Positions 1-30,005 of a DNA stretch of 30,005 nucleotides are shown in pieces (position 1 is the first letter of the stretch; the number at the start of each line of letters is the position of its first letter). Location of the stretch: IMG/VR virus record IMGVR_UViG_3300042453_004988, positions 1 through 30,005 of that record. One strand, written 5' to 3'. The notes below the pieces were generated by a model. That model ran no database searches. It was not told the DNA's origin and saw nothing but the letters and a program-made list of their open reading frames with translations. The position numbers and the translations under genes were made by a program. This stretch comes from a virus.

Positions 1-393
1 AGGACAATTACATTTGTATTTATCTCCTTTTTTAGTAACGGTATAAAATGAACCTGGATCGCTTTTAGATTCAAATTTGAAGGTATTTTCTTCTATTTTT
101 TCTTTTACTTTTACTTTCACTTCATCCGTTAAAATCATTTTAACCCATTCTATATCTGATATAGTAGTTTCAGGTAATACTTCTTGCCAAGTTGGTAAGA
201 TATATCTTTTACCATCATTTGCATTGAATAAAGTTGGAGGAATATAATGTTCATATCTGTATTTGAAAGTTGTAACAGATACAAATGGTCCTAATCCTTT
301 AGGATTAAATCTAAAGGGCATTGTTGGGGTGTACATTATACGTTTTCGTATTGTACCGTATTTATTTAAATTTGAGAATTGAATTAATGGCAT
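1..393 (-). CDS. Partial protein with SWIM-like CxC motif (C-terminus beyond window)
   Basis: The ATG is at 391-393 and the frame stays open to base 1, giving the first 131 residues. The visible part is rich in aromatic and basic residues. It ends in a YTVTKKGDKYKCNCP segment (about residues 117-131). A short strand followed by CxCP is how SWIM-type zinc fingers begin (CxC, then CxH some way downstream). SWIM domains bind DNA or protein and occur in phage and ATPase-associated proteins. The second half of the finger is outside the window, so the domain call is an inference. It is the last gene seen in the direction of transcription, 36 bases after the 61-aa gene. No catalytic motif is visible. 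Confidence 0.6.
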   Translation of the reverse strand, partial: MPLIQFSNLNKYGTIRKRIMYTPTMPFRFNPKGLGPFVSVTTFKYRYEHYIPPTLFNANDGKRYILPTWQEVLPETTISDIEWVKMILTDEVKVKVKEKIEENTFKFESKSDPGSFYTVTKKGDKYKCNCP

Positions 394-429
394 GACCTTT
401 ATTATTTACCTAAATATACGACCGTTTTT

Positions 430-615
430 TTACCTATCCAACCCTATTTTGGATTTTTTCGTATATTTTATGTTATTTAATTCAATTCCTAGCGCGAGAC
501 ATATAACATCTATCCCTTCCGGGTCTTTATTGATCATCTCTATCAATAATTCATCGGGAAGGGACATGAATGTTTCCATAGCCGTTATAGCCTGTTGATT
601 TTTTTTAGGATTCAT
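430..615 (-). CDS. Small hypothetical protein (61 aa)
   Basis: Not recognised. The protein starts MNPKKNQQAITAMETF and contains a helical, acidic segment (LPDELLIEMINKDPEGIDVI), then a basic tail. I chose the ATG at 613-615 because it follows the stop of the upstream 40-aa gene by only 7 bases. A longer reading from a TTG at 706-708 would run out of frame through that whole gene, which has a better-supported start. No membrane segment, cysteine motif or catalytic pattern is visible. It belongs to the run of small genes at the end of this transcription unit. Confidence 0.6.
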   Translation of the reverse strand: MNPKKNQQAITAMETFMSLPDELLIEMINKDPEGIDVICLALGIELNNIKYTKKSKIGLDR

Positions 616-622
616 ATGTATT

Positions 623-745
623 TTATCTACCTTGACCTCTATAACGTTTTGGTCTTGGAGTATGCTTGTTATAACTCTTTTGTGCTTTACCTCTTTTTCG
701 AGCACCAAATGTAACTTTGTTAGAGTTTGAAACTGCTTTTGCCAT
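623..745 (-). CDS. Very basic 40-aa protein
   Basis: This 40-residue ORF begins MAKAVSNSNKVTFGARKRGK and ends in a Lys/Arg/Tyr-rich tail (KRYRGQGR). Its ATG overlaps the TAA of the upstream 106-aa gene in a TAATG junction, which argues strongly that it is translated, by coupling. About a third of the residues are Lys or Arg, so it may bind nucleic acid; that is inference. Similar short proteins with a KSYNKH..P.P..YRGQGR-type end seem familiar from large phages of Bacteroidota, but I cannot name a family. A competing frame (TTG start at 708) overlaps it and is rejected. Confidence 0.7.
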   Translation of the reverse strand: MAKAVSNSNKVTFGARKRGKAQKSYNKHTPRPKRYRGQGR

Positions 746-1065
746 TACTTTTTACTTGCCTTTTTTTCTTTTGTTTTTAATTTATCTATTGCTTCTACTA
801 TTTTTTGACAATCTTCATATCTTTCTTGTTCAATAAAATACTTAATATTTTCTTCTAATGTTTCTACAAAGAATTTTCTTTCAAGTGTTAGATCTAATGT
901 TTGACCATCTTCTAGTATGCTTACTGAAAGTATATGAATATGATTTTTTTTGCTGTTTAAGTTGCTTAAAATTGAATTTACAATTGATTCGGATATTTTA
1001 AAATCTTTACTATCAACCATTTCTTGAAATTCATCTACGCTATTCACTGTTAATTCTAGTGCCAT
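745..1065 (-). CDS. Hypothetical protein (106 aa), acidic then Lys-rich tail
   Basis: Not recognised. The N-terminal half (MALELTVNSVDEFQEMVDSK) has a mixed alpha/beta character. The middle has a strand-like segment (HIHILSVSILEDG). The C-terminus is helical and charged (YFIEQERYEDCQKIVEAIDK) with a KTKEKKASKK tail. The ERYEDCQKIVEAIDKL stretch resembles the short helical-hairpin UVR motif, but a single weak match is not enough to assign it. The ATG at 1063-1065 lies one base after the stop of the 55-aa gene, and its stop overlaps the next start (TAATG). It is clearly part of the same transcript. Confidence 0.65.
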   Translation of the reverse strand: MALELTVNSVDEFQEMVDSKDFKISESIVNSILSNLNSKKNHIHILSVSILEDGQTLDLTLERKFFVETLEENIKYFIEQERYEDCQKIVEAIDKLKTKEKKASKK

Positions 1066-1066
1066 T

Positions 1067-1234
1067 TTAAAATAATTTTAGGAATTTCAAACTTGTTTCT
1101 TTACCCTTTAATTTAGCAAACTTTTCTTCGTTTTCTAACATTTTAGTTGCTAATTTTTCCAGTTGTTTAGATTTCTGTCCTTCGTAATCACGAATTATCT
1201 CATTATGCTTTTTCGATTTTTTATTCTTTTTCAT
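1067..1234 (-). CDS. Lys-rich helical small protein (55 aa)
   Basis: A 55-residue ORF from the ATG at 1232-1234 to the TAA at 1067-1069. It begins MKKNKKSKKHNEIIRDYEGQ and continues as a charged, heptad-like helix (QLEKLATKMLENEEKFAKLK) that could form a short coiled coil. Its stop lies one base before the ATG of the 106-aa gene, and it fills an otherwise empty 190-base interval exactly, which supports it as a gene. The function is unknown. The upstream gap carries an ATATTTATA motif that also occurs in two other gaps. Confidence 0.6.
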   Translation of the reverse strand: MKKNKKSKKHNEIIRDYEGQKSKQLEKLATKMLENEEKFAKLKGKETSLKFLKLF

Positions 1235-1247
1235 ATCGAAACTTTAT

Positions 1248-1256
1248 TATAAATAT
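1248..1256 (-). promoter_or_regulatory. ATATTTATA motif upstream of the 55-aa gene
   Basis: In the 22-base gap before the gene starting at 1234, the minus strand reads ATATTTATAATA, 13 bases ahead of the ATG. The same 9-mer occurs in the gaps before the genes at 13533 and 19211. It could be a -10-like element for minus-strand transcription. The opposite strand reads TATAAATA, the T4 late-promoter consensus, but that would point antisense. In DNA this A+T-rich, chance occurrence cannot be excluded. Confidence 0.25.
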
Positions 1257-1898
1257 TTAGCTTCTTGAGATAAATTCCGAACCGTCGTCCACTGGTTTTG
1301 AATCGTATAATCCTAATTCTTTTAAGCGTTGCTGTGTATAATCATCTACTTCCCAATCTGGTTGTCCACCTGATTTATGTACATGGTCTTCCATATTTTC
1401 GATTTGCTTACCAGTAAATAAATCCCCAACTGTAAGAAACGTACAATTATAACATAACATTTCTACGTTACCTAGGTTATAATGTTGTTTATTTCCGTCC
1501 TTAAAATGCATCATTAGTGGTACTTTATAGTCAAGTACACGACGTTCTTTAAAACCGCATAAATTACATTCTTCTTTTAAATACCCCTGTTCAATCATTC
1601 TATGTTTGATCTTTTGGGGGTTGAAATGAGACGCATCAACTCGGCCTTCAATGATATCAAGCAACGCAGGCTCTTTACGTCCGAATGGAGTATTGCTTAG
1701 GAATTTAGGAATGCCTTTACCGGCTTGATTCTTGTGTATTTCAAATAAACTTCTGCCGTCCTCACCTTTATAAAACTGCGCCCATTTTTTGTAATGTATG
1801 TAACTACAATTCATGTATCGGGCTGCTGCTTTATTTGACTTAGTTTTAGCCATAGCGGCTAAAATCTGTTGTTTTTCAAAGTGTTTGGCTTTAGGCAT
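1257..1898 (-). CDS. HTH plus HNH-type zinc-finger protein, possibly catalytically degenerate
   Basis: The protein is 213 aa. Residues about 7-42 look like a homeodomain-type helix-turn-helix (QQILAAMAKTKSNKAAARYM). The middle contains a CNLCGF knuckle (about residue 111), then PLMMHFKDGNKQHYNLGNVE and LCYNC. This is the order of an HNH finger: CxxC, then H.x.DG, N..N, and CxxC. A typical active HNH ends CxxCH; here it is CYNCTF, so the last His is missing. The protein may therefore be a DNA-binding rather than a cutting member of the family. Its start overlaps the stop of the DksA-like gene (TAATG), so the two are co-translated. It could be a transcription factor or a homing-endonuclease relative. 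Confidence 0.65.
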   Translation of the reverse strand: MPKAKHFEKQQILAAMAKTKSNKAAARYMNCSYIHYKKWAQFYKGEDGRSLFEIHKNQAGKGIPKFLSNTPFGRKEPALLDIIEGRVDASHFNPQKIKHRMIEQGYLKEECNLCGFKERRVLDYKVPLMMHFKDGNKQHYNLGNVEMLCYNCTFLTVGDLFTGKQIENMEDHVHKSGGQPDWEVDDYTQQRLKELGLYDSKPVDDGSEFISRS

Positions 1899-2221
1899 TA
1901 TTGTTTAATTTTATCTGAATCGATATCTGGTACTCTAGTTGGGACTGGGGCTTCGTTATCAAAGTCTAATAATTCTGCTTTAGTTGAGATACCCATTCGT
2001 TTTCTTAATTTAGTTTCCTCTTCAACATATTGAACATAATCTTCATGTTCTAAAAATAATGTTTCAGTGTAGGTATGATCACCTTCTCCACGTTGTACGA
2101 TAACGGGTTTTTTAGTTTTAATATCCGAACAATTAACACAAGTGTGTGTGTTTGGTAAAATTTTTAATCGTGCTGCAGGTATTTGAACTCCGCATTTGCA
2201 ATAACGTACTGCTGTTTCCAT
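1898..2221 (-). CDS. DksA/TraR-type C4 zinc-finger protein (107 aa)
   Basis: Near the N-terminus is CKCGVQIPAARLKILPNTHT followed by CVNC (about residues 8-31). This is the CxCG..IP..RL...P....C..C pattern of the DksA/TraR zinc finger. DksA-family proteins bind in the secondary channel of RNA polymerase and shift promoter choice; phage members are usually short. Here the finger is at the N-terminus and a charged, probably helical tail follows (EDYVQYVEEETKLRKRM). In DksA the coiled coil precedes the finger, so the order is reversed. It sits directly ahead of the HTH-HNH gene, which suggests a shared role in transcription control. That role is inferred. Confidence 0.65.
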   Translation of the reverse strand: METAVRYCKCGVQIPAARLKILPNTHTCVNCSDIKTKKPVIVQRGEGDHTYTETLFLEHEDYVQYVEEETKLRKRMGISTKAELLDFDNEAPVPTRVPDIDSDKIKQ

Positions 2222-2224
2222 AAC

Positions 2225-2611
2225 TTATTTTGTATTGTTTAAATTTTTATTTATAAATTTCCATAAATCGGTAGGTGTCTTTAAAATTATATCCACCGGT
2301 TCTTTATCTTCTTCTTCAAATACTAATGGGTAAATATTTCCATCATCATCTTTTCTATCGTATAAATACCAGAATACAATTTCACTTATTATTTCTCCAT
2401 ACTTAAGTAAGAACATATTTTCAATTATTTGTAAAAATGGTTCTTCGTACATGTATAAATCTATACTATAACCATTAAATAATTTATCTGAACGTTGTAG
2501 TATTTCTTCTAGTATACTAATATTTTCTATAAATACCTCTTTTTCCTTAAGTACTTTTGTCGTCTTAGATTCTTCTAATTTTAATCGTTGTCCAAATTTT
2601 TTAATATCCAT
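2225..2611 (-). CDS. Hypothetical protein (128 aa), conserved-looking
   Basis: Not recognised. The first 40 residues are charged and helical (KEKEVFIENISILEEILQRS). The centre is hydrophobic and aromatic (FLQIIENMFLLKYGEIISEI, then VFWYLYDR). An acidic stretch follows (FEEEDKEPVDI), with a TPTDLWKFINK helix at the end. There is no signal peptide or clear transmembrane segment. The ATG overlaps the TAA of the 51-aa gene (TAATG). It lies 3 bases upstream of the DksA-like gene and is evidently co-transcribed with it. Confidence 0.65.
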   Translation of the reverse strand: MDIKKFGQRLKLEESKTTKVLKEKEVFIENISILEEILQRSDKLFNGYSIDLYMYEEPFLQIIENMFLLKYGEIISEIVFWYLYDRKDDDGNIYPLVFEEEDKEPVDIILKTPTDLWKFINKNLNNTK

Positions 2612-2766
2612 TATACTTTCTTTACACCGTAAATTCCTAAAAATAATTTTAAAGTTAACCCTTTGCGTTGTGCAAAGAATTTTGCTGCTGATAATCTAGA
2701 AAAACTAATTGTTTTATCTATGATTTCTTGTTGTGGGTCATTTTTTCTATAGAAGCCGTATTTCAT
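2611..2766 (-). CDS. Small basic protein (51 aa) coupled on both sides
   Basis: A 51-residue ORF, MKYGFYRKNDPQQEIIDKTI onward, ending IYGVKKV. The central FSRLSAAKFFAQRKGLTLK stretch has a helix-turn-helix-like feel and small proteins of this type (..AA.FFA.RK...LK.FL.IY.V) appear in T4-like phages, though I cannot name a family. Both ends are TAATG junctions: its ATG overlaps the stop of the GT2 gene at 2766, and its TAA overlaps the start of the 128-aa gene at 2611. That double coupling is strong evidence that it is real. Confidence 0.7.
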   Translation of the reverse strand: MKYGFYRKNDPQQEIIDKTISFSRLSAAKFFAQRKGLTLKLFLGIYGVKKV

Positions 2767-3542
2767 TAGATATATTTTAAATTGTTTTCGGAATTGTGTC
2801 TTATATAATTACCCCACTTATAGTGAGCATATTCATGACCATTTTGTTCTGATTGTTGTCGTTTTAATTGTTTTTCAGGAGTATCGGTTGTTGATAATGA
2901 TACAAAATGATAAAAATGACATTCATATGTTCTTAACATTTTTAGTCCTGATAATTGACATTTTAAGAAAAAATCCCAATCCGCAACCATTCCCATTTCA
3001 TAATTTTCATCCCAACCTCCTAATCTTAAATAATCTATTTTAGACATAAATATAGGAAGAGTTGACCCGGAATCATCTTCTTGAGGGTAAGACATTTCTA
3101 AATCATGTTTCCAAAATGCTTCTAAATCAAATGTTTTTGGATCTCTACCCAAGTCATGTATTTTAAATTGTTTAAACATACTTGGATAAGGTTCAATCTG
3201 ATTAGGGGATATTACAACATTAGGACCATGTAATTCATAAATTGTTTCTAAAGTAGTATCCCATTTATTAGGAAAAACATTATCATCATTTACAATTAAT
3301 ATTTTATCATATTGAGCATTATAAACCCCCAAATTAGTTCCTCGACATAATCCAACATTTTCTTCTAAATTAAGGATACTAATATTATCTTTATATTTTT
3401 CAAGTACATCTTTATTTAAATCATAAAATCCATCAACTACAACTATGATTTGATTTATTTTTGTTTGACCATTGATAGCTGATCTAAGACACAGGTCTAG
3501 TGCTTCTGGGGATTTATATGTTGGTATAATTACTGAGATCAT
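2766..3542 (-). CDS. Family 2 glycosyltransferase (GT-A)
   Basis: At 258 aa this is a complete, single-domain GT2 enzyme, expected in the cytoplasm to transfer a sugar from a nucleotide-sugar donor. The sequence shows the N-terminal SVIIPTYKSPEALDLCLRS signature, the central IIVVVDG strand, the metal-binding DxD equivalent in ILIVNDDNVFP (about residue 85-90), and the acceptor-side LGGWDENYE and VADWDFFLK (catalytic base region). No membrane helices are seen, so it is not a processive synthase. It is the last gene of the glycan module, separated by a 52-base gap from the preceding glycosyltransferase, and is translationally coupled to the 51-aa gene downstream. Donor and acceptor are unknown. 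Confidence 0.85.
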   Translation of the reverse strand: MISVIIPTYKSPEALDLCLRSAINGQTKINQIIVVVDGFYDLNKDVLEKYKDNISILNLEENVGLCRGTNLGVYNAQYDKILIVNDDNVFPNKWDTTLETIYELHGPNVVISPNQIEPYPSMFKQFKIHDLGRDPKTFDLEAFWKHDLEMSYPQEDDSGSTLPIFMSKIDYLRLGGWDENYEMGMVADWDFFLKCQLSGLKMLRTYECHFYHFVSLSTTDTPEKQLKRQQSEQNGHEYAHYKWGNYIRHNSENNLKYI

Positions 3543-3594
3543 GACTTAATTTTATTTGTATTTAATATACATCCTTAATTTTACTTTTCCAAAT
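3543..3594 (-). other. 52-base gap in the glycan module
   Basis: This is one of the two longest gaps in the window. Reading along the minus strand it is A+T-rich and contains GTATATTAAATACAAATAAA just ahead of the GT2 start. It could serve as promoter or leader, but no consensus element is convincing. No hairpin-plus-U-tract terminator is visible. Confidence 0.2.
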
Positions 3595-4332
3595 TTATCC
3601 GTTAAGATGTTTTTCCCATTCTTTAACTAAATCATTTTGTTCTACTTTATATAATGGTGCTAACCAAGCTGTTTCACCATGGGTAGAATAAGTATTTAAA
3701 GGACATAACAAGGCTTTACCGTTATCCCTTAATTCTAAAAACATTTTAAAATCATCAGGATAATGCCCTTGATTAGTATATTTACGTAATGTTGGTTCGT
3801 CTTCTTTTAATGTTTTAACTGTAGAAGCAAAAGTCATAGTTGTACTATTAAACATACCAAATAGTTGTGTTTTGCCTCTATAGATCTTAGTCATATAACC
3901 CCCATCATGATCGACCTCAGGATTACCTCCTTGATAAGGTGAAATAAATTTATCAGGATGTAAATATAATGTTACATAACTACCTCCTAATTCTAAACCT
4001 TCTTTTATAATTTTAGGAGAACCCTGAAGATGAAGATAATCATTTTCTACAAAATAAATTATTTCATCATCTTCTCCTTTTAAAGCATAGTCTAAAGCTA
4101 AATTAAAAGTCCCAGCTCCGTGTCCTACTGATACTTGCTCTATATTAATGGGATCAATGTATTTTTTTATCATGCTTAAGGTATCAGCACTGCAATTATC
4201 TGCTATGATTTTGATATCATGTATGTGGTCAAAAAATACATTACAAAAATTTTTTAAACAATTTTCATTAGTAATATAATTTGGTTTAATTTTATTATAC
4301 CCGGCATCTGAAATTCTGTATATTATTTTCAT
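3595..4332 (-). CDS. Putative glycosyltransferase, GT-A-like (245 aa)
   Basis: The fold resembles GT2-like enzymes. It has an opening strand (MKIIYRISDAGYNKIKP), then a segment with a Rossmann-like strand and alanine/asparagine turn (IKIIADNCSADTLSMIKKYI). The candidate metal-binding acidic motif is in EIIYFVENDYLHLQGSP (about residues 90-106), and HGAGTFNLALDYAL looks like the nucleotide-side helix. A late HGETAW motif may belong to the acceptor site. It is a variant of the family rather than a textbook member, hence the lower confidence. Its ATG overlaps the stop of the methyltransferase upstream by one base. It probably acts with the other transferases here on one glycan. Confidence 0.65.
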   Translation of the reverse strand: MKIIYRISDAGYNKIKPNYITNENCLKNFCNVFFDHIHDIKIIADNCSADTLSMIKKYIDPINIEQVSVGHGAGTFNLALDYALKGEDDEIIYFVENDYLHLQGSPKIIKEGLELGGSYVTLYLHPDKFISPYQGGNPEVDHDGGYMTKIYRGKTQLFGMFNSTTMTFASTVKTLKEDEPTLRKYTNQGHYPDDFKMFLELRDNGKALLCPLNTYSTHGETAWLAPLYKVEQNDLVKEWEKHLNG

Positions 4333-4916
4333 TATTTTCTTTTAATTATAGTAAAACCATTATTATTTGTAAATCTCTCAACTAATTCCCACTTATCTTT
4401 ATTTTCTTTAAGAAATTCTTCAATAGCAGGCCATATTCCTTTTCCTGTTGTTTCTCCTTCCCAAGTATTTTCATGACCTTTAAATTCATCCCTAAATTCA
4501 TAAGATGTAGTATCATGAAAACAAATATACTTTTTAACTTTTTCAGAATGAAGTTCAAGTTCTTTTTTCAATTGATCATAAGCATGCCATGTATCTATAA
4601 ACAATAAATCTGTTTCTTCAATTTCAATTTTTAATACATCTGCAATTTTAAATTCAAAGTTAAGATTATAAGCCTTAGCTGTATCATATACGCTTTGTAA
4701 ATCGCCTCCCCATTTAGAAGGATCATGTATATCGTAACTTATTAATTTTTTAGGAGCGCATGCTAACCATCCCCAAGTTGAAAATATTCCTCTAACTCCC
4801 ATTTCAGTAATAGTATCACATTCACTTCCGTATTTTATAATAGCCGGGATGTGTTCATTTATGTCTGATGGAGTGTGGTAAAGTTGGTTTATTAGTTGTT
4901 CTAAATCGTGTATCAT
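4332..4916 (-). CDS. Class I SAM-dependent methyltransferase-like protein
   Basis: At 194 aa, this resembles the Methyltransf_24 / CmcI-like group often found in surface-polysaccharide clusters. The motif I region is TITEMGVRGIFSTWGWL (about residues 35-51). A strand ending in an acidic residue follows (KKLISYDIHD), then LLFIDTWHAYDQLKKELE and YICFHDTTSYEF, where D and H residues in this group can hold a metal. The family methylates sugars or small molecules. Its place among glycosyltransferases suggests sugar O-methylation, which is inference. It overlaps the GT9-like gene upstream by 4 bases (ATGA) and the transferase downstream by one. Confidence 0.7.
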   Translation of the reverse strand: MIHDLEQLINQLYHTPSDINEHIPAIIKYGSECDTITEMGVRGIFSTWGWLACAPKKLISYDIHDPSKWGGDLQSVYDTAKAYNLNFEFKIADVLKIEIEETDLLFIDTWHAYDQLKKELELHSEKVKKYICFHDTTSYEFRDEFKGHENTWEGETTGKGIWPAIEEFLKENKDKWELVERFTNNNGFTIIKRK

Positions 4917-5698
4917 AGATTATTTTTTACAATGTTAATATATTCATTTTCGGTTGCGTGTGGGTGAACAACAATATGTTTTGGATCAGCCCAGTAAGTA
5001 GGGAAAGGTTTAAAAGTACTCAAAAATTTTTCAGGATTTAAACTTTCTTTTTCCTTATAATTATGAGCTTCTCCTTGAGTTTTATAAAAAGTATATAAAT
5101 GTTGAGAATCACCTACAGTTTTAGTATTCATAAAAGCTGCTAGGTTTGTTGTTCCTCCTATCATTCCTAAATGTAGTTTACTATTTAATAATATTTTACC
5201 TGATTCAATGAGAGGGTCAGGATTATTGTCAAATCTATTTCCACCTACAGGAATTACTTTAATAATTTTACTTAATTCATTGACAATATTTTCAACATTA
5301 TATCCTGTTCTAAGTTGCCAATCATGATCATAAGTTATATAGTCAAAATCTGGTTTGTCTATGTTGTATTTATTTTTAAAAGATTTATCTAAGGGATAAA
5401 ATTTAGAAGCTCTTTCTAAATCTGCTCCTTCAATATTAAAACATTTAGCATAATCTAATAAAGGATGATCAAATACATCAATTCGTTGAGTGTATATTCT
5501 AGGTTCACAATTTTCAAAATCAATATGACCTAAAAATAAATGTGCTTGGATACCAAATAATTCTATAAATTTACCCATGAATGGCCATCTGTAGTATAAT
5601 TCAACGTCATAGCCCATATCTGTTAAATTTCTTACAACATTACAAGCTAGTAATGTGTCACCCATCCAACTATTTTCTAAAGATATTTTATATTTCAT
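4913..5698 (-). CDS. GT9-like (heptosyltransferase-type, GT-B) glycosyltransferase
   Basis: The N-terminus has the WMGDTLLACNVVRNL pattern of GT9 enzymes (usually GD.l...p....L), which transfer heptose or related sugars from ADP-heptose to lipopolysaccharide core. A distinct second half ends with SKLHLGMIGGTTNLAAFMNT, matching the GT9 donor-side loop that places D/S..h.H.A.A.g after a strand. At 261 aa it is shorter than typical bacterial members (about 320-350). The next gene downstream is the methyltransferase, and the gene just upstream is a heptose-kinase-like protein, so an ADP-heptose-type donor is possible. The assignment is to fold and family, not to donor. Confidence 0.6.
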   Translation of the reverse strand: MKYKISLENSWMGDTLLACNVVRNLTDMGYDVELYYRWPFMGKFIELFGIQAHLFLGHIDFENCEPRIYTQRIDVFDHPLLDYAKCFNIEGADLERASKFYPLDKSFKNKYNIDKPDFDYITYDHDWQLRTGYNVENIVNELSKIIKVIPVGGNRFDNNPDPLIESGKILLNSKLHLGMIGGTTNLAAFMNTKTVGDSQHLYTFYKTQGEAHNYKEKESLNPEKFLSTFKPFPTYWADPKHIVVHPHATENEYINIVKNNL

Positions 5699-5702
5699 AT
5701 TT

Positions 5703-6431
5703 TTAAATTAATGATACTCCTCTATATTTAACAACTTCTGAGGCGCATTCGTTAGCATATTTTATAGCTTTATCAATATTATTAGTATTTAAATAATTAA
5801 CTACTAAAGCAGCCATAAAACTATCTCCGGCTCCTGAAGTATCTTTAACATCTACTTTTTTTACTTTATATTTTTTAGATTGATACTCACATCCTTCTCC
5901 TCCAATAGTATGAATTATTTTATTTTTTAATTCTTCAGAAATATGGTCTTTTGTTCTTTGATATTCATAATCATTTATCTTAATAAATTGAGCTTTTGAA
6001 GCCCATTCACCTAATATTTTTTTAGTATCTATAAAAACTAAATCATGATTATTACAAATAGTTTCAATATCAGAAGTAGATAAAAATCCTTTATCATAGT
6101 CTGATATTACAATAATTTTATAATTGTAATCAATTTCATCTAAATTTATTCTTCCTATATTGTGAGGTGTGTCCACTCTAAAAAAAGTATGATTTGTTTT
6201 TTCATGAACATATCTTGTTTTAGTAATGTTTACCCAATTACTATTAGTAAGTATATCACAATTATTTATTTTATTTAAAATATTTCGTTGAACATTTTTA
6301 GCCATCCCTCCATTTTCAGTTTGATTTATAATATTAAGTACAGGAACGGGAACATCAGGACATAGTCGGAGAGCGTCGCAGTAGACAAAAATGTCTCTGC
6401 AACTTTCTCCTATTATTAAAATATCTTTCAT
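5703..6431 (-). CDS. PfkB-family sugar kinase, HldE/RfaE domain I-like
   Basis: About 242 aa from the ATG at 6429-6431, one base beyond the upstream stop; an in-frame start at 6455 would add 8 residues inside the neighbouring gene. The sequence shows LRLCPDVPVPVLNI, like the SRISPEAPVPVV segment of HldE. It also has the substrate-side NGGMAKNVQRNI (PfkB signature 1), VISDYDKG, and the ATP-site/catalytic-base DTSGAGDSFMAAL (PfkB signature 2). HldE domain I phosphorylates D-glycero-D-manno-heptose 7-phosphate at C1. The adenylyltransferase domain of bifunctional HldE is absent, and the protein is about 70 residues shorter than domain I of HldE. The exact sugar is not proven. Confidence 0.8.
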   Translation of the reverse strand: MKDILIIGESCRDIFVYCDALRLCPDVPVPVLNIINQTENGGMAKNVQRNILNKINNCDILTNSNWVNITKTRYVHEKTNHTFFRVDTPHNIGRINLDEIDYNYKIIVISDYDKGFLSTSDIETICNNHDLVFIDTKKILGEWASKAQFIKINDYEYQRTKDHISEELKNKIIHTIGGEGCEYQSKKYKVKKVDVKDTSGAGDSFMAALVVNYLNTNNIDKAIKYANECASEVVKYRGVSLI

Positions 6432-6432
6432 A

Positions 6433-7635
6433 TTAATATCTACTTTTTCTTTCAATAATGATTGCTGGGCGTTTGCTAGCGTATGCTCCTTTAAACGCTT
6501 TTAATACATCTACTCCAGTTACAGGATCCATTACCGGAAATTCAACTAATGTTTTTAATACATTTGTAAAATCTTGATGGTGTGTAGGTCCTGAATAGAA
6601 TGGACCACCAAAAGCTTCTACTGCTCTAATTATAATTGGTACTTTATATTCGCCGTGAGAAATACGTTCAATTTTATCAATATGATTTCCAATAGCATCC
6701 ATTGCTACTAACATAAAATCATGTCTTTCAAAATATAATACCGGAGTAAATCCTTCAAAGGACATTCCTATAGCCAAACCTGACATAAGATTTTCAGCCA
6801 CTGGGGTTTCTAATTTTTGGTCATTAGAAACATTTTTTAATGTGCCCATAGCATCACCTCGAGCAACATTATAACCAATGAATATAGCACCTTCTTTACC
6901 TAATTCAGTCATAGCTTGATTCATTGCTTCTTTATAACTAATATCCATTCCATCTAACTCTTCAAATTTAGGATATTCAAAAGGAGTTAATAATGGGAAA
7001 TATTCTTCATCTGTTTTCTTTGTAGTCTTAGATAAATCAATCATTCCAGGTTTACGACAATGAGGATAAGTAATATCATAATGATATTTAATAACTGAAG
7101 GTGAATTCCATGAATAATTAGCTGTTTTGCCCCATCTTTCGTCATTTGTAGCTTCAACTGAGCGATTATTATTTTCAATAATAAATTTACATGGTAAATC
7201 AAATCCATCAACATAACGGATAGCTTCATATGTATGTCCATTATCTTCAGTTCCATCACCAATAAAACACCATACTTTTTTATCTGATCCTTTACGTTTT
7301 AATGCCCAAGCTATACCTGCAGCGATTGCCGGAGTACCACCAATTATAGCTGAACAGAAAAAATTACGTTTACGGTCATATATAAACATACTACGACCAT
7401 CTAAAATTCTTTGTTCTACTACTTCTGGAGGTATTCCATGAAGTAAAGCGTGGTAATGACTTCTATGGTTAGATATAACATAATCTCCTTCTTTAATATT
7501 TTTAAAGATTTCAATCAATTCATCTTCATTACCTCCTGATAAGTGAAATAAAAAGGGTAATTTATTGTCTAAATACAAATCCCCAATTCGATCTTCGAAA
7601 GCAATAAGCTCTTCTTTAGTCCAAGTTTTTCTCAT
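6433..7635 (-). CDS. Compact thiamine-diphosphate enzyme: fused E1-alpha/E1-beta-like (transketolase-type order)
   Basis: This 400-aa protein joins two ThDP-fold domains. Residues 55-200 match E1-alpha of 2-oxoacid dehydrogenases, with HRSHYHALLHG (53-67), GGTPAIAAGIAWALK and the ThDP/Mg signature GDG (126-128) to ENNNRS (154-159). Residues 275-400 match E1-beta, with TPVAENLMSGLAIG, whose E281 is the expected cofactor-activating Glu, FERHDFMLVAMDAIGNHIDK, and GPTHHQDF (349-356). The protein ends at IIIERKSRY, where E1-beta normally continues with a C-terminal domain of about 120 residues. It is thus a minimal PP-Pyr unit. With no E2/E3 nearby and a sugar kinase and alcohol dehydrogenase as neighbours, it more likely makes an unusual sugar or polyol than an acyl-CoA. 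Confidence 0.8.
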   Translation of the reverse strand: MRKTWTKEELIAFEDRIGDLYLDNKLPFLFHLSGGNEDELIEIFKNIKEGDYVISNHRSHYHALLHGIPPEVVEQRILDGRSMFIYDRKRNFFCSAIIGGTPAIAAGIAWALKRKGSDKKVWCFIGDGTEDNGHTYEAIRYVDGFDLPCKFIIENNNRSVEATNDERWGKTANYSWNSPSVIKYHYDITYPHCRKPGMIDLSKTTKKTDEEYFPLLTPFEYPKFEELDGMDISYKEAMNQAMTELGKEGAIFIGYNVARGDAMGTLKNVSNDQKLETPVAENLMSGLAIGMSFEGFTPVLYFERHDFMLVAMDAIGNHIDKIERISHGEYKVPIIIRAVEAFGGPFYSGPTHHQDFTNVLKTLVEFPVMDPVTGVDVLKAFKGAYASKRPAIIIERKSRY

Positions 7636-7639
7636 TTTT

Positions 7640-8653
7640 TTATTTATTTACATTAATTATAATTCTTCCTGCTTTTCCTGATTTTAATAAACTAAAGGCT
7701 TCGTTTATATTATCAATATCAAATCGATGTGTGATAATTTTACTTATATCTAATAAACCAGCATTATATAAATTTAAATATCGTGGAATATCATCTACAG
7801 GTGACGTCATTCCACCTTGAGTTGCTTTAATAGTTTGTCCGGTTCCGTTAAATAATTTATTTGCATTTGGTATAATAACATCTTGACCTGGTTTAGGTTG
7901 TCCTACTAATATTAATTTACCTTTTCCGGATAATAAAGAAATAGCATAGTTGATTGCTTTATCATTTCCTGTTGTATCAATAATAACATCAAATTTTTGA
8001 TCAGTAACTTCAGTAGTTGAATTTATAAAATGAGTTGCACCTACGGATAAGCATAAATCTCGTTTTTCTTCAATTATATCCATAGCTACAATGGGATATG
8101 CACTTACTAATTTAGCACCTTGAATTAAATTTAATCCAACACCTCCTGCTCCTATAATTAAAATACTTTCACCTACTTTAACGTTAGCTTCATTAGTTAT
8201 AACTCCTAATGCTGTTGTTAATCCACATCCTAATAAAGCACATAATTCTTCAGGAGTATCTTGAGGGACAGAAGTTAATCTATTTTCAGATACAATTGAA
8301 TATTCACTTAAAGTTGTAACTTTTCCACTTGACATTTCTTTTCCATCATAGATGTATTTTGGAAAAGGGGCTTCAATTCCATCTCCTTTTCTCCAATGCA
8401 TTACTACTTTATCTCCTACTTTTACAGTAGCTACCCCAGCACCTACTTCTTGAACAATTCCACAACCTTCATGTCCCATTAAATGAGGTAAGAAGTTAGC
8501 ATTACCTTTAAGACCTGCAATTTCTTGTAATTGGGCCCCACATAGTCCACTTACTATGTTTTTAACTAAAACCTGGCCGTATTGGAGAGGTGTTAATTCT
8601 ACGTTATCTACAGCTAAATCACTGTTTAATTTTTTTAAAATTACTGCTTTCAT
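7640..8653 (-). CDS. Zinc-type alcohol dehydrogenase (MDR superfamily)
   Basis: The 337-aa length is normal for the medium-chain dehydrogenase/reductase family. The N-terminal GroES-like domain has GLCGAQ (catalytic-zinc Cys, about residue 38) and MGHEGCGIVQEVGAGV (His-Glu, about 60). GCGLTTALG (about 143) supplies the second zinc Cys. The Rossmann motif is IIGAGGVGLNLIQGAKL (about 166-182), followed by an Asp at the end of the second strand (VAMDI), which suggests NAD rather than NADP. The loop that usually holds four structural-zinc cysteines (around HWRKGDGIEAPFP) has none. It lies four bases before the ThDP enzyme in the transcript; the two may act in sequence on a sugar or polyol. Confidence 0.85.
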   Translation of the reverse strand: MKAVILKKLNSDLAVDNVELTPLQYGQVLVKNIVSGLCGAQLQEIAGLKGNANFLPHLMGHEGCGIVQEVGAGVATVKVGDKVVMHWRKGDGIEAPFPKYIYDGKEMSSGKVTTLSEYSIVSENRLTSVPQDTPEELCALLGCGLTTALGVITNEANVKVGESILIIGAGGVGLNLIQGAKLVSAYPIVAMDIIEEKRDLCLSVGATHFINSTTEVTDQKFDVIIDTTGNDKAINYAISLLSGKGKLILVGQPKPGQDVIIPNANKLFNGTGQTIKATQGGMTSPVDDIPRYLNLYNAGLLDISKIITHRFDIDNINEAFSLLKSGKAGRIIINVNK

Positions 8654-9454
8654 TTATATTTGTATTATATTTTCGTTATTATTATGAAAATGACATATTC
8701 CTTCAATCATTATATTTTTATGACTTGGATCATGTATCTCTTGTTCATATACCCATTTTAATAAGGTACGATATTTTTTTAAAGAAACCAAATGTTCTTT
8801 AATTAGATTATTTCTTTTAACACATTGTTTTAAAAAATCTTCACAACTCCATCCTTGTATATATTCCCATATCCGTCCATTATATTCAGGAAGTTTAGAA
8901 ATTATTTCAAAAGTAGAATTTATATATTCTTTATTATTCAAATAATCTATTTTTGATGTGTTTATTATATAAAAATTAGTTTGAGGATAAAAATCTTCAT
9001 TAATTATTTTATCAAAATCAAAATTATAATTAACCATACCACCCCATCCTATTCCATTCATATAGTAAAAATCAGCTTCATTTATTTGTTGTTCTAAAAT
9101 TAATTCTTGAACAATAATATCGTTTGCTGATTTGCATATCCAATCAATGTTATTGGCTTTACAATAATCAATAATAGCATTATCATTATCGGCTGCTCCA
9201 AAACTATGTCCTCTACTTATACCTGTATCGATATGGATAGAATCAGAAAAATATTTTTTCCAAGTATTTTCTAATTGAAGTCTTAATTCCGGATCATTAC
9301 TAATATATGTTGTAGAAGTAATAATATTAATAAATTCTTTTAAAACTGGGAGGTTATAAATGATATATTGTTCTAAACGATTGATATCTTCTAGGGTACT
9401 TATATAACCTACAGAACCATAATAGCTTTTATTTATAATATCTTTTAAAATCAT
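8654..9454 (-). CDS. Putative glycosyltransferase of GT-A character (266 aa)
   Basis: No family matches cleanly. The region ISRGHSFGAADNDNAIIDYC (about residues 78-98) followed by NIDWICKSANDIIV looks like the nucleotide-binding part of a GT-A fold, where a helix precedes a hydrophobic strand ending in an acidic pair. A Tyr/Asn-rich middle and a WEYIQGWSCEDFLKQ segment follow. The gene overlaps the GT2 gene upstream by 4 bases and ends next to the alcohol dehydrogenase, so its setting is strictly glycan synthesis. I call it by context plus weak motif similarity. Other sugar-binding roles remain possible. Confidence 0.5.
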   Translation of the reverse strand: MILKDIINKSYYGSVGYISTLEDINRLEQYIIYNLPVLKEFINIITSTTYISNDPELRLQLENTWKKYFSDSIHIDTGISRGHSFGAADNDNAIIDYCKANNIDWICKSANDIIVQELILEQQINEADFYYMNGIGWGGMVNYNFDFDKIINEDFYPQTNFYIINTSKIDYLNNKEYINSTFEIISKLPEYNGRIWEYIQGWSCEDFLKQCVKRNNLIKEHLVSLKKYRTLLKWVYEQEIHDPSHKNIMIEGICHFHNNNENIIQI

Positions 9455-10083
9455 AATGTATTATAAAAGTTATTTTGTCGTTCTTGTCTATCAATTGTTT
9501 TAGGATGAATTAAATAACAATCTTCAAAACCCATATCTAAAGGTAAAGCTGAGTATGTTTTAAATCCATCTAAACGTTCATGAACTTTATTTATCCATTT
9601 TATTTCAGGTATATTTTTCCAAACACGCCATTGGTAATCCGGAAAATTAATCCATCCATTCTCATTTACTCTCCATCCCCATTTATTAATATGTTCTTGA
9701 GTTAAACCTTCTACAGTATTTACTCTTGGAATTAAATAAACTTCATTGTCAGGGTTAGCTTCTAATAATTGAGGTAATATTTCAATAAGCATAGAGGAAG
9801 GTACCTCATCAGCATCTATTTGAAATATATAGTCCTTAGTACATAGTGATGTTAATTTATTTTTAAATGAAGCGAAGTCATTATTAAACAGTACTCCAGC
9901 CCATTTAAAGTTTGGAGTACCAGTTAATGATGATATATAATTTTCAACTTCAGGAGTACCATTTTTAGTATCAATTAATACTACTACTTCATCGTCTTTA
10001 GATATATTTTTAAATAATACGTCTAATAAACGTTTTATTTCTTCTATTTCGTTACATACTGTAATTGCATAACTAATTGCCAT
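9451..10083 (-). CDS. Family 2 glycosyltransferase, WaaE/KdtX-like
   Basis: The protein has 210 aa. It opens with SYAITVCNEIEEIKRLLDVL, a GT2 start in which the nucleotide-sugar loop follows ITVCNE. The metal motif is FQIDADEVPS (about residues 88-97). WRVWKNIPEIKWINKVHERL (about 150-170) corresponds to the conserved R.w.....i.W...vHE segment of short, core-modifying enzymes such as WaaE. No transmembrane segment is visible. It overlaps the downstream gene by 4 bases (ATGA) and is separated by 37 bases from the zinc-ribbon gene. Donor and acceptor are unknown. Confidence 0.8.
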   Translation of the reverse strand: MAISYAITVCNEIEEIKRLLDVLFKNISKDDEVVVLIDTKNGTPEVENYISSLTGTPNFKWAGVLFNNDFASFKNKLTSLCTKDYIFQIDADEVPSSMLIEILPQLLEANPDNEVYLIPRVNTVEGLTQEHINKWGWRVNENGWINFPDYQWRVWKNIPEIKWINKVHERLDGFKTYSALPLDMGFEDCYLIHPKTIDRQERQNNFYNTL

Positions 10084-10120
10084 AATATTAAATGTACGAT
10101 TAATTTTTTATTTATCCAAG

Positions 10121-10588
10121 TTATTCTGGAAGTACTCCTATATAACTTAGAGCATCCATATATTCTTTTTCTTCAAAATGTTTAATAGTAGTCATATCCA
10201 TTCTCCATTCATAATATTGGCCTTCTTTTCCTTTAATTGGATATTTTTCTTTTTCTTCTTCTGTTACAGGAACAGCTTTAACTGCTGACCATTTCCAATT
10301 AGTTGCTTCATTCCCATTAACAAATACCATACCTTGTTGAGGTAAATTTACAGCTGAGGGCATCCATATTTTACCTTCTGAATCAGTATAAAATAAAGCT
10401 TTATAAATTTCAGGTAATATTTCTTTTTGTTCGTTATAAAATTGTTCTCCTTCTTTCATTAATGAGTTTGTAGTAAAACCACAACCCATACAGTGGTGTG
10501 TTTTAATAACACCACCATCAGTTGTAGGAATTTCATTTACAAAACAAGCATCTGAGCTGCAACGATCACATATTGTTAATTTATCCAT
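10121..10588 (-). CDS. Zinc-ribbon protein (155 aa)
   Basis: Residues 7-10 (CDRC) and 33-36 (CMGC) form a two-knuckle zinc ribbon in the first 40 residues, with HHCMGCGFTTNSLM as the second knuckle. The rest is Trp/Tyr/Glu-rich (IWMPSAVNLPQQGMVFVNGN, NWKWSAVKAVPV) and looks like a small beta-rich domain. I do not recognise a named family. It overlaps the GT4 gene upstream by 8 bases and so is embedded in the glycan module, but nothing in it points to a sugar reaction. A structural or protein-interaction role is as likely. Confidence 0.6.
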   Translation of the reverse strand: MDKLTICDRCSSDACFVNEIPTTDGGVIKTHHCMGCGFTTNSLMKEGEQFYNEQKEILPEIYKALFYTDSEGKIWMPSAVNLPQQGMVFVNGNEATNWKWSAVKAVPVTEEEKEKYPIKGKEGQYYEWRMDMTTIKHFEEKEYMDALSYIGVLPE

Positions 10589-11885
10589 TTGTTGTTTTAT
10601 TTAGTTTTGGTAATTCAATTTTTTTAAGTTGAGGTAATTTTAAAGCTATTTCTTTAGGAAATTCAGGAATATATTGATTAAATAAACGATCAATATCATT
10701 CTTCATTTCGTCCCAGTTAAATTTTTGTTTACTTCTATAAGCTTGACGTTTAGCTCCTTCAGTATAATTTTTATAATTTTCAAATATATCTTTTAAATAA
10801 TGACCTATTTGACTTTGATCTGGAGAAAACCATTGGCTATCCCTAAGTAAAAAATCATTTGCTGCACTTGGATGAACATTAGTTAATTGACCATCTAACA
10901 TTATATTAAATTCTTTTTCTAAAAAATCAGTATGTCCACTCCAATTTGTAGTTAATATTGGTTTTCTAACTAAACTAAATTCAAGTAATGGGCGTCCATA
11001 ACCTTCACCTTTAGTTAAATTAACCATTGCTTTTACTTTAGAATGATTATATAATTCATTCATTTCTTCATCTGAAAAATCTCCTAATAAAAGATAAATA
11101 TTTGGTAAATCTTTAGAATTAACTGTTTTCTTAATCATTTTAATACGTTTAAGAATTTCTTCTCTATCAACGTATGATGAACCGGCTAGCGCTGTTTTTA
11201 ATATTAAGGCCGGTTTCTTCGATTTATTTTTAAACGTCTCATAGAATGCTTTAATTAATAAACCAACGTTTTTTCTATCCTCACCTAGATCCCCTTGAAT
11301 CCAGTGTCCTACAAATAAGTAAGCAAAATCTTCTTTAATTGAATTTAAATCAATTGTTTTAATTTGATTTTGTTCTATTATTTTATAGATATTAGTATCA
11401 GCTCCTTCAAATAGTACTTCAACTGGTTTTTGCAATTCAACCATACCTTCAAGTTGGTTAGTTTGTTTATTACGTTTTTCAAATTTACTATCTTCAAATA
11501 CTTTTTTAGAATGTTTAGATGAAACTAAAGTTAGATTCATTCTATTTACACCTTCAATCCATTCAGGAGCACAAATAGTAGTTTCAATACCTGCTGTAAC
11601 ACCAATATTATATTTTCCTACTGGTTGGAACTCATTTGGAACTGTAATTTGCATCCAAATTTCTGGTTGTTTAGGTAATTGAGGTTGGTTTAAATTATAA
11701 TTGTATAAAAAAGACCATTCAGGATTGTCTTTACAAAATCCCCAAGCTGTTTGTCCCCAACGTTGAGGAATTAATTTTACATCATATTTGTTAGATTGTA
11801 TAATAGCTTTAATAACGTCTCTTGAACGAGCCCCATAACCTGAATATGTGTCGTAAGGTGATGATATGATAAATAATGGTTTCAT
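10581..11885 (-). CDS. Family 4 glycosyltransferase (GT-B), 434 aa
   Basis: The N-terminal Rossmann-like domain begins LFIISSPYDTYSGYGARSRD, where the glycine-rich SGYGARS is the usual acceptor-side loop. A long linker leads to the C-terminal donor domain with FAYLFVGHWIQGDLGEDRKN, then LTKGEGYGRPLLEFSLVRKP and TTNWSGHTDFL. The E-x7-E pattern (E of KGEG to E of LLEF) is the conserved donor-phosphate/ribose site of GT4. The enzyme is retaining in known family members. It is the second of two adjacent GT4 genes (the upstream one ends immediately before its start), suggesting sequential additions to one glycan. Confidence 0.85.
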   Translation of the reverse strand: MKPLFIISSPYDTYSGYGARSRDVIKAIIQSNKYDVKLIPQRWGQTAWGFCKDNPEWSFLYNYNLNQPQLPKQPEIWMQITVPNEFQPVGKYNIGVTAGIETTICAPEWIEGVNRMNLTLVSSKHSKKVFEDSKFEKRNKQTNQLEGMVELQKPVEVLFEGADTNIYKIIEQNQIKTIDLNSIKEDFAYLFVGHWIQGDLGEDRKNVGLLIKAFYETFKNKSKKPALILKTALAGSSYVDREEILKRIKMIKKTVNSKDLPNIYLLLGDFSDEEMNELYNHSKVKAMVNLTKGEGYGRPLLEFSLVRKPILTTNWSGHTDFLEKEFNIMLDGQLTNVHPSAANDFLLRDSQWFSPDQSQIGHYLKDIFENYKNYTEGAKRQAYRSKQKFNWDEMKNDIDRLFNQYIPEFPKEIALKLPQLKKIELPKLNKTTNG

Positions 11886-13319
11886 TTAGTATAACAATTT
11901 ATGGTTTATAACATTTGGTTTTATTTCATTAGTATTAATTAATTCGTATTTTTCTCTTGGTTTCCAAGTATTAAATAAAGTTGTAAAAGCTTCAATAACA
12001 CGTTTACCTTGCATTTTACCTGTAAAACCAGCTTCAGCACCTAATGCCCATTCTCTACCTTCTAATCCTCTACGTTTTAATTCTTCTCTACCTAATTTGT
12101 AAGCGTTCATAATTTGAACAGCTGCATCTTCAGCAGTACATCTATCATCCCAAATATAAGGGGTTGGAGGAGAACCTACAATTGATCTATTACTTGGAAA
12201 TACAGGAAATGCCCAGCTACCACATTCTTTAATTGTACCATTATGGTTTGAAGGAAAATCAGCATCAAAATCAACCCATCCACCATCAATAGAAAAACGC
12301 ATTTGATCTTGCATTCCACCTGTTACATTAGCAATAATTGGATTACCAGCTAAAATAGCTTCAGTTAAACTTAATCCCCATCCTTCATTTGATGTTAATA
12401 AAATTTGAGCATCCGTACAATTATATAACCAATTCATTTCCTGAGTACTGTATCGATTGGTAGAGAAATAAATGTTATATTGTTCTCCTTCTAATAATAA
12501 TTCTCTAACTGCTTCTAAATCGGTTCCATGTTCACTTACTATTTCAGTATGTAAAACAAAAGCACATTTTTTAGCCTGTTCAATAGGTAATTGATCTATA
12601 AACAATTTATAAGCTAACATAGTGTCAGGAATTTGTTTACGTCTAATATTTCTAGAGTTAAAGAATAAAACAAAATCATATTCTTTATTTCCAAATAATG
12701 CTTTTTTAAATTTAATTAATTCAGCATCATTTTTATCTAGTGGCTTCATTAATTCATGATTTAAACCATGAGGAACATATCTAATAACTTTATTTTTAGC
12801 TTTATCACCTAAAACTAATTTATTAATATTAACTGTTTGTTTTGAAATTCCCATTAATAAATCACAAGCATCATAATATGCTTTATTATAAAGAGGAGCA
12901 GGATAATCATCCCAAATATTCAAATATGCTATAGGAATATTTTTACGAATTTCATTTTCAATTTGGAAAATATGAATAAAATAACGAGGATCAGTAATTA
13001 ATAATATAGCATCTGGTTTTTCAAGATCAATAATGCTACGAATTAATTCTTGAGTTCCATAACCGTCTACAGGATAAACAAATACAGATGCATCCGTTAA
13101 ACCTGAGGTTTCATTAGTTGATTGGGATAGATCAAAACGTTTGCCAGCATCGGGATGTTTAATAGATCCACCTAAGCAAACCCAATTAAAATGTTGTGCT
13201 GTGTGTAAAACGATTTCTCTACCTACTGTAGCTACACCTGAGTGTACTCGAATATCGTCTGTAATTAGGAGAATTTTTTTCCTCTTCTCTGGAGGTAAAT
13301 ACATAAACTCTGAATTCAT
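11886..13319 (-). CDS. Family 4 glycosyltransferase (GT-B), 477 aa
   Basis: The N-terminus is KKILLITDDIRVHSGVATVG, a strand followed by the glycine-containing acceptor loop. The donor domain includes FDFVLFFNSRNIRRKQ-like strand and turn (FVLFFNSRNIRRKQIPDTML), then LTSNEGWGLSLTEAILAGNP and VTGGMQDQM. The E-x7-E motif runs from the Glu of SNEG to the Glu of LTEA. This is a classic GT4 signature. The protein is somewhat longer than usual, with an extra Trp-rich segment (about residues 365-400) before the C-terminal helix. It is the first gene of the glycan module and follows the RHH gene by 22 bases. Confidence 0.85.
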   Translation of the reverse strand: MNSEFMYLPPEKRKKILLITDDIRVHSGVATVGREIVLHTAQHFNWVCLGGSIKHPDAGKRFDLSQSTNETSGLTDASVFVYPVDGYGTQELIRSIIDLEKPDAILLITDPRYFIHIFQIENEIRKNIPIAYLNIWDDYPAPLYNKAYYDACDLLMGISKQTVNINKLVLGDKAKNKVIRYVPHGLNHELMKPLDKNDAELIKFKKALFGNKEYDFVLFFNSRNIRRKQIPDTMLAYKLFIDQLPIEQAKKCAFVLHTEIVSEHGTDLEAVRELLLEGEQYNIYFSTNRYSTQEMNWLYNCTDAQILLTSNEGWGLSLTEAILAGNPIIANVTGGMQDQMRFSIDGGWVDFDADFPSNHNGTIKECGSWAFPVFPSNRSIVGSPPTPYIWDDRCTAEDAAVQIMNAYKLGREELKRRGLEGREWALGAEAGFTGKMQGKRVIEAFTTLFNTWKPREKYELINTNEIKPNVINHKLLY

Positions 13320-13341
13320 ATAACTATTTTAGTGTTTTTAA

Positions 13342-13533
13342 TTAATCTTTTGTATCTATATTGTTGTGATTGTGAATTTGTTTTCTAAAATTCTCATCAG
13401 TAAGATACAAATGAATAGTGCGGTCGGCAAGTTTTTGCAAGGAAAATTTGTACTTAACACAAGCGATTTTAAAACTCTCGAATAACTCGCTCTGTACCTT
13501 TACAGAGGTCAATGTCATGTCTTTTTTGCTCAT
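13342..13533 (-). CDS. Ribbon-helix-helix-like small protein (63 aa)
   Basis: The LTSVKVQSELFESFKIACVK segment gives a short strand followed by a helix; YKFSLQKLADRTIHLYLTDE gives a second helix after a turn. This is the layout of MetJ/Arc/ParD-type DNA-binding dimers, in which the strand residues read the major groove. Length (63 aa) fits. It sits between the replication/nuclease genes and the glycan module and is preceded by a 40-base gap with a promoter-like motif, so it may regulate this part of the genome. The target operator is not visible. The rest of the chain is a His/Asn-rich tail. Confidence 0.6.
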   Translation of the reverse strand: MSKKDMTLTSVKVQSELFESFKIACVKYKFSLQKLADRTIHLYLTDENFRKQIHNHNNIDTKD

Positions 13534-13554
13534 AAATTTAATTTTGTTATCGTA

Positions 13555-13563
13555 TATAAATAT
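13555..13563 (-). promoter_or_regulatory. ATATTTATA motif upstream of the RHH gene
   Basis: The 40-base gap between the nuclease gene and the RHH gene contains, on the minus strand, AATATATTTATATACG about 20 bases ahead of the ATG at 13533. The 9-mer ATATTTATA is shared with the gaps before 1234 and 19211. It may be a -10-like element, and this would be a natural place for a promoter of the RHH and glycan genes. The Bacteroidota -7 consensus TAnnTTTG is not present. Confidence 0.25.
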
Positions 13564-13573
13564 ATTAGGATTC

Positions 13574-14533
13574 TTATAAAGTCAAACCCTTATCGCAAAG
13601 TTCTTTCTTATCTTTAAAAGGACAAAATGAACAATTGTGCTTGCTTGGTTGGGGTTGGTAACTTTTATCTTTGTGAGTTCCATCTATATTAAATACTTCT
13701 TCGATAAATTCTTTTACAGCGCTTGTCGCTTTATTCAATTTTACTTTACCGCTTGCTGGTTCAAATATTTGAACTCGTCTAATAGGGAAATCACTTACTT
13801 CAGGTACCTTTCGTTTAACTATAAAAAATTCTACTTCAATATTGTCAATAGGGATATTATATAATTGGCTGAAATATTGTTTGTATAATATTAATTGGAA
13901 TTGTTTATCTTCGTCTTTTTTGTTTATATCACTCCAACCACGAGTTGATGTTTTAATATCAATAATTTTAATTTTATTTGTTGGTTCATGATATAAAACT
14001 AAGTCTAAATAACCTTTATAAATTGTATTTTTGTATGTTGGGTTAGGAGTTAATTGAATAGGTAATTCACAACCTACTAAACTCCATTCCTTTTTACTAA
14101 AATAAGTATTTCTTTTTTTCTTAATATATTTTAAAATTTCAACCCCGTCGTTGTAAAATTCTCTCAATTCACTAGGGTTACTGAAATGTACTTTTTTATT
14201 ATCCTCATAACTTTTTCTATAAATTTCACCTAATTTATCTTCAAAATAAGTTTCTAAATCAATTCGATCAGCTTCGGCAGCACTTACTTCATATAGTGTA
14301 GTTATATAATGTTGTAATGTTTCATGTAATGCTGTACCAAACGTCATATGAATAGACTGTTCTGAGGTGTAATGTCCATCTTTGTATTGTAAAGACCATT
14401 TACGAGGACAACTACGGAATACAGACAACTGACTAAATGATATCGGTTTTTGATATGCATATTCAATTGGTAAAAAAGTACGTTGTCTAACTTCTTTTAT
14501 TATTGCGGGTATAACCTTTTTCTTTTTACTCAA
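13574..14533 (-). CDS. PD-(D/E)XK nuclease, Cas4/AddB-like with four Fe-S cysteines
   Basis: At 319 aa, it resembles the RecB-family single-strand exonucleases of the Cas4/AddB group. Key residues are C42 in RSCPRKWSLQY, GTALHE (H70), the core D177 in YKGYLDLVLY, IIDIKTS (D192 and K194), QFQLILYKQY (motif IV, about 211-220), and C301, C304 and C313 near the end (CSFCPFKDKKELC). C42 plus the last three cysteines is the expected 4Fe-4S cluster. The start is a TTG at 14531-14533 that overlaps the methyltransferase stop as TTGA. An in-frame stop lies two codons upstream, and the first Met would delete C42 and the first helix, so TTG must be used. Likely roles are recombination or end processing; no CRISPR is near. 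Confidence 0.85.
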   Translation of the reverse strand: MSKKKKVIPAIIKEVRQRTFLPIEYAYQKPISFSQLSVFRSCPRKWSLQYKDGHYTSEQSIHMTFGTALHETLQHYITTLYEVSAAEADRIDLETYFEDKLGEIYRKSYEDNKKVHFSNPSELREFYNDGVEILKYIKKKRNTYFSKKEWSLVGCELPIQLTPNPTYKNTIYKGYLDLVLYHEPTNKIKIIDIKTSTRGWSDINKKDEDKQFQLILYKQYFSQLYNIPIDNIEVEFFIVKRKVPEVSDFPIRRVQIFEPASGKVKLNKATSAVKEFIEEVFNIDGTHKDKSYQPQPSKHNCSFCPFKDKKELCDKGLTL

Positions 14534-15063
14534 AACTTATTAAATGTATGGTAATTTGTATAGTAAGCGTATCCGTTTATGTGGTTATTACTTAAAAATA
14601 TTTCTAATTCAGGATACCTTGATTTCATAATTCGGGGTGTTAAATCCCACTGGTAGTGAATTTCTGATTCTACTCCATCAACTGCGTCTTGTGGGCACAA
14701 ATAAGGAACAGCAACTAAACACTTTATTTTTTTATCTGTAATTGACTTGATTAATTTTTGTGCTTTATAAATAGGAAGATGTTCTAAAACATCCCCTATA
14801 ATAATATAATCATAATCATCTACTTCAAATTCAGTAATATCTCCTATAAACACATTACCGTAGTATTTTCTAATACCATATTGTTCAACATAGGGTTCAT
14901 GAATTTCAATAGCATCAATATTTAGATCAGATAAATTACTTCCGTAAATACCTATTCCGGGGCCTACATCTAATATTTTATATCTTTTAGGTAAATGTTC
15001 TAACACCATCGTTCTGATGTGTTCGAATATAGCTTCTTTTAAATCGTGTAAACTTGAAGGCAT
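14530..15063 (-). CDS. Class I SAM-dependent methyltransferase (177 aa)
   Basis: Motif I is YKILDVGPGIGIYG (about residues 27-40), followed by an acidic strand end (IDAIEIHEPY). Motif IV is DYIIIGDVLEHLP (about 84-96), giving the D-x-L-E-H pattern of small-molecule and ubiquinone-type methyltransferases. It does not carry the DPPY/NPPY motif of DNA adenine methyltransferases or the PC motif of cytosine-5 enzymes, so DNA methylation is unlikely. The substrate is unknown. It sits in the replication unit after NMAD1, whose stop is one base away, and overlaps the nuclease start by 4 bases. Confidence 0.75.
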   Translation of the reverse strand: MPSSLHDLKEAIFEHIRTMVLEHLPKRYKILDVGPGIGIYGSNLSDLNIDAIEIHEPYVEQYGIRKYYGNVFIGDITEFEVDDYDYIIIGDVLEHLPIYKAQKLIKSITDKKIKCLVAVPYLCPQDAVDGVESEIHYQWDLTPRIMKSRYPELEIFLSNNHINGYAYYTNYHTFNKF

Positions 15064-15064
15064 T

Positions 15065-15442
15065 TTATTTTTTCCATTTATTTCGTAAAACCATCATTGC
15101 TATAATTCCATAATTAGCAATGTCTATAAAACTATCAATCATTCCTTCTCCACTAACATAATTCTTACCATTTTTAAGTAAGTTTTTTAAACGATTGATT
15201 TTATCATTGCAACGTAACCAAATTCCCATAATTGAGAATTTAACATCTTCTTCTTCAGATAAATCTGATCCCAGAGCAATGTTTCCGATTCCGTAATCCA
15301 TCATTTTTTTAGCAAACAAAGCGTATTGTTCGGTTTGGATTTTTTTAAATTCCTCAGCTAATGTAGGATATGTTTCTTCAAATGCTTTTATTGCATTTTG
15401 ATTCTCATATGAGTAAGGATATAACTCATTGTTTTTTGTCAT
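15065..15442 (-). CDS. DUF1599 / nucleotide modification associated domain 1 protein
   Basis: A 125-residue protein that fits DUF1599 (NMAD1). It has FAKKMMDYGIGN (about 43-54), a long helix with WLRCNDKINRLKNLL (about 75-89), then GMIDSFIDIANYGIIAMMVL (about 100-119). These correspond to the family's YG, dKinRl and D..iDiaNYaiia signatures. Family members are found in phages with modified nucleotides and are thought to act on nucleotides, but the reaction is not settled. The gene overlaps the clamp-loader gene gp62 by 4 bases, so it is made with the replisome. Its presence alongside a 7-deazaguanine pathway is suggestive. Confidence 0.7.
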   Translation of the reverse strand: MTKNNELYPYSYENQNAIKAFEETYPTLAEEFKKIQTEQYALFAKKMMDYGIGNIALGSDLSEEEDVKFSIMGIWLRCNDKINRLKNLLKNGKNYVSGEGMIDSFIDIANYGIIAMMVLRNKWKK

Positions 15443-15861
15443 AGAATTAAGTCTTTTAATAATTTTTTCTGTTCTTTTTCATCTACACCATGTTTGTGTA
15501 GAATATGAATAATACCAGCTTTGCCTAGAATATACGAATATTCTTCGGCTTCTCCAAGCGAAACGGTATATTCTTTAGCAATGTACTGTAGAAGAGTGTC
15601 GGGGGTACGTTTTTTAGATGACTTAATGTACTTTAAAAAAACATTTTTTTTCGGAATCATGTCGCAATAGATTTTATAGATTTTTTCTTTTTCGGTGTAT
15701 GGTATGGTTTGAATGTAATTTGCTATATCAATATATCCTTCATACATACTGATGAAACGGTGAGTCATATAAGGGTTAAATGACTCCTTTTCAACTTCTG
15801 TAAATGATTCCCATCTACGTTTCTCTCCTGTTATTTGTTTAAGCCAATCAAATATTGTCAT
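15439..15861 (-). CDS. 62: Clamp-loader small subunit, T4 gp62-like
   Basis: The 140-aa protein (MTIFDWLKQITGEKRRWESF at the N-terminus) matches the shorter gp62-like proteins of T4-related phages; T4 gp62 is 187 aa. FNPYMTHRFISMYEGYIDIA and YIQTIPYT fill the N-terminal half, and LGEAEEYSYILGKAGIIHIL aligns by eye with the T4 segment containing NDAINYKSILTKNG. gp62 has no ATPase motif; it is the collar-like subunit that holds four gp44 ATPases together to open the sliding clamp. Here it is encoded two genes downstream of gp44, separated by a 78-aa gene, and overlaps it by 14 bases. This confirms the T4-type replisome. Confidence 0.8.
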   Translation of the reverse strand: MTIFDWLKQITGEKRRWESFTEVEKESFNPYMTHRFISMYEGYIDIANYIQTIPYTEKEKIYKIYCDMIPKKNVFLKYIKSSKKRTPDTLLQYIAKEYTVSLGEAEEYSYILGKAGIIHILHKHGVDEKEQKKLLKDLIL

Positions 15862-16084
15862 TGCTAAATTCCTCTCTTAATTCCTTAGGTAACATTTCAA
15901 CTAATATATTTCCTGTTTTTACATCATAAAATACGGGTACTGGTATAACTGCATCTTCTGGAGTGCCAGCTACAAATTTAGATACTTTACGTAAAATAAC
16001 TCCTTCAGCGAATAATTTATTTCCTTCAGGTGATGTAATTGATGTCGTTGACTTAATGTCAATGTTTAATTTTGGTTGGTTCAT
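15848..16084 (-). CDS. Hypothetical protein (78 aa) between clamp-loader genes
   Basis: Not recognised. After a short lead (MNQPKLNIDIKSTTSITSPE) the sequence is beta-rich and Val/Pro-containing (LFAEGVILRKVSKFVAGTPE, IPVPVFYDVKTGNILVEMLP), ending in an acidic helix (KELREEFSNDNI). It looks like a small folded beta domain. The ATG overlaps the gp44 stop by 4 bases and the stop lies 14 bases inside gp62, so all three are translationally linked. In T4 itself gp44 and gp62 are directly adjacent. A stable association with the clamp loader is plausible but not shown. Confidence 0.65.
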   Translation of the reverse strand: MNQPKLNIDIKSTTSITSPEGNKLFAEGVILRKVSKFVAGTPEDAVIPVPVFYDVKTGNILVEMLPKELREEFSNDNI

Positions 16085-17010
16085 AATACTTTTTTATTTG
16101 AAATTGTTTGTAATATTTTTGATAATAGAGCCATGAAACATATTTCTTGGTCTACTCTTGATAATGAATGAAATTTGTATTCTTCAATATAAATGATTAA
16201 AATACCATCATTATTCTTAGAATATTCACCTAACGAATCATATAAAAATCGATATAAATCCTCATAATCATTTAAATCAGCGTCGGCCAATATTTGTCTA
16301 AGTATATTGAACGATTTAGTATTTGGTACTTTTAATTCGGCCAGTATTTGCTGTTTATAGTCATTAGATACATTGATTGTATTATCTAATTTTAATACAT
16401 TATTTACAGTATATTTTTGACAACTGTTAATAATTCGTCTATAATCAGGGTAGAATTTTTTGATTATAATAGCAATATCTTCTAATGTATGTTCTATGTT
16501 TTGACTATTTAAGATATTGTCAATGTGTTGAGCAATTACCTTTTTTGATGGTGGTTGTAAGTCAAATTCTTGACAACGACTACGAAGCGGATCTATTAAA
16601 CGTTCTGGATAGTTACCTGTTAAGATAAAACGAGTTTTTAAACTATATGTTTCCATCATATTTAATAATACTACCTGAGATGCTTGTAATATATGAGTTG
16701 CTTCATCTAATATTACAATTTTAAGTGGTTTAAAACTACTAGCCGCAGCAAATGAACCTACTTTTTCTCTCATAACATCCATACTTCTTTCATCCGCAGC
16801 ATTAATATAAAGAAAATCACAATCAATGTTATTAACTAATATTTTTGCTAATGTAGTTTTACCTGAACCAGGTTTACCAGCGAATAATAAGTGTGGGATA
16901 TCTTGTTTATCAATAAATTCCTGAAATTTGTTTCTGTTTTCTTCAGTACAAACATAGCCTTCTAAAGTCGTAGGACGATAGAGTTCATTCCATATAGTGT
17001 GTTGCTTCAT
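16081..17010 (-). CDS. 44: Clamp-loader ATPase subunit, T4 gp44 / RFC-like
   Basis: This 309-aa AAA+ protein matches T4 gp44 in length and design. Walker A is GKPGSGKTT (45-53), Walker B is LKIVILDEAT (96-105), sensor 1 lies in RFILTGNY (127-134), and the SRC arginine-finger motif is in PLRSRCQEF (141-149). The opening WNELYRPTTLEGYV is the RFC-type N-terminus. As in other clamp loaders, the C-terminal domain carries helical collar sequence and no catalytic motif. It would load the gp45-like clamp encoded three genes upstream. It follows the 84-aa gene by 19 bases and overlaps the 78-aa gene by 4. Confidence 0.93.
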   Translation of the reverse strand: MKQHTIWNELYRPTTLEGYVCTEENRNKFQEFIDKQDIPHLLFAGKPGSGKTTLAKILVNNIDCDFLYINAADERSMDVMREKVGSFAAASSFKPLKIVILDEATHILQASQVVLLNMMETYSLKTRFILTGNYPERLIDPLRSRCQEFDLQPPSKKVIAQHIDNILNSQNIEHTLEDIAIIIKKFYPDYRRIINSCQKYTVNNVLKLDNTINVSNDYKQQILAELKVPNTKSFNILRQILADADLNDYEDLYRFLYDSLGEYSKNNDGILIIYIEEYKFHSLSRVDQEICFMALLSKILQTISNKKVL

Positions 17011-17029
17011 AACTAATTTTTATAACTTC

Positions 17030-17284
17030 TTAATAATCGCCGTAAATGTTGAACTTTTTAGGTGGTTCAACTTTAACAGTTTCTTCTTTTGTTGTAATAA
17101 CATACAACTCTCCTTTTAAAGGAGCAAGTCTAAATTCACAAGGTTGATTTACTTTCTGAAAATATGCTTCTAGTGTTTCAGTAAGTGATTTGTGAACTGT
17201 ATCTTCATTTATTAACGACCAACGGTCCCCAGGAGGGACACGTTGAGCGATTAATACATTTATTTCTTTTATTTGCTTTGCCAT
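17030..17284 (-). CDS. Hypothetical protein (84 aa) after GroEL
   Basis: Not recognised. It starts MAKQIKEINVLIAQRVPPGD and includes a helical stretch (DTVHKSLTETLEAYFQKVNQ), a beta-like region (CEFRLAPLKGELYVITTKEE) and a short proline-containing tail (KVEPPKKFNIYGDY). No metal-binding or membrane motif is visible. It lies between groEL and the clamp-loader gene with 9- and 19-base spacers, so it shares their transcript. A role in either complex is possible but unsupported. Confidence 0.6.
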   Translation of the reverse strand: MAKQIKEINVLIAQRVPPGDRWSLINEDTVHKSLTETLEAYFQKVNQPCEFRLAPLKGELYVITTKEETVKVEPPKKFNIYGDY

Positions 17285-17293
17285 TGGTTGAAT

Positions 17294-18910
17294 CTAATAC
17301 ATTCCTCCCATATCTCCAAATCCTTGTTGGTCTTTCTTTTCTTCAGGTTTGTCAACAACGGTACATTCTGTTAATAAAATTGTTCCTGCTACTGATGCTG
17401 CGTTTTCTAAAGCGCAACGTGTTACTTTGGCTGGGTCGATAATTCCTGCTTCTTTCATATCAGTAAATGTTTCTGCTTTTAAATCCCATCCGAACCAATA
17501 GTCACCACCTGTAGCTGCATTAATAGCATTGTAAACATTTTCAGGTTCGTAACCTGCGTTTTCAAGTATTTTCTTAAATGGAGCCGCGCAAGCATTCCAA
17601 ACGATTTTAGAACCAATAGTATCGCGGTTATTAATACCGTTACGTGCGTGTAATAATGTAACTCCACCACCTGGGACAATACCTTCTTCAATTGCTGCTT
17701 TTGTAGCATGTAAAGCATCGTCAACACGATCTTTAGTTTCTTTCATTTCCGTTTCAGTGTTTCCACCAACATGGATAATTGCTACACCACCAATAAATTT
17801 AGCTAAACGTTCTTGTAATTTTTCTTGTTCAAATGGTGATTTTGCATTTTCAATTTGAATTTGTAATTCTTCAATTCGTTGATTAATTGCTGCTTCTTCA
17901 CCTTTACCATCAACAATAGTTGTATTGTCTTTATCAATAGTAGCTACTCTAGCTTTACCAAACCAATCAGTATTAAAACGATCTAATTTCATTCCTTTTT
18001 CAGAACTAACTACTTGACCACCAGTTAAAATAGCTAAATCTTCAAGAATTAATTTACGACGATCACCAAAGTCAGGAGCTTTAACAGCACATACTTTTAA
18101 AATACCTCTTGCTTTGTTTACAATCAAAGTTGCTAATGCTTCACCTTCAATATCTTCAGCTACAATCAATAATGATTTATTTTGAGCAGATACTGTTTCT
18201 AAAATAGGTAATAATTCTTTTACTTGAGTAATTTTTTTATCTAAAATAAGAACTAAAACATCATTTAAAGTACTAGACATTGTATTATTATCAGTAACAA
18301 AGTAAGGTGATTTATAACCACGATCAAATTGCATACCTTCTACTGTTTCAAGATATGTTTCACCTGATTTTGATTCTTCAATATGAACAACACCTTCACG
18401 TCCTACTTTTTGCATTGCCGTTGCAATTAACTCTCCAATTGCTGGGTCATTGTTAGCTGAAATAGATGCTACTTGTTTTAATTGGTCTTCAGATGAAATA
18501 TTTTCTTTAATTTCTTCACGAATGTGTTGTAAAACATCTTTAACAGCAATATCAATACTACGTTTAATTTCTACTGCGTTAGCTCCATTGTTTAAATAAG
18601 TTAAACCTTGTTTAACCATTTCTTGTGCTAATAAAGTAGATGTTGTAGTACCATCACCTGCTGTATCTGCTGTTTTGATAGCTGCTTGTTTAACCATTTG
18701 AACACCTAATTCTTCAATTGGATCTTCTAAGGTAATAGATTTAGCTACGGTAACACCATCTTTGGTTGATTGAGGGTATTCACCTGGTTTTGAAATAACA
18801 ACGTTACGTCCGTTAGGACCTAAAGTTGCAGTTACTGCATTTGACAATTTGTCAACTCCACTAGATAACTTTCTACGGGCTTCTGGGCCGAACTCTATAA
18901 TTTTACTCAT
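17294..18910 (-). CDS. groEL: GroEL chaperonin (538 aa, full length)
   Basis: A full-length bacterial-type chaperonin; E. coli GroEL is 548 aa. The ATP site is intact: TLGPNGRNVV (29-38), KDGVTVAKSI (D51), AGDGTTTSTLL (D86) and DRVDDALHATKAA with the catalytic Asp, followed by EEGIVPGGG. The apical domain has the usual SPYFVTDN and EDIEGEALATL. The C-terminus ends GFGDMGGMY, one GGM unit instead of E. coli's four. It is the large ring subunit that folds proteins in its cavity under the GroES lid. It follows groES by 10 bases. A complete GroEL/ES pair in a phage is uncommon and may serve capsid or replisome folding. Confidence 0.97.
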   Translation of the reverse strand: MSKIIEFGPEARRKLSSGVDKLSNAVTATLGPNGRNVVISKPGEYPQSTKDGVTVAKSITLEDPIEELGVQMVKQAAIKTADTAGDGTTTSTLLAQEMVKQGLTYLNNGANAVEIKRSIDIAVKDVLQHIREEIKENISSEDQLKQVASISANNDPAIGELIATAMQKVGREGVVHIEESKSGETYLETVEGMQFDRGYKSPYFVTDNNTMSSTLNDVLVLILDKKITQVKELLPILETVSAQNKSLLIVAEDIEGEALATLIVNKARGILKVCAVKAPDFGDRRKLILEDLAILTGGQVVSSEKGMKLDRFNTDWFGKARVATIDKDNTTIVDGKGEEAAINQRIEELQIQIENAKSPFEQEKLQERLAKFIGGVAIIHVGGNTETEMKETKDRVDDALHATKAAIEEGIVPGGGVTLLHARNGINNRDTIGSKIVWNACAAPFKKILENAGYEPENVYNAINAATGGDYWFGWDLKAETFTDMKEAGIIDPAKVTRCALENAASVAGTILLTECTVVDKPEEKKDQQGFGDMGGMY

Positions 18911-18920
18911 ATAACTTATT

Positions 18921-19211
18921 TTAATCGTTAATAATTGCTAATACTTGGTGTTCAGGACAAACGTAATATTCAATGCCATCATCTTCAACTTTTACAGGTC
19001 CCATTTGAGGTAAAATAACCTTTTGACCTACTTTTAATAATGAAGGCATTAGTTCACCTGTAGCTGAATAACTACCTGGTCCTACTGATACGATTGTTCC
19101 GCTTAAATTTCTTTCTTTTCCTAAATCGGGGACGATAATATTCCCGAACATTGTTTCCTCTTCATCGAAGGGCTTTACAATAATTGCATTGTAAACTGCT
19201 TGTAATTTCAT
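18921..19211 (-). CDS. groES: GroES co-chaperonin (96 aa)
   Basis: The 96-aa length equals bacterial GroES (97 aa). The opening AVYNAIIVKPFDEEETMFGN has the VKP strand; the mobile loop, which binds GroEL, is MFGNIIVPDLGKERNLSGTI with the IIV hydrophobic tripeptide. VVSVGPGSYSATGELMPSLL is the central beta region and QMGPVKVEDDGIEYYV the C-terminal strand pair. This is a true GroES, not the longer gp31 type of T4. It precedes groEL by 10 bases in the same transcript and follows the clamp gene by a 45-base gap with a promoter-like motif. Confidence 0.95.
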   Translation of the reverse strand: MKLQAVYNAIIVKPFDEEETMFGNIIVPDLGKERNLSGTIVSVGPGSYSATGELMPSLLKVGQKVILPQMGPVKVEDDGIEYYVCPEHQVLAIIND

Positions 19212-19241
19212 AGACTATTTTTTAAAACTTTGTTTATATAT

Positions 19242-19250
19242 TATAAATAT
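19242..19250 (-). promoter_or_regulatory. ATATTTATA motif upstream of groES
   Basis: The 45-base gap between the clamp and groES genes contains, on the minus strand, ACATATTTATAATATATAAA, 30 bases ahead of the groES ATG. ATATTTATAATA is identical to the motif before the gene starting at 1234. It may be a promoter allowing groES-groEL to be transcribed apart from the polymerase and clamp genes. No CIRCE element, the usual bacterial groE operator, is present. Confidence 0.3.
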
Positions 19251-19256
19251 GTTGCC

Positions 19257-19997
19257 TTATATTTCATTTGCAACAAGGTAATAAGTACTTTTAAGAGTAT
19301 CGTTTTCAAACTCTAATTTCATTAAACCATCTAAATTTATAGCAATACGACCTGATGCCATATCTTTATTACAATACATAATTTCTTTAATCATGTTTGA
19401 ATTGTAATGTACTTTAAATTCGTCTGGTATGTTTGTAGTTTCTACATTAGGGATATAAAATGATACTTTATTAGCATATTCTACGTTACCCCCAAATTCC
19501 AATTCTAATTGAAATTCACCATCATCGTTTGAAGTTGGTTTAATTACTACAGTTTCACTTTCAGCTAATGCTGATTTTGCTTTTACAATAGCATTGATAC
19601 TTTCATTATCTAAATCGGCTTCCATATTAAATGCAATTTCTCCATTTAATTCACCTGTTTTAGGGATAATCATTAAATCTGCTAAAGCATAATTAAGCGT
19701 AAATTGATTATCAGCTACCATAAGTTTTTCAATCAGTTTATGTTGTTTAACATAATCTAATTTTAAATAACCACTTGTAATAGATAACAATTTAATTAAT
19801 TGAGTAGTATTACTAATAGCAATAGTTGAGTCTTCAAGAGGCATACCTTTGAAAACAACACTACCAATCATTTCTTTTGCAGGGGAAGTAAATTTAATAT
19901 TTACTGTTTCGTCTTTAATTTCCCATCTAACTGCTTCATTCATTCCGTTCAAATAATACTTTGAAATAACGGACACTAAATCTAATTTGCTAATCAT
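19257..19997 (-). CDS. 45: Sliding clamp, T4 gp45-like
   Basis: The 246-aa protein matches gp45 (228 aa) in size and has its repeated beta-rich architecture with no catalytic motif. It begins KLDLVSVISKYYLNGMNEAV. Its two halves contain comparable segments (IAISNTTQLIKLLSITSGYL and the later VHYNSNMIKEIMYCNKD), as expected for a trimer of two-domain subunits. gp45 encircles DNA and tethers the polymerase, and in T4 also activates late transcription. The assignment rests on similarity of pattern plus position between DNA polymerase and the clamp-loader genes. The start is followed closely after the polymerase-side gap of 29 bases. Confidence 0.82.
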   Translation of the reverse strand: MISKLDLVSVISKYYLNGMNEAVRWEIKDETVNIKFTSPAKEMIGSVVFKGMPLEDSTIAISNTTQLIKLLSITSGYLKLDYVKQHKLIEKLMVADNQFTLNYALADLMIIPKTGELNGEIAFNMEADLDNESINAIVKAKSALAESETVVIKPTSNDDGEFQLELEFGGNVEYANKVSFYIPNVETTNIPDEFKVHYNSNMIKEIMYCNKDMASGRIAINLDGLMKLEFENDTLKSTYYLVANEI

Positions 19998-20026
19998 ATA
20001 CTATTAATATAATAAATTTTTTTGGC

Positions 20027-22621
20027 TTAGCCAAATGAGAAAAACTTGCTTACGTTGTTATTAAATACCGGTGCACCCCATCCTAAATCACTATAAACCG
20101 ATTCTAATTTATTTTTCATAACTGATTCAAAGATACCATCACGGTCAATATATTTTTCAATAAATTCCATTATTTCTGGAGGGTCATTGTATCCGTTGAA
20201 TCCTATAACCTCTATTTGATATGGATTTTCTTTTAAATAAGCGATAAACATTTTATCACCAATTTGAAAACATGGGAATTTTTTATCTAATTTTTTAAAG
20301 CGAAGCATATCGTTATAATAAATTGCTGCTTTAGTATTAATAGGACATTTTAGTGCTAATTTAGAAAATATTTCACCTGCACTTGGTCCTCTAGCAATAT
20401 ATTCTTCTAGTTTCTTTAAACCAGTTGGTTTAAGTATTTTTTCCCATTCTACTGTTCGTAGTGATGTTCTAAAGTCTAGAATTTGTTTATCAATAGAAGA
20501 TTTGGTTTTACCAAACATAAGTTCTTTAAGGATATGTTCTCCAAAATCTCTAAACAATGGTGGGAAATTAGATTTCATTAGGTCTAAACCCTTCATGTCT
20601 AATTCTTCTACCGGTACACCTTCCTTATTTACAATAAACTGAGCGTATCTTCTTTTACCTGAGAAATAGCCCCTTTCAAGTACAACCTCTTGTTTTAATT
20701 CAAAATAATGAGGTTCGTTAGGATAATCAACATTAAATAATTCTTTAACCATTGTGTGAAGATTATCATTTGCTAATTTTTGTATTTCAGTAGCTACTTT
20801 TAATACTTCAGCTGTAATTTCTTCACGTGGTGCATTTTTTAGACTTGGATTACGTTTTAATATTAAATCCTTAACTTGAATAAACAATGAATCGGTATCT
20901 GAAGTTACAATATAATCTTTACCTTTAGTACCTAATTGTTCATTCATCCAATCATTTGTGAATTTAATAGATTCTTGGATTAAACGTTGACCCGTTAAAG
21001 TAATCGCTTTAGAAATGAATTTATTTCCGTCTGTGTATCTCCAACTATTAATGGCAAACACACCATAAACGTCGTTTAATTTAATTTTATATGCGTGTTG
21101 ACGGCGATTATAAAATTCACCCATAACCGGATCTTTATCTTCTTTGTATGCTTTCTTCATCAACTTTTTATATTCTTGACGTTTAGCAAACCAGTCAGAT
21201 AGAATTTCACACACTACACTTGTTTTGTCTTTACGGAACATAACACCGGGTGCTGAAATTAATAAATCATTTCCTTCAATTAATTCGATTAATTTACCTA
21301 CAGTGATTTGTGCTTGAGATAATCGTTTATCTTTTTTTACTTTTTCAATAGTTACAACGAATTCAGGATCCATTTCCTTTAATTCTTTAAGTGACCATTG
21401 ATTATCAAATTTACCTCTGTTTACAACACGTCCTACTAATGTTTCAATCCCCATATTAAGAGAACGAATAATTGAAGGATATAGTGATGTAAAGTCCAAG
21501 TCAATAACCCACTCGTATAAACCCGGAACCGGATCTTTTAGATAACCACCAGCATATTCTTCCTTTAACTCTTTTAAAGCTGGATTGTATGTAGTTGGTT
21601 TATTAGGTGAAACAATACCTTTACGTTTTAAGTAAGTTAAAATAGCACCTTCATTTAACACCGTTGAAAAGAATATTTGTTCATATTCAGTATGACATAA
21701 GTGAGCAATTGCAACTGTTAAATCAATAAACTTTTGACTCTTTTCTAATTCAACAATAATCTCAACGTCACGAATATTATACTCAATAAACTTATTTACA
21801 TCTTCTTTAAATAATTTATCTAACGAACCATGATAATCGATTTTGCCTAACTTAACATATTTTGTACCTATATCACCTAAACGGTAACTTGGTTCTTGTT
21901 TTGTTATAAATTTCTTAAATAACAATAAATAGTCTAAGTGACTAATACCTGCTATGTTTACAGGTTGTTCTGGAAATTGGGGTGTAAATGTAATTTTACC
22001 TAGTGGGGATAATGTTTTAGCAACTGCTTCTCCTAATACCTTACTAATACGATAATATAAATAAGGAATATCAAAGAAACCACTGTTCCAACCCGTAATA
22101 ATAGTTGGGTCTAATTCAATCCAAAAATCTAAAAATCCACGTAGTAATTCTTTTTCAGTGTGATACGGAATTACTTCTTTACTTTCATCGCTTACTGATT
22201 TCATTGATTTAGTTTCATCTAAAATTAAACAGTAGTATTTTTTACTATTGTTATCATATAGAGCTACTGATGTTACTTTAGTAGGAGCATTTTTGATACT
22301 TTCTTCAGTTAATGCTCCTGCTATTTCACACTCAATATCTAAATAAACGATATTATGATACTTAGGCGTATCGTCAGATTCGTAATAATAATCTACAAGC
22401 AATCGAGTACATTTGTCTACGTCTTTTTCATAATAACTAACATCATTCCAGTCAGCTATTTTTTTAGTAGGCATTACTCTATTACCATCTAGAGTTTCAA
22501 ACTCTCCATCTTCATGAGGGAAATAGTAAGTAGGCCAATATTGAAATTGTTTCCATCCTCGTTTATCATCTCTAAGATAATATTGTTTTTCTTCTCTATC
22601 GTAATAGACTGCTTGATACAT
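20027..22621 (-). CDS. 43: DNA polymerase, family B, T4 gp43-like
   Basis: The 864-aa protein carries both activities. The 3'-5' exonuclease has Exo I IVYLDIECE (91-99; D95, E97), Exo II TGWNSGFFDIPYLYYR and Exo III YNIRDVEIIVELE. The polymerase domain has motif A DLDFTSLYPSII, motif B KLNDVYGVFAI and motif C TSDTDSLFI, with both catalytic aspartates present. The C-terminus, NNVSKFFSFG, resembles the short clamp-binding tail of T4 and RB69 polymerases. It replicates the phage genome with the gp45-like clamp, encoded next downstream. The size is close to T4 gp43 (898 aa). No intein or internal stop is present. Confidence 0.96.
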   Translation of the reverse strand: MYQAVYYDREEKQYYLRDDKRGWKQFQYWPTYYFPHEDGEFETLDGNRVMPTKKIADWNDVSYYEKDVDKCTRLLVDYYYESDDTPKYHNIVYLDIECEIAGALTEESIKNAPTKVTSVALYDNNSKKYYCLILDETKSMKSVSDESKEVIPYHTEKELLRGFLDFWIELDPTIITGWNSGFFDIPYLYYRISKVLGEAVAKTLSPLGKITFTPQFPEQPVNIAGISHLDYLLLFKKFITKQEPSYRLGDIGTKYVKLGKIDYHGSLDKLFKEDVNKFIEYNIRDVEIIVELEKSQKFIDLTVAIAHLCHTEYEQIFFSTVLNEGAILTYLKRKGIVSPNKPTTYNPALKELKEEYAGGYLKDPVPGLYEWVIDLDFTSLYPSIIRSLNMGIETLVGRVVNRGKFDNQWSLKELKEMDPEFVVTIEKVKKDKRLSQAQITVGKLIELIEGNDLLISAPGVMFRKDKTSVVCEILSDWFAKRQEYKKLMKKAYKEDKDPVMGEFYNRRQHAYKIKLNDVYGVFAINSWRYTDGNKFISKAITLTGQRLIQESIKFTNDWMNEQLGTKGKDYIVTSDTDSLFIQVKDLILKRNPSLKNAPREEITAEVLKVATEIQKLANDNLHTMVKELFNVDYPNEPHYFELKQEVVLERGYFSGKRRYAQFIVNKEGVPVEELDMKGLDLMKSNFPPLFRDFGEHILKELMFGKTKSSIDKQILDFRTSLRTVEWEKILKPTGLKKLEEYIARGPSAGEIFSKLALKCPINTKAAIYYNDMLRFKKLDKKFPCFQIGDKMFIAYLKENPYQIEVIGFNGYNDPPEIMEFIEKYIDRDGIFESVMKNKLESVYSDLGWGAPVFNNNVSKFFSFG

Positions 22622-22647
22622 TATTTACAAAACCGTTTTTAAGTTAA

Positions 22648-22953
22648 TTATGCTGTTGGAGTGTCAGTTGATTTTTTAGTTGTTTTCTTTTTAGGAGCAA
22701 CTACTTCCTCAATTACTTCTTGTACTTCTTCTACAACATTTTCTATTTGTTCTTCAGTAGCACCTAGTTCTTGCATTTCTTGAATAATTTCAGCTTTAAC
22801 TTCTTCTAATTGAGCTACAATTACTTCTTCAGCAGGTAGTGTTGCTTCTAAAGCATTTAAAGCATCAATCATTGCTCCATATCTAGGATTAGGACCCGAT
22901 GATGAAATAATTTCTTTAAGTGCGTTAAACGCATTTCTTGTTTCTTGTGTCAT
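22648..22953 (-). CDS. Acidic coiled-coil-like protein (101 aa)
   Basis: Not recognised. After a short helical N-terminus (TQETRNAFNALKEIISSSGP) comes a long acidic helix rich in Glu, Val and Ile (VIVAQLEEVKAEIIQEMQEL, then ENVVEEVQEVIEEVV), followed by a Lys/Thr tail (PKKKTTKKSTDTPTA). The heptad-like spacing suggests a coiled coil; the charge split suggests binding to a basic partner and then to nucleic acid. It stands between the MazG-like gene (2 bases) and the polymerase gene (26 bases). An accessory role in replication is only an inference. Confidence 0.6.
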   Translation of the reverse strand: MTQETRNAFNALKEIISSSGPNPRYGAMIDALNALEATLPAEEVIVAQLEEVKAEIIQEMQELGATEEQIENVVEEVQEVIEEVVAPKKKTTKKSTDTPTA

Positions 22954-22955
22954 GT

Positions 22956-23438
22956 TTATTTATTTAAAAATTGTTTAAGGTTTGGTTTAAAGTAATTTAT
23001 ATTTTTCATTACTTTACGATCACGAGTACGATATACAATCCAATATTCTCCTTGTTGTTCATAATGACAAGGTTCGCCTTGTTCTTTAGAACGTAAATCA
23101 ATTGTTTGGATTGCTTCTTCTTCCGTTTTACAAGCTTTAGACATATTTGATGCTTGTACTTCAGCATATGCTGGTAATATTTGATCTTTTAAACCATGTA
23201 ACATTACTCCATTACCTATTGATACATAAGCGATATCACAAAGTGCATCTAATACTTCAACAATATTTCCAGTTTCACAAGCGTGTTTGTATTCTTCTAA
23301 TTCTTCAAGAATAAAATTATATACAAACATCCATTCTTTTTCTTCTGGAATTACTGGGGAGTAATTGTTTGGTTTGCCCATTGTAGCGTTGAATGTTTCT
23401 ACTTCACTTACAAACGGAACATAATTTGTTTTTTCCAT
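22956..23438 (-). CDS. MazG-like / all-alpha NTP pyrophosphohydrolase
   Basis: The 160-aa protein shows the metal site of the all-alpha (MazG/HisE/dUTPase-2) fold: FILEELEEYKHA with the E-E-x-x-E pattern (E45, E46, E49), then EVLDALCDIAYV with E61, D64 and D68. FNATMGKPNN at the N-terminus and MLHGLKDQILPAYAEVQASN further along are typical of phage members annotated as phosphoribosyl-ATP pyrophosphohydrolase-like. These enzymes cut NTPs or dNTPs to NMP and PPi and are used for nucleotide-pool cleansing or biasing. Standing between folE and the polymerase, it might keep an unwanted nucleotide out of phage DNA; that is inferred. The C-terminal 50 residues are an extra, Tyr-rich segment. Confidence 0.7.
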   Translation of the reverse strand: MEKTNYVPFVSEVETFNATMGKPNNYSPVIPEEKEWMFVYNFILEELEEYKHACETGNIVEVLDALCDIAYVSIGNGVMLHGLKDQILPAYAEVQASNMSKACKTEEEAIQTIDLRSKEQGEPCHYEQQGEYWIVYRTRDRKVMKNINYFKPNLKQFLNK

Positions 23439-23449
23439 AACTTATATTT

Positions 23450-23611
23450 TTATAATTCTTCTACAATACCTAATAATTCAGCTACTACAAGCGTTGCTCC
23501 TGCTATATATAAATTTCCCATTGCTAGAGCAGCACCCGCTATTATTCTAAATGCTGATTTAATTAAGCTAATTTTAAAGTGTCTACTTGATTTTGATTCT
23601 TTCGGTTGCAT
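23450..23611 (-). CDS. Small hydrophobic, probably membrane protein (53 aa)
   Basis: A 53-residue ORF from ATG 23609-23611 to TAA 23450-23452. The first 15 residues are basic and polar (MQPKESKSSRHFK), followed by a hydrophobic stretch of about 32 residues (IIAGAALAMGNLYIAGATLV and more) ending VEEL. One long or two short membrane segments fit, with the basic N-terminus inside. The start lies one base after the folE stop, so the gene is coupled to folE. Similar small membrane proteins in phages include holin-like factors, but nothing proves that here. Confidence 0.6.
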   Translation of the reverse strand: MQPKESKSSRHFKISLIKSAFRIIAGAALAMGNLYIAGATLVVAELLGIVEEL

Positions 23612-23612
23612 A

Positions 23613-24248
23613 CTATTTCATTTTAGTTCCATTAACCTCAATTGCGTGTAAAAATTCTTCACGAATTAAATTATCTTTTTCCATAAACACACCACTAAAC
23701 TTATTTGTAGTCATTACTGAAGGGTGTTTAATACCTCTATGTGAACAACAAGTGTGTTTACAAGCAATACTAACTGCTACAGATGGACAATCCATTTTAG
23801 TAGCTAAGTAATCATGAATTTGTTGTGTTAATGACTCTTGCATTTGTGGACGACGACTAAACCATTCTACAATACGATTTAATTTAGATAATCCAATTAC
23901 GTTTTCACCTGGTATATAAGCTACAGTAGCAAATCCAGTAAATGCTAAGTTGTGATGAGCACACATACTAACAATAGGAATACCTGATTGAACTACTAAT
24001 CCACTATAACCTTCGTCATTAGGAAATACTGTAATATTCGGTTCATCTGTAATTGAACCCACGATTAAATCTTTTAACCATGCTTTAGCTACACGACGAG
24101 GTGTATCTTCGGTTTGACGATCTGCTTTGTAATCAAAACCTACTGCTGTGAGAAATTCACCATACGCTTCGGCTGCTTTATCAATCATTTGATTAACTTC
24201 GTCTTGTGTACGTGGTAAACTACCGTTTGATTTTTTTAATAACTCCAT
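23613..24248 (-). CDS. folE: GTP cyclohydrolase I
   Basis: FolE converts GTP to 7,8-dihydroneopterin triphosphate, first step of both folate and 7-deazaguanine synthesis. The 211-aa length is typical (E. coli 222). Visible signatures are EDTPRRVAKAWL (47-58), the zinc site SMCAHHNLAFTG (C96, H98, H99), VIGLSKLNRIVEWFSRR (117-133), and CKHTCCSHRGIKHP with H165 and the third zinc Cys C167. The usual CEHH is CAHH here, a change at a residue otherwise strongly conserved. With QueD, QueE and QueC nearby it most likely feeds preQ0 synthesis. A 51-base gap with a possible hairpin separates it from the thioredoxin gene. Confidence 0.95.
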   Translation of the reverse strand: MELLKKSNGSLPRTQDEVNQMIDKAAEAYGEFLTAVGFDYKADRQTEDTPRRVAKAWLKDLIVGSITDEPNITVFPNDEGYSGLVVQSGIPIVSMCAHHNLAFTGFATVAYIPGENVIGLSKLNRIVEWFSRRPQMQESLTQQIHDYLATKMDCPSVAVSIACKHTCCSHRGIKHPSVMTTNKFSGVFMEKDNLIREEFLHAIEVNGTKMK

Positions 24249-24291
24249 TTGTATAAATTTTATTTCTATAATATAATAACTAATTTTTAAG

Positions 24292-24327
24292 AAACCAAAT
24301 TATTTTAATAGTTTCTTTATTTGGTTT
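24292..24327 (-). terminator. Hairpin at the end of the thioredoxin gene (possible weak terminator)
   Basis: A perfect 9-base inverted repeat, AAACCAAAT (24292-24300) and ATTTGGTTT (24319-24327), has an 18-base loop containing the thioredoxin stop codon. In the minus-strand transcript the stem is followed by CUUAAAAAUUAG rather than a pure U run, so it is a poor intrinsic terminator. It could instead protect or process the RNA. It is the clearest hairpin found in a gap of this window. Confidence 0.35.
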
Positions 24328-24584
24328 TTACCACTGTATGTTTTATATCCTGTTTCAGATATTACAACTATAGTAGGTAGGAAGTCAACTTCGAATAATT
24401 CACCAATTTCATTTGAATCTTTATCATCAACATCAATGTCATGAAACTTATAATCGGGTTTTGATTCTTTGATTTGGTCTACTATTTCATAACTATCCCT
24501 ACAAGCGCCACACCATGTAGCGTTAAAGAATAAAATTGATTTTTCTTTGCGATTAATTGACTCTTTTAATAGTTGCTTGTTCAT
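24300..24584 (-). CDS. Thioredoxin-fold protein, CGAC active site (94 aa)
   Basis: The active site is FFNATWCGACRDS (about residues 20-32), where CGAC replaces the CGPC of classic thioredoxins. FLPTIVVIS supplies the cis-Pro loop (LPT) that completes the fold. The start is the ATG at 24582-24584; a longer TTG reading to 24605 lies inside the upstream gene and would give an unusual N-terminus. Even so the gene overlaps the upstream glycosyltransferase-like gene by 32 bases. It would reduce disulfides in the cytoplasm; phage thioredoxins often serve ribonucleotide reductase, which is not in view. Its place next to folE may tie it to the deazaguanine enzymes. Confidence 0.8.
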   Translation of the reverse strand: MNKQLLKESINRKEKSILFFNATWCGACRDSYEIVDQIKESKPDYKFHDIDVDDKDSNEIGELFEVDFLPTIVVISETGYKTYSGKNQIKKLLK

Positions 24585-25227
24585 GTTTAATTTCTTTAAT
24601 ATCAAATTTTAAATCTAAGTAATCTTTACCAATATATGATATATGTGTTACTTTAGCGTCTTTAATACATATTTGTTTGTATTTTTTATCTTCCAATATT
24701 CTTTTAGACCAATGTAAATCAGTAGAAGCTCCAGGTTGATAATCATGTACTGCTAGTGTTTGATAGGGATATTCTAACCATACTTGTCGTTTAGCTCCTG
24801 TAAAGAACCAGCCGGTAAAAGCGGTTTCTATTTCGTCTGGTAGTGAGTCTACTTCGTATGTTTTAACTAGGTTATAATGTTTTTTAAATAAAGGCAATGC
24901 CGGTCCTTGACTATAAGTGTATAATTTATCTTGTCTGTAAATAGTAGTCCACGTATAGTTTTGTCTCCAAACACCCCACCCCGTAACAATATCATGATAT
25001 TGAAGTTTTCGTTCTAATAACTCAAAATGATGTTTTTTAATTAATAAATCATCAGGTGCTAAAAAATAATTGTCATAATCTGTTTCCTGGATAAATTTAT
25101 TAATATGGACATTTAGTTCAAATTCAGTATAACCCTTAAACCAAACTTTATCTATATTTAGTTTATCAACACAGTCCTTAAAAGGGCCTATGTTCCGAGC
25201 ATTCATTATCATTAAAACATTTCTCAT
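24553..25227 (-). CDS. Putative glycosyltransferase, GT-A-like (224 aa)
   Basis: The N-terminal MRNVLMIMNARNIGPFKDCV resembles the start of GT-A-type glycosyltransferases, followed by a helix and strand (INKFIQETDYDNYFLAPDDL) in which the PDD would be the metal-binding acidic motif (about residue 57-59). A middle Trp-rich region (HDIVTGWGVWRQNYTW) and a later TAFTGWFFTGAKRQVWLEYP with HDYQPG may be the acceptor side. It is not in the main glycan module but within the folE-queC gene run, and it is coupled to the unknown 220-aa gene by a 4-base overlap. Its target could be DNA, protein or glycan. Confidence 0.5.
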   Translation of the reverse strand: MRNVLMIMNARNIGPFKDCVDKLNIDKVWFKGYTEFELNVHINKFIQETDYDNYFLAPDDLLIKKHHFELLERKLQYHDIVTGWGVWRQNYTWTTIYRQDKLYTYSQGPALPLFKKHYNLVKTYEVDSLPDEIETAFTGWFFTGAKRQVWLEYPYQTLAVHDYQPGASTDLHWSKRILEDKKYKQICIKDAKVTHISYIGKDYLDLKFDIKEIKHEQATIKRVN

Positions 25228-25886
25228 AGATTCTTAGTATAATGATATAAAATGTCTTCAATAATATCTAATGATGTTTTATTTTTTAAACCATCAGGAT
25301 TACGATACAAATCAGGAGTATTTTCATCACCAAATCGTCCTATATCAAAACTAGCATAATATTGTGTAAAATTATCTTCAGCACGGTAATAAGCATCTAT
25401 AAAATCATATTCTTTAGTTTCCCATAACCAATCATTTATTACTGATATTTCACAACTATTTTCTTCTTTAAATTTTTTAATTGCACAAATCCAAGTATGT
25501 AATTCTTTAGGATCCGTACTATCTAAAGTAAAGTTAACTAATTTATGACGACAATCAAATGATTCGGAATATATAAGGTCATCAGTATAACGTTTATAGA
25601 TTTCAATATGATACGGAACTAATCCTTTATAAAAATATTCTGTAAAATAACTACTAGCAATTGCGTTTTCAGCAAATGGTATTTTAAATGATTCACTATT
25701 AATTATAGTTTCATCAACAATTTGACCACCGACACTATTACTTTCCCAAACTAATTTTCGATTTTGTTTTTGTTGATTAATATAGATTTTAATCCAAAAT
25801 TCAGTTGTATTATCATGTAAATCATAACATGTAATTCTAAGACCATTTTGATATTCTATTACAAAACTATATTTGTTATCCTGCAT
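25224..25886 (-). CDS. Hypothetical protein (220 aa) linked to the glycosyltransferase-like gene
   Basis: Not recognised. The start is the ATG at 25884-25886 (MQDNKYSFVIEYQNGLRITC), which overlaps the 59-aa gene by 11 bases; a longer GTG reading would overlap it entirely. The first two thirds are beta-rich with many Tyr, Phe and Trp (FWIKIYINQQKQNRKLVWES, EYFYKGLVPYHIEIYKRYTD), like a carbohydrate- or protein-binding sandwich. The last third is helical (PKELHTWICAIKKFKEENSC) with an aromatic end (DAYYRAEDNFTQYYASFDIG). No signal peptide is seen. The 4-base overlap with the putative glycosyltransferase suggests a joint function. Confidence 0.6.
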   Translation of the reverse strand: MQDNKYSFVIEYQNGLRITCYDLHDNTTEFWIKIYINQQKQNRKLVWESNSVGGQIVDETIINSESFKIPFAENAIASSYFTEYFYKGLVPYHIEIYKRYTDDLIYSESFDCRHKLVNFTLDSTDPKELHTWICAIKKFKEENSCEISVINDWLWETKEYDFIDAYYRAEDNFTQYYASFDIGRFGDENTPDLYRNPDGLKNKTSLDIIEDILYHYTKNL

Positions 25887-26055
25887 GTAGTTGCCATTGT
25901 TTAAAGTCTTCGTATACTTCTTTATCTGATATTCCTTCGTAAGATTCGAACCCACTAAAAGCGAATATATCTTCTATATAATCGCTTATTAGTGATAGTT
26001 CAATTCCTTTTTCTACTAAGATATCTTTTAAATGCTGCTCAATAGAATTATCCAT
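25876..26055 (-). CDS. Small acidic protein (59 aa)
   Basis: A 59-residue ORF from ATG 26053-26055 to TAA 25876-25878. It starts MDNSIEQHLKDILVEKGIEL and is mostly acidic helix (SLISDYIEDIFAFSGF, then ISDKEVYEDFKQWQ). The start is 2 bases after the queE stop, and its end overlaps the next gene by 11 bases, so it fills this interval exactly. Function unknown; no cysteines or membrane segment. It is a plausible small partner of a neighbouring enzyme, without direct support. Confidence 0.6.
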   Translation of the reverse strand: MDNSIEQHLKDILVEKGIELSLISDYIEDIFAFSGFESYEGISDKEVYEDFKQWQLHAG

Positions 26056-26057
26056 AA

Positions 26058-26888
26058 TTATACATTTAATGTTTTATCCCAAGCTGAGATGTGTAAACGA
26101 GTTAAACCACGGAATTTATATTTTTTAGCCATTTCTAAAACGAACTGAGTACGTTCATGGAAATCTGTTTGGCTATCTAGTCCTGGCATACAAACCACAT
26201 TGGCAAGAGGTATGCTAAATGGTACGATAAAGTCACGGAATATTTCTTGTACGTCTTCTTCATTGGATATAACAAATTTAAATTGGTAATTAGAATGTTC
26301 CATAATGCGTTTAATCGCTTCTGGTTTAATACGTTGTTTTTCAGTCATACCTGAGTTTGTTAACTTAGGTGAGCTATTGATTTGGTGTAGGTGTTCGAAT
26401 AAATTATCTCCAATTTCTACAGTGCCATTTGTTTCAATTTCACTATATGGTTTAATTGAATTATCCTGTTCGTACCAGTAAGTTAAGAAATTAGTAATTG
26501 CCTCTTGATGTCCTTTAATTGTAGGTTCACCACCAGTCCAAATCAAATGAATTGTTCCGTTTTTGATATCATCATAAATACCTTGTTCTTTCCATCTATC
26601 AATTAGATATTGAAAGTCTTTGTCTTCACCTCTCCAAGCCCATTGAGATGTACTATCACAAGTCCAAGTTGCTTTACCTTCTAGTTCTAAGTCACCTTTG
26701 AATATCTCACCGTCAGCTAATTCTTTCTCATTAATTAGCGCTTTTAAAAAACGGTTAGACATACCACAAGTTAAATTACATAAACCTAGTCTAATAAAGT
26801 AAGATGGAATACCTGTACTAATACCTTCTCCCTGTACTGAGTAGAAGTCACTACTAATAAGTAGTTTGTTTGGGTCTATTTTACTCAT
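26058..26888 (-). CDS. queE: 7-carboxy-7-deazaguanine synthase, radical SAM
   Basis: QueE converts 6-carboxytetrahydropterin to 7-carboxy-7-deazaguanine (CDG). At 276 aa it is a little longer than most members. The substrate-side SDFYSVQGEGISTGIPSYFI (13-32) is diagnostic, RLGLCNLTC gives the first two cluster cysteines (C37, C41), and IWTGGEPTIKG (116-126) is the SAM-binding GGEP motif. The third cysteine is not two residues on, as usual, but in ATWTCDS (C77), so a 35-residue insertion splits the motif. ETNGT (about 152) and FKFVISN (about 205) are also typical. The start of this gene overlaps the DnaJ-type zinc-finger gene upstream by 8 bases. Confidence 0.93.
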   Translation of the reverse strand: MSKIDPNKLLISSDFYSVQGEGISTGIPSYFIRLGLCNLTCGMSNRFLKALINEKELADGEIFKGDLELEGKATWTCDSTSQWAWRGEDKDFQYLIDRWKEQGIYDDIKNGTIHLIWTGGEPTIKGHQEAITNFLTYWYEQDNSIKPYSEIETNGTVEIGDNLFEHLHQINSSPKLTNSGMTEKQRIKPEAIKRIMEHSNYQFKFVISNEEDVQEIFRDFIVPFSIPLANVVCMPGLDSQTDFHERTQFVLEMAKKYKFRGLTRLHISAWDKTLNV

Positions 26889-27066
26889 TGTTGTTGTTTT
26901 TAAATGGATAATATTTAACGGTTATTTCTTTAACTAATCTACCTGAACCGTTACAAGCTTCACACGTAACATATTTAACGGGTTGTGCTAAAATAGGTTT
27001 GTATTCGGTACCATTACCTTTACAACGCTCACATATAATAACTTGTTTTGAATTATTAGATCCCAT
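26881..27066 (-). CDS. DnaJ-type zinc-finger mini-protein (61 aa)
   Basis: Two CxxCxGxG repeats are visible: CERCKGNG (12-19) and CEACNGSG (35-42). These are half of the four repeats in DnaJ's cysteine-rich domain and would bind one zinc. There is no J domain, so it cannot activate Hsp70 by itself. Such stand-alone fingers occur in phage and bacterial proteins of unknown role, including possible metal or protein chaperones. The gene overlaps queE by 8 bases and follows the 75-aa gene by one, so a role in QueE assembly or in the deazaguanine pathway is possible but unproven. Confidence 0.7.
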   Translation of the reverse strand: MGSNNSKQVIICERCKGNGTEYKPILAQPVKYVTCEACNGSGRLVKEITVKYYPFKNNNNE

Positions 27067-27067
27067 G

Positions 27068-27295
27068 TTATTGTCTTTGTTTTTCTTTTAATTTAGCAGC
27101 TTTTACTGCTTTTTTAGATTTAGTTACTTCGCCTTTTGATTCGGCTTCAATTACTGTTTCTGATTTTACTACATTGCGAGTATTAAGTTTCCATTCTGAT
27201 TTAGAAACATACTTAGCACCTTGGTGTCTAACGCTGATTTCAGCTACTTCTTCACTTACTCGTTCGTAAGCTCCATTTTTGAAAATTGTTTTCAT
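27068..27295 (-). CDS. Small hypothetical protein (75 aa), basic tail
   Basis: Not recognised. The N-terminal part (TIFKNGAYERVSEEVAEISV) appears to be a short beta-helix unit ending in a KYVSKSEWKL segment. The C-terminal third is strongly basic and helical (SKKAVKAAKLKEKQRQ). No cysteine or membrane motif is visible. Its stop lies one base before the DnaJ-type finger gene's start, and its start is 13 bases after queD, so it belongs to the que transcript. The basic tail could contact nucleic acid. Confidence 0.6.
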   Translation of the reverse strand: MKTIFKNGAYERVSEEVAEISVRHQGAKYVSKSEWKLNTRNVVKSETVIEAESKGEVTKSKKAVKAAKLKEKQRQ

Positions 27296-27308
27296 ATTTG
27301 TTTTTGTT

Positions 27309-27788
27309 TTAGTCTTCTTGAAATATTGCAGAATTTTTTTCGTGTTCGAAACATTCTACTTTAATTACTTTACAACGACCAGCATCTGTTTTAGATAATA
27401 CATCGTTGAATTTATCATAAACAAGTTTAGCTAAGTTTTCACAACCCATCTTGTCCATAACTCTTAAATGACATAATCCTTCCATTTCTGCTGATCTAAA
27501 GAAATCTAAATATGGATCATCTTTTTCAATAAGTAAAGTGTGATCAAACATATAGTCCATCCAAGCTTTAAGTCCATTACCTCTAGGTGCTTCTTTAAAA
27601 CCACCAAAATCAACTATCCAATTCATATCGTCTAATTGATTTTCGATATCGGGTTCATTACTTGCAAACCATACTTTAAAATACATTCCATAACCGTGTA
27701 ATAATTGACAGTGTGAATGTTGTGCTCTCCATTGTCTGATAGCAACGGAATAATTATCAAATGTTTTTGTTGAAACGTATCTAGCCAT
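27309..27788 (-). CDS. queD: 6-carboxy-5,6,7,8-tetrahydropterin synthase-like
   Basis: QueD turns dihydroneopterin triphosphate into 6-carboxytetrahydropterin. From the ATG at 27786-27788, two bases past the thioredoxin stop, the protein is 159 aa; a TTG reading to 27806 would start inside thioredoxin. The metal and catalytic region is AQHSHCQLLHGYGMYFKVWF (22-41), with C27 as likely nucleophile and H31. In most family members the motif is HGH; here it is HGY, so one zinc His is replaced by Tyr33. WIVDFGGFK (57-65), DHTLLIEKDDP (82-92), MGCENLAKL and the final ECFEHEKNSA (146-155) all fit. The larger size also fits the phage/proteobacterial subgroup. Confidence 0.87.
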   Translation of the reverse strand: MARYVSTKTFDNYSVAIRQWRAQHSHCQLLHGYGMYFKVWFASNEPDIENQLDDMNWIVDFGGFKEAPRGNGLKAWMDYMFDHTLLIEKDDPYLDFFRSAEMEGLCHLRVMDKMGCENLAKLVYDKFNDVLSKTDAGRCKVIKVECFEHEKNSAIFQED

Positions 27789-27790
27789 TT

Positions 27791-28036
27791 TTATTGATTT
27801 ACCCAATTAATAATTTCGTTATATGATTTTACTCCACTGAATCTACGAACTTCTCTTTCGTTTTCCACAAGTATAACTGTAGGAATACTAGTAACACTAA
27901 AACGTGTAACTACATCTGGTTCATAATCAACGTTAAGTTTTTTAACGGGAACTGTTTTAGCAACTTGATCCATTATAGGACCTAATGCTTTACAAGGCTG
28001 GCACCAACCAGCACTAAAATAAAATAATTGTTTCAT
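27791..28036 (-). CDS. Thioredoxin, CQPC active site (81 aa)
   Basis: The active site is FYFSAGWCQPCKALGPIM (5-22) with CQPC in place of CGPC, followed by the central DYEPDVVTRF and the cis-Pro loop IPTVILVE (about 51-58). At 81 aa it is a minimal thioredoxin; E. coli TrxA is 109. It sits directly upstream of queD in the transcript (2 bases) and is the second thioredoxin in the module. It would donate electrons to a reductive step or keep the Cys-rich Que enzymes reduced. Which partner it has is not visible. Confidence 0.85.
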   Translation of the reverse strand: MKQLFYFSAGWCQPCKALGPIMDQVAKTVPVKKLNVDYEPDVVTRFSVTSIPTVILVENEREVRRFSGVKSYNEIINWVNQ

Positions 28037-28041
28037 GTTTT

Positions 28042-28248
28042 TTAATTTATAAATTCTTCTTCTTTAATTAATTCAATTTTAGAATCTAAAAAACGAAGTA
28101 AAGTTGTATTACATTCATGTAGTGGTTTATACTCACTCCATTTATCTGAATATTCAGGTTTGCCTCCTTTTAATCCAACATATACTTGTCCATTTTGATT
28201 CATAACGACATAAAATGGTTGTGGTATTTCATCTTTTCTTCTTTTCAT
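28042..28248 (-). CDS. Small hypothetical protein (68 aa)
   Basis: Not recognised. The ATG at 28246-28248 begins MKRRKDEIPQPFYVVMNQNG; an upstream TTG at 28263 would add five residues and cannot be ruled out. The centre looks like a beta hairpin domain (QPFYVVMNQNGQVYVGLKGG), followed by DKWSEYKPLHECNTTLLRFL and an acidic end (KIELIKEEEFIN). It lies 17 bases after queC and 5 bases before the CQPC thioredoxin, in the same transcript. No catalytic motif is seen. Confidence 0.6.
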   Translation of the reverse strand: MKRRKDEIPQPFYVVMNQNGQVYVGLKGGKPEYSDKWSEYKPLHECNTTLLRFLDSKIELIKEEEFIN

Positions 28249-28265
28249 GTCCGTAATATACAACC

Positions 28266-29126
28266 TTATTTTTGTTTTTCCAAATAATCAGCAAGTACTT
28301 TTTCAGCGTGTGCACTAGCTGTTGCCCACGTTACAGGACCTAAATCTAAATCAGCATATGCTACTGGATCAGGACGACCTAATTTAATAAACGCTTCAAT
28401 ACGTTCTACTGATGCTGCTGATTTATAATCAGAATACCATTCACCGCCTTTAGAATTTGTAATGTATATTGGTTTATAACTTGTATTAGTACGTTTATAT
28501 ACTTCATCAAAATCTAAACCTAATTCCTTACAACATTCTAAACCATGTTTTAAGATATCAAATTTATCTACTTCTAAGAATGGAGTTGATATTGTTACTT
28601 TTTTAGAACCCCAATTACCTAATTTAAATGCTTCAAAATCAGCATCTCTAAATTCTTGTCTACAATCAGGATAAATTGAATGATCACCAGCATGTATTCC
28701 CATTGCAATAGTACATTCAGCATTATTTTGTTCAGCAATTGATAATGCTACTGCTTGGATAATAGATGCAAATATTTTATTACGATTAGGTACTACAGTT
28801 GCTTTCATATTTTCTTCAGCATAATGTCCTTCAGGAACATCACTTCCGCCTTCAACTAATGATGAATTTAATAACTGAGATAAACCATCTAATTTAATAA
28901 TTTGATGTCTTACTTTAGAATAATCTTTAGATAACCATCCTTGTGATGGATCTGAATTGATATATTCTACTAACGATGTTGCTCGTTCTAGTTCTATTTT
29001 ATGTTTTTGTCCATAATCAAAACTTAAACAAGTAACTTCATGTCCTGTAGATAATAGGTGGAGTAATAATGTACTTGAATCCATACCACCTGATAGACTT
29101 AGTACTGCGTATTTTTTATTTTTCAT
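28266..29126 (-). CDS. queC: 7-cyano-7-deazaguanine (preQ0) synthase, lacking the zinc cysteines
   Basis: QueC makes preQ0 from CDG, ammonia and ATP. From the ATG at 29124-29126, one base past the upstream stop, it has 286 aa; the longer in-frame start at 29162 lies inside the neighbour. The PP-loop ATPase site is LSLSGGMDSSTLLLH (9-23), followed by SFDYGQKHKIELERA, VPNRNKIFASI and MGIHAGDHSIYPDC (central substrate region). Standard QueC ends with a four-cysteine zinc site (SC...CG.C..C..R..AF). Here the corresponding stretch is TNTSYKPIY, EWYSDYKSAASVERIEAF, without a single cysteine. The R..AF end is kept, so the chain is not truncated. This is a zinc-free subtype. Confidence 0.93.
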   Translation of the reverse strand: MKNKKYAVLSLSGGMDSSTLLLHLLSTGHEVTCLSFDYGQKHKIELERATSLVEYINSDPSQGWLSKDYSKVRHQIIKLDGLSQLLNSSLVEGGSDVPEGHYAEENMKATVVPNRNKIFASIIQAVALSIAEQNNAECTIAMGIHAGDHSIYPDCRQEFRDADFEAFKLGNWGSKKVTISTPFLEVDKFDILKHGLECCKELGLDFDEVYKRTNTSYKPIYITNSKGGEWYSDYKSAASVERIEAFIKLGRPDPVAYADLDLGPVTWATASAHAEKVLADYLEKQK

Positions 29127-29127
29127 A

Positions 29128-29289
29128 TTAATGTTTTTTATTTGCAAAACGTCTAAATACATCTAAATTTGATTGGCTGATGTTGAATCGGTTGTCGTAA
29201 ATTTGTTGTAATACTTTTTTTAATTCTTCTTCAAAGGCAGGATTAATATCGCCTTGTGGTTTTTTATTAGAATGCAAGTTCATGTTCAT
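29128..29289 (-). CDS. Small hypothetical protein (53 aa)
   Basis: Not recognised. Starts MNMNLHSNKKPQGDINPAFE from the ATG at 29287-29289; a second ATG at 29281-29283 is equally possible. A longer reading begins with TTG at 29322, deep inside the upstream gene. The body is a helical, charged segment (EEELKKVLQQIYDNRFNISQ) and LDVFRRFANKKH. It overlaps the 81-aa gene by 23 bases and lies one base ahead of queC. No motif gives a function. Confidence 0.55.
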   Translation of the reverse strand: MNMNLHSNKKPQGDINPAFEEELKKVLQQIYDNRFNISQSNLDVFRRFANKKH

Positions 29290-29512
29290 TTGTTTTATTA
29301 GGAAATAATGATTGTACAGCAAAAAATTGATCTAAAAAACGTCTTTCATATGTCATAATACGACCTTGAGGGGATGGAGAATGAGATACAGTTTTAGTAC
29401 CTGTTCTAGCTCCCATAATTACGGCAAATTGATATACTTTACCTCCTAATTCTTTACCTGCTGCTTTACCTAAATAATCGTAAAGTGAAATTAATTCTGT
29501 TTGATTTAACAT
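29267..29512 (-). CDS. Hypothetical protein (81 aa) following the DpdA-like gene
   Basis: Not recognised. It starts MLNQTELISLYDYLGKAAGK, with LGGKVYQFAVIMGARTGTKT and SHSPSPQGRIMTYERRFLDQ following. The ISLYDYLGKAAG and YERRFLDQFF stretches look helical, with a polar, Ser/Pro-containing loop between. It sits between the DpdA-like gene (6 bases upstream) and the 53-aa gene ahead of queC. Conserved position among deazaguanine genes would suggest a role in the same system; I have no direct evidence for one. Confidence 0.6.
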   Translation of the reverse strand: MLNQTELISLYDYLGKAAGKELGGKVYQFAVIMGARTGTKTVSHSPSPQGRIMTYERRFLDQFFAVQSLFPNKTNEHELAF

Positions 29513-29518
29513 GATATA

Positions 29519-30005
29519 TTAGTTTAAATTGTTTATTGATCGAAATAACTCTACATTATGACGTACTAAATCAATATTAATTTCATCATAAGGACAAGTT
29601 TGAGCTTGATTCATATTTAATTTTGGTTTTTCATTTAATCCATTAAAACCATAAGCTGTACCTTCTAGAGCCGCCATAATTGGATTTGACGTATCAATGC
29701 TTTCAATAAATGGCATATCAACATACCATCCAAATTCTTGTGGTACAGCACATCCTAAAAGATGTACTCTATCAGTTGCTGATATTACTTTGGTTCTATA
29801 AAGTTGGGATATTAATTTAATTCGGCCTAATGCTTTACCTAAATCTTTATGAGGATGATCGCTTATACTATTATAATAAGAAGCACCATATGAAAATGCT
29901 ATTTTCTTATAACCTAAATCTTTGTATGTTTGATAACAAGTAATAGCATCTCCAATACTTGTTGCTTGAACAACTGCTACTTTAGTTACTTCACTAGGTA
30001 ATTTG
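29519..30005 (-). CDS. dpdA: DpdA-like 7-deazaguanine DNA transglycosylase (C-terminal part; N-terminus beyond window)
   Basis: The open frame enters at base 30005 and ends at the TAA at 29519-29521, giving the last 162 residues. They match the C-terminal half of the TGT-like fold by eye. VAVVQATSIGDAITCYQTYK lines up with the TGT IVQGG strand, RVHLLGCAVPQEFGWYV with TGT's Y.MGVG.PED, and PFIESIDTSNPIM with FDCV.PTR, whose Asp is the nucleophile (here the Asp at 29693-29695). The LLGC plus DTSNP form is that of phage DpdA, which swaps guanine in DNA for preQ0-type bases, rather than tRNA-acting Tgt. The four preQ0-synthesis genes beside it support this. The visible part lacks Tgt's C-terminal zinc cysteines. 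Confidence 0.82.
   Translation of the reverse strand, partial: KLPSEVTKVAVVQATSIGDAITCYQTYKDLGYKKIAFSYGASYYNSISDHPHKDLGKALGRIKLISQLYRTKVISATDRVHLLGCAVPQEFGWYVDMPFIESIDTSNPIMAALEGTAYGFNGLNEKPKLNMNQAQTCPYDEINIDLVRHNVELFRSINNLN

Follow-up and report, generated by a model that had tools for sequence, protein, structure and literature searches.

What might a phage do with an E1/transketolase-like ThDP enzyme that ends before the usual C-terminal domain and is encoded between an alcohol dehydrogenase (ADH) and a sugar kinase? We addressed this question for a gene in a window of 30,005 nucleotides, the whole stretch of DNA analyzed here, which spans positions 1 to 30,005 of the IMG/VR virus record IMGVR_UViG_3300042453_004988 (Table 1). 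A sequence-only reading had located the gene as an open reading frame (ORF) at 6433-7635; the ORF is intact and encodes 400 aa, with its strand to be corrected to minus.

Table 1. Features of the enzyme and its surroundings, with positions in the window
Feature	Position	Strand	Details and basis
Minimal E1/transketolase-like ThDP enzyme (phrog_34187)	6433..7635	-	ORF, Pfam, PHROG, AlphaFold2 model
PP domain, E1-alpha-like, shortened after ThDP/Mg motif	7021..7635	-	~residues 1-205; profiles, model secondary structure
Pyr domain, E1-beta-like	6436..6948	-	residues 230-400; Pfam Transket_pyr, VIA
ThDP/Mg motif GD-X28-N (G126-D127...N156)	7168..7260	-	residue conservation
Catalytic Glu281, Pyr domain	6793..6795	-	invariant in 69 fused phage rows and 26/26 cellular Pyr subunits
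Arg304, family-specific invariant residue near F307	6724..6726	-	69 fused rows, 26 cellular subunits
His352, aligned to conserved E1-beta histidine of 1w85_B	6580..6582	-	no variation among 69 fused rows or 26 cellular subunits
Zinc-dependent MDR alcohol dehydrogenase, 337 aa	7640..8653	-	Pfam ADH_N/ADH_zinc_N
PfkB kinase, HldE-kinase-domain-like, shortened	5703..6455	-	TIGR02198 rfaE_dom_I E 6e-24, under cut-off
Downstream glycan island, overall	2766..5698	-	Pfam
Family-2 glycosyltransferase, downstream island	2766-3542	-	Pfam
Methyltransferase-like ORF, downstream island	4332-4916	-	Pfam, weak
Two further ORFs without assignment, downstream island	within 2766..5698	-	Pfam
Upstream glycan island, overall	8654..13319	-	profile matches
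Family-2 glycosyltransferase, upstream island	9451-10083	-	profile match
Two large GT4-like glycosyltransferase ORFs	10581-13319	-	first: weak profile match; second: from sequence
ORFs without assignment, upstream island	8654-9454, 10121-10588	-	

Domain architecture and fold

Pfam places E1_dh on residues 12-159 (E 1.8e-16) and Transket_pyr on residues 232-400 (E 5e-12), and because both lie above their curated cut-offs the match is not due to chance. The phrog_34187 profile matches the protein over its full length (residues 4-400 of 400, E 3.2e-212). The AlphaFold2 model, for which the input alignment held 26 relatives, is confident (pLDDT 87.5, pTM 0.91). In VIA-align, its residues 230-400 overlay E1 beta (1w85_B) with a Z of 20.7 and an rmsd of 1.9 A over 169 residues, and residues 3-400 overlay Escherichia coli transketolase (1qgd_A) with a Z of 19.5 and an rmsd of 3.1 A over 353 residues, covering target residues 4-523; on human transketolase the alignment reaches residue 477. 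These overlays show a chain made of PP and Pyr domains in transketolase order that stops before the C-terminal domain. The protein ends where this domain would begin in transketolase, and a stand-alone Transketolase_C domain (TkC, PF02780) was found neither in the window record nor in nine larger phage relatives. The sequence-only reading had described an E1-alpha-like first half with GDG...NNN, an E1-beta-like second half with E281, a fused PP-Pyr order and a compact ThDP enzyme lacking the C-terminal domain, and had proposed structure prediction as a check; each of these points was borne out, the cofactor residues being kept in the modeled fold.

By sequence, the protein is nearer to PDH E1 (91 bits) than to transketolase (31 bits; NCBIfam), with which it shares 13-17% identity in structural alignment. 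PDH E1 alpha and beta are its best Pfam and NCBIfam matches, yet all NCBIfam equivalogs fall far under their cut-offs (transketolase NF004559, 30.7 bits versus 488). The PP and Pyr domains, a GDX25-30N motif and the catalytic Glu that define a ThDP enzyme are all present, and the two E1 domains are there without Transketolase_C, just as the single PP-Pyr chain of a transketolase is there without TkC. A sulfopyruvate or phosphonopyruvate decarboxylase (SPDC/PPDC) would share the two-domain make-up but not the subfamily, since TPP_enzyme_C reaches only E 0.0014, under the Pfam cut-off, and TPP_enzyme_N has no Pfam match in the 400-aa protein. Shortening of the PP domain extends to the split relatives described below, in which the PP subunit ends ~45 to 70 residues past the ThDP motif, at ~190-220 aa, versus 320-360 aa for ordinary E1 alpha frames. 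We conclude that the phage protein is an intact but stripped-down E1/transketolase-type ThDP enzyme.

Its top matches to PDH E1 alpha and beta would suit a 2-oxo-acid dehydrogenase E1 that borrows E2 and E3 from the host to make acyl-CoA. The TkC domain is the E2-docking part of E1 beta, however, and the phage enzyme lacks both this domain and the C-terminal stretch of E1 alpha that bears the reductive-acylation loop. As claimed in the sequence-only reading, an E2 partner is also missing: no E2 acyltransferase domain (PF00198) was found in nine phage records of 108-287 kb that carry the gene, the window itself being a fragment. With TkC lost and no E2 encoded, acyl transfer to lipoamide is unlikely, and we regard a role in such a complex as highly improbable.

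Conservation of cofactor and catalytic residues

The spacing of the GD-X28-N motif falls within the definition of the ThDP motif, GDX25-30N (PMC2831816). Across the 69 fused phage rows H31, H57, R58, D127, E137, R167, W168 and H192 never vary, nor do E281, R304, F307 and H352, and position 156 is N in 49 rows and D in 20. Cellular PP subunits keep D127 in 26 of 27 cases and N156 in 25 of 27, and E281, R304, F307 and H352 are kept in all 26 cellular Pyr subunits. An earlier assignment of H352/H353 therefore stands for H352 and falls for H353, which is replaced by S in 52 of the 69 rows. The position of R304 is not Arg in the aligned E1 beta 1w85_B; R304 is a mark of the family, with a putative role.

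The phage family and its conserved gene partners

Known members of phrog_34187 occur in the cyanophages S-SM2 (ADO97531.1) and P-TIM68 (AIR93527.1) and match the window protein at full length, with 61.5% and 74% identity, respectively. Both have the same ADH neighbor, with an HldE-type kinase one or two genes further on, and both are annotated by domain alone as 'transketolase central region-containing protein' without an assigned function, the PHROG function label being 'unknown'. Among the IMG/VR loci fetched, 65 were fused phage loci, and dereplication left 37. A zinc ADH lies directly upstream of E1 in 35 of these 37 loci, and a heptose-phosphate-kinase-like gene lies at most three genes away, likewise in 35.

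The window itself has the zinc ADH and the PfkB/HldE-type kinase on either side of E1, as had been noted from the sequence. The ADH is separated from E1 by 4 bases. The called kinase ORF and E1 share 23 bases, but the kinase start is probably the in-frame ATG at 6431, giving 242 aa, a common length among its relatives (242-255 aa). With these bounds (5703-6431, minus strand), the kinase falls ~70 aa short of the HldE kinase domain and keeps the GAGD motif and an N-terminal P(E/D)(A/V)PVPV-like stretch, so that a second shortened enzyme adjoins the shortened E1. The catalytic zinc ligands C38, H61 and C143 are invariant in the 62 phage ADHs compared; a TarJ-like ribulose-5-P reductase role was also considered but, as the best PDB matches of the ADH are ADH classes III and I, is no more than a possibility.

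A heptose epimerase-like SDR usually follows (28 of 33 loci), as does a nucleotidyltransferase-like gene of 130 aa in 20 of 33. P-TIM68 has the order ADH-E1-kinase-HldD-like-HldE nucleotidyltransferase-like, with E-values of 2.8e-32 for the kinase against the HldE kinase domain, 2.6e-54 for the SDR against ADP-heptose epimerase and 2.2e-36 for the nucleotidyltransferase against the HldE adenylyltransferase domain; all three scores lie under the equivalog cut-offs. Neither the nucleotidyltransferase nor the heptose epimerase lies beside the ADH-E1-kinase trio in the window and one phage group, where activation may rest on the host. A second phage group (L005-L008, L011, L014, L016, L019, L024, L056 and L063) has a different, distantly related ADH (~38% identity) and kinase (~26%, ~313 aa), both upstream, and E1 is mostly 78-80% identical despite this exchange. 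That the trio persists although two of its members were exchanged argues that the three functions belong together.

No SIS_2 domain (PF13580, GmhA) was found in the nine large phage records (108-287 kb). Annotations of 'phosphoheptose isomerase' in P-TIM68 and S-SM2 (L079:17489-17827, L080:21998-22309 and L080:23639-23968) were considered as a GmhA partner and rejected, as PF13580 finds none in either genome. This annotation is probably wrong: neither Pfam nor NCBIfam has a match for the P-TIM68 ORF. By eye, the cluster related to these ORFs resembles a short HAD-type phosphatase.

Other arrangements were also observed among phages. The group L067-L076 carries the two subunits as separate genes ~3-4 kb apart (e.g., L067:5947-6585 and 9679-10227) with a GDM instead of a GDG motif, and the contigs L065:4382-6633 and L078 have the order Pyr - radical SAM - PP. 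A search of plasmid proteins returned mainly full-length E1 pairs at ~30% identity, all below 60%. Elsewhere in the window, the phage encodes GroEL (17294-18910, minus strand; TIGR02348 E 7e-212, above cut-off) with an adjoining GroES-like co-chaperonin (18921-19211, minus strand), as well as FolE-, QueE- and QueC-like proteins (23613-24248, 26058-26888 and 28266-29162, minus strand; all under equivalog cut-offs). The latter suggest a preQ0/deazaguanine pathway, perhaps used for DNA modification.

Cellular relatives and the origin of the fusion

The enzyme is not a phage oddity, since the family has two-subunit cellular members in bacteria and archaea. A genome scan recovered split or fused relatives in Prochlorococcus (a single-cell genome), desulfobacteria, Omnitrophota, Nanoarchaeota and Verrucomicrobiae. 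The short PP family occurs in 21 of 285 Omnitrophota genomes (E <1e-61), where the next matches are one contig-end fragment (9e-40) and then full-size E1 alpha from ~1e-35, and this gap in E-values sets the family apart from ordinary E1 alpha in the sampled phyla. The counts were 5 of 237 in the sampled Nanoarchaeota, 1 of 241 in Verrucomicrobiota and 1 of 297 in desulfobacteria (GTDB phylum sample). When a PP-domain tree is rooted with only two rows of ordinary E1 alpha, the short family forms a single group (support 100/100), and all fused rows group together with moderate support (81/78; 80% of bootstrap trees), nearest to archaeal and desulfobacterial pairs. The tree suggests one fusion event; besides phages, the fused form was found in one archaeal bin and a single Prochlorococcus genome.

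Gene partners of the cellular pairs point to sugars as well. Omnitrophota commonly have the order PP-Pyr-SDR-SDR-B12 radical SAM-HddA-like-HddC-like-DegT, and of 20 regions compared, 18 contain the HddA-like gene; the names HddA, HddC and radical SAM reflect best NCBIfam matches, which lie under cut-off. The Verrucomicrobiae locus (L087) has the order HddC-HddA-PP-Pyr, and the conserved cluster of L118-L137 and L084 (Omnitrophota) and L087 resembles a so far undescribed pathway for a GDP-heptose-type sugar. In archaea and desulfobacteria the pair is adjoined by radical SAM genes, which are SPASM-type in the cases tested, and the Prochlorococcus contig has ADH-E1 beside genes that by eye look GmhB-like, HldE and HldD-like. 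Also beside the Verrucomicrobiae pair, at L087:11917-17031, are genes that we take to resemble the O-methyl phosphoramidate set of Campylobacter jejuni, presumably for a PEP-utilizing enzyme, a GATase, a nucleotidyltransferase and an APS-kinase-like protein.

This genomic setting bears on whether the gene acts as an auxiliary metabolic gene, with a transketolase activity that feeds the pentose phosphate pathway for nucleotides, like cyanophage TalC. The transketolase fold and a transaldolase gene in P-TIM68 would agree with such a role. We nevertheless consider it very unlikely: talC lies ~14 kb away in P-TIM68, phage copies are located in glycan islands, surrounded by glycosyltransferase and heptose genes, and the cellular family is likewise located in glycan clusters.

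A proposed carboligase function

As the best explanation, we tentatively favor a ThDP carboligase that does not depend on E2: within a pathway for a heptose-type surface sugar, it would attach a two-carbon unit to a keto- or aldehydo-sugar. The diphosphate of Mg-ThDP would be bound by the PP half via D127/N156, with Glu281 and His352 coming from the Pyr half of the other chain. The active form is therefore most likely homodimeric, and heterotetrameric in the split relatives. Cofactor binding and carbanion chemistry are expected from the conserved residues and from what is established for ThDP enzymes. The two-carbon unit might be drawn from a 2-oxo acid, with pyruvate as a first guess, or from a ketose, and be joined to the sugar so as to build up its chain or branch it. 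The carbonyl would be made beforehand, or the new ketone reduced afterwards, by an oxidoreductase encoded alongside: a zinc ADH in phages, an SDR and a B12 radical SAM protein in Omnitrophota, and a SPASM radical SAM protein in archaea and desulfobacteria. An HldE/HddA-type kinase, plus the nucleotidyltransferase and heptose epimerase where present, would activate the sugar, and phage glycosyltransferases would place it on a host surface glycan. The constant pairing with an oxidoreductase and a heptose-type kinase fits such a scheme of C2 addition with a heptose-type sugar as scaffold.

Precedents come from the alphaKADH2 enzymes, E1 alpha/beta-like ThDP pairs of sugar clusters that work outside dehydrogenase complexes. 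KbDH-alpha/beta, a two-subunit E1-like enzyme, was assayed in vitro on pyruvate and ketones; AviB1/AviB2 and Pau11/Pau12 make C2 branches on keto-sugars according to genetics and proposals, and in paulomycin, where the pair likewise has an oxidoreductase partner, a ketoreductase acts on the C2 branch afterwards (PMC12247030, PMC4425429, PMC4753412). For miharamycin, split-gene transketolases were proposed for the same C2 addition, after an oxidoreductase makes the ketone. The subunits of alphaKADH2 enzymes are full-length (Pau11 325 aa, Pau12 345 aa) and serve antibiotic pathways with deoxy-keto-sugars, whereas the phage enzyme lacks TkC and part of the PP domain and has heptose-type genes beside it. 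YerE (yersiniose) and ErwE are also ThDP carboligases making branched surface sugars in LPS clusters, but belong to the decarboxylase superfamily (YerE is a flavoprotein) and are not E1-like. The earlier expectation of a sugar or ketose product instead of acetyl-CoA thus holds for the sugar context, with a ketose as just one option; closer precedents exist for adding a C2 branch to a keto-sugar.

Some observations count against a carboligase. The nearest of its partners is a kinase that acts on free sugar phosphates, while the acceptors of the full-length AviB1/B2-type pairs are nucleotide- or glycosidically bound keto-sugars; the window and one phage group have no nucleotidyltransferase or heptose epimerase next to the trio; and a make-up of PP and Pyr only is also typical of decarboxylases such as ComDE and RhiEF. 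A non-oxidative decarboxylase would release CO2 from a 2-oxo acid that might itself derive from a sugar, and the resulting aldehyde would be turned into an alcohol by the ADH, which suits aldehyde reduction. The known PP-plus-Pyr-only ThDP enzymes are indeed decarboxylases, acting on sulfopyruvate and phosphonopyruvate as two short subunits (PMC12141560), but they belong to another ThDP subfamily, and the phage sequence stands on the E1/transketolase side. Decarboxylation would also leave the heptose-type kinase unexplained, and no 2-oxo-acid genes (KDO- or phosphonate-type) were noticed alongside on casual inspection; we find this function improbable.

A minimal transketolase would instead transfer the ketol unit (C1-C2 of a ketose phosphate) to an aldose phosphate to make a heptulose or ketose skeleton, which the ADH would then change in oxidation state and the kinase phosphorylate. 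The shared single-chain PP-Pyr order and whole-chain overlay (Z 19-20 over 350+ residues) argue for this, as do partner heptose-phosphate kinases from two unrelated families, HldE-like and HddA-like, and the lack of GmhA in the large phage records. The phage enzyme differs from TktA and human TKT in lacking their C-terminal domain. However, its sequence is nearer to PDH E1, the host's own transketolase already yields sedoheptulose-7-P, and the isomerase step of GmhA is not supplied by a zinc ADH, which together make a transketolase unlikely.

Conclusions

The phage family was already known, though without an assigned function, and its cellular two-subunit form had, as far as the searched library shows, gone unremarked; the searched literature contained no account of a phrog_34187-type enzyme family, which is not proof that none exists. 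It is possible, and we suggest it with caution, that these enzymes form an undescribed family of minimal E1-type ThDP carboligases, which in Omnitrophota, DPANN archaea, Verrucomicrobiota and desulfobacteria consist of two subunits (~200 and ~180 aa) and in T4-like phages are fused. Their products would be a new class of C2-branched or C2-extended heptose-type sugars, by which phages would change the surface glycans of their hosts. Members of this family are widespread among aquatic viral contigs and have to date been annotated by domain only; the proposal gives them a testable role. If the proposed function holds, the enzyme would be one of the smallest E1-type carboligases and could serve as a compact catalyst for the synthesis of tertiary alcohols or long-chain sugars, and an undescribed heptose-type sugar would occur in phage-modified surface glycans, Omnitrophota and DPANN archaea.
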